Shown here: positions 1 through 64,000 of the stretch, piece by piece
Position numbering within the stretch: position 1 is the first letter of the stretch
Layout: every line of letters starts with the position of its first letter
NCBI RefSeq assembly: GCF_001931675.1
Contig: NZ_CP014839.1
Coordinates: forward strand, 930,001-994,000
Source: Pandoraea thiooxydans
Lineage (GTDB): Bacteria; Pseudomonadota; Gammaproteobacteria; Burkholderiales; Burkholderiaceae
Length of the DNA stretch: 64,000 bases
Direction of reading: 5' to 3'
Made by a program: the position numbers and the translations under genes
The notes under the pieces: generated by a model
Told to the model about the DNA's origin: nothing
The model's database searches: none
What the model saw: the letters and a program-made list of their open reading frames with translations, nothing else

Positions 1-1
1 C

Positions 2-547
2 GGCATGCTGGTGTTCGCCATGCTGGCGGTGTTCGTGGCGGGGCTGATGATCGGCCGCACGCCGGAGTATCTCGGCAAGAAGATCGAATCCTTCGAAATG
101 AAGATGGTGTCGGTGGCCGTCCTGATGACGCCGCTGCTGGTGCTGCTCGGCACCTCGCTTGCCGTGCTGGCCGGTGCCGGCAAGGCCGGCGTGGCCAATC
201 CCGGCACGCACGGCTTCTCGGAAATCCTGTACGCCTTCAGTTCGGCCGCCAACAACAACGGCAGCGCATTCGCGGGCCTGTCGGCCAATACGCCCTTCTA
301 TGACGTGACGCTGGCAGTCGCGATGTGGTTCGGCCGCATGTGGGTGATCGTGCCGGTGCTGGCGATGGCTGGCGCGCTCGCGCGCAAGAAGCGCATCGCG
401 CCGACGGGCGGCACCTTGCCCACGCACGGGCCGCTGTTCGTCGTGCTGCTGCTGGGCACGCTGCTGCTGGTCGGCGCGTTGACGTATGTGCCGGCCCTGG
501 CCCTGGGCCCGATCGCCGAGCATCTGCAAATGCTCGGTGTGCACTGA
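2..547 (+). CDS. kdpA: KdpA, potassium-binding/translocating subunit of the Kdp K+ ATPase (3' part only)
   Basis: The gene enters from the left edge, so only the C-terminal ~180 residues are visible. KdpA is the K+-selective channel-like subunit of the high-affinity KdpFABC transporter in the inner membrane. The fragment has the family's late selectivity-loop region ([15 protein letters not shown]) and at least three hydrophobic helices, and ends LQMLGVH before TGA. kdpB follows after 14 bp with its own ribosome binding site. Identification is secure from the order kdpA-B-C-D-E. The in-frame ATG at 5 is internal, not the start. Confidence 0.95.
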
Positions 548-561
548 ATTCGAGGAGTGTC

Positions 562-2676
562 ATGAATCAATCATCCACGACGGGCGCCACACTGCCGTCG
601 AAAACCGTCGCCCGTGCCATGTTCGATGCCCCGATCTTGCGTGCCGCGGTCGTCGATTCGTTCCGCAAACTCGACCCGCGGGTGCAAGCCCGCAATCCGG
701 TAATGTTTGTCGCCTATGCCGGCAGCATCCTGAGCACGGCACTGCTGGGCTTGGCCATCGCCGGCCATGGCGAGGCGTCGACCGGCTTTATCCTCGCGGT
801 GGCTTTATGGCTGTGGTTCACCGTGCTGTTCGCCAACTTCGCCGAGGCGCTGGCCGAGGGCCGCAGCAAGGCGCAGGCGGCCTCGCTGCGGCATGCCAAG
901 AAGAACGTTCCGGCCAAGAAGATCAACGGCACTGCGCGTGACGATGAAATTATGCTGATCGACAGCGCCAGCCTGCGCAAGGGCGACTGCGTGCTGGTCG
1001 AGGCGGGCGATACGATGCCGGCCGACGGTGAAGTCATCGACGGCGTCGCCTCGATCGACGAGAGCGCCATCACCGGCGAATCGGCGCCGGTGATTCGGGA
1101 GTCGGGCGGCGATTTCACGGCGGTGACCGGCGGCACGCGCGTGCTGTCCGACTGGCTGGTAATGCGCGTGACGGCCAATCCCGGCGAATCGTTCCTCGAT
1201 CGCATGATTGCCATGGTCGAGGGCGCCAAGCGCCAAAAGACGCCCAACGAGATCGCCCTGACGATTCTGCTGGTGGCCCTGACGATCGTGCTGTTGCTGG
1301 CCACGGCCACGTTGTTGCCGTTCTCGCTGTTCAGTGTCGAAGTCACGCGGCTCGGCGCCCCGGTGACGATCACCGTGTTGGTCGCGCTGCTGGTGTGCCT
1401 GATACCGACCACCATCGGTGGGCTGCTGTCGGCCATTGGCGTGGCCGGAATGAGCCGCATGATGCAATCGAACGTGATCGCTACGTCCGGACGGGCGGTC
1501 GAGGCCGCCGGCGACGTCGACGTGCTGTTGCTGGACAAGACCGGCACGATCACGCTGGGCAATCGCCAGGCTTCCGCGTTTTTTCCGGCGCCGGGCGTGA
1601 CCGAGCAAGCGCTGGCTGACGCGGCCCAGTTGGCCTCGCTGGCCGACGAAACCCCCGAGGGGCGCAGCATCGTCGTGCTGGCCAAACAGCGCTTCAATTT
1701 GCGGCAGCGGGAGATGAACGCACTGCACGCCGAGTTCATCCCGTTCACGGCGCAAACGCGCATGAGCGGCGTCGATCTGGCCGAGCGCAGGATTCGCAAG
1801 GGGGCGGCCGACGCCGTGCGCCAATCCGTGCTGGCGGCCGGCGGCGTTTATCCGAGCCTGGTGGCGGCGGCGGTCGACGACGTGGCGCGGCGTGGCAGCA
1901 CGCCGCTGGTGGTGGCCGAGTATGCCGGCGAGGGCGCGCGCGTGCTGGGGGTGATCGAGCTCAAGGACATCGTCAAGGGCGGCATCCGGGAGCGCTTTGC
2001 CGAACTGCGCCGCATGGGGATCAAGACGATCATGGTGACGGGCGACAACCGCCTGACCGCTGCCGCGATTGCCGCCGAGGCGGGGGTGGACGACTTCCTG
2101 GCAGAGGCCACGCCCGAGACCAAGCTGGCCACGATCCGTCAGCACCAGGCCGACGGCAAGCTGGTGGCGATGACCGGGGACGGTACCAACGACGCGCCGG
2201 CGCTCGCGCAGGCCGATGTCGCAGTGGTGATGAACACCGGCACTCAGGCGGCCAAGGAAGCCGGAAACATGGTCGATCTCGATTCGAATCCGACCAAGCT
2301 GATCGAAATCGTCGAGATCGGCAAGCAGATGCTGATGACGCGCGGCAGCCTGACGACCTTCAGCATCGCCAACGACGTGGCGAAGTATTTCGCCATCATT
2401 CCGGCGGCATTCGCCACCACCTATCCGCAACTCAATGCGCTCAACGTGATGCATCTGGCGAGCCCCGCCTCGGCCATCATGTCGGCGGTGATTTTCAATG
2501 CGCTGGTCATCATTTTCCTGATCCCGCTCGCACTCCGGGGCGTGGTCTACCGGCCGTTGGGCGCAACCACGCTGCTGCGCCGCAATCTGCTGATCTATGG
2601 CCTGGGCGGCATCGTCGTGCCGTTCATCGGCATCAAACTGATCGACGTGGTGTTGAGCCTGCTCGGCTTGACGTGA
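562..2676 (+). CDS. kdpB: KdpB, catalytic P-type ATPase subunit of the Kdp K+ transporter
   Basis: 704 residues. KdpB hydrolyses ATP to drive K+ uptake through KdpA. Visible motifs are the actuator TGES (about residues 171-174), the phosphorylation site DKTGT (Asp325) and the hinge motif GDGTNDAP (539-546), with hydrophobic helices at the N-terminus, around 240-290 and at the C-terminus. The reading frame is open upstream to 325, but ATG 562 is chosen because an AGGAG-type site (551-558) lies just before it, it follows the kdpA stop, and the protein then has normal family length. Part of the kdpABCDE operon. Confidence 0.97.
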
Positions 2677-2701
2677 TTTCCGCACTCGCTTAGGCATTCA
2701 C

Positions 2702-3289
2702 ATGAAAACTCTCTGGCGACCGATGGCGACGCTGTTCGTTGCGTTGAGCCTGCTCACAGGCGTGCTGTATCCGCTGCTGATAACCGGTATCGGCCGCGCG
2801 GTATTTGCGCGGCAGGCCGCCGGCAGCCTGGTGTTCCGCGACGGGCAGCCGATCGGCTCGACGTTGATCGGTCAAAATTTTGACCGACCCGGCTACTTCT
2901 GGGGACGGCTTTCGGCGACCGCGCCGATGCCCTACAACGGCGACGCCTCGGGCGGCTCCAATGACGGACCGCTGAACCCGGCACTGGTGGCGGCCGCGAA
3001 AGCGCGCATCGCGGCGCTGCGAGCGGCCGATCCGGGCAACGCCGCGCCGGTGCCGGTGGATCTGGTGACCGCCTCGGGCAGCGGCCTGGATCCGCAGATC
3101 AGTCCGGCCGCGGCCGACTATCAGGCCGCGCGCGTGGCCCGCGCCCGGCACTTGCCGCTGGCCGAGGTGCAGGCGCTGATCCGGCGCTATACGGCGGGAC
3201 GGCAGTTGGGCATACTGGGCGAGCCGACGGTCAATGTGCTGGCGCTGAATCTGGCGCTCGATGCGCTCGGCGCGAAAAGCGCCGGCTGA
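2702..3289 (+). CDS. kdpC: KdpC, accessory subunit of the Kdp K+ transporter
   Basis: 195 residues, normal for KdpC. One N-terminal membrane helix (about residues 7-27) is followed by a periplasmic domain with the family pattern [19 protein letters not shown], then [14 protein letters not shown] and SNDGPLNP, and a C-terminal [20 protein letters not shown] segment. KdpC stabilises the KdpA-KdpB complex and raises apparent ATP affinity. It lies 25 bp after kdpB and 36 bp before kdpD, on the same strand. Confidence 0.97.
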
Positions 3290-3325
3290 CGCGCGTGTGC
3301 GGACCCTCTCTCATTGGCTGACTTC

Positions 3326-6106
3326 ATGGAACGTCCCGATCCCGATGAACTGCTCGACAAGTTGCAGCGCGACGAAGCCAGGCAGCAGCGCGGGTATTTG
3401 AAGGTATTCTTCGGCGCCTGTGCCGGGGTGGGGAAAACCTATGCGATGCTGCTCGCCGCGCGCAAGCTGCGCGACGAGGGGAGCGACGTGGTGGTCGGGA
3501 TCGTCGAGACGCATGGACGGGAGGAGACTGCGCGACTGCTCGACGGGCTCGAGTCGATAGCGCCGCGGCAGGTCGATTATCGCGGCCGCCGCATGAACGA
3601 ATTCGACCTGGACGCGACGCTGGCTCGCCATCCTGCGGTGGTGCTGATCGACGAGCTGGCGCACAGCAACCTGCCGGGCTCGCGCCACCTCAAGCGCTGG
3701 CAGGATGTCGAGGAGTTGCTCAGCGCCGGCGTCGACGTCTACACCACGGTCAACGTACAGCACCTGGAACGGCTCAATGACGTGGTCGGGCAAATCACCG
3801 GCATTCGCGTGTGGGAGACGGTGCCCGATCGGGTGTTCGATCTGGCCGATGAAGTCAAGCTGGTCGACCTGCCGCCCGAGGAGTTGCTCGAACGCTTGCG
3901 CGAGGGCAAGGTATATCTGCCGCACCAGGCCGAAAACGCGATCCGCAATTTCTTTCGCAAGGGCAACCTGATCGCGCTGCGCGAGCTGGCGTTGCGCCGC
4001 ACGGCCGATCGGGTCGATGCCCAGATGCGCGAGTATCGCGCCGACCAGTCGATCAGCCGCGTATGGCAAGCGCGGGAGCGCCTGCTGGTATGCGTCGGTC
4101 CAGGGCCCGAGGCGGCCACGCTGGTGCGTTCGGCGGCGCGGCTGGCCGCCAGCCTGAAGGCGGACTGGCTTGCGGTGTATGTGGAGACGCCGCGCCTGCA
4201 GCGCCTGCCGGCGTCGCGCCGCGGGCCGGCGATCAGGGCGATCAAGGCGCTCAAGCTGGCTCAGGAACTTGGCGCGGAAACCGCCACGCTCGACGGCGCC
4301 GATGTGGCGGCGACGCTGCTCGGCTATGCGCAGGTGCGTAACGTGTCGAAATTGGTGCTCGGCGCGTCGTCTGCCCGCCGGCGTTGGCAATTCTGGCGTA
4401 AGCCCTTGTCGGAGCAGCTGGCGCACAGATCGACCGAATCCGACGTGTATGTGATTCGGCGCGAGCTCGAGCATGCGCCCGCATCGGCCAGCACGGAGGC
4501 CAGCGCCGAGAGCGGCCTCGTTGGCGAAATGCCGCAGGCCAGGTGGGGCAGCCCGCTCAGTGCTTACGGCTGGGCTGCGGCCGCGTGCGGGGCGATGACG
4601 CTGGTGGCTGCGTCACTGGTGCCGTTTCTCGAGCTGTCGAACGTGGTCATGCTGTATCTGTTGTGCGTGATCCTGGCGGCCATGCGCCTGGGGCGGGGGC
4701 CGAGCGTGCTGATCTCGTTTCTGAGCGTGATGGCGTTCGACTTCTTTTTCGTGCCGCCGAAATTTTCCTTTTCGGTCTCGGACACCCAATACCTGCTGAC
4801 CTTCGCCGTGATGCTCACGGTAGCGCTGGTGACCAGTCACTTGACCACCAGCCTGCATCAGCAGGCGCGCGTGGCGACCTGGCGCGAGCGACGGACCGCG
4901 GCGATGTACGCGATGGCGCGCGAGCTGGCCGCGGCGCTGACCACCGCGCAGATTCTGGAGATCGGCGAGCGCCACGTCCGCGAAGTGTTTCAGGCGAGGG
5001 TGGCACTGCTGCTGCCCGACAGCAGCGCGAAGGTCCGCCAGCCGGTGGAGGATGCCGACCCGGCTCACCTGCCGGCCCATCTCGACGAGGATGTCGCGCA
5101 ATGGGTGTACGACCAGCAAAAGCCCGCCGGCATGGGCACCGACACGTTGCCAGCGGCCGATGCGCTGTATGTGCCGCTGCGCGCGCCGATGCGCACGCGC
5201 GGCGTACTGGCGCTGGCGCCCCGGAACGCCCGGCAGTTCGCGGTGCCCGAGCAGCAGCGCCTGCTCGATACGTTTGCCGCGCAGATTGCCCTGGCGCTCG
5301 AGCGCGTGCATTACGTCGAGATCGCTCAGGACGCGCTGGTCAATATGGAATCCGAGCGCCTGCGCAATTCGCTGTTATCGGCAATTTCGCATGATCTGCG
5401 TACCCCGTTGACTGCCATCGTGGGCTTTGCCAGCATGCTCGCGCGTGACGAGCGTTTGCCGAATCAGACGCGCGCCGAGTTGATCGAAGCGTTATATGAA
5501 GAAGCGTTGCGCATGAACGGGTTGGTCACGAATCTGCTCGATATGGCTCGCCTGCAGGCCGGCGGCGTGCCGCTGAACAAGCAATGGCAGATGCTGGAAG
5601 AAGTGATTGGCACGGCGCTGCGGGCCTGCCGGTTGCCGCTGGCCGAGCATGACGTCAAGGTGATGTTGGCGCCGGGGTTGCCGCTGCTCAATTTCGACGC
5701 CGTTCTGCTCGAGCGCCTGTTCACCAATTTGCTGGAGAACGCGGCCAAGTACACGCCGCCGGGCTCCAGCATAGAAATCGACGTGCGGCGCGCCGGCGAC
5801 CAGGTGCTCGCCACCATTACCGATAACGGGCCTGGACTGCCGCCGGGCATGGAGGCGCGGGTGTTCGACAAGTTCACGCGCGGCGAAACCGAATCGGCCA
5901 AGCCGGGCGTGGGACTGGGGCTGGCGATTTGCCGGGCCATCGCCGAGGCGCACGGCGGTAAAATCAAGGCCGAGAATCTTGCCGGCCGCGGCGCCCGGTT
6001 TATCCTGAGCCTGCCGATCGAGCCGATGCCGGCCGAGATGGATGTCGCCGCCTGGTCGGGCGAGCCGTCCACTGAATTCCAGTCACCCGCAAGCGAACAT
6101 GAGTGA
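3326..6106 (+). CDS. kdpD: KdpD, turgor/K+-sensing histidine kinase
   Basis: 926 residues from ATG 3326 (an in-frame TTG at 3314 would add four). Domain order matches E. coli KdpD: cytoplasmic sensor with Walker-A GACAGVGKT (residues 30-38) and DELAHSN; a Usp-like domain; four clustered membrane helices near 410-510; a GAF-like region; then the kinase core with H-box SHDLRTPLT (His689), N-box LLENAAKYTPPG, DNGPGLPPG and GVGLGLAI. It phosphorylates KdpE to switch on kdp transcription under K+ limitation. The stop overlaps the kdpE start by 8 bp, suggesting coupled translation. No good Shine-Dalgarno is visible for either start. Confidence 0.96.
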   Translation: MERPDPDELLDKLQRDEARQQRGYLKVFFGACAGVGKTYAMLLAARKLRDEGSDVVVGIVETHGREETARLLDGLESIAPRQVDYRGRRMNEFDLDATLARHPAVVLIDELAHSNLPGSRHLKRWQDVEELLSAGVDVYTTVNVQHLERLNDVVGQITGIRVWETVPDRVFDLADEVKLVDLPPEELLERLREGKVYLPHQAENAIRNFFRKGNLIALRELALRRTADRVDAQMREYRADQSISRVWQARERLLVCVGPGPEAATLVRSAARLAASLKADWLAVYVETPRLQRLPASRRGPAIRAIKALKLAQELGAETATLDGADVAATLLGYAQVRNVSKLVLGASSARRRWQFWRKPLSEQLAHRSTESDVYVIRRELEHAPASASTEASAESGLVGEMPQARWGSPLSAYGWAAAACGAMTLVAASLVPFLELSNVVMLYLLCVILAAMRLGRGPSVLISFLSVMAFDFFFVPPKFSFSVSDTQYLLTFAVMLTVALVTSHLTTSLHQQARVATWRERRTAAMYAMARELAAALTTAQILEIGERHVREVFQARVALLLPDSSAKVRQPVEDADPAHLPAHLDEDVAQWVYDQQKPAGMGTDTLPAADALYVPLRAPMRTRGVLALAPRNARQFAVPEQQRLLDTFAAQIALALERVHYVEIAQDALVNMESERLRNSLLSAISHDLRTPLTAIVGFASMLARDERLPNQTRAELIEALYEEALRMNGLVTNLLDMARLQAGGVPLNKQWQMLEEVIGTALRACRLPLAEHDVKVMLAPGLPLLNFDAVLLERLFTNLLENAAKYTPPGSSIEIDVRRAGDQVLATITDNGPGLPPGMEARVFDKFTRGETESAKPGVGLGLAICRAIAEAHGGKIKAENLAGRGARFILSLPIEPMPAEMDVAAWSGEPSTEFQSPASEHE

Positions 6107-6806
6107 GCCGTCAGTATCGGTGGTGGTCATCGAAGACGAAAAGCAGATCCGCCGTTTTCTGCGGGCTTCGCTCGAGGCCGAGGGCATGCAGGTCCATGAG
6201 GCCGACACGGGCCGCCAGGGCCTGATCGAGGCGGCCACGCGCAAGCCGGATCTGGCGATCGTCGACCTGGGACTGCCCGATATCGACGGGCTCGAGGTCA
6301 TCCGGGAACTGCGCACCTGGAGCGCGTTGCCGATCATCGTCCTGTCGGCGCGCAGCGAGGAGCGCGAGAAGGTCGCGGCGCTGGACGCCGGGGCCGACGA
6401 TTATCTGAGCAAGCCGTTCGGCGTGTCGGAATTGCTGGCACGCATCCGCGCCCAGTTGCGCCGGCATTATCGCGCCGGCAGTGCGTCCGAGGCACAGGGC
6501 GAGTCGTTCGCCTTCGGCGACATCGAGCTTGACCTGGTGCGGCGCCGCGTCGTGCGTGGCGGCGTGGCGATCCACCTCACGCCGATCGAGTACCGCCTGC
6601 TCGTTACACTGGTGCGCCACGCAGGGCGCGTGTTGACGCACCGCCAGTTGCTCAAGGAGGTGTGGGGGCCGTCGCACGTCGACAGTAACCATTATCTGCG
6701 CATCTACATGGGCCATTTGCGGCAGAAGCTGGAAGTCGATCCGGCTCAGCCGAGGCATATCCTGACCGAGACGGGCGTGGGCTACCGGCTCGAGGTCGAC
6801 GCTTAG
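6099..6806 (+). CDS. kdpE: KdpE, OmpR-type response regulator of kdp
   Basis: 235 residues. Receiver domain with the acidic pair in VVIEDEKQIRR, phospho-acceptor Asp56 (AIVDLGLPD) and Lys in SKPFG, then a winged-helix domain ending in ILTETGVGYRLE. Start ATG 6099 lies inside the end of kdpD (ATGAGTGA overlap); an open frame upstream to 6042 is only kdpD coding shadow. KdpE activates the kdp promoter after phosphorylation by KdpD. That promoter lies left of this window. Confidence 0.96.
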   Translation: MSEPSVSVVVIEDEKQIRRFLRASLEAEGMQVHEADTGRQGLIEAATRKPDLAIVDLGLPDIDGLEVIRELRTWSALPIIVLSARSEEREKVAALDAGADDYLSKPFGVSELLARIRAQLRRHYRAGSASEAQGESFAFGDIELDLVRRRVVRGGVAIHLTPIEYRLLVTLVRHAGRVLTHRQLLKEVWGPSHVDSNHYLRIYMGHLRQKLEVDPAQPRHILTETGVGYRLEVDA

Positions 6807-6819
6807 CACCCTCCAGCTT

Positions 6820-6828
6820 TGCTAGAAT
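6820..6828 (+). promoter_or_regulatory. Extended -10 promoter for the SMR exporter gene
   Basis: TGCTAGAAT matches the extended -10 consensus TGnTATAAT at all but one -10 base. No convincing -35 is seen, which is usual for extended -10 promoters. Transcription would start near 6834, giving a ~95-nt leader before the ATG at 6930. It lies 13 bp after the kdpE stop, so the exporter need not depend on kdp read-through. Confidence 0.6.
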
Positions 6829-6833
6829 GTGCC

Positions 6834-6929
6834 CGGTTCGTTCAGCGCGGAGCGAACCGACGGCGGGATGGCCCGTGCGTCGCCTCATCATTCGCGGGGA
6901 CAGCCCCGGATTTTCAGTCGGAGGCTGTC
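6834..6929 (+). promoter_or_regulatory. Structured 5' leader of the SMR exporter gene (possible riboregulator)
   Basis: Three hairpins can be drawn: GGTTCG/CGAACC (6835-6840 with 6853-6858), a nested GACG..CGGG/CCCG..CGTC stem (6859-6881), and CGGGG/CCCCG with a 4-nt loop (6895-6908) followed by GATTTTC. The third looks like a weak terminator just before the Shine-Dalgarno GTCGGAGG (6918-6925). Gdx/SugE exporters are often under guanidine riboswitches, but I could not fit this leader to the guanidine-I, -II or -III consensus, so only 'structured leader' is supported. Confidence 0.35.
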
Positions 6930-7247
6930 ATGGCCTGGATTCTCCTTCTCCTCGCCGGTTGCTTCGAAGTCGCCTGGGCCGTCGGCCTCAAATATTCGCA
7001 CGGCTTCTCCCGTTTGTGGCCATCCATATTGACGATCATCGGCATGGTGGCCAGCGTTTGGCTGCTGGCGCTGGCCATGCGTACGCTGCCGCTGGGTACC
7101 GCCTATGCGATATGGACCGGTATCGGTGCGATCGGCTCGTTCGTGCTTGGCATCATGCTGTTTGGCGAGGCGCTCAGCGCGGCCCGCCTGGGCAGCGCGG
7201 TGCTGATTTTCGCGGGTCTGATCGGCCTGAAACTGTCGGCCGCGTAG
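6930..7247 (+). CDS. sugE: SMR-family exporter, Gdx/SugE type (guanidinium exporter)
   Basis: 105 residues, four transmembrane helices. Glu13 in [19 protein letters not shown] is the essential proton/substrate-binding acid of the small multidrug resistance family. The [17 protein letters not shown] stretch and the short C-terminus GLKLSAA fit the Gdx (SugE) subgroup, which exchanges guanidinium for protons, rather than EmrE-type drug exporters. A strong GGAGG lies 6 nt before ATG 6930. The gene stands alone behind its own promoter and leader. The Gdx subtype is inferred from sequence pattern. Confidence 0.85.
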
Positions 7248-7461
7248 CGCGGATTCGATGCGGCGTATCCGGCGTATCCGGCGCAGTCCAGGTGCGCTGT
7301 CAGCCCGGCAGCGCCGCTGTCGCGCGGCGATTGCAGGCCGGCGCCTGGCGTGAGAATCCTCTGACTGTTGCCGATAGCACGAAAACCCGTCGAATAGCGC
7401 CTGCACGTCGCGGCGAGCGGGAGCATAATGAAACGCATGTAGGCCTCCTCGCGAGAGAATC

Positions 7462-8064
7462 ATGCTCGAATCCATTGCACTCGGCGCCGGCTTGTCCTGG
7501 GCCAGCGGTCTGCGCTTGTATCTGACCGTGTTTTGCGCCGGCCTGCTGGCTCGGCTGGGGTGGCTGCATTTGCCGCCGACGCTCGAGGTTCTGAGTTCCT
7601 CGTGGGTGATCGGGTTGGCAGGGGTGCTGGCGGTGGTGGAGTTTTTCGCCGACAAGATTCCGGTGGTCGACACCGTGTGGGATGCGGTTCACACGTTCAT
7701 CCGGATTCCGGCCGGTATTTTGCTGGCGGCCGGCGCCATGGGGCAGATGGATCCGGCGGTGACGGTGAGCGCCGGTCTGCTGGGCGGTGCATTGGCCGGT
7801 ACCTCGCACCTGACCAAGGCGGGCACGCGTGCCTTGATCAACACCTCGCCCGAGCCGCTATCCAACCTGGCCGCTTCCGGGGTCGAGGATGTCTCGGCGC
7901 TGGGGGGATTGAGTCTGGCGTTCTTCTCTCCACTGTTGTTCCTGTTGCTTCTGCTGCCGTTTTTGCTGCTGGCGGCCTGGTGGCTGCCCCGGCTGTGGCG
8001 CGGCTGGCGCAGCGCGATCAGCCTGGTCCGGCCGCGGCATGAGGGCGGCGGTTTCCGGGCCTGA
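7462..8064 (+). CDS. DUF4126 family membrane protein
   Basis: 200 residues with repeated hydrophobic segments (roughly 5-30, 45-65, 85-120 and 150-180). The pattern ASGLRLYLTVFCAGLLARLGW, FADKIPVVDTVWDAVHTFIRIPAGILLAAGA and LAGTSHLTKAGTRALINTSPEP is typical of DUF4126. No biochemical role is established for this family. It stops 7 bp before the permease gene that follows, so the two may share a transcript. The 214-bp gap before it holds a tandem GGCGTATCC pair but no gene. Confidence 0.8.
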   Translation: MLESIALGAGLSWASGLRLYLTVFCAGLLARLGWLHLPPTLEVLSSSWVIGLAGVLAVVEFFADKIPVVDTVWDAVHTFIRIPAGILLAAGAMGQMDPAVTVSAGLLGGALAGTSHLTKAGTRALINTSPEPLSNLAASGVEDVSALGGLSLAFFSPLLFLLLLLPFLLLAAWWLPRLWRGWRSAISLVRPRHEGGGFRA

Positions 8065-8071
8065 TGCCGCG

Positions 8072-10615
8072 ATGAATTTTCCGGGGTTGGCGCGCCAGGC
8101 GTGGCGCATGTTGCGGCGCGACTGGCGCGCCGCAGAGTTGCATTTGCTGTCGGTGGCATTGGTGCTGGCGGTGGCTGCCCTGTCCAGCGTCGGCTTTCTG
8201 GCCGATCGCATGAGACTCGGTTTGGCGCAGGACGCGCACCAGATGCTGGGCGCGGATCTGGTCGTGCGCGGCGATGCGCCGCTGGCGCCCGATTTCGCCC
8301 AACACGCCACGCAGCTTGGGCTGCGAACTGCCCAAACCGCGGTTTTTCCCAGTATGGTCACTGCCGTGCCGGCCGATGGCGGGGAGGCTCCCGGCCGGCT
8401 GGTGTCGCTCAAGGCGGTTTCGTCAGGCTATCCATTGCGCGGCCAATTGCGTATCGCGCGCACTCCCGGGGACTCGTCATCGGCCGGCGTGGCTGCCGAT
8501 GGCATTCCCGCGCCGGGTACCGTGTGGGTCGACCGGGCATTGCTCGAGGCGCTGCACTTGCAGCTTGGCGGCACCGTCCGGATCGGTACCCGCTCGTTCG
8601 TCGTCGGCGCACGCATCACGCGCGAGATGGATCGCGGCTTCGGATTCAGCAGTCTCGCGCCGCGCGTGATGATGCGCCTCGACGAGTTGCCGTCGACTGG
8701 CCTGGTGCAATTCGGCAGCCGCATTACCTATCGTTTGCTGGTCGCCGGTGCAAGCGCGCCGATGGCGGCGTATCAGCGCTGGGCCGAGCCGGTGATCCGG
8801 ACGCAGCGGGGCGTGCAGCTCGAAACCCTGCAGGGGCAGCCGCAAATGCAGCAAACCCTGGAGCGGGCCGATCGCTTCCTGTCGCTGGTCGCGCTGCTGG
8901 CCGCCGTACTGGCTGCGGTGGCGATCGGCATTGCCGCGCATCGCTACAGCGCGCGGCATCTGGACAGTTGTGCTGTGATGCGCTGCCTGGGCATTGGGCG
9001 CGGAGCTCTGCGCGCCATGGTTGCGCTCGAATTCATCTACCTGGGGGCGGCCGGCAGCGTGCTCGGCGTGCTGGCTGGGTACGTTGTCCATGGGCTGTTG
9101 CTGCATCAACTGAGCGGCCTGGTGCCGGCCGATCTGCCGCCGCCGTCGTGGCGGCCGGCGGCGCTGGGCGTGGCCAGCGGGCTGTCATTGTTGCTGGGGT
9201 TTGCGTTGCCGCCATTGCTGCCGCTGGCGCGGGTCTCGCCGTTACGGGCCTTGCGTCGCGAGTGGGGCGGCGCAGCGCGTAGTGGCTGGCTGGCCTACGG
9301 CCTGAGCGGTCTGGTGTTCGCCGGTCTGCTGCTGTTCGCGGCGCGCAACGTGCGATTGGGCGCGATGGTGGCCGGCGGATTTGTCGGTGGGGCCCTGGTG
9401 TTTGGCCTGCTGGCGTGGCTGAGCATCGGCGCGCTGGCGCGGTGGGCGCATCGGCCGCATGCCGCCGGCGGCCGCGGTATTGGCTGGCGGTATGCGATCG
9501 CAGGACTGCATCGGCGCGGCCTGGGCAGCGCGCTCCAGGTGGTGGCGTTGACGCTGGGGTTGATGGCTTTGTTGTTGCTGGCCATCACTCGCAATGACCT
9601 GATCGCGGGGTGGCGGCAGTCGACGCCGCCGGGCGCGCCCAACCGTTTCGTGATCGACATTCAGACCGGCCAGCAAGCGCAGGTGGCCCGGCAATTGCAG
9701 ACCGCCGGCATGACCGACGCGAAATTGTGGCCGATGGTCAAGGCGCGCCTGACCGGGATCAACGGGCGGGCCGTGACCGGTGCCAATTACACCGACCCGC
9801 GCGCGCGCCGGCTGGCCGAGCGCGAATTCAATCTCTCCTATACGAATGAGCTCCCGCCGGACGACCGCATCGAAGGCGGGCAGTGGTTTGGCGCCAGTGC
9901 CGGGGCGCCGCAGATTTCGCTGGAAGCCGGTATCGCGAAAACCCTGGGCGTGAAGCTGGGCGATCACCTGCGATTTGAAGTCGCGGGGCAGGTCATCGAG
10001 GCGCCCGTCACCAGTTTGCGCAAGGTGGATTGGGGGTCGATGCGCGTCAATTTCTTCGTTTTGATGCCCCCCAGCGCGCTGCAGGATTTTCCGGCGACCT
10101 GGATCACTGCGTTTCATCTTGCGCCGGGACAGCAGCACATCGTGGATAATCTGCTGCGTGCGATGCCGAATCTGACGGTGATCGATACCGGTGCGTTGCT
10201 CGACAAAGTGCAGCATGTCGTGAATCAGGTAATCGATGCGGTCCAGTCATTGTTCGTCTTCACTTTGGCCGCCGGCTTGCTGGTTTTGTATGCGGCGCTA
10301 TCCGGCACGCGCGACGAGCGCATGCGTGAGTCCGGCGTGTTGCGTGCATTGGGCGCGTCGGCGCGCCAAATCGGCGCGATTCACCGCGCCGAGCTGGTGA
10401 CGGTAGGCGCGCTGGCGGGGCTGTTGGCCGCGGCCGGCGCGGCATTGCTGGGTTGGCTGCTGGCGCGCGAGGTATTCGACTTCAGTCTGGCGTTGAACCC
10501 GTGGCTGGTGCTGGTCGGGGTCGGCGGCGGCATTTTGTGCGCGCTGGCGGGCGGCTGGAGCGGCCTGCGCACGGTATTGCGGCAATCGGCCCTGCGTACG
10601 CTGCGAGAAATTTGA
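8072..10615 (+). CDS. FtsX-like ABC transporter permease (YbbP-like)
   Basis: 847 residues from ATG 8072; an alternative in-frame ATG at 8039 overlaps the upstream gene. Layout is that of large YbbP/LolC-type permeases: N-terminal helix, extracytoplasmic domain (about 50-260), three helices with a first FtsX core, a central hydrophobic segment, a second extracytoplasmic domain, and a C-terminal FtsX core with RALGASARQIGAIHRAEL. YbbP usually pairs with an ATPase (YbbA) and TesA; no ABC ATPase lies next to this gene, so the partner must be elsewhere. Substrate unknown. Confidence 0.85.
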   Translation: MNFPGLARQAWRMLRRDWRAAELHLLSVALVLAVAALSSVGFLADRMRLGLAQDAHQMLGADLVVRGDAPLAPDFAQHATQLGLRTAQTAVFPSMVTAVPADGGEAPGRLVSLKAVSSGYPLRGQLRIARTPGDSSSAGVAADGIPAPGTVWVDRALLEALHLQLGGTVRIGTRSFVVGARITREMDRGFGFSSLAPRVMMRLDELPSTGLVQFGSRITYRLLVAGASAPMAAYQRWAEPVIRTQRGVQLETLQGQPQMQQTLERADRFLSLVALLAAVLAAVAIGIAAHRYSARHLDSCAVMRCLGIGRGALRAMVALEFIYLGAAGSVLGVLAGYVVHGLLLHQLSGLVPADLPPPSWRPAALGVASGLSLLLGFALPPLLPLARVSPLRALRREWGGAARSGWLAYGLSGLVFAGLLLFAARNVRLGAMVAGGFVGGALVFGLLAWLSIGALARWAHRPHAAGGRGIGWRYAIAGLHRRGLGSALQVVALTLGLMALLLLAITRNDLIAGWRQSTPPGAPNRFVIDIQTGQQAQVARQLQTAGMTDAKLWPMVKARLTGINGRAVTGANYTDPRARRLAEREFNLSYTNELPPDDRIEGGQWFGASAGAPQISLEAGIAKTLGVKLGDHLRFEVAGQVIEAPVTSLRKVDWGSMRVNFFVLMPPSALQDFPATWITAFHLAPGQQHIVDNLLRAMPNLTVIDTGALLDKVQHVVNQVIDAVQSLFVFTLAAGLLVLYAALSGTRDERMRESGVLRALGASARQIGAIHRAELVTVGALAGLLAAAGAALLGWLLAREVFDFSLALNPWLVLVGVGGGILCALAGGWSGLRTVLRQSALRTLREI

Positions 10616-10640
10616 TTGAATTGGTAGAGACAGATCATCG

Positions 10641-11066
10641 ATGGCAACGAATTCCGAAACAACCGACGCGCCAGCCGCCGAGCAGGCGCCGAGCGCCTTC
10701 TCATTGCTGGGCGGAGAGCAGGCGGTGCGAACTCTGGTCGACCGCTTTTATGATTTGATGGATCTCGAGCCGGAATTTGCTGGCATACGCCAGTTGCACC
10801 CTGAGTCGCTCGACGGCTCGCGCGATAAGCTTTTCTGGTTTCTGTGCGGCTGGCTGGGCGGGCCGGATCACTATATCGAGCGTTTCGGCCATCCGCGCTT
10901 GCGGGCGCGCCATCTGCCGTTCGCCATCGCCAGCGACGAGCGCGACCAGTGGCTGCGGTGCATGGCATGGGCGATGCAGGATACGGGCGTGCCGCAGGCA
11001 CTGCAGGAGCGGCTGATGCAGGCGTTTTTCCAGACGGCCGACTGGATGCGTAACCGCGCGGGGTGA
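10641..11066 (+). CDS. Group II truncated haemoglobin (trHbO-like)
   Basis: 141 residues. After a ~20-residue Ala/Glu/Pro-rich N-terminus the globin fold reads LLGGEQAVRTLVDRFYDLMD, LFWFLCGWLGGPDHYIERFGHP, then RARHLPFAI with the proximal (F8) His, and WLRCMAWAM, where the Trp fits the conserved Trp-G8 of group II. These proteins bind O2 or NO in the cytoplasm and are linked to peroxide and nitrosative stress. It starts 25 bp after the permease and is followed 44 bp later by the AlaX gene. Confidence 0.88.
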   Translation: MATNSETTDAPAAEQAPSAFSLLGGEQAVRTLVDRFYDLMDLEPEFAGIRQLHPESLDGSRDKLFWFLCGWLGGPDHYIERFGHPRLRARHLPFAIASDERDQWLRCMAWAMQDTGVPQALQERLMQAFFQTADWMRNRAG

Positions 11067-11110
11067 GACCCGTGCGATATCGTTGATCAACGCGACGCGG
11101 GAGGGAGTTG

Positions 11111-11842
11111 ATGGCTACCGAGGCCTTGTTTCGCAGTGACGCCTATTTGCAGGAATGCATGTCGATCGTGACCCGGGTCGATGAAACCGGCATTGCATTG
11201 GATCGCACCGTGTTTTATCCGCATGGCGGCGGCCAGGCCGGCGACGCCGGATGGCTGGTGCTGCCCGACGGCGCGCGCCTGGCGATTGCCGATACGCGCA
11301 AATCGAAGCATCCCGAGGCTACCCCCGACGACGCGGTGCACCTGCCCGCGCCAGGCCAGGAGGCGCTGCTGCAGACGCTGGTGGCGGGCATGCCGGTTGC
11401 CGCGCAGATCGACTGGACTCGCCGCTATCGGCACATGCGTTTTCACACAGCGTCGCATCTGATGTGCGCGGTTTTGCCGTATCCGGTCGATGGCTGCAGC
11501 ATTACGACCGAGTATGCGCGGCTGGATTTCGTCACTAACGAGCCGATTGCGCGCGAGACCGTCGAGGCGGGACTGGCGGCGCTGGTGGCGGGGGCGCACC
11601 CGGTGACGATCGACTCGATCAGCGACGAGGAGCTCGAGGCGCGGCCGGAGCTGGTGCGGACCATGAGCGTCAAGCCGCCGAGCGGACTGGGGCGGGTGCG
11701 GCTGGTGCATGTCGAGGACGTCGATCTGCAGCCTTGCGGCGGAACGCATGTGGCCAACACACGGGAGGTGGGCGAGATGCGGGTCGCCAAGATCGAAAAG
11801 AAAACCGCGCGCACGCGCCGTATCGTATTGGAGCTGGCATGA
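11111..11842 (+). CDS. AlaX-type alanyl-tRNA editing protein
   Basis: 243 residues. It matches the free-standing editing domains related to the AlaRS editing module: FYPHGGGQAGDAG near the N-terminus and the zinc site made of HTASH (HxxxH) and CGGTH (CxxxH). Such proteins hydrolyse Ser- or Gly-tRNA(Ala) mischarged by AlaRS. ATG 11111 is preferred over the adjacent TTG at 11108; GAGGGAG lies just upstream. Its stop overlaps the next start by 4 bp (ATGA at 11839), so it is probably translationally coupled to the DUF924 gene. Confidence 0.88.
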   Translation: MATEALFRSDAYLQECMSIVTRVDETGIALDRTVFYPHGGGQAGDAGWLVLPDGARLAIADTRKSKHPEATPDDAVHLPAPGQEALLQTLVAGMPVAAQIDWTRRYRHMRFHTASHLMCAVLPYPVDGCSITTEYARLDFVTNEPIARETVEAGLAALVAGAHPVTIDSISDEELEARPELVRTMSVKPPSGLGRVRLVHVEDVDLQPCGGTHVANTREVGEMRVAKIEKKTARTRRIVLELA

Positions 11843-12429
11843 GCGCACCCATCGATGCCTGGCAGGAAGTGCTCGATTTCTGGTTCGGCGCGCCTGGCTC
11901 GCCAGAATTCAATGCCGAGCGGAGTTTGTGGTTCACCAAGTCGCCGGCTACCGATCAGGCGATCGGGCGCACGTTCGGCGCGCTTCATGCACGCGCGCTC
12001 GACGGGCAACTCAACGCGTGGGCCGAGGCGCCGGCCAGCGCCTGTGCGTTGATCGTGTTGCTCGATCAGTTCTCGCGCAATCTTTATCGGGACGACGCGC
12101 GTGCCTTTGCCGGCGATGCGCAGGCCCTCGCGCTGGCGCGGCGCATGGTGGATACCGGAGCCGACAGCCAGTTGCCGACGCCGTATCACCGCTGGTTCGT
12201 GTATCTGCCGTTCGAGCATGACGAAAGCCTGCAGAGCCAGCGCGAGTCGCTGCGCCTGTTTGGCTTGCTGGCGCAACGCGAGCAGGTCGCTAGCCCCCTC
12301 GAGTGGGCGCGCAAGCACGCCGAAGTGATCGAGCGATTCGGCCGATACCCGCACCGCAATCGCGCGCTGGGCCGGGTATCGACGCCCGAGGAGGAGGCTT
12401 TCCTGAGGTTGCCGGGATCGTCGTTTTGA
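11839..12429 (+). CDS. DUF924 family protein
   Basis: 196 residues, all-alpha, TPR-like. Family hallmarks are the start VLDFWFG, ALIVLLDQFSRNLYRDDARAFAGD, HRWFVYLPFEHDESLQSQ and the near-terminal FGRYPHRNRALGR. The function of DUF924 is not established. It overlaps the AlaX stop by 4 bp. It ends 17 bp before the convergent LOG gene; no clear terminator separates them. Confidence 0.88.
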   Translation: MSAPIDAWQEVLDFWFGAPGSPEFNAERSLWFTKSPATDQAIGRTFGALHARALDGQLNAWAEAPASACALIVLLDQFSRNLYRDDARAFAGDAQALALARRMVDTGADSQLPTPYHRWFVYLPFEHDESLQSQRESLRLFGLLAQREQVASPLEWARKHAEVIERFGRYPHRNRALGRVSTPEEEAFLRLPGSSF

Positions 12430-12445
12430 GCCGTCCCGGGGGCGC

Positions 12446-13033
12446 TCAGACTTGATCGCGCTGCTGTGACCAGCGATCGACCTGGGCCGGCTTGAAACTC
12501 GCGAGACGATCGAGCAGCGTGGCCGGTTCGTCGGCGATCTGCAATTGATCGAGCTGGGCGCGCTGCAGGAAATTCTCGGTGACCATGTGCTGCAGGAAGC
12601 CAAGCAGCGGGTCGTAGTAGTGCTCGACGTTGAGCAGGCCGATCGGCTTGGCATGGTAGCCGATCTGCAGCCAGGTGAAGACTTCGAACAGTTCCTCGCA
12701 GGTGCCGATTCCGCCGGGCATGGCAATGAATGCATCGGCCTGGTCGGCCATCATCTGCTTGCGCTGGTGCATGTTCGCAACCACGTGCAACTCGGTCAGG
12801 CCGTGGTGCCCCACTTCCTTTTTCAGCAAGGCTTCGGGAATGACGCCGATGGCCTGGCCGCCGTGCTCGAGGACGGCGTCTGCCACGACACCCATCAGGC
12901 CGACCTTGCCGCCGCCATAGATCAGGCGGATCCCACGCTCGGCCAGCCGACGGCCGAGCAAGGCCGCGGCCTGCGCATAGGCCGGGCGCACGCCGGTGCT
13001 GGCGCCGCAGTAGACGCAGACCGACCGCATCAT
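12446..13033 (-). CDS. LOG family protein (cytokinin riboside 5'-monophosphate phosphoribohydrolase type)
   Basis: 195 residues. Rossmann-like fold starting SVCVYCGASTGVRPAY, with YGGGKVGLMGVVADA and the family signature PGGIGTCEELFE. LOG proteins release free base from nucleoside monophosphates; in bacteria the physiological substrate is often unclear. The frame is open upstream to 13210, but that is the shadow of the TetR gene. ATG 13033 overlaps the TetR stop by 4 bp (ATGA), arguing for a TetR-LOG operon. Confidence 0.9.
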   Translation of the reverse strand: MMRSVCVYCGASTGVRPAYAQAAALLGRRLAERGIRLIYGGGKVGLMGVVADAVLEHGGQAIGVIPEALLKKEVGHHGLTELHVVANMHQRKQMMADQADAFIAMPGGIGTCEELFEVFTWLQIGYHAKPIGLLNVEHYYDPLLGFLQHMVTENFLQRAQLDQLQIADEPATLLDRLASFKPAQVDRWSQQRDQV

Positions 13034-13698
13034 GCTGCCCGCTCCGCGTCCTGCTCGCGGGCCATCTTGTCGAACAGTTCGCGCGAGCGCCCGCGCAGAT
13101 AGGGGGCCATCAGCGAGAGGATGTGGTAGCTGGCCAGCCGCAGGTCGGCGCCGATTTCCTCGGGGTCGTTGTATTTTCGCGGGTTCATGACGAATTGATA
13201 GGACAGCCAATAAGTGGAGATGACGACCATATTGGTGGTCAGCGGCTCGATTTCGCCGGGCTTGATATCCATTTCACCGTCGGCCACCAGCAGGTCGCAC
13301 ATCTCCCGCGCGAAGCGCTGCTTGTGAATGATGATCTGCTTGAAGTGGGTCTCGAGCGTGCGGTTGCGCGCCAGCAGGTCGTTCAGGTCGCGATACAGGA
13401 AGCGGTATTGCCACAGGAAACCGATCAGGTATTGCAGGTAGGTCCAGACCTCGTCGATCAGCGGCTTGTGATCGTCGGGCAGGCGCAGGCGCCGTTCGAT
13501 TTCATGTTCGAACTGCGCAAAGATGCTGTTGATGATGTCGTCTTTGTTACGGAAATGGTAGTAAAGATTGCCGGGGCTGATTTTCATCTCCTCGGCAATC
13601 GTGGTTGTGGTGACGTTGGGTTCGCCGATGTCATTGAACAATCTCAGCGAAACTTCGAGAATCCGTTCGCGAGTACGGCGCGGCGGTTTTGCTTCCAT
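13030..13698 (-). CDS. TetR/AcrR-family transcriptional regulator
   Basis: 222 residues. N-terminal helix-turn-helix: TRERILEVSLRLFNDIGEPN, TTTTIAEEMKISPGNLYYHFRNKDDI. The ligand-binding half is a long helical domain with LWQYRFLYRDLNDLLARN, as in a Burkholderia-type TetR subgroup with a conserved C-terminal domain. It is first in a two-gene unit with the LOG gene. The 135-bp gap upstream contains an AT-rich stretch (around 13735-13765) that would hold its promoter. Target genes unknown. Confidence 0.87.
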   Translation of the reverse strand: MEAKPPRRTRERILEVSLRLFNDIGEPNVTTTTIAEEMKISPGNLYYHFRNKDDIINSIFAQFEHEIERRLRLPDDHKPLIDEVWTYLQYLIGFLWQYRFLYRDLNDLLARNRTLETHFKQIIIHKQRFAREMCDLLVADGEMDIKPGEIEPLTTNMVVISTYWLSYQFVMNPRKYNDPEEIGADLRLASYHILSLMAPYLRGRSRELFDKMAREQDAERAA

Positions 13699-13834
13699 GA
13701 CTGGCGGCCCGGTATGCGGAGGAGCTTCCGCTAGCGTTTATCGGAATGTTTTCCGATTGATTATACCCGGCGCGATTGGGCTGCCAAGCTCGTTTTAGCC
13801 TCAAGGGCATGGAGGATGCGGGCCGCGCCGCATC

Positions 13835-14872
13835 TCACGCGGTTTGCGCGACGGGCCCGGCGTTGGCGCTGCGTGGGTGCAGGTGGGCGAGAAACTCCAT
13901 CGACGCAGCTTGCCAGGAGAAACGCTCGGCCCAGGCGCGGGCGCCCTGGCGCGGCACTTTCAGCGCGTTCAGGCAAGCTTCGCGCAGATCTTCGTGTAGC
14001 GCGCCAGCGCTTCCCGGGGCGCTGCCGGCGAGCACGTCGATCGGGCCAGTCACCGGGTAGGCGGCGACCGGCAGGCCGCAGGCCATTGCTTCGAGCAGGA
14101 CCAGGCCGAAGGTGTCGGTTTTGCTGGGAAACACGAACACGTCGGCCGAGGCATAGACCTTGGCCAATTCAGGCTGCGAGAGCATGCCGAGGTAATTGAC
14201 GTCGGGGTAGCGCGAGCGCAGATGGGCCAGTTGAGGGCCCTCGCCGGCCACCCACTTGGAGCCGGGCAGGTCGAGCGCGAGAAATGCTTCGATGTTTTTT
14301 TCGACCGCGACGCGCCCGACGTATAGAAAAATCGGATGGGAGGTGTTCAGGACATGGGATTCCTGCGGGTGGAAGATGTCCAGGTCCACGCCACGGGTCC
14401 AAAGCGTCACATTCTTGAAGCCGTTCGCTTCGAGGTCGCGCTTGACGACCGGTGTGGGCGCCATCACCGCTTGCGAGCGGCTATGAAACCAGCGCAGAAA
14501 GCGGTAGGTCGCCGACAGCGGGATGCCGAAGCGCGCCTGAACGTATTCCGGAAAGCGCGTGTGATAGGCGGTAGTGAACGGAAAGCCGTTGCGCACTGCC
14601 CAGCGGCGGGCGGCCAGACCGAGCGGGCCCTCGGTGGCGATGTGCAGGGCGTCCGGACGAAAGGTCTCGACCCGCTGCGTAAAACGCTGCGCCGGCAGGA
14701 TCGACAGGCGGATCTCGGGGTACGTGGGGCACGGTACGGTACGGAACTCGAGCGGCGTGAGCATTTCCACGGTGTGGCCAAGCAGTTGAAGCTGCGCGGT
14801 GGTGTTTTTCAGCGTGCGGACCACGCCATTGATTTGCGGCTCCCAGGCGTCGGTAACGATCATGATTCTCAT
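13835..14872 (-). CDS. GT4-family glycosyltransferase (mannosyltransferase-like)
   Basis: 345 residues. GT-B fold: N-terminal RIMIVTDAWEPQINGVVRTL, central HTRFPEYVQARFG, then FLYVGRVAVEKN and the C-terminal donor-binding motif FVFPSKTDTFGLVLLEAMACGLPVAA with the E-x7-E arrangement. This is the pattern of GDP-mannose-dependent mannosyltransferases acting on lipid acceptors, but the acceptor here is unknown. It lies 42 bp after a LpxH-like phosphoesterase gene on the same strand, which suggests a shared role in glycolipid or envelope lipid synthesis. GAGAGG precedes ATG 14872. Confidence 0.88.
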   Translation of the reverse strand: MRIMIVTDAWEPQINGVVRTLKNTTAQLQLLGHTVEMLTPLEFRTVPCPTYPEIRLSILPAQRFTQRVETFRPDALHIATEGPLGLAARRWAVRNGFPFTTAYHTRFPEYVQARFGIPLSATYRFLRWFHSRSQAVMAPTPVVKRDLEANGFKNVTLWTRGVDLDIFHPQESHVLNTSHPIFLYVGRVAVEKNIEAFLALDLPGSKWVAGEGPQLAHLRSRYPDVNYLGMLSQPELAKVYASADVFVFPSKTDTFGLVLLEAMACGLPVAAYPVTGPIDVLAGSAPGSAGALHEDLREACLNALKVPRQGARAWAERFSWQAASMEFLAHLHPRSANAGPVAQTA

Positions 14873-14914
14873 AAGGATGCCTCTCGGTCGCTCATTGAAA
14901 ATAAAAGGGCGTTG

Positions 14915-15832
14915 TTAAACGGTGGTACGGCTTTTGAGTGTCTGCGCGGCGGCGCCTTGCCGCTGCGTCCAGTAGACGATGCGCAGTTCGCCCTCGTCGG
15001 TCTCCACGAGCGCGGACAGACTCTCGACCCAATCGCCGTCGTTGCAGTAAAGGACGCCGTCGATATCGCGTATTTCAGCTTTATGGATGTGCCCGCATAC
15101 GACGCCGTCGCAGCCGCGCCGGCGCGCCTCGTCGGCCATTACGTGTTCGAACGCGGAGATGAAATTGACCGCGTTTTTCACCTGATGCTTGAGATATTGC
15201 GACAGCGACCAGTACGGAAAGCCGAGCCGGTGACGCACGCGATTGAACCAGCGGTTGAGCACCAGCACCATTGTGTAGAGCGAGTCGCCCAGGTAAGCGA
15301 GCCATTTGGCGTGCTGGACCACGCCGTCGAACAGGTCGCCATGAGTGATCCACAGGCGCTGGCCGGCCAGCGTGGTGTGAAACGCTTCATCGCGTACTGC
15401 GATGTCGCCAAACGCCAGCCCGCAAAATTGCCGCGCGACTTCGTCGTGATTGCCCGGCACATAGGTGACCTGCGTGCCTTTGCGGGCTTTGCGCAGCAAC
15501 TTCTGTACGACGTCGTTGTGCGCCTGCGGCCAGTGCCAACCCTTGCGAAGATGCCAGCCGTCGATGATGTCGCCCACGAGGTAGAGGTAGTCGGATTCGT
15601 GGTGGCGCAGGAAATCGAGCAGGTAATCAGCCTGGCATCCGTTGGTGCCGAGGTGGATGTCGGACAGCCAGATCGCCCGATAACGTCGAGCGTTCTCGGG
15701 CGGCGGGCTGTGCCGGTCCGTATCGGGGTCGTCGTGACGCAACCCGCTCGGGCTCACGAAGGGACGCTCGACCGGAAAGTTGTCACTCTGGCGAGCCAGG
15801 GTGCGCGAAAACATTCTGTGTGGTGTCGTCAT
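14915..15832 (-). CDS. UDP-2,3-diacylglucosamine pyrophosphatase-like metallophosphoesterase
   Basis: 305 residues from ATG 15832 (an in-frame TTG at 15850 would add six). The metal-binding motifs are in order: WLSDIHLGTNG, GDIIDGW, PGNHDE, THGD and CGHIHKAE. This is the LpxH/LpxH2-like arrangement, with a long central helical insert (about 190-240). LpxH removes UMP from UDP-diacyl-GlcN in lipid A synthesis; the ~50-residue N-terminal extension and the linked GT4 gene suggest a paralogue serving another lipid. Substrate is inference. Confidence 0.82.
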   Translation of the reverse strand: MTTPHRMFSRTLARQSDNFPVERPFVSPSGLRHDDPDTDRHSPPPENARRYRAIWLSDIHLGTNGCQADYLLDFLRHHESDYLYLVGDIIDGWHLRKGWHWPQAHNDVVQKLLRKARKGTQVTYVPGNHDEVARQFCGLAFGDIAVRDEAFHTTLAGQRLWITHGDLFDGVVQHAKWLAYLGDSLYTMVLVLNRWFNRVRHRLGFPYWSLSQYLKHQVKNAVNFISAFEHVMADEARRRGCDGVVCGHIHKAEIRDIDGVLYCNDGDWVESLSALVETDEGELRIVYWTQRQGAAAQTLKSRTTV

Positions 15833-16043
15833 GCCGACCGTCCATCGCAATCAACATGACCGCATTGCGCCATGCCGATGTGAAATGCCGATGACAGTCA
15901 CAATGTGAAGCGCGCTGTTGTGCTTTGCCAACAGCGGCGGATGACGTGGTCCGGATCGCGCCGCACTGCGCGTGCGGACACTTTTGTCGACCCGACGCGA
16001 CTTGCGCGGTGTCTTTGCCGGGATGGGGGATGCGTGCGCGCGG

Positions 16044-16595
16044 TCAGGCGGGCCTGGGGACGCTCGGCGTTTCGATGACGCTGACGAGCCGTGTGCCGGC
16101 CAGACGGTCGTGCAGGAACTGACGGTCGCGGTCGATGAACATGGTGCAGGCCCATAGCGCCACCCAGGCGCTCGCCACGCCAACGCTGCTCCAGTCCTTG
16201 ATGCCGAACAGCCAATCCAGCGCCATGCCGGGCACAAACCACAGCCAGCAAAGACAATAGCGCAGCACGGCGCGAGGCAGCGAAACCGCACGCAGGTCGG
16301 CGCCGACGACGCGGATTTTCCAGGTTTTCATCGGCAGGGTCTGGCCGCCGTGGCGCCAGAACCACGTGAAGTACGCGCCGAGGACCAGGAACAGCCAGAG
16401 TTGCAGCGCATGACGGTACATCAGTGCGCTGCGTTGCTGTGTCAGGGTGCTGAACAGGTAGCCGGTGATGAACAGCACGCCGAACAGGATCAACGCTTCA
16501 TAAATCACGCAGAGCACGCGCCGACGCAATGTCGGCACGGCGAGCAGGGCCGGGGCGGCGGGACAGGGCGCAGTGGCGTGGGTGGAATCGGACAT
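16044..16595 (-). CDS. RDD family membrane protein
   Basis: 183 residues with about three or four membrane helices. The RDD signature is seen as TLRRRVLCVIYEALILFGVLF near the N-terminus, GGQTLPMKTWKIRVV in the middle and FLHDRLAGTRLV at the end. RDD proteins are small inner-membrane proteins of mostly unknown transport role. It is the last gene of the minus-strand group sigma-DUF3619-DUF3106-RDD, 136 bp after DUF3106. Confidence 0.85.
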   Translation of the reverse strand: MSDSTHATAPCPAAPALLAVPTLRRRVLCVIYEALILFGVLFITGYLFSTLTQQRSALMYRHALQLWLFLVLGAYFTWFWRHGGQTLPMKTWKIRVVGADLRAVSLPRAVLRYCLCWLWFVPGMALDWLFGIKDWSSVGVASAWVALWACTMFIDRDRQFLHDRLAGTRLVSVIETPSVPRPA

Positions 16596-16731
16596 TGCGG
16601 CGCGTGGTCGGTTACGGAGTATCGGGCGGCGACTGACGAGTGCCTCGGTTGGCCGACATTATCTGCCAGAAATGCCGGTTCGAGGGGACTGTCGCCGCGA
16701 CGAGAAGGTGATTGCCGCGGCCGGCCCGCTC

Positions 16732-17439
16732 TCAATGCTGATAGAGATCGGAGTTGACCGGCGATGGCGGCGAGGACGGCAGCGCCGCAGGGGCCGAGGC
16801 AGGCAGTGCCGAGGCGGCTGCCGGGGCGCTGGCGGCCTGGGCTGCGCGGCGGTGGACCGCGTCGTAGGGATTCTGAACGCCGGGCTTGCCGCTGGGCGGC
16901 GCCGTGACGACGCTGGGTCGCTTGCGATCACGATATTCCGCCGCTAGCCGCTTCTTCTGAGCCTCTGACAATTGCTGGTATTTTTTCCAAGCCTCGGCCT
17001 TGGCGTCGGGCGGCAGCGACTTTGCATTGAGATAGTTTTCGCGGGCGATACGCTTTTGCTGCGGTGTCAGCCTGAGCCAGGCGCGCATGCGTTCGTGCAG
17101 CCGGTCACGGCCGGCCGGCGACAGTTTGTGATACCGCCGGGCAATGGCGAGCCACTTGTCGCGCTGGAACTGGCTCATATGCCCCCAACTGTCTGCCAAT
17201 GGGGCGAGCGCGCTCTTTTGGGCCGGCGTCAGGGCCAGCCAGGCCGCCGAGAGCTTCACCGGGGCGGCGGCCTGCGACGCACCGCCTGCCGACGCGCCGA
17301 CGGCTGCTCCGACCTGTGTGGATGGCATGACCGGGGAGGGACCGGCCGGGAGCCGGGCGGGACGCCACCATACCACCGCGCCGACGATGGCGGCGATGAC
17401 CAGCAATGTCAGCAGGAGAGGGCGGGTGCGGATCGTCAC
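16732..17439 (-). CDS. DUF3106 domain protein with N-terminal membrane anchor
   Basis: 235 residues. One hydrophobic helix (about residues 8-25) is followed by an exported or cytoplasmic helical domain with the DUF3106 repeat style: ALTPAQKSALAPLADSWGHM, FQRDKWLAIARRYHKLSP, RMRAWLRLTPQQKRIARENY and LSEAQKKRLAAEYRDRK. The C-terminus is Ala/Pro/Ser-rich low complexity. The domain resembles Spy/CpxP-like helical stress proteins in style only. It follows DUF3619 by 19 bp. Confidence 0.82.
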   Translation of the reverse strand: MTIRTRPLLLTLLVIAAIVGAVVWWRPARLPAGPSPVMPSTQVGAAVGASAGGASQAAAPVKLSAAWLALTPAQKSALAPLADSWGHMSQFQRDKWLAIARRYHKLSPAGRDRLHERMRAWLRLTPQQKRIARENYLNAKSLPPDAKAEAWKKYQQLSEAQKKRLAAEYRDRKRPSVVTAPPSGKPGVQNPYDAVHRRAAQAASAPAAASALPASAPAALPSSPPSPVNSDLYQH

Positions 17440-17458
17440 GGGGCGTTTGGAGACGGCG

Positions 17459-17884
17459 CTATCGGGCGTCGTGCTTGAGATAGACGTCGAAGCCGTGGTC
17501 CAGGTAGGCGGACAACGGCAGTTCGTCGCTCATGACCGCCGCGTCGATATCCGCCATATCGTTGATGTGCTGCTGCCGCTCCCAGTAGCTGATGCCAGCC
17601 AGGACGAGGATCAGCGCGAACAGCGGCAACAGCAGGCCAAAGCGATTGAGCAATCCGCCACGCCGCGCATTGCCGGCGCTCAGGCCGAGCGGCGCTCCCA
17701 TTGCGGTGACCAGCACCGGTTCGCGCACCACTCGTGCCTCAGGCTTCTTGCGGGCGATAGCCTGTCGGCGTGCGGCAGCCAGCCGCTCGGCCGCCCCTGC
17801 GGGCAGTTGACTGGCGGACTCATCCAATGCCTGCCGGATCTGGTAGGCGAAGCGAATTTCCTCTGGGTCGGGCGTGTGGCTCAT
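17459..17884 (-). CDS. DUF3619 protein, candidate anti-sigma factor
   Basis: 141 residues from ATG 17884; the frame is open further upstream only as shadow of the sigma gene. A soluble helical N-terminus (FAYQIRQALDESASQLPAGAAERLAAARRQA) is followed by one membrane helix (LLPLFALILVLAGISYW) and a short outer tail. It overlaps the ECF sigma stop by 4 bp. A membrane-spanning small protein coupled to an ECF sigma gene is the usual anti-sigma arrangement, but no zinc motif is seen, so that role is inference. Confidence 0.8.
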   Translation of the reverse strand: MSHTPDPEEIRFAYQIRQALDESASQLPAGAAERLAAARRQAIARKKPEARVVREPVLVTAMGAPLGLSAGNARRGGLLNRFGLLLPLFALILVLAGISYWERQQHINDMADIDAAVMSDELPLSAYLDHGFDVYLKHDAR

Positions 17885-18447
17885 AATTTGATTCCTTGCG
17901 CCTTCAACGCATGTGCCAGCGCATGGGTGGCGCGAGAGCAATGCGTCTTGACACTGCCTTCGGAGCACCCCATGGCGGCAGCGGTTTCGGCGACATCCAT
18001 ATCTTCCCAATAACGCATTAGGAATGCTTCCCGTTGACGCATCGGCAGTTTCTTAATTTCGTTTTCAATCAACGACAGGGTTTCGGCACGGGAAACCTGG
18101 TCTTCCGTGCTTTCCGACTGGGTTGACCCGTCCTCGGATTGGAAGGTTTCCAGCAGATCGAAATCGTCGCGCTCTTCGTCGGAATTAAGACTGGAGAACA
18201 GTGAAATCCAGGTATTGCGTACTTTTTGACGACGGAAGTAGTCAAAAATGACGTTCTGGAGGATGCGCTGAAACAATAGCGGCAAGTCTGCGGCCGGCTT
18301 GTCGCCGTATTTTTCTGCCAGCCGGATCATGGCGTCCTGAACGACATCCAATGCCGCATCGTCGTCCCTGACGGCGAAAACGGCTTGTTTGAAGGCGCGC
18401 CGCTCGATATTTTCGAGAAAATCCGCCAGTTCTTTGTCAGATGCCAT
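17881..18447 (-). CDS. ECF-type RNA polymerase sigma factor
   Basis: 188 residues. Sigma region 2 is seen as FAVRDDDAALDVVQDAMIRLAEKYGDKP and FQRILQNVIFDYFRRQKVRN; an acidic linker (EERDDFDLLETFQSEDGSTQSES) follows; region 4 is LPMRQREAFLMRYWEDMDVAETAAAMGCSEGSVKTHCSRA. It heads a unit with DUF3619, DUF3106 and RDD genes. It lies divergent from ilvI across a 336-bp gap. Its trigger is not apparent from sequence. Confidence 0.9.
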   Translation of the reverse strand: MASDKELADFLENIERRAFKQAVFAVRDDDAALDVVQDAMIRLAEKYGDKPAADLPLLFQRILQNVIFDYFRRQKVRNTWISLFSSLNSDEERDDFDLLETFQSEDGSTQSESTEDQVSRAETLSLIENEIKKLPMRQREAFLMRYWEDMDVAETAAAMGCSEGSVKTHCSRATHALAHALKAQGIKL

Positions 18448-18783
18448 CCAGGTCGGCCAAAACGATCAAATGCAGCAAGTGCTTAAACGGAGCGGATCGT
18501 AACAAAATTTGCTTGGCTTGTACCGCGTTTTGTGATTTTGCGACATTATCGCCGGCAAAAGCGGCTTTTTGCGGGCCAATGGTACGCGCAAACTGCCGGC
18601 AGCGCTTGACCAATCGGCGACGACAGATTATCGTTCCGAGTTCGCGACATAAAGTGATTGTCTCAATATCGGCGCAGCCTATCCGGAGCGCCAATCATTC
18701 AGACGCGCCGCTTGAACCCGTGCCACAAGCCCGAGGAGAGAGCATCCGATCAAATTTTTTGCCGAAAACTTGAAAGGTTGACG
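18448..18783. other. Divergent intergenic region between ECF sigma and ilvI
   Basis: 336 bp without a convincing gene. Its middle is A+T-richer than the surroundings (18490-18560) and should contain the two divergent promoters. I looked for an ilv leader peptide rich in Ile/Val/Leu codons with an attenuator and found none. No strong inverted repeat stands out. Confidence 0.5.
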
Positions 18784-20547
18784 ATGAACATGCCAAGCGC
18801 GGAATTTTCCGAAGCGGACGCTTCTCGACATCAAGCCCCCGAACTCATTGGCGCCGAAATTCTCGTGCGCGCCTTGCAGGAAGAAGGGGTGGAGTACATC
18901 TGGGGTTACCCGGGCGGCTCCGTGCTCTACATCTACGACGAACTCTACAAGCAGGACAGGATCCAGCATATCCTGGTGCGCCACGAGCAGGCAGCAGTGC
19001 ATGCCGCGGACGCCTATTCCCGCTCCACCGACAAGGTCGGCGTGTGTCTGGTCACCTCGGGTCCTGGCGTGACCAACGCGGTCACCGGGATCGCCACCGC
19101 GTATATGGATTCCGTCCCGATGGTGGTCATCACCGGGCAGGTGCCGACCGCGGCGATCGGCCAGGATGCGTTCCAGGAGTGCGATACGGTCGGGATCACC
19201 CGGCCGTGCGTGAAGCATAACTTCCTGGTCAAGGATCCGCGCGACCTTGCCGCCACCATCAAAAAGGCGTTCTATATCGCCCGTACCGGCCGGCCCGGCC
19301 CGGTGCTGGTCGATATTCCGAAGGACGTCTCCAAGGCCAAGGCGCCTTTCGAGTATCCCAAGACGATCTCGCTGCGTTCGTACAATCCGGTCACCAAGGG
19401 CCATTCCGGTCAGATTCGCAAGGCCGTCAACCTGTTGCTGCAGGCCAAGCGCCCCTATATCTACACCGGCGGCGGCGTGATTCTTGCCAACGCGTCGAAG
19501 GAGCTGAACCAGTTTGCCGACCTGCTGGGATACCCGGTCACCAATACCCTGATGGGGCTGGGCGGCTATCGCGCGAGCGACCCCAAGTTTCTCGGCATGC
19601 TGGGCATGCATGGCACCTACGAAGCCAATATGGCGATGCAGAATTGCGATGTGCTGATCGCCGTGGGCGCACGTTTCGATGACCGGGTGATTGGCAATCC
19701 GGCGCACTTCGCCGAGTCGCCGCGCAAGATCATCCACGTCGACATCGACCCGTCGTCGATTTCCAAGCGCGTCAAGGTCGACATTCCGATCGTCGGTGAC
19801 GTCAAGGAAGTGTTGCGCGAGATGATCGATCACCTGCAAACGGCCGAGCATGGTCCGGACGGTGCGGCGCTCGATGCCTGGTGGAAGCAGATCGAAACGT
19901 GGCGCGCGCGTGATTGCCTCAAATACGATCGCGACAGCGAGATCATCAAGCCGCAATATGTCGTCGAAAAACTGCACGAGCTGACCCACGGCGAGGCGTA
20001 CGTCTGTTCCGACGTCGGCCAGCATCAGATGTGGGCGGCGCAGTACTACAAATTCGACAAGCCGCGCCGCTGGATCAACTCCGGCGGGCTGGGCACGATG
20101 GGTTTCGGCCTGCCCGCGGCGATGGGCGTGAAGATGGCGCATCCGGATGCCGAGGTTGCTTGCATCACCGGCGAAGGCTCGATCCAGATGTGCATCCAGG
20201 AGCTCTCGACCTGCCTGCAGTACAGCACGCCGATCAAGATCATCGCCCTGAACAACCGATACCTCGGCATGGTTCGTCAGTGGCAGCAAATCGAATACAG
20301 CAAGCGCTATTCGCATTCGTACATGGATGCGCTGCCCGATTTCGTCAAGCTCGCCGAGGCGTATGGTCACGTCGGCATACGCGTCGACAAGACCTCGGAC
20401 GTGGAGGGCGCTCTGAAAGAGGCGTTGCGTCTCAAGGATCGTACGGTATTTCTGGACTTTCAAACGGACCCGACGGAAAACGTCTGGCCCATGGTGCAGT
20501 CGGGCAAGGGCATCACCGAGATGCTGCTTGGCTCGGAGGACCTATAG
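18784..20547 (+). CDS. ilvI: Acetolactate synthase large subunit (IlvB/IlvI)
   Basis: 587 residues. A thiamine-diphosphate- and FAD-dependent enzyme that condenses pyruvate with pyruvate or 2-oxobutyrate, the first common step to Val, Leu and Ile. The catalytic Glu region is [21 protein letters not shown]; the N-terminal motif is [14 protein letters not shown]; the ThDP segment is [14 protein letters not shown]...[12 protein letters not shown]. The first position of that motif reads GEG rather than the common GDG. ATG 18784 follows AGGTTGACG; the frame is open upstream to 18658 without a better start. Regulatory subunit ilvH follows after 78 bp. Confidence 0.96.
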
Positions 20548-20625
20548 CGCGTGCCATGACCGAGCCCGCTGGCGCGGGTTCGGGCGGCGCGGCGATTTTG
20601 TCACCAGAACAACCGGATACCAACC

Positions 20626-21117
20626 ATGAGGCACATAATTTCTGTTTTGCTGGAGAATGAGGCGGGCGCGCTCTCGCGCGTGGTGGGCCTGTTCTCCGCG
20701 CGGGGCTACAACATTGAAACGCTGACCGTGGCGCCCACGGAGGATCGCTCCTTGTCGCGCATGACGGTGGTCACGAACGGCTCGGACGACGTGGTCGAGC
20801 AGATCACCAAACACCTGAATCGTCTGATCGAAGTCGTCAAGGTGGTCGACCTGACCGAGGGGTCGCACATCGAACGCGAACTGATGCTGATCAAGGTGCG
20901 CTCGGTCGGCAAGGAACGCGAAGAAATGAAGCGCATGGCGGACATTTTCCGCGGGCGCATCATCGATGTGACGGAGAAGACGTATACGATCGAACTGACT
21001 GGCGATGCTTCCAAGCTGGATGCCTTCCTGGAAGCGATCGATCAGACGGCTATCCTGGAAACCGTACGCACCGGCGGCTCGGGGATCGGTAGGGGGGAGC
21101 GCATTCTAAAGGTGTAA
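20626..21117 (+). CDS. ilvH: Acetolactate synthase small (regulatory) subunit
   Basis: 163 residues, standard length. An N-terminal ACT domain (MRHIISVLLENEAGALSRVVGLFSARGYNIETL) and a C-terminal domain (RSVGKEREEMKRMADIFRGRIIDVTEKTYTIELTG) are as in E. coli IlvH. The ACT domain binds valine for feedback inhibition of the large subunit. It is co-directional with ilvI upstream and with the DUF4282 gene and ilvC downstream. Confidence 0.96.
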   Translation: MRHIISVLLENEAGALSRVVGLFSARGYNIETLTVAPTEDRSLSRMTVVTNGSDDVVEQITKHLNRLIEVVKVVDLTEGSHIERELMLIKVRSVGKEREEMKRMADIFRGRIIDVTEKTYTIELTGDASKLDAFLEAIDQTAILETVRTGGSGIGRGERILKV

Positions 21118-21133
21118 ATTAAAAAGAGGTGGC

Positions 21134-21379
21134 ATGAAAGACTGGCTGTCGTTTGACAAGATGATCACACCGGTCATCCTCAAGATCGTCTACATCCTGG
21201 CCATGATCGCAGTGGTAGTCTCCGGGGTCATCACCCTGTTGCGCGGCGAGTTCTGGCATGCCATCGGCATCATCGTATTTGGTTTGCTCGGCGTGCGGGT
21301 GTACTGCGAGTTGTTGATACTTCTGTTCAGAATCCACGAGAATCTGGTTGAGATCAATCACAGCTTGAAAAACAAGTGA
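21134..21379 (+). CDS. Small DUF4282 membrane protein
   Basis: 81 residues with two membrane helices (about 15-38 and 45-70) and the family pattern LSFDKMITPVILKIVYILAMI...GVRVYCELLILLFRIHENLVEI. The function of DUF4282 is unknown. AAAGAGGTGG just before ATG 21134 is a clear ribosome binding site. It sits between ilvH and ilvC, 16 bp after ilvH, so it is probably co-transcribed with the branched-chain amino acid genes. Confidence 0.85.
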   Translation: MKDWLSFDKMITPVILKIVYILAMIAVVVSGVITLLRGEFWHAIGIIVFGLLGVRVYCELLILLFRIHENLVEINHSLKNK

Positions 21380-22465
<1,086 letters not shown>

Positions 22466-22513
22466 TCGGGACCGTAACCCGTGCATCGAGGGCCGACGGC
22501 TTCGCCGGCCCGC

Positions 22514-22556
22514 AAAAAGCCGCTTCAGGCACCCACAGGCGTCTGAAGCGGCTTTT
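22514..22556 (+). terminator. Rho-independent terminator after ilvC
   Basis: A 14-bp stem (AAAAGCCGCTTCAG at 22515-22528 pairing with CTGAAGCGGCTTTT at 22543-22556) with a 14-nt loop, ending in TTTTCTGTT. The A-run on the 5' side also makes it usable from the minus strand, though no minus-strand gene ends here. Confidence 0.85.
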
Positions 22557-22692
22557 CTGTTGGCTCCCGGATCGGGAAAATCCGGTCGCGCGCCGACCGA
22601 GTTGTTACAATGCGGCCACACCGCGCGAGCGCGGATAGCCGCAAGGCTGGTTTGCCCCTCATTCACCCGTTTTTAGGACGCGAGCGATTCGC

Positions 22693-23328
22693 ATGAATTA
22701 TCCCCATCCGATCATTGCCAAAGAAGGCTGGCCGTTCCTGGCCGTGGCTGTTGCGGCAGCGCTGATCGTCCATTTCATCGCCGGCGTGTTGTGGGCCGCG
22801 CCCCTATGGCTCGTGGCCCTGTTCGTTCTGCAGTTCTTTCGCGATCCACCTCGCGTGGTGCCGTCCCAGGCCGGGGCCGTGCTGTCGCCGGCCGACGGCC
22901 GCATCGTGGCGATCGAAACGACGCAGGATCCTTACGGGCAGCGCGATGCGCTCAAAATCAGCGTTTTCATGAACGTCTTCAACGTGCACTCGAACCGGGC
23001 GCCAGTTGACGGTACCATCACGAAGGTGGAATATTTCCCTGGGCGTTTCCTCAACGCCGCGCTCGACAAGGCTTCGCTGGAGAACGAGCGCAATGCGCTG
23101 GTGATCGACGCCGGTGGGCACAAGGTGACCTGCGTTCAGGTGGCCGGACTGGTGGCACGTCGCATTCTTTGTTACGTCAAGGTCGGCGACGCGCTTACGC
23201 GTGGCCAGCGTTACGGTTTCATCCGCTTTGGCTCGCGGGTCGACGTTTATCTGCCGCTGACGGCCCAGCCACGCGTGGCCATCGGCGACAAGGTATCTGC
23301 AACCTCGACGATCCTGGCCGAACTCTAA
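22693..23328 (+). CDS. psd: Phosphatidylserine decarboxylase proenzyme (short type)
   Basis: 211 residues, the short archaeal-type Psd found in many beta-proteobacteria. One N-terminal membrane segment (about 15-50), then [31 protein letters not shown] and the self-cleavage region [16 protein letters not shown], where cleavage at Gly-Ser makes the pyruvoyl group. It makes phosphatidylethanolamine from phosphatidylserine. The next gene, pssA, makes its substrate. Confidence 0.95.
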
Positions 23329-23373
23329 TGGCGCATGCGGTCAAACCGCTGGGTCACGTTTTAGGAGCAAGCA

Positions 23374-24249
23374 ATGGCGGGCAACAATCGCCGCCGGCCG
23401 CGTAACAATGTCACTCATTTGCCACGGCTGTCGCGCACTGACCAGACAATGAACGAAGAACTCGAGCACGACGACGACGCGAGGGCGGCTCGCCCGCGCA
23501 AGCGGGGCATTTATCTGCTGCCCAACGCCTTTACCACGGCGGCGTTGTTCTGCGGGTTCTATGCGATCGTGCAGGCCATGAATCTGCGCTTCGAGTACGC
23601 AGCGATAGCGATCTTCTGCGCCATGGTGCTCGACGGCATGGATGGCCGCGTCGCCCGCATGACGAACACGCAGAGCGCATTCGGCGAGCAGTACGATAGT
23701 CTGTCCGACATGATTTCGTTTGGCGCCGCGCCCGCGCTGGTGATGTACGAATGGATCCTGCGTGATCTCGGCAAATGGGGGTGGCTGGCGGCCTTCGTCT
23801 ACTGTGCCGGCGCTGCCCTGCGCCTGGCCCGCTTCAACACCAACATCGGTGTGGTCGACAAGCGCTTTTTCCAGGGGTTGGCCAGTCCGGCGGCCGCTGC
23901 GCTGATCGCCGGTTTCGTTTGGCTGGCAATCGACAACAAATTGCCGGTGCGCGATGCGTGGATGCCTTGGGTTGCGTTTGGATTGACCGTCTACGCTGGC
24001 GTGTCGATGGTTTCGAACGCGCCGTTCTATAGCGGCAAGGCGCTCGATGTGCGGCATCGGGTGTCATTCGGCATGATTCTGCTGTTCATGGTGGGCTTCG
24101 TGCTGGTGTCCTCCGATCCTCCGGTGGTGCTGTTTTGCCTGTTCGTCGCCTACAGCGTGTCCGGATACGTGGTTTGGGGCGCTCGTGCGGTGCGGGGGCG
24201 GCATACGCGGATTTTTGGGGACGACGACCTGGGCGGCGCGGACGAATAA
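23374..24249 (+). CDS. pssA: CDP-diacylglycerol-serine O-phosphatidyltransferase
   Basis: 291 residues. The CDP-alcohol phosphatidyltransferase signature is complete: DG-RVAR-x8-G-EQY-D-SLS-D in MVLDGMDGRVARMTNTQSAF...GEQYDSLSDM. About eight hydrophobic helices follow the ~40-residue charged N-terminus. It makes phosphatidylserine from CDP-diacylglycerol and serine. ATG 23374 has GGAGCAAG upstream; MNEELE at 23449 is an alternative, less likely start. A GC-rich hairpin without a T-tract (24272-24290) follows the gene. Confidence 0.95.
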   Translation: MAGNNRRRPRNNVTHLPRLSRTDQTMNEELEHDDDARAARPRKRGIYLLPNAFTTAALFCGFYAIVQAMNLRFEYAAIAIFCAMVLDGMDGRVARMTNTQSAFGEQYDSLSDMISFGAAPALVMYEWILRDLGKWGWLAAFVYCAGAALRLARFNTNIGVVDKRFFQGLASPAAAALIAGFVWLAIDNKLPVRDAWMPWVAFGLTVYAGVSMVSNAPFYSGKALDVRHRVSFGMILLFMVGFVLVSSDPPVVLFCLFVAYSVSGYVVWGARAVRGRHTRIFGDDDLGGADE

Positions 24250-24389
24250 CGAATAGCCGTCAATTGCCTCGCGAGGCCCGCAGGGCCTCGTATCGCGGCC
24301 GAAATGGGGTGTGACGGACGTGCTGCGGATCGGGAAGAGCTGTGGTAAGATTTTCAGCCGTTGCGGAAAGTCAACCCCCCAATCAGCAA

Positions 24390-24602
24390 ATGACGACTAT
24401 TCGTTTAAAAGAGAACGAACCGTTCGAAGTCGCGATGCGCCGTTTCAAGCGCACGATCGAGAAAAACGGCCTGCTGACCGATCTTCGCGCCCGTGAGTTC
24501 TACGAAAAGCCCACGGCTGAGCGCAAACGCAAGAAGGCGGCGGCAGCCAAGCGCCATTTCAAGCGCCTGCGCAGCCAGATGCTGCCGAAAAAGCTCTACT
24601 GA
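24390..24602 (+). CDS. rpsU: 30S ribosomal protein S21
   Basis: 70 residues, basic, with the S21 pattern [44 protein letters not shown] and the C-terminal [12 protein letters not shown]. Start ATG 24390 is preferred over an in-frame upstream codon at 24342. S21 helps 30S initiation on mRNA. It heads the conserved macromolecular-synthesis block rpsU-yqeY-dnaG-rpoD, although a terminator separates it from the rest. Confidence 0.96.
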
Positions 24603-24636
24603 ATTCGCTGCCGGCGGCATGCTGGTCAAGATGTCA

Positions 24637-24672
24637 AAGAACCCGCTTGCGGTTTTGCGCAAGCGGGTTCTT
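24637..24672 (+). terminator. Rho-independent terminator after rpsU
   Basis: A perfect 15-bp stem (AAGAACCCGCTTGCG at 24637-24651 with CGCAAGCGGGTTCTT at 24658-24672) and a 6-nt GTTTTG loop, then TGTGTTTC. In enteric rpsU-dnaG-rpoD operons a partial terminator also sits after rpsU, which sets the high S21:primase ratio; the same use is likely here. Confidence 0.8.
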
Positions 24673-24800
24673 GTGTTTCAAGCGTGTCGCCCCGATAACC
24701 CGTAGTCACGCCGGCCGACCAGTCTTTTGCCGGCTTTGCGTCAGCGGTTTGGCGGGGCATGGTCTACACTGAATTGTATTCGTCCAGGAAAGGTTTGCCG

Positions 24801-25247
24801 ATGAGTTTGAAAGCCCGTATCAACGACGACATGAAAACAGCCATGCGAGCCAGGGACGCCGAGCGCCTGGGCGCCATCCGGCTGCTGCTGGCAGCGATAA
24901 AGCAGAAAGAGGTCGACGAGCGCGTCGAGCTGGACGACGCCGCCATTACGGCGGTGATCGACAAGCTGATCAAGCAGCGCAAGGATTCAATCACCCAGTT
25001 TCAGGCCGCAGGACGGGACGACCTGGTCGCCAAGGAAAGCGCCGAACTGAACGTGCTGATGGCGTACATGCCGCAGCAGCTGTCGGCCGAGGAGGTCGCT
25101 CGGGAGGTGCAGGCGGCGATCACGCAGACCGGCGCGGCGGGGCCGCAGGACATGGGCAAGGTCATGGGTATTCTCAAGGCCAAGCTGGCAGGCCGGGCCG
25201 ACATGACGGCCGTCTCGTCCCAGGTCAAGGCGTTGCTGGCCCGATGA
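24801..25247 (+). CDS. GatB/YqeY domain protein
   Basis: 148 residues. YqeY pattern: SLKARINDDMKTAMRARDAERLGAIRLLLAAIKQKEVDERVELDD, then RKDSITQFQAAGRDDLVAKESAEL and the helical tail domain AGPQDMGKVMGILKAKLAGRADM. It resembles the tRNA-binding tail of GatB and may bind tRNA, but it is not an amidotransferase by itself. AGGAAAGG precedes ATG 24801. It sits between rpsU and dnaG, its usual place in beta-proteobacteria. Confidence 0.92.
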   Translation: MSLKARINDDMKTAMRARDAERLGAIRLLLAAIKQKEVDERVELDDAAITAVIDKLIKQRKDSITQFQAAGRDDLVAKESAELNVLMAYMPQQLSAEEVAREVQAAITQTGAAGPQDMGKVMGILKAKLAGRADMTAVSSQVKALLAR

Positions 25248-25329
25248 GGTCGCGGCGGCCCGCCCTGGCGTGGAGAACACCCCACGCCATATGCTGCGCG
25301 GGCCCCTGCCATAGTCGATACGCAATCCC

Positions 25330-27162
25330 GTGATCCCCCAATCCTTTCTTCAGGATCTGCTCAACCGCGTCGATATCGTCGAGGTGGTGGGCCGTTACGT
25401 GCAATTGAAAAAGGGTGGCGCCAACTTCATGGGGCTCTGCCCGTTCCATAACGAGAAATCGCCGTCGTTCACGGTCAGTCCGACCAAGCAGTTTTACCAC
25501 TGCTTCGGGTGCGGCGCGCACGGCACGGCGATTGGTTTCCTGATGGAACACACCGGCCTGTCGTTCGTCGAGGCGGTCAACGATCTGGCCAGAAATATCG
25601 GCATGACCGTGCCCCAGGAGGGCGGCACGGCCGGGCATGCCGGGCCGCGCGGTCATGCGGTGGCGCTGACGGACGTCATGACCCGCGCCTGTGACTATTA
25701 TCGGCAGCAACTGCGCGGCGCCTTGAGCGCCATCGAATACCTCAAGGGACGTGGCCTGTCGGGACAAATCGCCGCGCATTTTGGCCTGGGCTACGCGCCC
25801 GAGGGCTGGCAGAACCTGGAGGCGGTATTCGAGCGCTACCAGGACGATACGCTGCTCGAAGCCGGGTTGGTGATCGACAGCGAAAAAACCGACGCTCAAG
25901 GCCGCAATCGCCGCTATGACCGCTTTCGCCACCGCATCATGTTCCCGATCCGCAATACCAAGGGGCAGGTGATCGCTTTCGGCGGGCGGGTGCTTGGAGC
26001 CGGCGAGCCGAAATATTTGAATTCGCCGGAAACACCCCTATTTAGCAAGGGAAGCGAGTTATACGGATTGTTCGAGGCGCGCGCGGCGATTCGCGACGCG
26101 GGTTTTGTGTTGGTTGTCGAAGGTTATATGGATGTCGTGGCGCTCGCGCAGCTGGGCTTTCCGAACGCGGTGGCCACGCTCGGCACGGCATGCACGCCGA
26201 TTCACGTGCAGAAGCTGCTGCGGCAGACCGACGAAATCGTGTTCAGCTTCGACGGCGACGCGGCCGGCCGGCGAGCGGCCCGTCGGGCGCTCGAGGCTTG
26301 CCTGCCGCATGCCTCCGACAACCGGACGCTGAAATTCCTATTTCTTCCTGTCGAGCACGACCCGGACAGTTTCGTGCGTGAGTTCGGCGCCGAGGCGTTC
26401 AGCGCGGAGATAGCCAAGGCCTTGCCGCTATCGCAATTTTTGCTTAACGAAGTCTTGCACGACAAGGAATTGCACCAACCTGAGGGGCGTGCGCGTGCGC
26501 TGTTCGAGGCCAAGCCGCTGCTGCAGGCGCTGCCTGCCAACGCGTTGCGGGCGCAGATCGTTCACGCGCTGGCCGAACGCGTGGGCAGTCCGCTCGACGA
26601 GGTAACGCGCCTGTGCGGACTCGATGCGGGCAAACCGGCCTGGGACCGCGCTCCGGCCAAGCGCGAAAAGCGCCGGGTGCAGGGCCAGGCGCATCGCGCG
26701 CTGCAGAATTTGCTCATGTACCCACGGTTGGGAAACGAATTGAGCGCCGACGACATCCAAGTTTTAGCGTCGACCTCATATGCCGAACTGTTTGGCGAGG
26801 TTCTTTCTCATTGCCGCGAGATGGGGGCGCAAGCGGAATTCCGCTATTTGTCGGACCGGCTGCGCGACTCCGAGAATGCCGCGAGCTACGAGGACCTCTT
26901 CAAGGAAATCCTGTCGATGGACGAAAACGTCCGCGATTTGCTGCTTTACGATCCGGACGACGCCCTGCAGGCCGAGCGGGCCGAGGAGCAATGGCGCCTG
27001 CGTCTGGCCGAACTCAGGGCGGCGGTGCGCAAGCTGCATTACGACAGCGTGTGCGACCGGCTCGAGCAGATGTTCAAGCGCGGCACGCTGAGCCCGGACG
27101 AAATGACCGAGGCCGCGGCCCTGACGCGCCAGCGGGCCGTGCTAAAGCAGCAGTTGGCGTGA
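25330..27162 (+). CDS. dnaG: DNA primase
   Basis: 610 residues from a GTG start at 25330. The N-terminal zinc ribbon has Cys37, His40, Cys58 and Cys61 (LCPFHNEKSPSF...YHCFGCGAHG). The RNA polymerase core contains FGGRVLGAGEPKYLNSPETPLF and the TOPRIM EGYMDVVAL and FDGDAAGRRAA motifs. The C-terminal ~150 residues form the helicase-binding domain. It makes RNA primers for replication. A weak initiation codon and the terminator upstream both fit low primase output. Confidence 0.96.
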   Translation: MIPQSFLQDLLNRVDIVEVVGRYVQLKKGGANFMGLCPFHNEKSPSFTVSPTKQFYHCFGCGAHGTAIGFLMEHTGLSFVEAVNDLARNIGMTVPQEGGTAGHAGPRGHAVALTDVMTRACDYYRQQLRGALSAIEYLKGRGLSGQIAAHFGLGYAPEGWQNLEAVFERYQDDTLLEAGLVIDSEKTDAQGRNRRYDRFRHRIMFPIRNTKGQVIAFGGRVLGAGEPKYLNSPETPLFSKGSELYGLFEARAAIRDAGFVLVVEGYMDVVALAQLGFPNAVATLGTACTPIHVQKLLRQTDEIVFSFDGDAAGRRAARRALEACLPHASDNRTLKFLFLPVEHDPDSFVREFGAEAFSAEIAKALPLSQFLLNEVLHDKELHQPEGRARALFEAKPLLQALPANALRAQIVHALAERVGSPLDEVTRLCGLDAGKPAWDRAPAKREKRRVQGQAHRALQNLLMYPRLGNELSADDIQVLASTSYAELFGEVLSHCREMGAQAEFRYLSDRLRDSENAASYEDLFKEILSMDENVRDLLLYDPDDALQAERAEEQWRLRLAELRAAVRKLHYDSVCDRLEQMFKRGTLSPDEMTEAAALTRQRAVLKQQLA

Positions 27163-27176
27163 AGTAGAGGGCGGCA

Positions 27177-27206
27177 TCGGAGCTACTGGCCTCCGAGTGC
27201 TATAAT
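27177..27206 (+). promoter_or_regulatory. rpoD promoter with inverted repeat in the -35 region
   Basis: TGC-TATAAT (27198-27206) is a perfect extended -10. The -35 position has no consensus; instead an inverted repeat TCGGAG/CTCCGA (27177-27182 with 27191-27196, 8-nt spacer) fills it. Transcription would start near 27213, 38 nt before rpoD. A promoter here lets rpoD be expressed apart from dnaG. Confidence 0.7.
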
Positions 27207-27250
27207 TGAGAGTTTTCAGTGGGCTGTTTTCGAGCGGAAGCGAGATCGCT

Positions 27251-29725
27251 ATGGCAAAGATGACAAGCGGAAAAACGGTGGGCAAGAAGGCAGTGGCAGC
27301 AAAGGCCGGTCACAAAGCGCCCGTCACGGGCAAGCCGGCTCGCTCCGCGAGATCTGCTGCCGCCACGCCGTCCGCGACAGGCCACCGAAAGACGTCGGGA
27401 AACGTAACGGCACAAAAAAGCGCAGCGGCCAAATCAGTTGGCACGACGGCTGCGAGAGCGGCAAACGCCGCAGTGCGCAAGACGGAGACCGGCAGCAAGG
27501 CGAGCGCTGCGCCCAAGGCAAAGCAACCTGCTCGCAACGGAACGGACGCCAAGGCGTCCGCATCGAAACCCCTAACCGGCAAAAGACCCGTCATGGAAAA
27601 ACGCAAAACCCCATCCGGGCAGCATGCTGGCTCCGAGAAACACTCCAAGGCCCCGACGCCTGCCAAACGCGGTAAAGCCGCATCGGCAAAGGCGGTCGCC
27701 TCCGCGACGCAACCGGTGGCTCCCGAGTCTCTTGACAACGAATCCGTGAACGAAGATCAGACCAAAGTTGAAAAGCAAAAGGCGCGTGATCGCCGCGCCA
27801 AGGAAAAAGCCCTCCTGAAGGATGCGTTCGCCTCGCACCAGCCCGGCACCGCCGAAGAGCTGGAAGAGCGCCGCACCAAGCTGAAGGCGCTGATCAAGCT
27901 CGGCAAGGAGCGTGGCTTCCTCACGTACGCCGAGATCAACGATCACCTGCCGGACGATCTGGTGGAAACCGAAGCGCTCGAGGGCGTGATCGGCACCTTC
28001 AACGACATGGGGATTGCCGTCTACGAACAGGCGCCCGATGCCGAGACGCTGCTGCTCAATGACAACGCTCCGGCCGCCACCAGCGACGACGAGGTGGAAG
28101 AAGAAGCCGAGGCGGCGCTGTCCACCGTCGACTCGGAATTCGGCCGCACGACCGACCCGGTGCGCATGTACATGCGCGAAATGGGCACTGTCGAGTTGCT
28201 CACGCGCGAGGGCGAAATCGAGATCGCGAAGCGTATCGAGGAAGGTCTCAAGCACATGGTGCAGGCCATCTCCACATGTCCGACCACGATTGCCGAAATC
28301 CTCGCGCAGGCCGACCGCGTGGCCAACGAAGAAATCCGTATCGACGAATTCGTCGATGGCTTGATCGACCCGAATGCCGAGGAAAACGCTCTGGCCGCGG
28401 CGGCAGCCGAGGAGGAAGAGTTCGAGGCTGACGCGGAGGAAGAGGAAACCGAAGAGGCTGACGACGAGGATGATGGCGACGGCGGCGCCAGCGCCAATGC
28501 CGCGCAACTGGAACAGCTCAAGCGCGACTCCCTGGAGAAATTCCAGTCGATCGCCGACTGGTTCCAGAAGATGCGCCGTGCCTTCGAGAAGGAAGGCTAT
28601 CAATCGAAGCCGTATATGAAGGCTCGCGAGGCGATCCAGACCGAATTGATGTCGATTCGGTTCACCGCGCGCACGGTCGAGCGCCTGTGTGACACACTGC
28701 GCTCGCAGGTCGACGAAGTGCGCAAGATCGAGCGCGCGATTCTGCATATCGTCGTCGATAAATGCGGCATGCCCCGCGCCGATTTCGTGAGCCGCTTCCC
28801 CGGCAATGAAACCGACCTGAACTGGGTGCACAGCGTGGTCGCCGATGGCAAGCCGTACAGCGCGATCGTCGAGCGCAACGTGCCCGCGGTGCAGGAACTG
28901 CAGCAAAAACTGATCGATCTGCAAGCGCGTGTGGTGTTGCCGTTGCCCGAACTGAAAGACGTCAACCGCAAAATGTCGGAAGGCGAGCGGCGCGCTCGTC
29001 AGGCCAAGCGCGAAATGACCGAGGCCAATTTGCGGCTGGTGATCTCGATCGCCAAGAAATACACCAATCGGGGCCTGCAATTCCTCGACCTCATCCAGGA
29101 AGGCAACATTGGCTTGATGAAGGCGGTCGACAAGTTCGAATATCGCCGCGGTTACAAGTTCTCGACCTATGCCACGTGGTGGATCCGGCAGGCGATCACC
29201 CGTTCGATTGCCGATCAGGCGCGCACCATCCGCATTCCGGTGCACATGATCGAGACGATCAACAAGATGAATCGTATCTCTCGCCAGATTCTGCAAGAAA
29301 CCGGTCTCGAGCCCGATCCTGCGACGCTGGCCGAGAAAATGGAAATGCCGGAGGACAAGATCCGCAAGATCATGAAAATCGCCAAAGAGCCGATTTCCAT
29401 GGAAACGCCGATCGGCGACGACGACGATTCCCATCTTGGCGATTTCATCGAGGACACCGGCACGGTGGCACCGGCCGACGCAGCCTTGCACGGCAGCATG
29501 CGAGACGTCGTCAAGGACGTGCTCGACTCGCTCACGCCGCGTGAGGCCAAGGTCCTGCGCATGCGCTTTGGCGTGGAAATGAGCACCGACCATACGCTCG
29601 AGGAAGTAGGCAAGCAGTTCGACGTCACACGCGAGCGCATTCGTCAGATCGAAGCCAAGGCGTTGCGCAAGCTGCGTCACCCGAGCCGCTCGGACAAACT
29701 GAAGTCGTTCCTGGAAGGCAACTGA
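27251..29725 (+). CDS. rpoD: Primary RNA polymerase sigma factor (sigma-70)
   Basis: 824 residues, about 210 longer than E. coli RpoD. The first ~190 residues are a Lys/Ala/Ser/Thr-rich, probably disordered tail, common in Burkholderiales. Region 1.1 follows ([24 protein letters not shown]), then 1.2 ([32 protein letters not shown]), an acidic non-conserved insert ([20 protein letters not shown]), region 2 ([40 protein letters not shown]...[14 protein letters not shown]), region 3, and region 4 ([32 protein letters not shown]). It directs housekeeping transcription. Confidence 0.97.
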
Positions 29726-29752
29726 TCCGCTGGTAACCGCCTATCGTTTGAC

Positions 29753-29828
<76 letters not shown>

Positions 29829-29834
29829 TCCCTG

Positions 29835-29871
29835 CGGGCTAGCAAGCATATGCTTGCTAGCCCGTTTTTTT
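29835..29871 (+). terminator. Rho-independent terminator after the tRNA gene
   Basis: A perfect 15-bp palindrome (CGGGCTAGCAAGCAT with its complement, 29835-29864) followed by seven T. It ends the rpoD/tRNA transcript. Confidence 0.85.
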
Positions 29872-29999
29872 ATTGCGCGACGATTTCACGAGAGGAGCGA
29901 TCGACATGGTCGTCAATCCACGATATTTCCCGCTTGCGAGACGACGGGGCAACGGCGCGTGCCGCCCGAACCTGGGGTGCCTCCGAATCTTTTGCTCGT

Positions 30000-30815
30000 T
30001 TAGCGATGACTGGCTGTATCAAACACAGGCATATCTTCGAGATCACAAAGAAAAGAAGAGAGAGCGGAAGGAAAGCCTTGCGAATAGGGAGTCGGCTGTG
30101 TGGCTATCCGTCTTGGATTGGATTTTATGTGCTCGATAAAGAGCGATTCGTCCAGCTGTGAGTCAATTAGCGCATTGAAGACATTCGTATCGTGAATCAG
30201 CTGTATCCATCGCGCGGAGTGACACTGTATGTGCGGGTGTGAAATCACGTGCTGGTGATAGATATCGTAGACGTTTTCTCCATTGAACCGCGGGCAAAAT
30301 CTCGTCAGAAACGGTGAGCGGTTGTAATACACTTCCTGCCAGCATTCTTTCGTGACGTGATAACCTCGTGTCGCGACCACGTGCGTGAATCGAATATTGT
30401 TTTCGATTGCTCTTTGAATCGCTCGATTAATCTCTTCAAAATAGTTGTCGGCCAAAGCATCGTCCGAATCAACGCGAGACAGTGCAATGTTGGTATATCC
30501 CGCCCGTGTGATTTCTTCGTTGACCTGTTGGATATGATTTTTGTCTTTTGAAAAAACAGGGGTAACGATGTCGGAAAATAGATGCTCAAATTTTCTGTAA
30601 TCTGCCTCGTCAGTTTCATCCATCAGGAGAAAATTTTTAAGGCTCTTAACCTTTTGACGCCGCAGTGACGCCGCCAGGAACCGACGAAACAATGCAACTC
30701 TGTAGGCGAACCATTTGCTTCTATTCTCTTCTGGTCCGTAGGCAATTTCCTGCCACTCTGGATTCAACTTAAGCGAAAATCGAACCACCACGAGGTTGTT
30801 GATCTCCATACCCAT
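30000..30815 (-). CDS. Putative rhamnosyltransferase-family glycosyltransferase
   Basis: 271 residues. Pattern of the bacterial 'putative rhamnosyl transferase' family: start NNLVVVRFSLKL, DETDEADYRKFEHLF, TNIALSRVDSDDALADNYFEEINRA with the DSDD nucleotide-sugar/metal motif, HVVATRGYHV and a C-terminal SARWIQLIHDTN. It would act on surface polysaccharide. Codon use is clearly A+T-richer than its neighbours, a sign of transfer. An IS21 element ends 19 bp before its ATG at 30815, so its native promoter has been displaced. No other polysaccharide genes lie nearby. Confidence 0.75.
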   Translation of the reverse strand: MGMEINNLVVVRFSLKLNPEWQEIAYGPEENRSKWFAYRVALFRRFLAASLRRQKVKSLKNFLLMDETDEADYRKFEHLFSDIVTPVFSKDKNHIQQVNEEITRAGYTNIALSRVDSDDALADNYFEEINRAIQRAIENNIRFTHVVATRGYHVTKECWQEVYYNRSPFLTRFCPRFNGENVYDIYHQHVISHPHIQCHSARWIQLIHDTNVFNALIDSQLDESLFIEHIKSNPRRIATQPTPYSQGFPSALSSFLCDLEDMPVFDTASHR

Positions 30816-30834
30816 CGTGTGAATCGACTTGTGC

Positions 30835-30863
30835 TGTTACGCGCGGAGTAAAAATGAGCCACT
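30835..30863 (+). repeat. Left terminal inverted repeat of the IS21 element
   Basis: 29 bp starting TGTTACGCGC and ending TGAGCCACT. It matches the right end in 22 of 29 positions by eye. A second internal copy of the same motif follows at 30871-30888, a tandem arrangement typical of IS21-family ends, where multiple IstA sites are needed. Confidence 0.85.
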
Positions 30864-30870
30864 TCGCGCG

Positions 30871-30888
30871 AAGTAAATCTGAGCCACT
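30871..30888 (+). repeat. Internal copy of the IS21 end motif
   Basis: AAGTAAATCTGAGCCACT, identical to the core of the right inverted repeat (reverse complement at 32761-32778). Second transposase-binding site at the left end. Confidence 0.8.
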
Positions 30889-30924
30889 TTTTCGTAAAGT
30901 CGGATCTTTTTGCGCGAGATCCGA

Positions 30925-32750
<1,826 letters not shown>

Positions 32751-32760
32751 ACCGCCGCCT

Positions 32761-32789
32761 AGTGGCTCAGATTTACTTTGCGTTTGACA
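32761..32789 (-). repeat. Right terminal inverted repeat of the IS21 element
   Basis: Reading inward on the minus strand it begins TGTCAAACGC and ends TGAGCCACT, aligned without gaps to the left end. GTGC follows directly outside. Confidence 0.85.
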
Positions 32790-33048
32790 GTGCTGCATTT
32801 TTTCCATTATGCGCGCCATTCGTGATTACCATTCGCATTATGGCCGTTGACAAAAATGAGTTTAACAGCGCACGCGCAGCCGTATTGAGTTAGCGAAAAC
32901 CTCCTCGATTCGTCACGGGAGCGTGTGTGCCGGTGAGTATCTACCCGGCGGAAGATGTCGGCCGGCTAGCAGCAAAGCGCGGTAGCGCGAGGCTGTCGAG
33001 CATGTGATTTATCGCGGCGGAAATCGAAATCCGCCTTAAACGACGAGC

Positions 33049-33143
33049 AAAAAAAATGGCCAGCAATCTGCTGGCCATAAAATCCACCAGGAGGAGGTGG
33101 AGGAGACAGGTGAATAATATCAGGGAAATCCCTATCAGGGATA
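33049..33143 (-). ncRNA. Candidate ~95-nt sRNA with an anti-Shine-Dalgarno hairpin loop
   Basis: On the minus strand three stem-loops follow one another: ATCCCT-GAT-AGGGAT (33128-33142); CCACC-TCCTCCT-GGTGG (33084-33100), whose loop is complementary to Shine-Dalgarno AGGAGGA; and a terminator stem ATGGCCAGCA-GAT-TGCTGGCCAT (33056-33078) followed by eight T. CTCCT lies just 5' of the second hairpin, extending the C/U-rich pairing surface. A promoter is placed correctly upstream. No open frame of coding quality covers it. The layout recalls sRNAs with CCUCC-type loops in alpha- and beta-proteobacteria. Confidence 0.6.
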
Positions 33144-33147
33144 GCTC

Positions 33148-33176
33148 TTAATAGAGGTGTTGCTCTATTGCAACAA
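33148..33176 (-). promoter_or_regulatory. Sigma-70 promoter of the candidate sRNA
   Basis: Minus strand: -35 TTGTTG (33171-33176), exactly 17-bp spacer, -10 TATTAA (33148-33153). Start is expected near 33142, at the foot of the first hairpin. Confidence 0.5.
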
Positions 33177-33294
33177 TTGAGCCGGTCAGCGCCTATATTG
33201 CCGCCTGTAACGCATTGCAGCACTGCCGGCTGGCTGGGCAATGCACAATGGCCAGCAACCCCACAATATTCGTTTGGCATGAGGTCGACCGTTG

Positions 33295-33882
33295 ATGAAT
33301 CCGAATTTCGCACGTCTTCGTGAATTTGTAACGGCCTTCGGGGCGTTGGTGGCAGCTCGGCCCAGCGAGGCAGACTTGCTGCGCGAAGGCGAACCGCTTT
33401 TGGCCGGCCTGGTGTCGGTCGACGATTGGCTGCCGGCTGAATATGCTCAGCCGGATCCGGCCCGCTACACCCAATATCTGCTGCACGCCGATTCCGAGCA
33501 GCGTTTCTCGATCGTCAGCTTTGTGTGGGGCCCCGGACAGTCGACGCCGATCCACGATCACACCGTGTGGGGAATCATAGGATTGCTGCGAGGCGCCGAA
33601 TATTCGCAGCCCTATCGCCTGGCGCCTGGCGATCGGCCTATCGTGCAGGGCCCGGCCAAGTTGCTGGAGCCGGGGCAGGTCGAAGTCGTTTCGCCGACGG
33701 TCGGCGACGTCCATCAGGTACGCAACGCTTTCGATGACCGCGCATCGATCAGCATCCACGTCTATGGCGCCAACATCGGCGGCGTCCGGCGATCGGTCTA
33801 TCTGCCAGAAGGCGGCCGCAAAAGCTTCGTCTCCGGCTATTCGAACGCCGTCTTGCCCAATATCTGGAGCCTCAACGCATGA
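33295..33882 (+). CDS. Cupin thiol dioxygenase, 3-mercaptopropionate dioxygenase-like
   Basis: 195 residues from ATG 33295 (adjacent TTG at 33292 is less likely). Cysteine-dioxygenase fold: first cupin motif TPIHDHTVWG gives His87 and His89, second gives His140 (GDVHQVRN), the three iron ligands. The substrate position reads YTQY (Gln60) where cysteine dioxygenases carry Arg; with His87/89/140 this is the same spacing as P. aeruginosa 3-mercaptopropionate dioxygenase (Gln62, His89/91/142). So a 3-mercaptopropionate substrate is inferred over cysteine. Product would be a sulfinic acid. It stands alone. Confidence 0.8.
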   Translation: MNPNFARLREFVTAFGALVAARPSEADLLREGEPLLAGLVSVDDWLPAEYAQPDPARYTQYLLHADSEQRFSIVSFVWGPGQSTPIHDHTVWGIIGLLRGAEYSQPYRLAPGDRPIVQGPAKLLEPGQVEVVSPTVGDVHQVRNAFDDRASISIHVYGANIGGVRRSVYLPEGGRKSFVSGYSNAVLPNIWSLNA

Positions 33883-33963
33883 GGTGAGCCGGTCTGGCCG
33901 CTTTCACGATTGCATTACCGTCACAGTGTGCGACGTAGCAGGGCGCCGGCTGGCGCCGTGGCC

Positions 33964-34428
33964 TCACGTCGTCTCGGGAGACTTCACCAGCAGCAGCGGC
34001 AAGGTCGAGATGCGCAGCAGCGCTTCCGCCACGCTGCCCAGCAGCAGACGGGTCACGCCGCGCCGGCCGTGCGTGCCCAGCACCACCACATCGGCTTTCC
34101 AGGCGGTTGCCTCGGCGAGGATGGCCTCGGCGATGGTTTGCGCTCCGACATCGAGATCGAGCCGCTTGATGTCGGCGGCGACACCCTTGGCCTGCAACGG
34201 TGCCAGCGCCGCCTGCAGGATGTCATCGGCGTCCTTCTCCAGGACGGCTTGAGTATCGACCGGTACAAAGCCGGCATAGGCGCCGGCGGCCGACGGGTCG
34301 AGCATCGGCGGCACGACGGACACCAGATGGATCTTGCCTTGTGTGAGACCGACCAGCTTGACGGCCTCGTCAAGCGCGCGTTGCGACGGCGTGCTGCCGT
34401 CGACGGCAACCAGGATGCGTTCGTACAT
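33964..34428 (-). CDS. Universal stress protein, UspA family
   Basis: 154 residues. Starts YERILVAVDGSTPSQRALDEAV and carries the ATP-binding signature VVLGTHGRRGVTRLLLGSVAEALL with the C-terminal PLLLVKS strand. ATP-binding Usp proteins support survival under starvation and other stresses. It converges on the thiol dioxygenase gene. Specific role unknown. Confidence 0.92.
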   Translation of the reverse strand: MYERILVAVDGSTPSQRALDEAVKLVGLTQGKIHLVSVVPPMLDPSAAGAYAGFVPVDTQAVLEKDADDILQAALAPLQAKGVAADIKRLDLDVGAQTIAEAILAEATAWKADVVVLGTHGRRGVTRLLLGSVAEALLRISTLPLLLVKSPETT

Positions 34429-34548
34429 AGGATGTTCTCTCGATGGGAGGGCGCTTTACGAGGATCAACGCCGTTCGTCATGACTACCCCGCCATTGTCG
34501 CACCGGCGGGCGGTATCGTCATCAGCAGTGCAAATTAATCAGCGCGAC

Positions 34549-34788
34549 TCAATTCGGCGCCGCCTTGCACGCGATCAGCATCGAGCGCGTGGCATCGTCG
34601 TCATCGTTGCGCTGGATCACGTCGAAGCCGGCCGGACCGCATTGCTTGGCCGCGCGCAACCGGCATAAGTCCCATGAACTGCCCGGACAGGAGATCAGGT
34701 TGGTCGGCCGATTGTCGGATGTGAATAACGGCGGAGCCGAACTGCAGGCAGTCAAGACAAGCGCGCTCACGCAGATGGCAGTTTTCAT
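34549..34788 (-). CDS. Small lipoprotein with four downstream cysteines
   Basis: 79 residues from ATG 34788. The signal peptide MKTAICVSALVLTACSS ends in a lipobox L-T-A-C, so the mature N-terminal Cys should be acylated. The mature part has further Cys residues (ISCPGSSWDLCRLRAAKQCGP and IACKAAPN) that could form two disulfides. No known domain is recognised. An in-frame start at 34842 would bury the signal peptide and is rejected. Confidence 0.7.
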   Translation of the reverse strand: MKTAICVSALVLTACSSAPPLFTSDNRPTNLISCPGSSWDLCRLRAAKQCGPAGFDVIQRNDDDDATRSMLIACKAAPN

Positions 34789-34963
34789 GACGAGAGAGTG
34801 TGTCGAGGAAATCCAGATGCCGGGAGTATAGCGCGGCGCCACGCGCTTGCGCGGCGAGCCCGATGCAAAGAAGGGCGGGCCGCGCTACAGTAGCGGTTGA
34901 TGCCCTGCTGGCGCCGCTTGGCGCGGCTCTGCCGTCCTGCTGGGCGCTTTATGGAGGCATTCA

Positions 34964-35770
34964 GTGCACCCCTCGCCGACGACTTCACCCACGCCGGAAG
35001 CGCTCGCCGCTTTTGCGGTCGAGCTCGCTCAGGCGGTACGCCCCATTTCACGGCGGTGGTTTCGCCACCCGCTGGAAATCGAATCCAAAGCCGATCTGAG
35101 CCCGGTCACCATCGCCGACCGCGAGATCGAACAAGCGCTGCGCCAGCGCATCGCCGAACGCTTTCCGCTGCACGGCATCCTGGGCGAGGAATTCGGCCTG
35201 GCGCACGGCGAGGCCGAATACGTCTGGTCGATCGATCCGATCGACGGCACACGCAGCTTCATCTCCGGATATCCGCTGTGGGGCACGCTGCTGGCGCTGC
35301 TGCACCATGGCGCGCCCGTGCTCGGCGTGATCGACGTGCCGGTGTTGAACGAGTGCTGGGTTGGCGTGCGCGGCCTCGGTACGCACCTGAACGGCGAACC
35401 GTGCCATACCGGTGCCCGCGGCAACCTGTCCGATGCCACGCTCTATGCCACCACGCCTGACATCTTCGACGCGGCCGAACTCGCCGTGTTCGATGCGCTG
35501 AGCCGTCGCGTCGGCATGCGCCGTTTCGGCGGCGACTGCTACAGCTATGCGCTATTGGCCGCCGGGCATGTCGATCTCGTCATGGAGGCAGGCTTGCAGC
35601 CCTATGACTACCTGGCGCTCGCGCCGGTCATCGAAGGTGCGGGGGGCGTCATCACCGATTGGCAGGGCCGCGCCTTGACGTTGAGCTCCGGCTCGCGGGT
35701 GCTGGCCGCGGCGAACCCGGAACTCCATCGGCAGGCCCTGGATGTGATTCGCGCGGCCCCACCCGGGTAA
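34964..35770 (+). CDS. Inositol-monophosphatase-family phosphatase, HisN-like (histidinol-phosphatase type)
   Basis: 268 residues from GTG 34964, with GGAGG six nt upstream. IMPase fold: ADREIEQALRQRIAERFPLHGILGEEFG gives the first metal acid, SIDPIDGTRSFISGYP the second metal site, and GGDCYSYALLAAGHVDLVMEAGLQPYDYLALAPVIEGAGG the third. The GTRSFISGYPLWGTLLAL loop is typical of the HisN histidinol-phosphate phosphatases. It is not near other his genes, so inositol- or PAP-phosphatase activity stays possible. Confidence 0.85.
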   Translation: MHPSPTTSPTPEALAAFAVELAQAVRPISRRWFRHPLEIESKADLSPVTIADREIEQALRQRIAERFPLHGILGEEFGLAHGEAEYVWSIDPIDGTRSFISGYPLWGTLLALLHHGAPVLGVIDVPVLNECWVGVRGLGTHLNGEPCHTGARGNLSDATLYATTPDIFDAAELAVFDALSRRVGMRRFGGDCYSYALLAAGHVDLVMEAGLQPYDYLALAPVIEGAGGVITDWQGRALTLSSGSRVLAAANPELHRQALDVIRAAPPG

Positions 35771-35861
35771 GCGTTTGTAACAATCGACGCACAAATCCTT
35801 ACAGCACGTGCAAGCGCCAGCCCTTAACATGAAACGCATTCGCACCGCAGAAGGAATTCGC

Positions 35862-36179
35862 ATGAACGTCACCTGGTTTTTCATGGCGGCAGCCATCTCG
35901 TTGGCTGCCGCGCTGTTCTCGCCGGCGTCGTCGGCGCGACCGCAGGCGAACGTAACCGTGATGATCGACCGGGCGCCGCCGCCGCCCGTCTACGAACGGA
36001 TGCCGCCGCCGCGTCGCGGCTATGTCTGGTCGCCCGGCTACTGGCGCTGGACCGGTCATCGCCACATCTGGGTCAACGGACAATGGGTGCGCGCGCGCCG
36101 CGGTTACCGCTACCAGCCGCCGCACTGGGTACGCGACGGACGCGAGTGGCGATTCTCTCCAGGTGACTGGCGTCGCTAG
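35862..36179 (+). CDS. Exported YXWGXW-repeat-type protein
   Basis: 105 residues from ATG 35862, chosen because GAAGGA lies six nt upstream and the protein then begins with a signal peptide (MNVTWFFMAAAISLAAALFSPASSA). The mature part is rich in Trp, Tyr, Arg and Pro, with repeats of the type GYVWSPGYWRW, HIWVNGQWVRAR, YQPPHWVRDGREWRF. Such small exported proteins are widespread in proteobacteria, function unknown. Starts further upstream (35808, 35829) lack a ribosome site. Confidence 0.75.
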   Translation: MNVTWFFMAAAISLAAALFSPASSARPQANVTVMIDRAPPPPVYERMPPPRRGYVWSPGYWRWTGHRHIWVNGQWVRARRGYRYQPPHWVRDGREWRFSPGDWRR

Positions 36180-36212
36180 CGAGGCGCTGCCGACGAGACT
36201 ACCGCGCGCGCC

Positions 36213-37688
36213 TTACGGAGAAGGGCTTGTCGTCAGCTTGAGCGCATCCAGAGCGCGCTCGCGCGCTGCCTGATGCGCCACGATTGGCGCGGGGTAGGTC
36301 TGGCCGAGCGTCAACCCGGCTGCTTCGCGCTGCGCTGGCGAAGCCTCCCACGGATGATGCACGACAGAGGTCGGTAAGCCGTCCAACTCCGGCACCCAGC
36401 GTTTCACATACACCGCCTGCGGATCGAATTTCTCCGCTTGCAGCACCGGATTGAAAATGCGGAAATACGGCGCCGCGTCGACGCCGGAGCCCGCCACCCA
36501 TTGCCAACTCGACGGATTGCTGGCCGGATCGGCATCCACCAGCGTATCCCAGAACCACGCCTCTCCGTCGCGCCAGTCGAGCAGCAGATGCTTGGCAAGA
36601 AACGACGCGCACACCATGCGCACGCGGTTGTGCATCCACCCGGTGGTCCACAGTTCGCGCATGCCGGCATCCACCAACGGATAGCCGGTGCGACCCTGCT
36701 GCCAGGCCCGCAATGCAGCCGGGTCGGTACGCCAGGGCATCGCATCGAAACGCGCTTGAAAATTGCGGCGCGCCAGATCGGGGAAATAATAAAGCTGGTG
36801 ATACGAGAATTCGCGCCAGCCGAGTTCGGCAAGCAGCTTGTCCAGATCGGTCTGGCTCGCGCGTGTCGTCCCGGCGCGCATCGCCGCCTTGGCTGCGTGC
36901 CAGATTTGACGGGGCGACAGATGGCCAAAGCGCAAATACGGCGACAGTCGGCTCGTGCCGGCCACATGCGGCAGGTCGCGGTGGTTGGCATAGCCTGCCA
37001 ATCCATCTTCCAGGAAGTCATCGAGCCGTTCGTGCGCAGCAGCCTCGCCGCGCCGCCAGGCGCGACGCAATCCCCCGGCCCAGTCCGGTGTGTGCGGCTC
37101 GAGCCGCAAGCTGGCCAGCGACACGGTGCGCATCTGCCCAGGCCAAGGATGAAAGGTCAGGGTGGCGGGCGCCGATAACGGAACGGCCGGTTCATCCTGC
37201 CGGGAGCATGCCCGCCAGTAGGCCGTGAAAACGCGAAACGGCTGCCCGGCGCCATTGAGCACCGTCCATGGCTCGGTCAGCAATTGGCCGTTGCTGCTGC
37301 GCACCGTGATGCCGCGTGCTTCCAGATTCTTTTTCAGGCCGCTGTCGAGCGCACGCTCGGCCGCGCCGTAACGGCGATTCCAGTAAACGGCGCCGGCGCC
37401 TGTTTGCGCCACCAGGGTTTCGATCTCTTGTGCCGCTGAGCCTTGCAATATCGCCAGGCGTCCGCCGAGCGAGCTCAGACTCGCATCGAGCGCTTCGAGC
37501 GCGCCGTGCAGCCACCAGCGCGCAGCGCCGCCAAGCGGGCGCAAACCGTCGCTTTGTTCGTCCAATACATAGACGCAGATCAGCGGGCGGCCCGATGCGG
37601 CAGCGTGATGCAGGGCGGGATTGTCCGCCACGCGCAGATCGTCGCGAAACCAGACGATCGCGGGTGACGGTGATGACGTTGCGGACAT
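36213..37688 (-). CDS. phrB: Deoxyribodipyrimidine photolyase (CPD class I)
   Basis: 491 residues. N-terminal antenna domain starts IVWFRDDLRVADNPAL. The C-terminal FAD domain carries LDKLLAELGWREFSYH, the signature TGYPLVDAGMRELWTTGWMHNRVRM and DADPASNPSSWQWVAGSG. It repairs UV-made cyclobutane dimers using blue light. It is the last gene of an eight-gene minus-strand operon, 24 bp after the SDR gene. Linkage of a photolyase to lipid-modifying genes is known from singlet-oxygen regulons such as that of sigma-E/ChrR in Rhodobacter. Confidence 0.94.
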   Translation of the reverse strand: MSATSSPSPAIVWFRDDLRVADNPALHHAAASGRPLICVYVLDEQSDGLRPLGGAARWWLHGALEALDASLSSLGGRLAILQGSAAQEIETLVAQTGAGAVYWNRRYGAAERALDSGLKKNLEARGITVRSSNGQLLTEPWTVLNGAGQPFRVFTAYWRACSRQDEPAVPLSAPATLTFHPWPGQMRTVSLASLRLEPHTPDWAGGLRRAWRRGEAAAHERLDDFLEDGLAGYANHRDLPHVAGTSRLSPYLRFGHLSPRQIWHAAKAAMRAGTTRASQTDLDKLLAELGWREFSYHQLYYFPDLARRNFQARFDAMPWRTDPAALRAWQQGRTGYPLVDAGMRELWTTGWMHNRVRMVCASFLAKHLLLDWRDGEAWFWDTLVDADPASNPSSWQWVAGSGVDAAPYFRIFNPVLQAEKFDPQAVYVKRWVPELDGLPTSVVHHPWEASPAQREAAGLTLGQTYPAPIVAHQAARERALDALKLTTSPSP

Positions 37689-37712
37689 GGCAATTTCAAT
37701 AAAAGGCGGAGG

Positions 37713-38498
37713 CTAGGATATACCCGTCACGCGTTGCAGGGCGGCCAGGCGAAGCCGATAGGGCAGCAGGCTGGCGAATTTTAACAAGCGCGTAAAGCGC
37801 TTTGGAAAGTCGATTTCGAAGCGCCCGCGCGCCAGGCCGTCGACGATCGCCTCGGCGGCCGCCTCGGGCGTTTGCAATGCCGGCATCGGAAAGCTGTTGG
37901 CCGCCGTCAGGCGCGTCTTCACGAAACCGGGATTGATCAAATAGACACCGAGCCCCTTGGCATGAAGCTCCGTGTACAGCAACTCCGCAAGATTGATCAG
38001 CGCCGCCTTGGTCGGCCCGTACACGGTGGCATTGGGCAGGCCGAGGTAGCCGGCAATACTCGCGATGACCGCAATGCCGCCGCTTTGCTGCGACAGCAGC
38101 CCAGGCAATACGACTTCAAGCCCATAGTAGACGCTGTTCAGATTGACCTCGACTGTTTTGCGAACCTGATCCGCCCGGATATCCCACGGACGCAGCGGGC
38201 GATATTCGGCCGCGCAAAAAACGATCAGATCGATGGCTTCCCATTCCTGGCGCAGAGTCCGGTGGGACGCGTCCCACGCGGCCGGGTCGGTCACATCCAG
38301 CGGCACGATCCAGGCGGTCGGAAGATCCGCCGCGACCGCTTGCAACGCGTCGATGCGCCGCGCCGACAAGGCCACGCTCGCGCCGCGCCGCAACAGGTTC
38401 CGCGCCAACGCGGCGCCAATGCCGCTGGAGGCTCCGACCACCCACACCCGCTTGCCTTGCCAGTTGGTCCAACGAGGGTTAAGAGACGTCCATTTCAT
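37713..38498 (-). CDS. Short-chain dehydrogenase/reductase
   Basis: 261 residues. NAD(P)-binding VWVVGASSGIGAALARNLL (TGxxxGIG type), then NLNSVYYGLEVVLPG, catalytic Ser in SIAGYLGLPNA and Tyr-x3-Lys as YGPTKAAL, followed by NPGFVKTRLT. The Arg in SARRIDAL fits NADP(H) preference. Substrate unknown; by position it belongs to the lipid/photoprotection operon between DUF3833 (26 bp) and phrB (24 bp). Confidence 0.9.
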   Translation of the reverse strand: MKWTSLNPRWTNWQGKRVWVVGASSGIGAALARNLLRRGASVALSARRIDALQAVAADLPTAWIVPLDVTDPAAWDASHRTLRQEWEAIDLIVFCAAEYRPLRPWDIRADQVRKTVEVNLNSVYYGLEVVLPGLLSQQSGGIAVIASIAGYLGLPNATVYGPTKAALINLAELLYTELHAKGLGVYLINPGFVKTRLTAANSFPMPALQTPEAAAEAIVDGLARGRFEIDFPKRFTRLLKFASLLPYRLRLAALQRVTGIS

Positions 38499-38524
38499 GA
38501 TGGCCTCGCGGCGAGCGCATAAGA

Positions 38525-39058
38525 TTAGGCAGGATGCCGAAAGAACAGGGTGACCTGTCCGACCTCGAAGCCGAACTTGGTGACCTTGGCCCGATTGATC
38601 ATGGTGTGTTCATCGACCAGATACATCCAGTCGTCGAATTGCACGTTGTAGGTCGTCTTGTCGACCGGCAGCTTGACCGTATAGCGCCAATGCAGGGTGT
38701 TGCCGGCGGTATGGCCGATCGCCTGGCCGATCACGTCGGCGGCGATACCTCGCCACGAGCCGTCGGGTTGCGCCGTGAGCGTCCAGACGCGACTTTGCTT
38801 GGTGCCGTCGCTATAAGTGAAATGCTCGTCGAGCACCAGCTTGCCGTTTTCCTCGCGGCCTTCCATATTGACGTGAAAGCGCTTGACCACTTCGCCGTTG
38901 CGTTTCTGGAACATGCCCCATGCCTCGGTTTTACCGCTGAAGAATTTGACGACGTCGAAGTGCGGCTGATTTTGCGCGTAATCGGAAATCTTTTGCGTGG
39001 CGCAGGCCGAGAGCATCATGGTGGCGCCCAGTGCGAGCGCGTATTTAATCGAGATCAT
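38525..39058 (-). CDS. DUF3833 family lipoprotein
   Basis: 177 residues from ATG 39058, which overlaps the stop of the MFS gene by 4 bp. The signal peptide ends in the lipobox LSAC (ALGATMMLSACATQ). The mature part reads FDVVKFFSGKTEAWGMFQKRNGEVVKRFHVNM...YDSDGTKQSR-like segments and DDWMYLVDEHTMINRAKVTKFGFEVGQVTLFF, the DUF3833 pattern. The beta-rich fold suggests lipid binding, but function is not known. Always found in this operon type. Confidence 0.88.
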   Translation of the reverse strand: MISIKYALALGATMMLSACATQKISDYAQNQPHFDVVKFFSGKTEAWGMFQKRNGEVVKRFHVNMEGREENGKLVLDEHFTYSDGTKQSRVWTLTAQPDGSWRGIAADVIGQAIGHTAGNTLHWRYTVKLPVDKTTYNVQFDDWMYLVDEHTMINRAKVTKFGFEVGQVTLFFRHPA

Positions 39059-40311
39059 GTCGAAGGTTCCTCGCTGGTTGAGAATTCCGCGGTGCGCAGG
39101 GTCCCCCACGCCGCGAGCTTGAATAAACAGGGCAGCCCGCCATAGGCGAGCGCGAGCGCCGCACCGCCGCTGGCGGCCGCGCCCGGCTGGTAGCCGAACG
39201 CAGCCAGCAATGGCAGCGTCAGGCCGGAAAGCGCCAACGCCAGCTTGCCGAGCAGGCTCCACACGCCGTAATAGCCGGCCGGCTGTTCGTTCGGTGGGAT
39301 CAGGCAAGCCAACAGCACCGGCGGCAGGATCAAATCTGCCCCCAGCGCCAGCCCGGCCATCACGCACACGGCCAGATAGGCTGGTGCGTCACCCGGCCCG
39401 AGCAGGGTCGCCCAAATGAAAGCCGCCACCGCCAACGCCATTCCCAGACGCCAGGCACGTGCCGGGCCGATGCGGGCGGCCAGCCGCGTCCAGCCCGGCA
39501 AGCCAGCCGCTCCGGCGGCGAAGTAGACGGCCAGGAACAGGCCCGACCAGCGGGGCGCCTGCAGCCGGTCGGCAATAAAAAAGAGCGCCAGCGTGGCTGG
39601 TACCGACACGGATATGGCGTTCAGGAAGTAGGGCACCAGCAACTGGCGAAAGCGCGCATTGGCCAGCGTCGAGGTCCAGTTCGGCGCAACCGCCACGACG
39701 GGATCCCGCCAGCGCGGTGCATAGCGCAGCAATGCCAGCAGGCCGATGAACAGCAGTACGGCGAATAACGCTGAATAAGCGGCCATGCCTCGCTCGGCTG
39801 ACCACGTGTGGCTGTTCATCAGCCAGGTCGGCAAGGCGCTGGCGAGCATCACGCCGAGCAGGCCTGCACCCTCGCGCCAGCCCGCGGCATTGGTCAGCCC
39901 GGTGGTGCTTGGCGCCAGACGCGCCCCCCAGGCGAGGTAGGTGATGTTCAGCAGGCTGTGCGCGGTATAGACGGCGATCAGCGCCAACGCGAGCCATGCC
40001 GCCAGTGCATTGCCCGACAGCGGAGGCAGCCAAAGGCCGGCAAACGTCATGGCCAGCAATAGTGCCGCGACGACCAGCATCGGCGTGAGCCGCCCGCGCC
40101 GGGCCAGCCGGTCGATCCATTGCCCCAGCCAGGGGTCCTGCACGGTATCGACCAGCCGGGCGGCAAACAGCACCGTGCCGGTTAGCGACAGCGCCAGCCC
40201 GAGATGGGTCGTGTAATAGATGGGCACCTGCACGTACACGGGCAGCGCGGCCATCGCCAACGGCATGCCGAGTGCGCCATATGCGGCCAGCGCCGAGACC
40301 TTCTCGCTCAT
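39055..40311 (-). CDS. Major facilitator (GPH sugar:cation symporter-like) transporter
   Basis: 418 residues, about 12 hydrophobic helices. Starts KVSALAAYGALGMPLAMAALPVYVQVPIYYT; the loop after helix 2 reads LVDTVQDPWLGQWIDRLARRGR (DxxxDPxxGxxxDR), typical of the GPH group. Substrate unknown; in this operon context it may move a lipid precursor or flip a product. It overlaps both neighbours by 4 bp, so translation is probably coupled. Confidence 0.88.
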   Translation of the reverse strand: MSEKVSALAAYGALGMPLAMAALPVYVQVPIYYTTHLGLALSLTGTVLFAARLVDTVQDPWLGQWIDRLARRGRLTPMLVVAALLLAMTFAGLWLPPLSGNALAAWLALALIAVYTAHSLLNITYLAWGARLAPSTTGLTNAAGWREGAGLLGVMLASALPTWLMNSHTWSAERGMAAYSALFAVLLFIGLLALLRYAPRWRDPVVAVAPNWTSTLANARFRQLLVPYFLNAISVSVPATLALFFIADRLQAPRWSGLFLAVYFAAGAAGLPGWTRLAARIGPARAWRLGMALAVAAFIWATLLGPGDAPAYLAVCVMAGLALGADLILPPVLLACLIPPNEQPAGYYGVWSLLGKLALALSGLTLPLLAAFGYQPGAAASGGAALALAYGGLPCLFKLAAWGTLRTAEFSTSEEPST

Positions 40312-40859
40312 GACGAAGCCCGTCCCAGCAACTGGCGGCGAAGATCGGGCGCCCGCGTGCCGCGATCGAGCCAGATACCGAAGAACCGTTTAGCGAATGC
40401 CGGATCGTCGACCGTCGCGGTAAGGCGGCCGTCGGCATAAAAGCGCGCACCTTCGCCGGGCAGGAACACGCCGACGATGCTGTCGCCCGGCGCCACGCCC
40501 ACGAAGGCGCGCTGCATTGCCAAACGCCACTGCTGCAGAGCGGCCGCGTCGATCGGGTGCACCGCCATCCGGGTGATCTCGTCCAGGCTGCTTTGCACCA
40601 GCCGGGCGCGGGAAATGTGCCGGTGATAGATCAGCTTGAGCGCAAACGGCGCCGCAAACGGCGCGCCCGGATTTGCCGCATCGCACGCGCGCCACATTTG
40701 TGCGGTGTAGATCAGGAATCCGATCACGCGAAAGTCGCCCTGGCCGCACAGTTGCGCGGCTGGCACATCGGCCCGCCAGCCGGCGTCGAGCGGCGCGGCA
40801 GATGCCGGCGGCAGCGTCAGCAGCAGGGCGATCGCGAGCGCCGGGATAAGACGGCGCAT
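40308..40859 (-). CDS. Chalcone-isomerase-like exported protein
   Basis: 183 residues with a signal peptide (LIPALAIALLLTLPPASAAP). The mature part has the CHI-like pattern: GFLIYTAQMW, FALKLIYHRHISRARLVQSSLDEITRM and FVGVAPGDSIVGVFLPGEGARFYADGR, then FAKRFFGIWLD. In bacteria these are not flavonoid enzymes; a fatty-acid-binding role like plant FAP proteins is the usual suggestion. It lies 1 bp after the Cfa-like gene. Confidence 0.82.
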   Translation of the reverse strand: MRRLIPALAIALLLTLPPASAAPLDAGWRADVPAAQLCGQGDFRVIGFLIYTAQMWRACDAANPGAPFAAPFALKLIYHRHISRARLVQSSLDEITRMAVHPIDAAALQQWRLAMQRAFVGVAPGDSIVGVFLPGEGARFYADGRLTATVDDPAFAKRFFGIWLDRGTRAPDLRRQLLGRASS

Positions 40860-40860
40860 G

Positions 40861-42075
40861 TCAGGCCTGCCGCTTCAGCACGAACTGCACGACATCGGTG
40901 CGGGCCTCGTCGAAGCCCGCCTCGCAATACGCCAGGTAAAGGCGCCACAGGCGGATGAACTCCTCGTCGAATCCCTGCTGCCGTACTTCGGCCAGCCGTG
41001 CCTCGAACGCCTGACGCCAGCGCCGCAGTGTCTCGGCGTAGTCCCTGCCGAAAGCAAGCGAAACGCGGCCCGCCAGATTGGCCCGGCGGGCGGTGTCGAG
41101 CAGCCGCTCGGGACTCGGCAGCATGCCGCCGGGGAAAATCGTGTGCCGGATGAAATCGCTGCTCGCGCGATAGGCGAGAAAACGCGATTCGTCGATCGTG
41201 ATCGATTGCAGCAACGCGCTGGCCCCCGGCACCAGCCGGTCGTGCAGCACGTTAAAGAAGCCAGGCCAGAAACGCTCGCCCACCGCCTCGAACATCTCGA
41301 TCGACACCACGGCGTCGTATCGGCCGGCGATGTCGCGATAGTCGCACAGCGCCAGCGTGACCAACGTGCCCAGGCCTGCCTCGGTAACGCGCTCGCGCGC
41401 CAGCGCAAGTTGCGCCTCGGAAATCGTCACGCCATGCACCCGAATGCCCTGGCGCGCGGCGTGCAGCGCAAAGCCGCCCCAGCCGCAGCCGATTTCGAGC
41501 ACGTGCATGCCGGGCCGCAGGCCGAGCGTGTCGATGATGCGCTGGTATTTCGCCGCTTGCGCATCGGCCAGCGGGCGCTGCAGATCGCCGTCGAACCATG
41601 CGCTGGAATAGCTCCAGGTCGGGTCGAGCCACAGCGCATAGAACGGATTGCCGATATCGTAGTGTGCGTGAATGTTGCGCCGGCTACCCGCTCTGGTGTT
41701 GGGGCGCAGCCGATGCAGCAGGCCGTACCACAGACGCGCCAGACGATTTCCCCACACGGTTTGCGCGACGGCGTCCTCATTGCGGATCGCCAGCCGCAGC
41801 AGCGCGGTGAGATCAGGTGTATTGAGCCAGCCGTGGCGATAGGCGTCGGCAAACCCGATATCGCCGGCCCGCAAAACCAGCTCGCAGCCGCGCCAGTCGG
41901 TCACTTCCAGGCGGGCGCTGGGGCTACCGTGCGGATCGCCGAATACGCGCTGTTCGCCGGACGGCATGATCAGCACCAGATGCCCGCAACGGATTTTCTC
42001 GAGCAGCGAAAGAAACACGCGCGCCAAGGCGGGGATGGGCGTACGCGACGAATAAAGAGTGCGGGAGAGATTCAT
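40861..42075 (-). CDS. Cyclopropane-fatty-acid-synthase-like SAM methyltransferase
   Basis: 404 residues from ATG 42075. SAM-binding VLEIGCGWGGFALHAA, preceded by AHYDIGNPFYALWLDPTWSYSSAWF and followed by YDAVVSIEMFEAVGERFWPGFF, all Cfa-family motifs that act on membrane phospholipid acyl chains. Unusual point: E. coli Cfa has an essential Cys in FPNGCLPS; here the motif is FPGGMLPS, with Met318. That fits Cfa-like enzymes that methylate unsaturated chains without ring closure (UfaM-type). A longer frame upstream is shadow of DUF1365. Overlaps DUF1365 by 4 bp. Confidence 0.9.
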   Translation of the reverse strand: MNLSRTLYSSRTPIPALARVFLSLLEKIRCGHLVLIMPSGEQRVFGDPHGSPSARLEVTDWRGCELVLRAGDIGFADAYRHGWLNTPDLTALLRLAIRNEDAVAQTVWGNRLARLWYGLLHRLRPNTRAGSRRNIHAHYDIGNPFYALWLDPTWSYSSAWFDGDLQRPLADAQAAKYQRIIDTLGLRPGMHVLEIGCGWGGFALHAARQGIRVHGVTISEAQLALARERVTEAGLGTLVTLALCDYRDIAGRYDAVVSIEMFEAVGERFWPGFFNVLHDRLVPGASALLQSITIDESRFLAYRASSDFIRHTIFPGGMLPSPERLLDTARRANLAGRVSLAFGRDYAETLRRWRQAFEARLAEVRQQGFDEEFIRLWRLYLAYCEAGFDEARTDVVQFVLKRQA

Positions 42076-42896
42076 AATGGGTGTTTCTCCGACGAGGACT
42101 CGGTAACGTGAATGGTTTGCGCGACTGCTGGAGGGGCGGGCTTGGTATGAAATGGCACTTTGCGCAGCCACAGGCGCAGCGCCTGTCGATGAATGCGCGC
42201 GACGACGCCAAAGGTCAGCAGCGGCTGCCGTAGCACGGCGCTCAGCACCTGCGCGCGGGAGAATGGCTGCTTGCGCCCGCCCACCGAGGTGCGTAACAGC
42301 AGGCCGTCGCGATCGAAGTAATCGATGCCCGTGAAGGCGGTCGCGGCGCTCTCGCGCAGGCGGAACTCGTAATGCCCCTCGACCTCGCAAAACGGCGAAA
42401 CATGGAATGACTTGCGGCACGTCAGCGTCGTGCCCGGGCCGATCGGCGCGGCGTCGCCGGCAGCCAGCAGATAGCGGTGACGCTCGCCGAAGGTGTTGTT
42501 GACCTCCGCCAGCAACGCCCGCAATTGGCCCGCGCTGTCGTGGCAGTACCAGAAACTCACCGGGTTGAAGACATAGCCGAACAGGCGCGGAAAGGTCTGC
42601 AGCCAGATCGGCCCGTCGTTGGGCAGGCCAGCCTCGGCCAGTTGCGCCCGCATCCAGGTTGCCAGGTCGCTGCCGTCGCGCGGGCCGTAGTCGCGCACGA
42701 AAAGACTCAAAAGCCGCCAGCGGTTGACGCCGAACCACCAGCGGCTCAGGCCGGCCAGGCGGTCCAGATTCACGCGCACGCAAAATACCGGGTAGACGAA
42801 GCGATTGCGCGTCGGGCGCAGGCGCTCGTGCATGACCTGGCCTGTCAGCAACAGGGCATCATCACCGATATGTTGGGCGGGGCGGGATGTTTTCAT
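42072..42896 (-). CDS. DUF1365 family protein
   Basis: 274 residues. Hallmarks: GQVMHERLRPTRNRFVYPVF, LFVRDYGPRDGSDLATWMRAQLAEAGL, TFPRLFGYVFNPVSFWYCHD, EVNNTFGERHRYLL and KSFHVSPFCEVEGHYEFR. The family is found almost always beside a Cfa-like methyltransferase and an FAD oxidoreductase, as here (4-bp overlaps on both sides). Mechanism unknown; a role in unsaturated fatty acid modification is inferred from context. Confidence 0.9.
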   Translation of the reverse strand: MKTSRPAQHIGDDALLLTGQVMHERLRPTRNRFVYPVFCVRVNLDRLAGLSRWWFGVNRWRLLSLFVRDYGPRDGSDLATWMRAQLAEAGLPNDGPIWLQTFPRLFGYVFNPVSFWYCHDSAGQLRALLAEVNNTFGERHRYLLAAGDAAPIGPGTTLTCRKSFHVSPFCEVEGHYEFRLRESAATAFTGIDYFDRDGLLLRTSVGGRKQPFSRAQVLSAVLRQPLLTFGVVARIHRQALRLWLRKVPFHTKPAPPAVAQTIHVTESSSEKHPL

Positions 42897-44203
42897 AGCT
42901 TGGCCCAGGCCGGCAACACGCCGAAATCTCTGGCAACGCGCAACGCCGACTTGAGGCCGTCCTCATGGAAGCCATAACCGGTCCAGGCGCCCGCAAACCA
43001 GGTGCGCCGCTTACCCTGTAGTGCCGGCAGGCGCTGCTGGGCCGCGATGGCGGGCAAATCCAGCAGCGGGTGTTCATACTCGAAGCGCTCCAGCTCGGAG
43101 CCCTCGACCGGCATTTCGATCGGATTGAGCGTGACGACTACCGGACGGCGGAACGGCAGCGGCTGCAATTGATTGATCAAATAGCTCACGCACACCGGGC
43201 GATTGCCTGCAACTGCGCGCCCGCCCAGGTAATTCCACGCCGACCAGACACGCCGCCGCCGGGGCAGCAAGCGCGTATCGGTGTGCAGCAGGGCGATGTT
43301 TTTTTGATAACGCACCGCGCCCAGGGTGTCGCGCTCGGCGTCGTCGGCGTCGAGCAGCAGGCGCAGCGAGGTCGGGGCATGAGTGGCCAGTACCACCGCA
43401 TCGAAGCGCGCCGGGCCCGAGGGCGTCAGCAGCGTGACGCCGTCCGCATCGCGCTGGATCGCGTGAATCGGGGTATCGAGGCGCACGTCGTCCAGCCGCG
43501 CGGCAATGCGGCGCACGTACTCGCGCCCGCCGCCGAGCACGGTCCTCCACTGCGGGCGGTTGCGAATTTGCAGCAGCGCGTGATTCATGCAAAAGCGCAG
43601 AAACGTCGCAGCGGGAAAACGCAGAATATCCGCCGTCGCACTCGACCAGATCGCCGCGGCCATCGGCAGCAAATAGTTGTCGCGAAATGGCGTGCCATAT
43701 CCGCCGGCCGTCAACAGCTCACCCACCGAGCAGCCGCTGTGCTGAGATTCGGCAAGGTGGCGCTCGGCGGCGTCGTTAAAGCGCAGGGTGTCACGCAGCA
43801 TCGACAGGAAGTTTGGCGAAAAAAGGTTCTGGCGTTGTGCGAACACCGTATTCAGATCGCTGCCGGCCCATTCCAGCCGGCCTTGGTCGAGCGACACTGA
43901 AAACGTCATGTCGCTGGGGTGGCTCGCTACGCCGAGTTCGGCAAACAGCGCGATCAGGTTGGGGTAAGTCCGGTCGTTGAAAACCAGGAAACCCGTGTCG
44001 ACCGGATGGCGCTCGCCATCGACTTCAGCCTCGACGGTATTGGTGTGACCGCCGAGATAGCTGCCCGCCTCGAACAGCGTGACTGCGTGGCGCCCGGCCA
44101 GGAAGTAGGCGCTGGCCAGACCGCTGATGCCCGAGCCCACCACGGCAATGCGTAGTCCATTGGATCTGGTCGGATTGACAGTGTTGATCGCGTGCTTGCC
44201 CAT
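42893..44203 (-). CDS. FAD-dependent oxidoreductase/desaturase of the Cfa-linked cluster
   Basis: 436 residues. Rossmann FAD motif RIAVVGSGISGLASAYFLAGRHAVTLFEA, then YLGGHTNTVEAEVDGERHPVDTGFLVFNDRTYPNLIALFAELGV as in the amine-oxidase/carotene-desaturase-like superfamily, and a C-terminal LPALQGKRRTWFAGAWTGYGFHEDGLKSAL closing motif. Counterparts sit with Cfa-like enzymes and in Rhodobacter are tied to furan fatty acid formation. First gene of the eight-gene operon; its promoter must lie in 44204-44373, shared with the divergent TetR gene. Confidence 0.88.
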   Translation of the reverse strand: MGKHAINTVNPTRSNGLRIAVVGSGISGLASAYFLAGRHAVTLFEAGSYLGGHTNTVEAEVDGERHPVDTGFLVFNDRTYPNLIALFAELGVASHPSDMTFSVSLDQGRLEWAGSDLNTVFAQRQNLFSPNFLSMLRDTLRFNDAAERHLAESQHSGCSVGELLTAGGYGTPFRDNYLLPMAAAIWSSATADILRFPAATFLRFCMNHALLQIRNRPQWRTVLGGGREYVRRIAARLDDVRLDTPIHAIQRDADGVTLLTPSGPARFDAVVLATHAPTSLRLLLDADDAERDTLGAVRYQKNIALLHTDTRLLPRRRRVWSAWNYLGGRAVAGNRPVCVSYLINQLQPLPFRRPVVVTLNPIEMPVEGSELERFEYEHPLLDLPAIAAQQRLPALQGKRRTWFAGAWTGYGFHEDGLKSALRVARDFGVLPAWAKL

Positions 44204-44373
44204 CGAGTTATTTTCTCCGGCCGCTTTGAGTCATTTCCGGGAATCCCCGTAACTATTTGTTAAATAACTATTTTTTTGCTTTCTGGCTTTTCCCGTTGCC
44301 TTTGCCGGTAACGGTGCTAAGATGCTTAAACTATTTTGGAAAAAATACTACTACACAGTAGCGATATTTACCA
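44204..44373. promoter_or_regulatory. Divergent control region with AACTATTT repeats and a palindrome
   Basis: 170 bp, strongly A+T-rich. AACTATTT occurs three times in the same orientation (44251-44258, 44266-44273, 44329-44336); the first two are 15 bp apart. A palindrome CTACT-ACAC-AGTAG lies at 44348-44361, 12 bp before the TetR start. The region must hold both promoters. Either motif could be the operator for the TetR protein. Confidence 0.5.
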
Positions 44374-44979
44374 ATGGGTATTTTCAATAAATTGAGCTTC
44401 AAGGATCAAGCCTTCAAGTTGCGCGAGGACGCCATCCTCGATGCCGCCACGCGCATGCTTGCCAGCAAGGGCTTCGATCTGATGACCATGGACGACGTCG
44501 CGCTCGAGGTCGGTATCTCCAAACCGAGCCTCTATAAGCATTTCAAGTCCAAGGAAGATCTGGTGGGCGAGGCGTTGATCCGCCTGATCGACGGCGCGAT
44601 CGAGCATCTCGGGCAAATGCCCGCCACGCTCACGCCATTGCAGCGCCTGAGCGATCTGCTCGAATGGGCGCTGCGCGTGCGGCTCGGCGGCGGCTTGCCG
44701 TTCCTGCCCTCGACGAGTGCCCACGTGCGCGACATGCTGACGCGCAATTTGCGGTACGTCGCGCGCGTGCTCAAGTTGCATCAGCAGCTCAAGGCGCTGG
44801 TGCGCCAGGCGAAGGCCGCTGGACAGCTCGACGCGGCATTGCCCGACGACGTAATCCTGTTCAGCTATTACGCCCGCACTTGCGACCCGTCGGTCGATTA
44901 CCTGCGCCTGTACAGCCAGCTCGACGATGAGGCGATCGTCGCCAGCATGCTGCGCGTGTGCTTCGACGGGCTGCGCTGA
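44374..44979 (+). CDS. TetR-family regulator divergent from the lipid operon
   Basis: 201 residues. N-terminal helix-turn-helix: REDAILDAATRMLASKGFDLMTMDDVALEVGISKPSLYKHFKSKEDLVGEAL. The C-terminal domain is a helical ligand pocket of unknown ligand. Its divergent position across a repeat-rich 170-bp gap makes it the likely repressor or regulator of the FAD-oxidoreductase-led operon. Elsewhere such operons are commonly controlled by sigma-E/ChrR; no ChrR gene is seen here. Confidence 0.88.
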   Translation: MGIFNKLSFKDQAFKLREDAILDAATRMLASKGFDLMTMDDVALEVGISKPSLYKHFKSKEDLVGEALIRLIDGAIEHLGQMPATLTPLQRLSDLLEWALRVRLGGGLPFLPSTSAHVRDMLTRNLRYVARVLKLHQQLKALVRQAKAAGQLDAALPDDVILFSYYARTCDPSVDYLRLYSQLDDEAIVASMLRVCFDGLR

Positions 44980-45023
44980 CCGGGCTCCCGGCCATGCCGC
45001 CGCGCCCATGCCGCGCGCGGTCA

Positions 45024-45944
45024 TCATGACGCCCCGCGCGGCAGGATCTGCGCCACATGGTCGGGTGTCGGGCGCGTCGCCGGCGCCGTGTGCTCCACGA
45101 ACGCCACCACCCGCGCCAGCGCCGGCGCGACCCAGCGCAGCGGCCTGGCAAACGAGCCGATCAACAGTGCATGCGTCACGCCCCGATAGTTTTCGGCCTG
45201 GACCGGGTCGTGCGCGGCGCGCAACGCGGCAGCCAGCGCGTCGGAATTGCGTATCGGGCTGACGATCGTGTCGGCCGAGCCCGTGAGCAGCAAGCTCGGC
45301 GGCGCGTCGCCGGTGACGTGATTGATCGGTTGCGAGGCCGGCGGCGTATTCGGAAACAGGAAGATCGGCTTGATTTCGTCGACGTCGATCGGCAGAAAAT
45401 TGTACGGACCGGCCAATCCGATCCAGCCGCTGAGCATGCCTGGCGAGTCGCCAAAGCGGGCCAGCCAGCGCGGATCGAGCGCCACCATGGCAGCGTTGTA
45501 GGCGCCGGCACTGTGTCCCATCACGAACAGCCGGTGCGGATCTCCGCCATAGGCTTCGATGTGCGCAAGCGTCCACGCAACCGCACGGGCGGAGTCCTCC
45601 ACAAAGTCCGGATAAACCACCTGCGGATACAGACGATAATCTGCGATGACCGCGGTGATGCCGCGCGAGGCGAGCGCCTCGCCGACGAAACGGTACTCGC
45701 TGCGAGCCCCGCTATCCCAGTTGCCGCCGTAGAAAAACACCACCACTGGTGTTGGCCGGGTCGCGCCAAGCGGCGCATAGATGTCGAGCTTCTGCCGCCC
45801 CAGCGGGCCATAGGCGATGCCCGCGCTCAGGCGGTAGGTATTATCGGGCGTCAGGCGATCGATGGTGCGCAGTGGCGAGCAGGCGGCGAGGCAGCCCAGT
45901 AAGAGCGGCGTCAGAAAAAACCTGGACCAGATCGAACCAGTCAT
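45024..45944 (-). CDS. Lipoprotein alpha/beta hydrolase (carboxylesterase-like)
   Basis: 306 residues from ATG 45944, with GGAGA upstream. The signal peptide MTGSIWSRFFLTPLLLGCLAAC ends in a lipobox LAAC. The catalytic domain shows PVVVFFYGGNWDSGARSEYRF (oxyanion loop), the nucleophile elbow VMGHSAGAYNAAMVAL, Asp in LLLTGSADTIV and His in YRGVTHALL. It would be an outer-membrane- or periplasm-facing esterase; substrate unknown. A longer frame to 46022 would bury the signal sequence. Confidence 0.85.
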   Translation of the reverse strand: MTGSIWSRFFLTPLLLGCLAACSPLRTIDRLTPDNTYRLSAGIAYGPLGRQKLDIYAPLGATRPTPVVVFFYGGNWDSGARSEYRFVGEALASRGITAVIADYRLYPQVVYPDFVEDSARAVAWTLAHIEAYGGDPHRLFVMGHSAGAYNAAMVALDPRWLARFGDSPGMLSGWIGLAGPYNFLPIDVDEIKPIFLFPNTPPASQPINHVTGDAPPSLLLTGSADTIVSPIRNSDALAAALRAAHDPVQAENYRGVTHALLIGSFARPLRWVAPALARVVAFVEHTAPATRPTPDHVAQILPRGAS

Positions 45945-46154
45945 AAAATCTCCACGAAAAGTGCTGGGCGGCAACGATATTCGTAGATACGGCCGGTCGC
46001 GCGATTTGGATGCACTCTGCATTCGAGTTGCGGGATTACGCCCCAGTGGCGGCAGGAATTTTCCGGGAGTCGCGTTGGCGTGGTCGTGCCCGGGGCGTAA
46101 CGCTTGCCGAGCCGCTACAATGGCCGGCCTCTCAAACGCTTCCTGCCGAACCTC

Positions 46155-46697
46155 ATGCGACGCTTTTCACGCTATGCCGCCGTGTTGTTGTTCCTTGCCG
46201 GCGCGTTACACGCGCAAACCAACCCGCCGATGGCACTGCGCGGCGCCACCGTGCAGGTGTACTTCTCACCCGACGGCGGCGCGGCGCGCGCGGTCGTCGG
46301 CATGATCGACGGCGCCCGTCAGCGCGTCATGCTGGCCGGCTATCTCCTGACCTCGTATCCGATTGCCCGGGCGCTCAAGCGAGCCCACGCTCGCGGCGTG
46401 CAGGTGCGAGTAGTGCTCGATTCGGCCAATGAGACCGACCGATACAGCGGCGCCACCTATCTTGCGCGGGCTGGCATCGACGTAGTGATCGATAAAAAAT
46501 ACGCGATCATGCATCACAAATTCATCATCGCGGATCGCACTCTGGGATTTGGGTCGATGAATTTCACGCGTGCCGGCGATGAAAAAAATGCCGAGAATTT
46601 CAATATTTTCCGTGGCGCGCCGACGTTGCTCGACAGATACGAGAAGGAGTTCGAGCGGCTCTATCGAGAGTCGGCGCCCTATCGACGTGGCGGATGA
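46155..46697 (+). CDS. Exported phospholipase-D-family (Nuc-type) nuclease
   Basis: 180 residues from ATG 46155, giving a signal peptide MRRFSRYAAVLLFLAGALHAQ. One HKD motif is present: MHHKFIIADRTLGFGSMNFT (HxKx4Dx6GSxN). Single-motif PLD proteins of this size, such as Salmonella Nuc, act as dimers and cut DNA. VQVYFSPDGGAARAVVGMIDGARQRVMLAGYLLTS is the usual family start. TTG 46104 upstream is a weaker start choice. No neighbours indicate a specific role. Confidence 0.85.
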   Translation: MRRFSRYAAVLLFLAGALHAQTNPPMALRGATVQVYFSPDGGAARAVVGMIDGARQRVMLAGYLLTSYPIARALKRAHARGVQVRVVLDSANETDRYSGATYLARAGIDVVIDKKYAIMHHKFIIADRTLGFGSMNFTRAGDEKNAENFNIFRGAPTLLDRYEKEFERLYRESAPYRRGG

Positions 46698-46808
46698 GCC
46701 GATTCGACGTAATGGTGCGCGGTCGGCGCCGGCGATGCGATGTCGGGAGTTGCCGTCAGGAAGAGAGGACGAGCCGATGCCCGGTCTACCCTTTAGCGAG
46801 ACGAGAAA

Positions 46809-46845
46809 GAAAAAACCCGCCGACGGCGAGATGCCGGTAGCGGGT
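46809..46845 (-). terminator. Minus-strand terminator without an assigned gene
   Basis: Stem ACCCGC/GCGGGT (46815-46820 with 46840-46845) with an inner CGGC/GCCG (46824-46827 with 46833-46836). On the minus strand it is followed by TTTTTTCTTTCT. It sits right after the stop of a short minus-strand frame (46850-46984, 44 residues, ending GERMRAEPTADSS... LPQK), so a small gene or sRNA may end here. The frame itself has no recognisable family. Confidence 0.5.
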
Positions 46846-46967
46846 GAAATTACTTCTGGGGAAGTCCTGCACTCGTGGGAGTCGAAGAATCTGCAGTTGG
46901 TTCCGCGCGCATGCGTTCACCGAACAAATTTAAGGCACTAAAATATCGCTTTGACCACTGATGTTTT

Positions 46968-48140
46968 ATGCAAAGCGACTGCAGCATGGCTTCTCTCGGA
47001 CGTTTCGTGAAATGGATCGGACTGTGTGCCATTGGCGTCGCTGTTTGCCAGTGCCCGGCCCAGGCCACCGGCACCCCCTGTTTCGTGAACTCGGTCGTCT
47101 ATGCGTTCACCATGCCTGCAAGCCCGTGGTCATTGGCGTCGGCCGGGGCCTCTTTGCCACGCCCGACATTCAATAGCGGCGGCGAACTCGGCCGGCATTC
47201 GATCGTAACGGCGCCGCTGACGGAAGTCACGGCCGCGCCGATAACGTCGGGGGACATCGTGGTCGCGCCATTGCCCCAGGCGGCCGACGCATCCCAGACA
47301 GACGGAGCCGCGCCGGAGCAGGGTGTCTCGGCGAGCATTACCCCGCCGTCGAACACATCGGCGCAGGCGCAGCCCCCGCGCGCCAATCGGACCCCGCCGG
47401 TGTCGGACTGTTTCCGGCTTGAAGCGCGGAATCCCACCCGCATCCAGCAGAATATCCATTACGCGATCACCCAATTTCAGCCGCAGCGCGGCAGTTGGCT
47501 GCCAACCTTGAATGTGCAGCGCAGCGGCGTGCCCGGTGAGGGCAACGTGGGTTGGCAGGTCATCGACGAGCGCCCCTGGCAATTCAATGTCGGCTTGAAC
47601 AACAACGGCATGACCAGCACCGGAAAAATGGAGGGCACTGCCGGCTTGACCGTCAACAATCCACTGGGTTTGCGCGGTTTGCTCAATACCACCTGGAGCA
47701 AGGATCTGCAAAATGCCGCGAATGATCCGACCAATCAAGGCATGAGGGCCAACTACACCTTGCCGTGGAGCGACGCGTGGACATTCGGCGTTTCTGGCAG
47801 TTCGATCTTTTCGGCCGATCAGGGCGTGCCGTCGAGCGACAATACTTTCCACTCGCTGCAATGGCGAGTGCGGCACGTCCTGGACGGCTCGCGCGACGGC
47901 CAGACATCCCTGCTGTTCTCGGTCACGCGCAACATCGACCAGGCGGCCGGCGATCAATCCACCGGCGATACTTACGCCCAAATCGGCCTGACGCAGCGAC
48001 ATTATCTCGGCATGGGCTATGTCGATTTCTCGTTGTTGCAGCGGGTCGGATCGCCGCTGGCGCCAGTGGCCCCTGGAGCGGGCGGATGGGCCTATCGTTT
48101 CGAGTCGCTCAACGCGAACTTCTCGATTCCATTTTATTGA
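46968..48140 (+). CDS. TpsB/ShlB-like outer-membrane protein, C-terminally shortened
   Basis: 390 residues; ATG 46986 is an alternative start. A signal sequence (LGRFVKWIGLCAIGVAVCQCPAQA) and a Ser/Ala/Pro-rich linker (60-130) precede a shortened POTRA-like part and the barrel entry VQRSGVPGEGNVGWQVIDERPWQFNVGLNNNGMTSTGKMEGTAGLTVNNPLGLRGLL, the FhaC/ShlB pattern. The later RHYLGMGYVDFSLLQRVGSPL also fits. But TpsB proteins are ~550-600 residues; this one stops at NFSIPFY, lacking the last barrel strands and the C-terminal aromatic signature. It is probably non-functional or reshaped. No TpsA gene with a TPS domain is adjacent. Confidence 0.65.
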   Translation: MQSDCSMASLGRFVKWIGLCAIGVAVCQCPAQATGTPCFVNSVVYAFTMPASPWSLASAGASLPRPTFNSGGELGRHSIVTAPLTEVTAAPITSGDIVVAPLPQAADASQTDGAAPEQGVSASITPPSNTSAQAQPPRANRTPPVSDCFRLEARNPTRIQQNIHYAITQFQPQRGSWLPTLNVQRSGVPGEGNVGWQVIDERPWQFNVGLNNNGMTSTGKMEGTAGLTVNNPLGLRGLLNTTWSKDLQNAANDPTNQGMRANYTLPWSDAWTFGVSGSSIFSADQGVPSSDNTFHSLQWRVRHVLDGSRDGQTSLLFSVTRNIDQAAGDQSTGDTYAQIGLTQRHYLGMGYVDFSLLQRVGSPLAPVAPGAGGWAYRFESLNANFSIPFY

Positions 48141-48200
48141 GCCGGTCTGCACCGATGCTGCTTGCGCCGATAGGCTCGGCGCCAGTCGCGCGCCGCGTGC

Positions 48201-48279
48201 AAAAAAAACCCGCCACGAGGGCGGGTGTAAAAACGAGCCTTTCACGGGGATGAAAAGGCCGACCTCTGCACAAAGAGGT
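48201..48279 (-). ncRNA. Candidate ~79-nt sRNA of three hairpins
   Basis: Minus strand: a -10-like CATAAT (48286-48291) places the start at 48279, exactly at the base of hairpin 1 (ACCTCT/AGAGGT, 48262-48279). Hairpin 2 follows (GCCTTTTCA/TGAAAGGC, 48237-48259, loop TCCCCG), then a single-stranded TCGTTTTTAC, then terminator stem ACCCGCC/GGCGGGT (48208-48226) with eight T. No gene on the minus strand ends here, so the terminator belongs to an independent short transcript. No good -35 is visible. Confidence 0.5.
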
Positions 48280-48446
48280 GCATGCATTATGCGAGTCCAC
48301 ACGCATTTGAAACATGAGAATCGGCCGAATATTCGATTCCTTAGTCTGAATGAACGATGCTGCCCGGCATTTCCCGCCGTTGCTGGCTGACGGGCTCAAA
48401 CAGAGATTCCACAGGTATCCACAATAGATTCGATTGAAAATTTAAA

Positions 48447-48475
48447 TTGCACACAACTTAATTGTGTCCTATATT
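48447..48475 (+). promoter_or_regulatory. ohrR promoter with overlapping OhrR operator
   Basis: -35 TTGCAC (48447-48452), 17-bp spacer, -10 TATATT (48470-48475). The spacer contains the palindrome ACACAACTTAATTGTGT (48451-48467), close to the known OhrR site type TACAATT-n-AATTGTA. This gives direct autorepression. The start is expected near 48482, the A of the ohrR ATG. Confidence 0.7.
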
Positions 48476-48481
48476 AAAGCC

Positions 48482-48943
48482 ATGCCAAACAAATCCAAAC
48501 CCGCCGATCAAAGTCCTGGCGATGACCTGCGTCTCGAGAATCAGCTGTGTTTTGCACTGTATTCGACGTCGCTTGCCATGACAAAAATATACAAGCCGCT
48601 ACTCGATGCGCTCGGACTGACCTATCCGCAATATCTTGTAATGCTCGTGTTGTGGGAGAGCGACGGGCTGATGGTGTCGGAAATCGGCGAGCGTCTGTTT
48701 CTGGACTCCGGCACATTGACACCATTGCTCAAACGCATGGAGGCAAACGGCTTGCTGAGCAGGCTGCGCGACGCCGACGACGAGCGTCGTGTGCGCGTGA
48801 AGTTGTCGAAAGCAGGCAGCGATCTCAAGCGTGCGGCCGCCGGCATACCCTCGTGCATTCGCCAACTCTCCGGGTGTTCTGTTTCTGAATTGATTTCCCT
48901 GAGCCAAAGCGTGAAGGCCTTCCGCCAACGGCTGGTGGCCTGA
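48482..48943 (+). CDS. ohrR: OhrR, MarR-family organic peroxide sensor
   Basis: 153 residues. RLENQLCFALYSTSLAMTKIYKPLL carries the peroxide-reactive Cys23; Cys125 and Cys132 could serve as the resolving Cys of two-Cys OhrR proteins. Winged helix: MVSEIGERLFLDSGTLTPLLKRMEANGLLSRLRDADDERRVRVKL. Peroxide oxidation releases it from DNA and derepresses ohr. ATG 48482 is preferred over an in-frame GTG at 48464, which lies upstream of the predicted transcription start and inside the operator. ohr follows 43 bp later. Confidence 0.95.
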   Translation: MPNKSKPADQSPGDDLRLENQLCFALYSTSLAMTKIYKPLLDALGLTYPQYLVMLVLWESDGLMVSEIGERLFLDSGTLTPLLKRMEANGLLSRLRDADDERRVRVKLSKAGSDLKRAAAGIPSCIRQLSGCSVSELISLSQSVKAFRQRLVA

Positions 48944-48986
48944 TTTCCCCTCAATCCCACTGATTCAATCTATCCAAGGACGCATG

Positions 48987-49415
48987 ATGACGACGAAACT
49001 CGACAAAGTTATTTACACCGCCAAAGCTCACACCACGGGTGGTCGCGACGGCCGCTCGGTGAGCGACGATGGATTGCTCGACGTCAAGCTGGCATTGCCC
49101 AAAGTCATGGGCGGCGCGGGCAACGCGACCAATCCCGAGCAGCTCTTTGCCGCCGGCTATTCGGCTTGCTTCATGGGCGCGCTCAAGCATGTGGCAGGGA
49201 TGAAGAAAGTCGTGGTGCCCGCTGATGCTTCCATCGACGCCAGCGTCGACATCGGCCCCATTCCCGCCGGCTTCGGTATTGCGGTCAAAATGGCAATCCA
49301 TCTGCCCGGCCTCGACCGGGCCGTGGCGCAAGATCTGGTCGATACCGCGCACCAGGTTTGCCCCTATTCGAACGCCACACGCGGCAATATCGAAGTCGAG
49401 TTGACGCTGGTTTGA
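48987..49415 (+). CDS. ohr: Ohr, organic hydroperoxide resistance peroxidase
   Basis: 142 residues from the second of two ATGs (48984/48987), which is better spaced from AAGGA. OsmC/Ohr fold with active-site Cys61 (GYSACFMGAL) and Cys125 (HQVCPYSNAT), plus Arg near residue 20 in TGGRDGRS. It reduces organic and fatty-acid hydroperoxides to alcohols using a dithiol such as lipoylated proteins. Regulated by the neighbouring OhrR. Confidence 0.96.
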   Translation: MTTKLDKVIYTAKAHTTGGRDGRSVSDDGLLDVKLALPKVMGGAGNATNPEQLFAAGYSACFMGALKHVAGMKKVVVPADASIDASVDIGPIPAGFGIAVKMAIHLPGLDRAVAQDLVDTAHQVCPYSNATRGNIEVELTLV

Positions 49416-50292
49416 GTCCAATATCGTCTGCCTGGACCTCGTCTCCACGGGCTCCGTCCCGTGCATTCGGCTAACCGATAGCTGAAAGCCCGCAGCGCCC
49501 GGATGCGATGCTGCCCCCTGATGGTTCGGGGGCGGCATCGCCGCAAAGTCGTTTGTGCTGTAGACAATCTGACCGCAAAAGCCTCTGACGAATTTGCCGC
49601 CGAAGCTCATGCTGCCGGTTTCGACGATACTCGAGCGCCGCTGGGCGCCCGATACAAACCTCGACGCCCACACTCACTTTCGACGCACGCGGGCTCGTCA
49701 CACAGGGCGATGTGGCTCACCTGCGATGGCGTGACACGCCGTCTGAGCGAAGGCGATACCTGCTCGGTCGCCCGCCTGGCGCCCCACTCGGAGCGATACT
49801 GGCCGCAGGGCGTGACTTGTTGGGCAGCGCGGTGGCGCGGCGGGGTGCGCGGTAGGCGCCGATTGAGAGGTCGCGCCCGGGGTGTAGTTGCCCATGATGG
49901 CAAAGACGATCCGGCCCCGTTCATCCGCAATGTGGACACTGGCATTGCCAAGCGTATTGCCACATTGGATTGCCTCGATATTTCAAGCCGAATAGCTCCT
50001 CCCCTACGAAAATACCGAGGATTGCAAAGTTTTCCCCAGTGCCTGCATCGTCGACTACGAGAAGGTTGGATTGAGCGTTGGCGTGCCGCGCCGCACAATG
50101 TATCGCGCTAACGGTCCCCGCAGATATCTTCTCCCGTAACGTCTTCGACACTGAAGCCATCGGGCCATACGCTGCTCGAACCGAGGCATCTGCGGATTTC
50201 GTAGCCGATACCAGACGCATTCCCAGCGACTCCGTGGCCTGCGGGTGGCCAAGTGAAACTGCATGGCCGGCGTCATTCATAGGGGATGGAAC
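49416..50292. other. Gene-poor region with possible decayed minus-strand coding sequence
   Basis: 877 bp without an intact gene. On the minus strand, protein-like stretches appear in different frames: SNLLVVDDAGTGENFAILGIFV in one (around 50000-50070) and NASVHIADERGRIVFAIMGN in another (around 49885-49945), with stops between them. The second resembles in style the IVDDSGRxVAT strand of the giant downstream protein. This could be a frameshifted remnant of a relative. The promoter of the giant gene must also lie here; no HrpB/hrpII-type TTCG-N16-TTCG pair was found. Confidence 0.35.
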
Positions 50293-53200
50293 ATGTACAT
50301 AGCGAGCGTGGACGGAAGCCTCGTCGACCCATCTGCGCTTGCAACCAGGGCGGATGCGCCGGGTAATGCCAACGCTTCTGGCGGCCCTCCCAACGGCGGC
50401 GGCAACCCGACGGTCCCCGCCACGTCGCAGGTGAACGCACCCGGTCAGAGTCCTCAGCAAGCGCTGCTGGCGGCCGACGCGGAGACCGCGCGACGTCTGG
50501 CGATCGCGCAAGGCGATACGAAGACGGTGCAGGCCGCTTTGCAGAAGCAATACCCGAACGGGATGACTGACGCCCAGTTCAGCGCATTCCTGCAAAACGA
50601 CCCGACGGGCCAGAAATTCAACGCGGACTGGTCGGCGGTGCAACGCTCGGTGTCAAACCAACTGAGGCTGGCCGCGGATGGGGCGAAGGACCCGGGTGAC
50701 ACGGGCAGCGTGAACGCGGCTATCGCCGCACGAGCCAGGCAAATCAAGGCAACCGGCAAAGACGACCCGACGCTGGACGCCGTGGTGGACGATTCGGTCA
50801 CGCAGGTCCAGAGCCAAAGCGCGGCATCGCGCGCGACCAGCGAAGCGGCATTCCGGGTGGAGATTGTGAGCAACATGCCCGGGGCGACGTCGACGCAGGT
50901 CAGCACGGCGATCGGAGCGTTCAAACAGGCGTTGGCCCATGAGGTAGCACTGAGCGCAGCCAAACTGCATCTGGACAATGCGCAGGCGGCACTGGCGGCG
51001 CTGGGCAAGAAGCCGATCGAAGCGCGCCGTGCCGACGCAGGCGACGTGAATGCGACGCTCGCCGAAGCGAAGCGCGAATACGGCCAAGTGCAGGCAGGCA
51101 ATGACGCGGCCGGCAACAGCATCACCCCCGACGAACAGGCGCAAGCCGAACAAGCCGTTGGCCAGGCGCACAACGGCGAAATCTATTCGCAAGGCAACAA
51201 CGCCCCGCCGCTGGCCGTCGCCGGGCAAATCGGCGTCGTCTCGGCCAGGCAAACCTTGCAGCACTACGTGGCGACGCTGGATCCGAGTGACCCGATGCTC
51301 AGTCCGGCTGAACAGCAACTGGCCAAGACCAACCCGATCGCGGTGGCGCAAATCCAGATGAGCGGGGTGCGGATCGACCCCAGCCAAATCGCCAACCCGT
51401 GGGAAAAGCACCTGGCGCAGAGCGACCCGCTGGAATACGCGATCTACAAAATGACGGGGGTCGATGCCACGGCGGTCAACCCCAACGATCCGCGCCTGAG
51501 CGCCACCGACCAGACGCAACTGCATAATCAGCAATACCTGCAGTACGCGATGGCCCACGCGAGCCAGGGTACGCAGCAGCAAATCGGTCTCATTCTGGGG
51601 GCGGGCGAAGCGGTGCGCTACGACAGCGTCAAAGCGCAAGTCAACGCACTGACCAGCGGCACGCGCAGCACGGCCAACGACCAAAAGGCGCTGCAAGTCC
51701 TGGCCGTCAACATGAATCAAACGATGCTGCCGGGCGCAGCCGACGCGCTGTGGCAAAACATCGGGGCGCCCAAATTCAGCGCGAGCTACATCCAGAGCCA
51801 ATACGCGGCGCTGGTTCAGAGCCCTGGGGATAACGCGACGCCGGCGCAGAAAAGCGACGCGACGATGAACGCGGACAAGGTCGGCGTGTGGCTGCAGCAG
51901 ATGACGAAGAATGCGCCGCCGCAGTTTGCCGCCCTGGCGCTGCAAACCCTGCGGCACAACTTCAATGGCCAGTGGTTCCAGTCCAACAGCGGCATCCCGT
52001 CCCCCACGCGCGGCAAGAACATCTACAAAGGTTTGAGTCAGGCGGTGCAAACGGCAGACCTGCAAGACCCCAGCCATACCGAGGCCAACAGAATGGCCGG
52101 ATGGCTGCTCGATGCAGGCAACACCAGCGCGACGGGCAAATCCGGCAATCTCATCTATGTCATCCAGGGCAGCGCAGGCAGCGGGGAGATGTTGTTTGAA
52201 AGCGTGCGCGACGCGATGAGCGGGGGTTTTGGCACTGACCTGTCGGATGCGTTGAATGCGCAAATCTACAACGCCAGGAACGTACCGGCCAACAACTTCA
52301 CCCAGGCGTACCAGCAAGGCAGCCAAGCCGCGGCGGGCAAACAGAACTCGGCGGCGGCGCAGCAAAGCTACCAGAACTTCCTGAACGCAATGCCGCAGAC
52401 GTTGCAGACCTACTTTGGCGACGTGGCGAAGAATTTCGGGAACGCCCCGGTGCAGTTCAGGGATGGCACGCAGTTGAACAACTTCCTGGCGGCTGGGCTG
52501 AACGTGTCGCCGGACACGGTGGCGATGCCTACGGCCAAGGGCAGCGACGCCCAGGCGCAAGGGCAAGCGCAATCGCCGCTGATGACCGCGCAGTGGCTCA
52601 GGCAGGCCGGGTATGCGGCGCCGCAAAGCGGGGGCAAGCCGGTCTCCAATGAAGCTTGGGCGCAGCTGATCGTGGACGGGCAATATGCGTTGCCGCTCGA
52701 CGGGCAGGCCCAGTTGCTCACCCCGCAGCAGCTGGCCAAACTGCTGGCCACCGGGCAGTATGCGCACGTGACGCCGCCCACGGACAACCAGGGCAAGGCA
52801 ATGGGCGCGCAGCAGATAGCCAACGCGCTGAGCGCCGGAAAATACCAGATCCCGGCCGCGGGGCTGGTGAACTTCAGCGCACAGAGCACGCTGGACGGGC
52901 GGCACGCGGTGCCGGTGGACATCTATGGCAAGCCGCTCACGGAAGGCGCGCTGCTGCACCAGATCAGCATCGGGACGTACCAGGGCGAAAACCTGTACGC
53001 GCACAACCCAAAATTGCAGCAGATCGTGAACCCGATCGCCAAGGAGCTGCAGAAGACCGCTGGCGTGAGCCTGCCCGGCCAGAGCAGCGCGGGCGGCACC
53101 GGACCAGTGCTCACGGTGAGCCTGATCCCCACGTTCTACGCGTCCAACGGGGTCGGAGCGAGCCCCTCGGCGCTCTTTAGCGAAAAAGACCGCGACGGTC

Positions 53201-56200
53201 ACACCAAACTGATCGACGACCGGGGGTGGCGGTACGACGATCTGAACGACTATCAGCACAACAACGCGCTGGCGGGGGGCAAGCTGTATGTGCCCACGTG
53301 GCTCAAGAACGGCAACACGGCACCGGGGGCGGGTATCGAACTGGCGAGCTACAGCCCGGGCGGCAGCCCCGGCGCCAGCGGCGGTGCCGGCGCGAGCTAT
53401 ACCGACGTGGCTTCGCACAAGACGAGCTTTGGTCAAGAAGTGGAAAGCGTGGTGGACGGCATCGCCACGGTCGCCACCGTGGCGGCCGGCGTGGGACTGA
53501 TGTTTACCGGCGTGGGCTCGATCGCGGGGGCCTCGCTGCTGGGCGTGACGGCGGCGGGCATGGGTTGGGGGGCGTACCGCTCGTTCGACGACCTGGCCAA
53601 CCTGGGCGAGCACGGGCAGGCGATCAACCCGTTTGCGGGAGGCAAGGCCACGCAGGACTGGATGATGGGAACGGTGAGCCTGGTGGCGATGGGCGCCAGC
53701 GGGCTCGCGTTCAAGGGTGCACGGGTGGTGGCGCTGGCGAACGGCATGGAACAGGCGGGGGCCGATCCGGCGGCGGTGGAAGCGGTCAGGGCGAGCGCGC
53801 GGAGCTGGGAGGGCGCGGCGCGGCTGACGAATCTGCCGGCGATGGCCGGAGGCGGGTACATGTCGGTCAAGCAGGGCGCCTCGCTGATGCAGAACTGGGG
53901 GGCGCTCTCGGGCGGGCAGAAGTGGTGGCAGGCCGCGCAGATGGCGCTGAACCTGGTGCCTTTCGCAGTGGACAAGACCATCGTGTCGCAGCGCAACGCG
54001 CTGGCGGCGAGCAATCCGAATGCCGCGACGGTGCCTGCGGTGGGCGCGCCGGGCGAGGCATTCGCGCCGCCGGGGGACGAGGCGCTCACCCAAGCCGCGG
54101 CGGTGGGGCTGGCCGGCAACGCGCTGGCCAAGCTGGGGAATCAAGGAGAACAGAACCAGAGCGGGCAGGGGCAGCAAAGCGCCCAGGGGCAGGACGCGGT
54201 CGCTGGCATCGGCGGGAGGGATGGGGCGCAGGGCAATCAAGGAGGGTTGCACAGCTTCGTCAAGCCGAATGCGCTCAATGCGCAGGATGCCTTACTAACG
54301 CTGCCACCGGGGAAGCGGGCGGCGGCGGGGGGCGGGCAGGGCGCGGCGCCAGCGGCGTATGAGCTGAATCCCTCGCTTGCGGTGACACCCGAGGACAACT
54401 GGCGGCAAGGCTTGATGGACCTGGCCAACCCGCTGCATTCCGGCGTGCTGGATCAGTATCCGTCGCCGGCCACGCTGCAGGCGATCGCCGGAATCGATCC
54501 TGTCGAACTGTACCCGGCATTGCGCAGCGTCGGCGTTTCGGACGAGACGGCGCGCGGCTTGGCGGCCCAGGTCTCCAGCATGGCCGCGCCGCCGCCGGGC
54601 AGCTATGAAATCCCCGCTGCAACGCGGGCCAATCCACTCGCGCTGGCGACGGTCATGTCGATTGTGCTGCGCACCCATGGCCGCATCAATGGGGCGACTT
54701 ACGTGGTGTTCCCGCATGATCTCGATCCGGCGCAGCGCGGTCTGAATTCATCCAATGCCTCGCAAACCGCGATGCAGGCCGACAAACTGCTCGAAGAGAT
54801 CGATCTGGCCAGCCGCAATGCGCTCCCGCCGACGCGCTACGGCTCGCTGGCCGACGCGCGCATGGTCGCGAATGCGTCGCCGTCCTATGGCGTCGCGATG
54901 GTCGATGGCAGTGCGGTAGGCCAGAATGGTGCGGTGCTGTCTCACGACGTAATCGCGACGATCGGGGCGGGAGGACTCTCGCCGGGCCCGAAGCAGATCG
55001 GTATCAACCCAGGTTACGTGAAGCCGATTCGCTTCTCGTATCCGTCGGCGGGGCGCGCGAGCGCGCCACCCCCGGTTGAGATCGACCCGGCCACGGGCGG
55101 CTGGCTCGTACCTGACGACGTGCGTCAGCACGGCCCGCTGATGAACGAGTTCGTTACCGGACTGCTGAATAGCGGCGGGCGGCTCGCGGGCACGCACTAT
55201 GCGCTGTTCAGCCAGAATGGCGGCATCGATCCGGCGCTTGCGATTGGTGAGCAGGCGGACGAAGTTGAGCACTTCCGCAACTTCGATGCACTCGCGCGCG
55301 CGATCGATACGTCACAGCAACACGGCCCGAACGCTGGGCAAGGCGACGCAAACAACAACGGATATCGGCCGCGCCTCGCTGCGATCGTCGACGACTCCGG
55401 CCGGGTGGTCGCGACGCTGTACCGCGATCCGGCCAAGGGCCGCTGGCTGGCGACCTTCCTGAGCGACTACACGGGAAACGTATCGGTCGCGTACCCCGAC
55501 AATTTCGAAGCGGGCAAGCCGCTGATTCGCGGTGATGGCGTCGACGCCATCAACGCGCTGACCGGAGAGGGCCCCACGCAACTCGTGAGCTATCCACGCC
55601 GCGCGGCCGATCTCTCGGTGCTCTTCAGCGCCAATACAGATCAGCAGAACCGGTTATCCGGCAGCGACGCGTCGGGCAATCCCCGCGCGTCATTGCTACC
55701 CGCTCCGCCGGGCTATTTCATCGTCGAGCAGCATTCGAACCCGATGGGATTCGTCAGCCGCTCGGGAGGCGTGTTGGAGCCTGAAGCCGAAGCGGCGCTG
55801 ATCATCGGCGCGGGGTGGGACGGCAAAGCGCCGATCCTGTTCTATTCATGCGCGCCGAGCACGCAGATCGACGCAGGCGGCGGCCATCTGATTCCGACGC
55901 CAGTCATCCAGCGGGTCACCGATGCGCTGCAGCAGTTGTATCCGCTGATGCGCGGCAAGCCCGTCGATGAAGGCTTTCACACCATCGCGGCGAATAGTCT
56001 GGTTGGTGTTGATTTGCTATCCAGCGCGAACGTCGCTCCCTACACGGTGGACGTTCACGTCGCGTCGCAGGAAGCTTGGCAAAACTCGCCGGCCGTGGCG
56101 TCCTGGCTCGATCAGCAGCAGGTGTCGATCATCGGCACCGGGAATCTGCGCTTCTCGCGCTTCTATCCGTCGCTGCCGGTTGTCAAGGCCGACGAACCCG

Positions 56201-58944
56201 GCACCGGTTTGACCGACCCGCCGGCGGGCGCCATAGCGATTCCAATGTCGCTGGGGCCGGGCAGCGGGGGCGCGCATGAGCCGCCGCGCGGTCAGGCGGT
56301 GGTGCCGTCAGGCAAGCCGCCGATGCGAGGCTATGAGATTCCCGCCGAGACCCGCGCCGATCCGCTGGCGCTGGCGACGGTCATCTCGGCCGTGCTGCGT
56401 TCGTATGGCCGCATCGAGGGGGCGACATACGGCGTGTTCGCACCGGATGATCTCGACCCGGCGCAGCACGGTTTGAGCTCGTCCTATGGTTCGCTGGATG
56501 AAGCACGCTCGGCCGCCAATGTGTCGGACGGCATTGCAATTGTCGACAGCAGCGCAGTGGACGTGAGCGGCGAGGTGCCGCCGCAAGGCGTGATCGCGAC
56601 AATTCGGCCAGGTGGATTGTCGCTGGCCCCGGACCAGATCGACGTCAACCCCGGTTACGCGAAGCCGATCAGCTTCGCTTATCCGTTCGAGGGGCGCTCG
56701 CGCACGCAGCCGCCGGTCGAGATCGATCCGGCGACCGGCGGTTGGCTCGTGCCGGATGACGTGCGCCACAACGGCGCCGTGATGGACGAGCTTATTACGG
56801 GGTTGCTCAACAGCGGCGGGCGGCTCGCGGGCACACACTACGCGGTCGGGGGCGCGAGCGGTCATGGCGATTCGGCGCATCTGCTCCACGACCAAGCGGG
56901 CAACATCGAACACTTCCACAACATCGATGCGCTCGCTCGTGCGATCGATGCATCACAGCAACCCGGATCAAACGGTGGGCAATACGGCGTAAATACGATT
57001 GGAAGCCAATCGACCCCCACCATTGCGATCGTCGACGACTCGGGCCGGACCGTTGCGACCGCATACCGCGATACCGCTCGGAATCGCTGGGTGGCAAGCT
57101 TCATGGACGATTACGAGGGCAACGTGGCGGTTGCGTATCCCGGCAACTTCGAGGCGGGCAAGCCGCTGATTCGCGGCAATGGTATCGACGCCATCAACGC
57201 ACCGGCCGGCGTTGGCCGCACGCAGCTCGCGAGCTATCCCCGCCGCGAGCCGGATCTCCCGGTGTACGTCACTCTCGATACGTTTACGGAGAACTGGATG
57301 GTCGGCCGCGATCGATCGGGCAACCCCAACCCGTTGCAGCTGCCGGCGCCACCGGGTTATTTCGTCGTCAGTCAGCACGCGAGCCCGAACGAGTTCATCT
57401 ACAGAGACCCGCAACAGACCTTGACGCCAGAGGCCGAAGCGGCGCTGATCATCGGCGCGGGTTGGGACGGCAAGACGCCAATCCTGTTCTATTCGTGCGG
57501 ACCGGGCGCGCAGATTGACGAAGGTGGCGGCCAATTGATACTGGCGCCGCTCATTCAGCGGGTCACCGATTCCCTGCATCAGCTATACCCGCTGATGCGC
57601 GGCACGCCGGTCGATGCGGGCTTCCACACCATCGCGGCGAACAGCCCGGTTATGTATTATCTGCTGCAGGACGAAGGCGGTTATACGGTCGACGTGCGCG
57701 TTGCGCCGCGGGAGGAATGGCAGAACGGAGCGGAGTTGGCGTCCTGGCGTGAGCAGCAGTATTCGATCATCGACACCGGAGATCTGCGCTTCTCGCGCTT
57801 CTATCCGTCGCTGCCGGTGGTGAAGGGCGATTCGGCGGGTTCGGCGGGGTCGCCGACGGGCACACAAGCCGCCGTCAGCGCGCTTGACCCGGTCAGGATG
57901 ACGAACGCGCTGCTCGATGTCGGCGTATCGGAGGATACGGCGCAGGCGTTCGTCGCGCAATTGAACCAGGCGGCACACAGCGGCGGGCCGGGACCGCTGG
58001 ATCCCGTGCGCTCCGTCAATGTAACGGCCGCCGATACCCCCGGCTGGGCGATGCCGTTCGATCCGCGGGAGCGGGCGCGCCTGGGATTGGAGTACACCGC
58101 CCGAACCGAGGACTCGACGTTTACGGCGTTTACGCGTGCGGATAAGGATGTCGATCTCTATATCGACGTGGATGCGCGCGAAGGCGGGAGGTCCGACGAT
58201 TGGGCCCGCGTGACCAACATTCTTTCGTTCTATCGCGGTCATTTGCCGAAGGGCGGCGGCAGCCGCTTACTGGTGTCGCTGCTGGATCATTTCAATCTCA
58301 CGCCGGCGCCAGGTGGGCAGATCGTATTCGAGGGCATTGTCAACAAGGCGACGAAGAACGCGTTCGCGAACGGTACCGATCCGGCACAAACACCCCTGGC
58401 GATCTCGCTCACGCGCGCATTGGGCGCCTGGGGGCTGGATGTCGAGCAGTTCCGGTTCACGACCGATAAACATGGGAGCCTGTCGCTGGTGGCCCAACTG
58501 CGCAACGCGGGCACGCCAGGCATGCTGCCGCTGCGCGTCGACGTGCCATGGCGCGACGCGCCGCTGTCCAGCCCAAACCTGAGCTATTTGCCCAGCTGGA
58601 TTCCCGCGCGCTTGCCGGTGCCGGGCGGGCCCGATGCTTACTACACGGTGCAGGCGCTTGGCGTAGACGCCGGGATCGTGTTTGACCAGAACGGTGACGA
58701 GCTTTCTCCGGATCGGCTGGCGCAGGACATCAATCTCGACGGGGGCAGTCTGCCGCGCCGGCCAATTCTGCTGGCGTCCGACTATGCGGGGTCCGGCGGG
58801 CCGCAGGCCTACGCGCAACAGCTGGCCGACATCCTTGGCACGGAGGTGCTCGCACCTGACTTTGCGCTGAGCCTCGGCGAAGACCAGGCGGTCAATATGA
58901 CCGGAGACGGCAATTGGTATCGCTTCACCCCGGCGGTCGTTTGA
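50293..58944 (+). CDS. Giant modular protein (2,883 aa), probable secreted effector or toxin, function unknown
   Basis: ATG 50293 follows AGGGGA; no Sec signal is present. Residues 1-60 are Ala/Ser/Asn/Gly/Pro-rich, as in type III or VI effectors. Residues ~60-780 are Gln/Ala-rich and helical. Around 784-900 lie four short repeats ending GQYALP, GQYAHV, GKYQIP, GTYQGE. Hydrophobic glycine-rich helices lie at ~1052-1096 and ~1123-1150. Two ~500-residue repeats follow (1438-1965 and 2013-2512), each with two related modules (GGRLAGTHYA; GRIEGATY type) and a module with PILFYSC. A terminal part ends RPILLASDYAGSGG...QQLADILGTEVLAPD. Substrate and secretion route are unknown; effector status is inference. 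Confidence 0.75.
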   Translation: MYIASVDGSLVDPSALATRADAPGNANASGGPPNGGGNPTVPATSQVNAPGQSPQQALLAADAETARRLAIAQGDTKTVQAALQKQYPNGMTDAQFSAFLQNDPTGQKFNADWSAVQRSVSNQLRLAADGAKDPGDTGSVNAAIAARARQIKATGKDDPTLDAVVDDSVTQVQSQSAASRATSEAAFRVEIVSNMPGATSTQVSTAIGAFKQALAHEVALSAAKLHLDNAQAALAALGKKPIEARRADAGDVNATLAEAKREYGQVQAGNDAAGNSITPDEQAQAEQAVGQAHNGEIYSQGNNAPPLAVAGQIGVVSARQTLQHYVATLDPSDPMLSPAEQQLAKTNPIAVAQIQMSGVRIDPSQIANPWEKHLAQSDPLEYAIYKMTGVDATAVNPNDPRLSATDQTQLHNQQYLQYAMAHASQGTQQQIGLILGAGEAVRYDSVKAQVNALTSGTRSTANDQKALQVLAVNMNQTMLPGAADALWQNIGAPKFSASYIQSQYAALVQSPGDNATPAQKSDATMNADKVGVWLQQMTKNAPPQFAALALQTLRHNFNGQWFQSNSGIPSPTRGKNIYKGLSQAVQTADLQDPSHTEANRMAGWLLDAGNTSATGKSGNLIYVIQGSAGSGEMLFESVRDAMSGGFGTDLSDALNAQIYNARNVPANNFTQAYQQGSQAAAGKQNSAAAQQSYQNFLNAMPQTLQTYFGDVAKNFGNAPVQFRDGTQLNNFLAAGLNVSPDTVAMPTAKGSDAQAQGQAQSPLMTAQWLRQAGYAAPQSGGKPVSNEAWAQLIVDGQYALPLDGQAQLLTPQQLAKLLATGQYAHVTPPTDNQGKAMGAQQIANALSAGKYQIPAAGLVNFSAQSTLDGRHAVPVDIYGKPLTEGALLHQISIGTYQGENLYAHNPKLQQIVNPIAKELQKTAGVSLPGQSSAGGTGPVLTVSLIPTFYASNGVGASPSALFSEKDRDGHTKLIDDRGWRYDDLNDYQHNNALAGGKLYVPTWLKNGNTAPGAGIELASYSPGGSPGASGGAGASYTDVASHKTSFGQEVESVVDGIATVATVAAGVGLMFTGVGSIAGASLLGVTAAGMGWGAYRSFDDLANLGEHGQAINPFAGGKATQDWMMGTVSLVAMGASGLAFKGARVVALANGMEQAGADPAAVEAVRASARSWEGAARLTNLPAMAGGGYMSVKQGASLMQNWGALSGGQKWWQAAQMALNLVPFAVDKTIVSQRNALAASNPNAATVPAVGAPGEAFAPPGDEALTQAAAVGLAGNALAKLGNQGEQNQSGQGQQSAQGQDAVAGIGGRDGAQGNQGGLHSFVKPNALNAQDALLTLPPGKRAAAGGGQGAAPAAYELNPSLAVTPEDNWRQGLMDLANPLHSGVLDQYPSPATLQAIAGIDPVELYPALRSVGVSDETARGLAAQVSSMAAPPPGSYEIPAATRANPLALATVMSIVLRTHGRINGATYVVFPHDLDPAQRGLNSSNASQTAMQADKLLEEIDLASRNALPPTRYGSLADARMVANASPSYGVAMVDGSAVGQNGAVLSHDVIATIGAGGLSPGPKQIGINPGYVKPIRFSYPSAGRASAPPPVEIDPATGGWLVPDDVRQHGPLMNEFVTGLLNSGGRLAGTHYALFSQNGGIDPALAIGEQADEVEHFRNFDALARAIDTSQQHGPNAGQGDANNNGYRPRLAAIVDDSGRVVATLYRDPAKGRWLATFLSDYTGNVSVAYPDNFEAGKPLIRGDGVDAINALTGEGPTQLVSYPRRAADLSVLFSANTDQQNRLSGSDASGNPRASLLPAPPGYFIVEQHSNPMGFVSRSGGVLEPEAEAALIIGAGWDGKAPILFYSCAPSTQIDAGGGHLIPTPVIQRVTDALQQLYPLMRGKPVDEGFHTIAANSLVGVDLLSSANVAPYTVDVHVASQEAWQNSPAVASWLDQQQVSIIGTGNLRFSRFYPSLPVVKADEPGTGLTDPPAGAIAIPMSLGPGSGGAHEPPRGQAVVPSGKPPMRGYEIPAETRADPLALATVISAVLRSYGRIEGATYGVFAPDDLDPAQHGLSSSYGSLDEARSAANVSDGIAIVDSSAVDVSGEVPPQGVIATIRPGGLSLAPDQIDVNPGYAKPISFAYPFEGRSRTQPPVEIDPATGGWLVPDDVRHNGAVMDELITGLLNSGGRLAGTHYAVGGASGHGDSAHLLHDQAGNIEHFHNIDALARAIDASQQPGSNGGQYGVNTIGSQSTPTIAIVDDSGRTVATAYRDTARNRWVASFMDDYEGNVAVAYPGNFEAGKPLIRGNGIDAINAPAGVGRTQLASYPRREPDLPVYVTLDTFTENWMVGRDRSGNPNPLQLPAPPGYFVVSQHASPNEFIYRDPQQTLTPEAEAALIIGAGWDGKTPILFYSCGPGAQIDEGGGQLILAPLIQRVTDSLHQLYPLMRGTPVDAGFHTIAANSPVMYYLLQDEGGYTVDVRVAPREEWQNGAELASWREQQYSIIDTGDLRFSRFYPSLPVVKGDSAGSAGSPTGTQAAVSALDPVRMTNALLDVGVSEDTAQAFVAQLNQAAHSGGPGPLDPVRSVNVTAADTPGWAMPFDPRERARLGLEYTARTEDSTFTAFTRADKDVDLYIDVDAREGGRSDDWARVTNILSFYRGHLPKGGGSRLLVSLLDHFNLTPAPGGQIVFEGIVNKATKNAFANGTDPAQTPLAISLTRALGAWGLDVEQFRFTTDKHGSLSLVAQLRNAGTPGMLPLRVDVPWRDAPLSSPNLSYLPSWIPARLPVPGGPDAYYTVQALGVDAGIVFDQNGDELSPDRLAQDINLDGGSLPRRPILLASDYAGSGGPQAYAQQLADILGTEVLAPDFALSLGEDQAVNMTGDGNWYRFTPAVV
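54604..56187 (+). repeat. First ~530-residue internal repeat of the giant protein
   Basis: Encodes YEIPAATRANPLALATVMS through LRFSRFYPSLPVVK. It shares module order and long identical strings with the second copy, such as VEIDPATGGWLVPDDV, TGLLNSGGRLAGTHYA, EAEAALIIGAGWDGK and LRFSRFYPSLPVVK. It differs by an extra ~30-residue insert (NASQTAMQADKLLEEIDLAS). Confidence 0.85.
56331..57822 (+). repeat. Second ~500-residue internal repeat of the giant protein
   Basis: Encodes YEIPAETRADPLALATVIS through LRFSRFYPSLPVVK. A lead-in unit of type DPVxxxxALxxVGVSxxTA occurs before copy one (nt ~54496) and again after copy two (nt ~57886), suggesting that a third unit once began there. Confidence 0.85.
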
Positions 58945-59088
58945 GCAGCTGGACTTGGGGGAGAGTGACTCTGCGGTGTCGCCCGACAAATGAACAGGTG
59001 CAGCGTCGGGAGCGGATCGTCGATTGGCCTTCAGACCGCCACCCTTCCCAGTCGCCATTAATGGCTGTTACCTCCTGCTGTTATGGGC

Positions 59089-60192
59089 TCAGGAAATCGA
59101 CTCGATATGAGTTGACTGCGCGTAGGCACGTCCGAATCGATTAGCGAGAAAATCAGGTAGATTGATCTGCTCCTGACGAATGAAACCGCGCTTCGGCAGC
59201 TTGCCGGTGCGGAACAGATCGAGTGCGGCACAAATGCCTGCGGCCGTGGTGATTTGGATAGCGCTGTGCGTATGCCCATCGGTGCGCTCGGCGAAGATTT
59301 TGCGTGCCAGTACCTCTTGCGCTAGTACACCGTTGCGCATCCCGCTGGCAATTACCACCACCAGGACGACGTCTTGCAGTGTGGTCGGTACTGAGCGGCG
59401 AAAGATTGTTTTCAAATTATCCGGATCAGATTTGAGCTGCAATTCATCGAGCAGCATGCTCATCAAGGCGCGATGTCCCGGATAGCGTACCGACTTGTAA
59501 TCGAGGTTTTCGACTTTTCCCTCGAGGGTGGCGCATAACGTACCCAGGCCACCCGAGGTGTTGAAGGCCTCATATTCGACGCCGTCGAGCGAAAAATGCT
59601 CCAACCCTTCCATGGGCAATACGGGGATGCGGCGGTTATCGCGTATGGCGTCACACGGATGGCAGTACTCGTTGATTAGGCCGTCGACGCTCCACGTCAA
59701 ATTGTATTTGAGCGCGTTGGAGGGGAAGGCGGGCAGCGCGCCGACACGCAATTTCAGGTCGCGCACCGAGTCGAAGCCGGCAGCCACATGATGGGCCGCT
59801 ATCGAGATAAAACCCGGCGCCAGTCCGCATTGCGGCATGAACGCCGTCCGCGCACCCTCCGCCAGGCGAATAATGGCTTGAGTGGCGGCGACGTCTTCCG
59901 TGAGATCGAAGTAATGACATCCTGCCGCCGCCGCTTGGGTTGCAGCATGAATCGCTAATGAGTATGGCAACGCGTTGACTACCGCATCCTGCCCGGATAG
60001 AGCCTCGCGCAGAATCGTCGGGTTTTCGAGCGCCAGCGGGCGCGTTGCGCACGCGTTTGCTGTTGCATTTGCGGCGACTTCGAGCGCATGGCGGTCCCGG
60101 TCCATGATCGTAACGCGATAGTCACCCGACGCATTCAGCAGTCGGGCGATAGTTTGGCCGATATGACCGGCACCTAGCAGGGCAATATTCAT
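59089..60192 (-). CDS. Saccharopine-dehydrogenase-like (lysine 6-dehydrogenase-type) NAD(P) oxidoreductase
   Basis: 367 residues. Rossmann start NIALLGAGHIGQTIARLLNASGDYRVTIMDRD, then DAVVNALPYSLAIHAATQAAAAGCHYFDLTED, QCGLAPGFISIAAHH and a C-terminal substrate domain with AFNTSGGLGTLCATLEGKVENLDYKSVRYPGH. These match the saccharopine dehydrogenase/lysine dehydrogenase superfamily that acts on amino-acid-derived imines. The substrate cannot be fixed; no lysine pathway genes adjoin. A 620-bp gap lies upstream. Confidence 0.85.
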   Translation of the reverse strand: MNIALLGAGHIGQTIARLLNASGDYRVTIMDRDRHALEVAANATANACATRPLALENPTILREALSGQDAVVNALPYSLAIHAATQAAAAGCHYFDLTEDVAATQAIIRLAEGARTAFMPQCGLAPGFISIAAHHVAAGFDSVRDLKLRVGALPAFPSNALKYNLTWSVDGLINEYCHPCDAIRDNRRIPVLPMEGLEHFSLDGVEYEAFNTSGGLGTLCATLEGKVENLDYKSVRYPGHRALMSMLLDELQLKSDPDNLKTIFRRSVPTTLQDVVLVVVIASGMRNGVLAQEVLARKIFAERTDGHTHSAIQITTAAGICAALDLFRTGKLPKRGFIRQEQINLPDFLANRFGRAYAQSTHIESIS

Positions 60193-60814
60193 CTTGTGAT
60201 CCTTTTCTTGGTTAGTTCAGCGATTAATCGCTCGCCTTAGTGTAAGAAAAGAGACTGATGAATCGTAGTTCAATATTGACGATATCAACTATTTTTATGT
60301 CATTTCGTCGAGAATATTAGACGATTCGTCAAATACTGAAGATAAAGGCATTTCCCTCGCGTTGACGGAGCCGCGCCGCCGCAACCTACTTGCGCTGCGC
60401 CCGGGCGGCTCCGTCAACGCTCGCAATATGCCGCCGGTCTGCCATTCCGAATCGGGTGATAGGCGACAGCCGGTATGTTGATTGTCCGACGGGCATCTGG
60501 CGGAAGATCGCCAAGGAAAGTGGAGGGGATCATTAGCGTGCATGTCACCGTTAACACGCCACGCGGGTGTGGCACTTCGTGCGCTCCGTGCGGGTACATC
60601 GCGAACCGCTTGATTTTCAGCGATCGCCGTGATCATCATCCCCCATCAACTGTCCTGACAAAAATTTCATGACAGACGGGGGCGCAATATTTGGCCGTGT
60701 CCCGATTATTACGCGAGTAATCCCTTACGGTGTCATCTGGCGAGCAACCGGCTCAAGGGCAATTTTCTTGAGCTCCGTGCGGTGGCTTCGCTGCTACTTT
60801 AAGGAGATTTATTC
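60193..60814. other. Gene-free region upstream of the thioredoxin-like gene
   Basis: 622 bp without a convincing gene. The left end (60200-60320) is A+T-rich and should hold the promoter of the minus-strand dehydrogenase gene. A long perfect inverted repeat lies at 60359-60420 (separate entry). The right end leads into a strong ribosome binding site at 60801-60808. Confidence 0.5.
60359..60420. repeat. 15-bp perfect inverted repeat with 32-nt loop
   Basis: GCGTTGACGGAGCCG (60359-60373) and its exact reverse complement (60406-60420). No T-tract follows on either strand, so it is not a standard terminator. It may be a regulator site, a transcript-stabilising hairpin or the remnant ends of a small mobile element. 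Confidence 0.75.
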
Positions 60815-61147
60815 GTGTCCGATAAAATTTTAACCGTCACGGATGCTTCGTTTGAGGTTGACGTGACGAAGTCATCGGTTCCTGTTCTGGTCGATTTTTG
60901 GGCAGATTGGTGTGGTCCATGCAAAATGCTTGCGCCGTTGCTCGCCGAGGTGGCGGAGGATTTCGGCGATGGCTTGCGTGTTGCCAAGATCAATGCGGAC
61001 GAAAACAAGCAACAAATGGAACGCCTTGGGGTTCGCGGTCTGCCGTCATTGTTGCTGTTCGTCAATGGAAGCGAGCGCGCCAGGCTTGTTGGCACGCAAT
61101 CGAAAACGCGTCTTGTCGCGTTCATCGAAGCCAATCTTGAGGGGTGA
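60815..61147 (+). CDS. Thioredoxin
   Basis: 110 residues from GTG 60815; AAGGAGAT is ideally placed upstream. Classical thioredoxin: VLVDFWADWCGPCKMLAPLLAEVAEDFGDGLRVAKINADEN, with the WCGPC active site, the cis-Pro segment VRGLPSLLLFVNG and a Gly-ending helix. It is a cytoplasmic dithiol reductant. Rather than standing alone as trxA often does, it is followed after only 3 bp by a gene of unknown function, which suggests a dedicated partner. Confidence 0.93.
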   Translation: MSDKILTVTDASFEVDVTKSSVPVLVDFWADWCGPCKMLAPLLAEVAEDFGDGLRVAKINADENKQQMERLGVRGLPSLLLFVNGSERARLVGTQSKTRLVAFIEANLEG

Positions 61148-61150
61148 CCG

Positions 61151-62041
61151 ATGACAAGTTCGTTTCAAGACAACATCGACGTGAAGAATACGATGCTGCT
61201 GCGCGCCGAAAAGCATTGGACCGCCGGGCATATGAAACCGACGCCGCTTGCTTGGTCGGACGGGGACGGCAGTGTTGTGGGATGCGCGATAGAGAGCGTC
61301 GACCTGTTGATCTGGACCGATTCGTTGGGGTTGCCCAAGTGGCTGGCGCTTGTGATCGATGAAATAGCGTCTGGACTGACTTCTCGCGATGTGGCGCCGC
61401 AGGAGGCATGCAAAGCCGGGCTGGAATTACTCAAGGCAATTCCGGTTGGCGTGGATCTTGGGCAGGCTGGCAGCAAATTTATAATCTCTCTCCTCGCCGA
61501 CGTTGACGAGCGCCTCGTGCAATTGGAGCAGGACAAGGTGTTGGGGCAGATCTATCGCGCTTTGGTCGAACTTCATCATGGGGTAATTGGCGGTGACCAA
61601 CCCGATGCCACGCAGTGGCGCGCGATGCGCAAGTCGGCGGTCGAGTTGACCAACAATCTGCCAGAGGGGTCAGAGGTTGCGGCATTGGCGGGCGTCGTGG
61701 AGGCGGCGATGTGGGACGCGCGGACGTCGCCATCAGTCGGGGTTGACACTCTGCGCCAATTTTCCCGTGCCCGCAGTATTCGTGCCGTTGTTGAGTTTGG
61801 ATGGACGGAGGCCGATGAGGCTCATACTAAAATGCGCTTGGACGATATGTTTAAACGCTTCCTTAAGGACAATCCGGAAAACAAGCGTACCGTGTTCGAC
61901 CATTACGCCGATGAATTCCCTGAAGAGGAGGCGCGGCTGCGTCGTCGCATCGCAATTGAACGGGACGCGCGTTGCATCGGGGCCGAGCTTGGAAGGATCG
62001 CACTATCGAACGTGCTGGGGGCGGCATCAAAAAAGCAGTAG
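61151..62041 (+). CDS. Hypothetical protein co-transcribed with thioredoxin
   Basis: 296 residues, no family recognised. No signal peptide or membrane helix. It is mostly helical and acidic, with SVDLLIWTDSLGLPKWLALVIDEIASGLTSRD near the N-terminus, a central segment (100-200) and a charged C-terminus (KRTVFDHYADEFPEEEARLRRRIAIERDARCIGAELGRIAL). It has only two Cys (in VGCAIES and ARCIGAE), possible thioredoxin targets. ATG 61151 lies 3 bp after the thioredoxin stop, with GGGGTG as ribosome site. It converges on the MocR gene with 0 bp between them. Confidence 0.7.
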   Translation: MTSSFQDNIDVKNTMLLRAEKHWTAGHMKPTPLAWSDGDGSVVGCAIESVDLLIWTDSLGLPKWLALVIDEIASGLTSRDVAPQEACKAGLELLKAIPVGVDLGQAGSKFIISLLADVDERLVQLEQDKVLGQIYRALVELHHGVIGGDQPDATQWRAMRKSAVELTNNLPEGSEVAALAGVVEAAMWDARTSPSVGVDTLRQFSRARSIRAVVEFGWTEADEAHTKMRLDDMFKRFLKDNPENKRTVFDHYADEFPEEEARLRRRIAIERDARCIGAELGRIALSNVLGAASKKQ

Positions 62042-63526
62042 TTAGCGACTTCGACTAATCGTTGCTGCAAGCATGCGAAACGCGGTCTCGTTTTCGCATG
62101 CGGCAATATTGAAGCGCATATATGAACGGCATGCTTGGGATTGAGAGAACAGGCGACCTGGCGCCGTAAGATAGCCTGCCTCAAGCATTCGCTCGGCGAC
62201 GCACAAGGCGTCCAATTCACCCGGGAGTCGACCCCATAGGTACATGCCGGGGTAAGGATTGGACGTCACCGCGATATCGAGATCGCATAGCTTTTCTAGC
62301 GCATGGACGCGGGAAGAGTTGAGCCGCGCGCGCAGTTGTTCGCAATGGTGCCGATAGGTGCCTTCCGACAGCAATCGATAAACGGTACGTTCGCCGAGAC
62401 TGCCGTTCGTAGCGCGACTAACCGACTTGTACCGAAGGAGCCATTCAATGGATTGTGCTGATGCCGCAATATATCCCACCCTAAGACCTACGCCGAGGAT
62501 TTTTGAAAAGCTACCTATGTAAATGACGCGACGTAGTTGGTCGAGTGTCGCAAGTCGTGTTAGGTGAGGGGCAGTGTTGGCTGGCAGCAGGTCACCATAG
62601 GTATCGTCCTCGACAATAGTGAGATCGAATTCCTGGGCTATCTGCAGTACTTGAAATGCCTTGTGCGGCTCGAGGCTGGTCGAGGTCGGATTGTGGAGCA
62701 GCGTATTGCAGAAGAACAGTCTTGGCCGGTGGTGCTCGCAAGCCAGACGCAGTGCTTCCACATCGGGGCCATCATGCAGGCGTGGCACCCCAATAATATT
62801 GAGGCCGGATGCCAACAGCCGATCTATCAAAAGGAAGGATGCGGGATCATCCACCAAAACCGCTTCGCCGGGCGTGCGTAGATAACTCATGACAACCAGG
62901 TTCAGTGCATCCGTTCCGCCTATTGTCGTCATGATCTGTTTGGGGTCTACCGCTACTCCAAAAGCTCCCAATTTCAAGTGGAGTTGCTGTCTTAATGGCA
63001 GGTAACCTTGCTGATCTTCATATTCCATCATCCAGTTCAGCTTGCCGCGTGCAACGCTACGTAATGCGTTCGACAATTGAGGTTCGTTGATCCACGCAAC
63101 CGGCAAGTTGCCGCCGCCAAGGTTCCCCGCCAGCACTGTGCGTGGGTCGAGTAGGCGCTGGCGCCAGTCCTCCGGCATAGGAAGCGCTGCGTCGCCACGA
63201 GATTGATCCGCTACGCCGGTGCGCTTGTCCGGAACGTCCTGGCCCCTGACATAAAACCCCGCGCCGGGTCGCGTGATCAGATACCCGTGAGCCACCAATT
63301 TGTCATAGGCGCGGGTTGCAGTGTCGCGGCTCACATCGCAAGCTCGAGCGACATCACGAATGGATGGCAACCTCTGGCCCGGCCCCAGTTGCTTCGACTG
63401 GATGGCGGTACGCACTAGCAGGAAGATACGGTCGACAAGCCCCGTCTTTGGGTCTGCAATAGCCACAGCATCGAGCTCTCGCTTGCTCAATGCGAAGGTC
63501 TCCACCAACGGCGTTGAAGGTTTCAT
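62042..63526 (-). CDS. MocR-family regulator (GntR HTH fused to PLP aminotransferase domain)
   Basis: 494 residues from ATG 63526. The N-terminal winged helix reads QLGPGQRLPSIRDVARACDVSRDTATRAYDKLVAHGYLITRPGAGFYV. The fold-type I aminotransferase domain has GGTDALNLVVMSYLRTPGEAVLVDDPASF, NTLLHNPTSTSL, VEDDTYGDL and the PLP Lys in YIGSFSKILGVGLRVGYI. Members usually control amine, GABA, PLP or taurine genes and bind PLP. The nearby amino-acid dehydrogenase gene is a possible target. An earlier in-frame ATG at 63583 lacks a ribosome site. Confidence 0.9.
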   Translation of the reverse strand: MKPSTPLVETFALSKRELDAVAIADPKTGLVDRIFLLVRTAIQSKQLGPGQRLPSIRDVARACDVSRDTATRAYDKLVAHGYLITRPGAGFYVRGQDVPDKRTGVADQSRGDAALPMPEDWRQRLLDPRTVLAGNLGGGNLPVAWINEPQLSNALRSVARGKLNWMMEYEDQQGYLPLRQQLHLKLGAFGVAVDPKQIMTTIGGTDALNLVVMSYLRTPGEAVLVDDPASFLLIDRLLASGLNIIGVPRLHDGPDVEALRLACEHHRPRLFFCNTLLHNPTSTSLEPHKAFQVLQIAQEFDLTIVEDDTYGDLLPANTAPHLTRLATLDQLRRVIYIGSFSKILGVGLRVGYIAASAQSIEWLLRYKSVSRATNGSLGERTVYRLLSEGTYRHHCEQLRARLNSSRVHALEKLCDLDIAVTSNPYPGMYLWGRLPGELDALCVAERMLEAGYLTAPGRLFSQSQACRSYMRFNIAACENETAFRMLAATISRSR

Positions 63527-63696
63527 CGGACGGCATATATTGATCGCGAGTGCGATTGTCGGCGATGATCCGCCGGGCGGCAATGCCCAGACGTCATCCG
63601 TGGGGGGGTATCGTCGAATTTCGAGAAATTTTGAAATTCAATGCCATTGCAATGATGGTTATGAGTATATTTTTCTTGTCTATTCGCTTGCGCTAT

Positions 63697-63999
63697 TTAG
63701 CTGTTCCTTACGACCACGAGAAAATTGCCATACGAATCGATCTTCAGCGAAAGCGACTCGGCCAACTGCCGCAGGGCTTCATTCGGATGATTTAGACTGA
63801 ACACGCCGCTCACGCGGCGTCGCGCCGCCGTGCTGGAAACCTCGATCAAGCCATGATGGTAGCGGCGTAATACGGCGATCAAGTCTCCCACGGATTCGTT
63901 GGACGCGACGTGCAAACCGGATGTCCACGCAAGCGCACTCGCAACGGCCTCCTTTCTGCGCTGAATGCTGTCGCTGGAAAACCCTACGACCTCGCCTTT
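63697..63999 (-). CDS. FecR-family anti-sigma/signal protein, C-terminal part only
   Basis: The frame is open to the right edge, so the 5' part is outside the window. The visible ~100 residues match the periplasmic C-terminus of FecR proteins: ALAWTSGLHVASNESVGDLIAVLRRYHHGLIEVSSTAARRRVSGVFSLNHPNEALRQLAESLSLKI. FecR passes a signal from a TonB-dependent receptor to an ECF sigma factor such as FecI. Those partner genes would be expected to the right. The 170-bp gap before the MocR gene holds no other gene. Confidence 0.82.
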   Translation of the reverse strand, partial: KGEVVGFSSDSIQRRKEAVASALAWTSGLHVASNESVGDLIAVLRRYHHGLIEVSSTAARRRVSGVFSLNHPNEALRQLAESLSLKIDSYGNFLVVVRNS

Positions 64000-64000
64000 C

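Follow-up and report, generated by a model that had tools for sequence, protein, structure and literature searches.

Rfam family RF02278 (Betaproteobacteria toxic sRNA) is represented in Burkholderia cenocepacia J2315 by four RNAs of 57-92 nt, which have been mapped by dRNA-seq; ncS03, ncS05 and ncS62 are reported to be 57-67 nt long, and ncS27 is 92 nt long and processed (PMC4603805, PMC5688073). These double-hairpin RNAs are described as having CU-rich regions complementary to ribosome-binding sites (PMC4603805, PMC5688073), and their functions have been studied in part (PMC5688073, PMC10987360). Overexpression of ncS27 slows growth and its silencing raises growth; ncS27, ncS05 and ncS03 are reported to go up 4.3-fold, 6.9-fold and 8.0-fold, respectively, in glucose medium, and the RF02278 RNAs of this species to go up in several of the conditions biofilm, starvation and glucose medium (PMC5688073). 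Growth inhibition of Escherichia coli upon expression has been reported for the family (cited in PMC4603805, PMC5688073). In Bordetella pertussis, a preprint describes how the pyrimidine-rich 5' end of the sRNA S17 represses a target directly, as judged by compensatory mutations, with ~7.5-fold repression of one target, most of it through Site 1 at the 5' end (PMC11722255). The same preprint gives 70 genes (77%) with matches in the RBS region, reports no detected effect for BP0442, one of the further candidates, and notes that the S17 level drops without Hfq (PMC11722255). Overexpressed S17S was reported there as not toxic in exponentially growing E. coli (PMC11722255), so the word 'toxic' does not suit every RF02278 relative. 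With the B. cenocepacia studies and S17 in hand, both the kind of RNA considered here and its mechanism are already known.

Identity and anatomy of the sRNA locus

The window is a 64,000-nt stretch of Pandoraea thiooxydans DNA (contig NZ_CP014839.1, positions 930,001 to 994,000), in which a preliminary description had proposed an undescribed-looking sRNA gene with an anti-Shine-Dalgarno (anti-SD) loop, possibly related to a Burkholderia sRNA. A check of the window sequence found on the minus strand every sequence element that had been listed, each in its place. We scanned 30000-36500 with all Rfam families and obtained for 33108-33049 (minus strand) a match to RF02278 at 53.1 bits (E 7.9e-9) over model positions 1-64 of 64, which is a margin of 3 bits over the gathering cut-off of 50; this match and one tRNA are all the gathering-level Rfam matches in the whole window. 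The feature is a real sRNA gene and a Pandoraea member of the known RF02278 family. The proposed relation to Burkholderia sRNAs is thereby borne out, and the RNA can no longer be called undescribed, since it lies above the family threshold and its B. cenocepacia relatives had already been mapped. RF02423 Bp1_781 (ncS02), which shares with the window copy a CU-rich stretch and a 3' hairpin-plus-terminator, failed its cut-off (21.2 vs 80 bits). None of the four Rfam matches at E<=1 belongs to an alphaproteobacterial anti-SD family such as alpha-r14, which Rfam 15 may lack. The elements of the locus are as follows.

33049..33108, minus strand: core of the RF02278 double-hairpin sRNA, predicted short transcript of ~60 nt (cmscan, 53.1 bits)
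33099..33107, minus strand: anti-SD 5' tail GUCUCCUCC, single-stranded, its last bases also in the stem of the first hairpin
33106-33099, minus strand: TCTCCTCC, within the 5' tail
33084..33100, minus strand: hairpin CCACC-UCCUCCU-GGUGG with the anti-SD loop (covariation)
33049..33078, minus strand: intrinsic terminator, 10-bp stem plus U tract (strong covariation, helix 3); in the sequence, stem 33078-33056 and T8 33056-33049
33140-33133 and 33125-33118, minus strand: two copies of CCCTGATA (sequence)
33122..33133, minus strand: dyad AGGGATTTCCCT, invariant in 20/20 aligned Pandoraea copies
33114..33122, minus strand: proximal extended -10, TG-A-TATTAT, with a start predicted near 33107
33119-33114, minus strand: TATTAT hexamer of the proximal -10 (aligned copies)
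33148..33176, minus strand: distal promoter TTGTTG-N17-TATTAA (TTGTTG 33176-33171, spacer 17, TATTAA 33153-33148), which would yield a ~94-nt RNA from about 33142
33159..33174, minus strand: inverted repeat GTTGC-N6-GCAAC over the distal -35, in the window and L051 only
33295..33882, plus strand: divergent CDO_I-type thiol dioxygenase gene (PF05995, E 3e-8)
30910-32750: IS21 istA/istB pair, between the tRNA-Met behind rpoD and the sRNA
30000-30815, minus strand: rhamnosyltransferase-like ORF, likewise between this tRNA-Met and the sRNA

The window copy shows the two covarying hairpins, the second being the terminator, that characterise RF02278. Like B. cenocepacia ncS03, ncS05, ncS27 and ncS62 it also has a GUCUCCUCC 5' end, a CU-rich loop, a T-run terminator and several copies per genome, whereas it differs from these relatives in having its own promoter type (AGGGATTTCCCT plus TATTAT or TATAGT) and in lacking the core of a PhaR box. 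What it adds to the known family is therefore a Pandoraea branch with a corrected anatomy. The stretch 33145-33040 (106 nt) folds at -34.5 kcal/mol with a z of -4.28, and none of 200 shuffles was equally stable; the window has one TCCTCCT loop closed by a perfect 5-bp stem, where 0.0087 are expected from base composition. Of the three stem-loops that had been claimed, the anti-SD hairpin and the terminator stand, and the first (5') one is only one among several competing folds.

The host genome has four RF02278 matches at E<=0.001, three of them above the cut-off, of which the window copy scores lowest. A family match was found in 48/61 genomes (host plus relatives) and was above the cut-off in 41/61; in an even draw of Burkholderiales genomes, made with stricter filters, the corresponding figures were 128/200 and 75/200. 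A model built from the 94-nt Pandoraea form matched in 90/120 genomes of the GTDB family. Copies of the window type, judged by score (53-55 bits), are present in 30/32 genus members and absent from G003 (1.2 Mb) and G029; the window-type promoter-plus-core pattern was seen on 20 named contigs, every one of them from Pandoraea. Viral contigs gave 0 exact matches when searched with a 27-base pattern of the core, and a plasmid search with the 271-bp region of the window copy gave no match. For another host copy, L001, short matches to its DNA turned up in 29 plasmid or chromid records (including H5-H19) from Paraburkholderia, Caballeronia, Burkholderia and Pandoraea, and were not scored as RF02278; these matches suggest that RF02278 copies may spread on replicons. 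In family f8 we noticed 8-9 RF02278 matches each in G043, G195 and G314, one in G239 and two in G278.

Conservation of the RNA

We built a structure-fitted alignment of 94 matches, which includes two spurious rows (window:29811 and L008:379). Paired cells amounted to 93.8% in this alignment vs 63.7% in shuffles, and none of 500 shuffles reached any of five measures; the fold of the RNA is supported by this covariation. In the anti-SD-loop hairpin 97.8% of the cells are paired, and changes on both sides, mostly rare, occur at each of its six pairs. It had been predicted that such changes would surround an invariant TCCTCCT loop; the stem behaves in this way and the loop does not, as exact TCCTCCT is found in 46/94 rows, while 74/94 have either CCTCC or CTCCT in the loop. 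By comparison, the 5' TCTCCTCC is kept in 91/94 rows. The most invariant element is thus the 5' UCUCCUCC tail and not the loop, which had been taken as decisive and becomes the second conserved anti-SD element. This agrees with S17, where Site 1 is described as dominating the repression.

A second alignment comprised 20 Pandoraea copies, the window plus 19 fetched out of the 29 other genus members. The RNA core is nearly invariant in it, being exact in 19/19 fetched copies, and AGGGATTTCCCTGATAT directly upstream of the core is invariant in all 20. The two CCCTGATA repeats near the 5' end are both present in the window as described, yet the first is not conserved and is replaced by CCCGTCTA and similar sequences in 18/20 aligned copies.

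Start site, neighbouring genes and alternative explanations

The preliminary description took TTGTTG-N17-TATTAA as the promoter, with a start at 33142 and an RNA of ~95 nt. Comparison of the Pandoraea copies points elsewhere. A proximal -10 lies 6-7 nt ahead of GTCTCC in 20/20 copies (TATTAT in the window and L051, TATAGT in 18), and in the window, at 33119-33114, it predicts a ~60-nt RNA. The distal TATTAA is found in 2/20 copies, the window and L051, the remaining ones differing strongly there, and in L051 even the distal -35 reads GCGTTG instead of TTGTTG. A promoter scan of 32500-33800 returned no site at its own thresholds. We also classed 105 unique promoters of the family, 18 of window type, by a simple -10 score (109 before four second anchors within one RNA were dropped; L004 yielded no anchor). 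The proximal -10 class holds 56/105 promoters, the 18 of window type among them (47 with the -10 at 7 nt and 9 at 6 nt before GTCTCC), the long class, with a -10 33-48 nt upstream, 42/105, and 7/105 fall in neither; a comparable -10 match occurs in 207/1470 control windows. A start at the core, and hence the short class, agrees with the 57-67 nt mapped for ncS03, ncS05 and ncS62, and the long class with the 92 nt of ncS27. The conserved proximal -10, together with the fit to the short class, suggests that the window copy most likely makes a short RNA, with a long form being possible as a lineage-specific trait. That the ~94-nt form is instead the main transcript, made from the distal promoter like ncS27 and perhaps later processed to the short form, is a reading to which we give some room and which we consider rather doubtful. 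In its favour, the distal -10 of the window lies 40 nt before GTCTCC, a spacing shared by 23/42 long-class promoters, ncS27 is described as processed from 92 nt, and AGGGATTTCCCT would give the longer RNA a 5' hairpin; the poor conservation of the distal promoter and of the first CCCTGATA repeat speaks against it. The AGGGATTTCCCT dyad may be an operator-like DNA element ahead of the -10; given a long transcript, it would instead form this 5' hairpin.

The window sRNA is flanked by the dioxygenase gene and, on the other side, by rpoD with tRNA-Met; the IS21 pair and the rhamnosyltransferase-like ORF (region 29870-32950) are missing from G024 (L051), which otherwise has the same layout. Among the 20 copies, UspA and rpoD lie near the sRNA only in the window and L051. 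The thiol dioxygenase gene is divergent beside the window sRNA, as had been described, its start being 187 nt from that of the sRNA core, and one may ask whether this gene is controlled in cis, either by the RNA itself or by transcription running through the sRNA promoter. A divergent dioxygenase homologue adjoins the sRNA in 4/20 copies, namely the window, L051 (90% identity), L045 (62%) and L050 (61%), and because L045 and L050, which have no rpoD nearby, show the pairing with the other promoter type, it looks old in the genus. In 16/20 copies, however, no dioxygenase homologue lies within ~4 kb and the RNA sequence is unchanged. The gene is therefore not needed for the sRNA, control in cis appears improbable, and the dioxygenase may be a long-standing neighbour which most species have lost, keeping the sRNA. 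Still less credible is that there is no functional RNA and that the feature is a repeat-like or decaying copy. Several family copies per genome, and the lowest score among the host's three above-threshold copies, would suit such a copy, but near-total conservation in 20/20 Pandoraea copies despite altered surroundings and upstream DNA makes us regard it as very improbable.

A search for exact AGGGATTTCCCT sites found one in 12/13 genus members, G003 being the exception, and in 1/8 genomes of other families, and a second one in 4/21 genomes (G004, G007, G010 and G011). The second sites have a conserved surround (L129, L132, L134 and L143); that of L132 lies between an MFS transporter gene and a divergent GntR/FCD regulator gene. 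With second sites in 4/21 genomes, one of them examined closely, there are too few to name this regulator as the AGGGATTTCCCT-binding factor, and MerR-type and HexR-type operators, also weighed, were set aside because no evidence favoured them. Upstream of the sRNA, L034-L050 and L052 mostly carry a conserved GCGACGAATTGTCGC palindrome with TGTGGTTTTTCTACA (with variants) and a similar TGTGGTTTTTCTCCA further up, which are absent from the window and L051; L044 is without the palindrome.

Predicted mode of action

Taken together, we hold it very probable that the window encodes a ~60-nt RF02278 RNA made from the proximal -10 which blocks ribosome binding on a subset of mRNAs, probably with Hfq. 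Transcription would start at the proximal -10 and end at the terminator (33078-33049). By mimicking the sequence with which the ribosome anchors itself, the single-stranded 5' GUCUCCUCC, aided by the UCCUCCU loop, would then pair with the Shine-Dalgarno regions of the target mRNAs and keep ribosomes from those with GGAGGAGA-type RBSs. For Pandoraea we infer the start site, the use of Hfq and the targets. Pairing at the RBS is the likely mechanism by analogy with Bordetella S17, which resembles the window copy in its pyrimidine-rich anti-RBS 5' end plus first loop and whose Site 1, as described, has the GUCUCCUCC tail as its counterpart. The two differ in origin, the short form of S17 being reported as an RNase E product of a 190-nt, BvgA-dependent RNA, while the window copy has a -10 of its own close to the core. 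Translational regulation, as proposed earlier, is thus likely, and the word 'global' goes beyond the evidence in the window, where 7-nt seed matches at candidate RBSs occur in only 4/46 coding-like ORFs (0/46 in windows 150 nt downstream). A letter-reversed seed, likewise pyrimidine-rich, gave the same 4/46 at 7 nt, which makes this a weak test.

PhaR boxes at the promoters of other family copies

The main interest of the family lies in its promoter logic, which the window copy does not share. Many promoters of other RF02278 copies have in common the motif TTGCRNYGCA over the -35, and this motif includes the core of the consensus YTKNTGCRNYGCANMAR given for Ralstonia eutropha PhaR (PMC12849132). 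The exact core TGCRNYGCA is found in 59/87 promoters of other copies from the GTDB family against 26/2592 background windows, these being flanking DNA of mixed coding and intergenic character and so possibly biased. The counts per class, with YTKNTGCRNYGCANMAR sought within 110 nt upstream, were as follows.

Short class: exact core 23/38; YTKNTGCRNYGCANMAR at <=2 mismatches 26/38
Long class: exact core 33/42; YTKNTGCRNYGCANMAR at <=2 mismatches 30/42
Unclassified: exact core 3/7; YTKNTGCRNYGCANMAR at <=2 mismatches 0/7
Window type: exact core 0/18; YTKNTGCRNYGCANMAR at <=2 mismatches 2/18
Controls, YTKNTGCRNYGCANMAR at <=2 mismatches: flanking windows 39/2592; shuffles 19/2100

Short-class promoters have the box centred at -28 or -31, long-class promoters mostly at -57 to -64. 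Since it overlaps the TTGC of the -35, the promoter itself could account for part of the signal; against a plain promoter signal argue the GCA half and the control TGC-YNR-GCA, with 0/87 matches. The other five T/G/C orderings of the same palindrome gave 0 or 1/87 and the control palindrome AGC-RNY-GCT 11/87. The exact core is missing from 28/87 family promoters. Zero-mismatch YTKNTGCRNYGCANMAR sites were found at five loci (L053, L078, L081, L082 and L109); a 68-nt L081 query matched plasmid p1 of Cupriavidus sp. KK10 at 92.6% with the core intact, which makes Cupriavidus the probable source of these loci; the consensus originated in the same genus. Twelve phaR or phasin loci served as a positive control, and every one of them has 2-3 core sites, those of L216 both lying between phaR and phasin; core density is 25 in 40,240 bases at phaR/phasin loci vs 85 in 371,349 at the sRNA loci L034-L123.

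The host has PhaR, and its other above-threshold copies, L001 and L002, have a PhaR-like box with one mismatch. The best PhaR match of the window has two mismatches, both within the core, and its GTTGC-N6-GCAAC repeat is at best a degenerate PhaR-like site. PhaR control of the window copy was rejected, as the core occurs in 0/18 unique window-type promoters. Upstream of L051/L062 (G024) we noticed a site that differs from the PhaR core by one base (TGCAACGCT, opposite strand), of which the window has a broken version; the lineage of the window and G024 may therefore have had a PhaR box.

A possible link of the RF02278 family to carbon storage

PhaR of R. eutropha is described as repressing phaP1 and as being sequestered on nascent granules (PMC12849132), and the Sinorhizobium sRNA MmgR as being repressed by AniA/PhaR (PMC8401924). 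For the family-wide lead alone, MmgR of S. meliloti is a precedent for PhaR control of an sRNA; unlike RF02278 it is an alphaproteobacterial RNA, reported to down-regulate phasins. A PhaR box over the -35, if real, would tie the RF02278 family to carbon storage, and we consider it somewhat more probable than its opposite that the RF02278 anti-SD sRNAs are an RNA arm of the PHB regulon, repressed by PhaR and made during carbon storage. PhaR would repress most RF02278 promoters through the box; when carbon is stored it would leave the DNA, titrated by nascent PHB granules, and the sRNAs would be made together with phasin and would shut off translation of mRNAs for uptake and catabolism of carbon sources and amino acids. 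Binding and repression by PhaR at the sRNA promoters, and release upon granule formation, are what we infer here. In some lineages a related RNA would belong to the 3' end of the phasin mRNA, and the window's Pandoraea copy would be a family member whose PhaR box has been lost or was never there. The higher levels reported for ncS27, ncS05 and ncS03 in glucose medium fit this model and are no proof of it. A limited search of the main text of literature naming RF02278 came across neither PhaR nor phasin, though the link may still be published, and another limited search, of excerpts of PhaR-sRNA literature in the Burkholderia and polyhydroxyalkanoate context, gave no link to the family.

PhaR (PF07879) is present in 136/200 genomes of the order. 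In a contrast of 45 PhaR-bearing with 27 PhaR-less genomes, among the loci listed, the core box occurs at 27/50 sRNA loci of the former (23 automatic and 27 picked) vs 1/35 of the latter (Fisher p 2.5e-7), and at family level, again among the loci listed, in 13/17 vs 1/11 (p 0.0013); L162 and L174 (no anchor) and the G238 locus (no PhaR match) were left out. The contrast is confounded by descent, as the PhaR-less genomes are mostly separate families with another conserved promoter. Among the loci listed, 23/50 of PhaR-bearing genomes lack the core, including all those sampled from f22 (3), f23 (3), f48 (2) and f43 (1), and the sole box-bearing PhaR-less locus is from an 85%-complete assembly (G260). 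Three PhaR-less genomes of the window's GTDB family with a fetched sRNA have no box at <=2 mismatches; the box is likewise absent from PhaR-bearing G069 and G104, of the same genus as one of the box-less PhaR-less genomes.

In three families, RF02278-like RNAs below the gathering score come immediately after phasin genes. In the host, L004 follows the phasin stop at 58 nt, and two members of its genus, G024 and G029, show a distance of 55 nt; in G323, of another family, such an RNA lies 15 nt after the phasin gene, and in a third family, beside phaR, it lies 33 nt (G208), 66 nt (G251) and 17 nt (G058) after it. This adjacency makes co-expression with phasin likely, as far as gene order can tell. 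Some of these cases were picked for their surroundings, L215-L217 for a nearby phaR and L258 for a nearby phasin; among 18 other copies examined, two (L243 and L244, close relatives of L004) are behind a phasin gene and 16 are not, and L218 (G249), with phaR ~6 kb off, is not behind one either. Many of the loci from PhaR-less genomes (L182-L214) often have another conserved element ~40-60 nt upstream of the sRNA, which reads roughly ATATTAGANAATNCTAAT.
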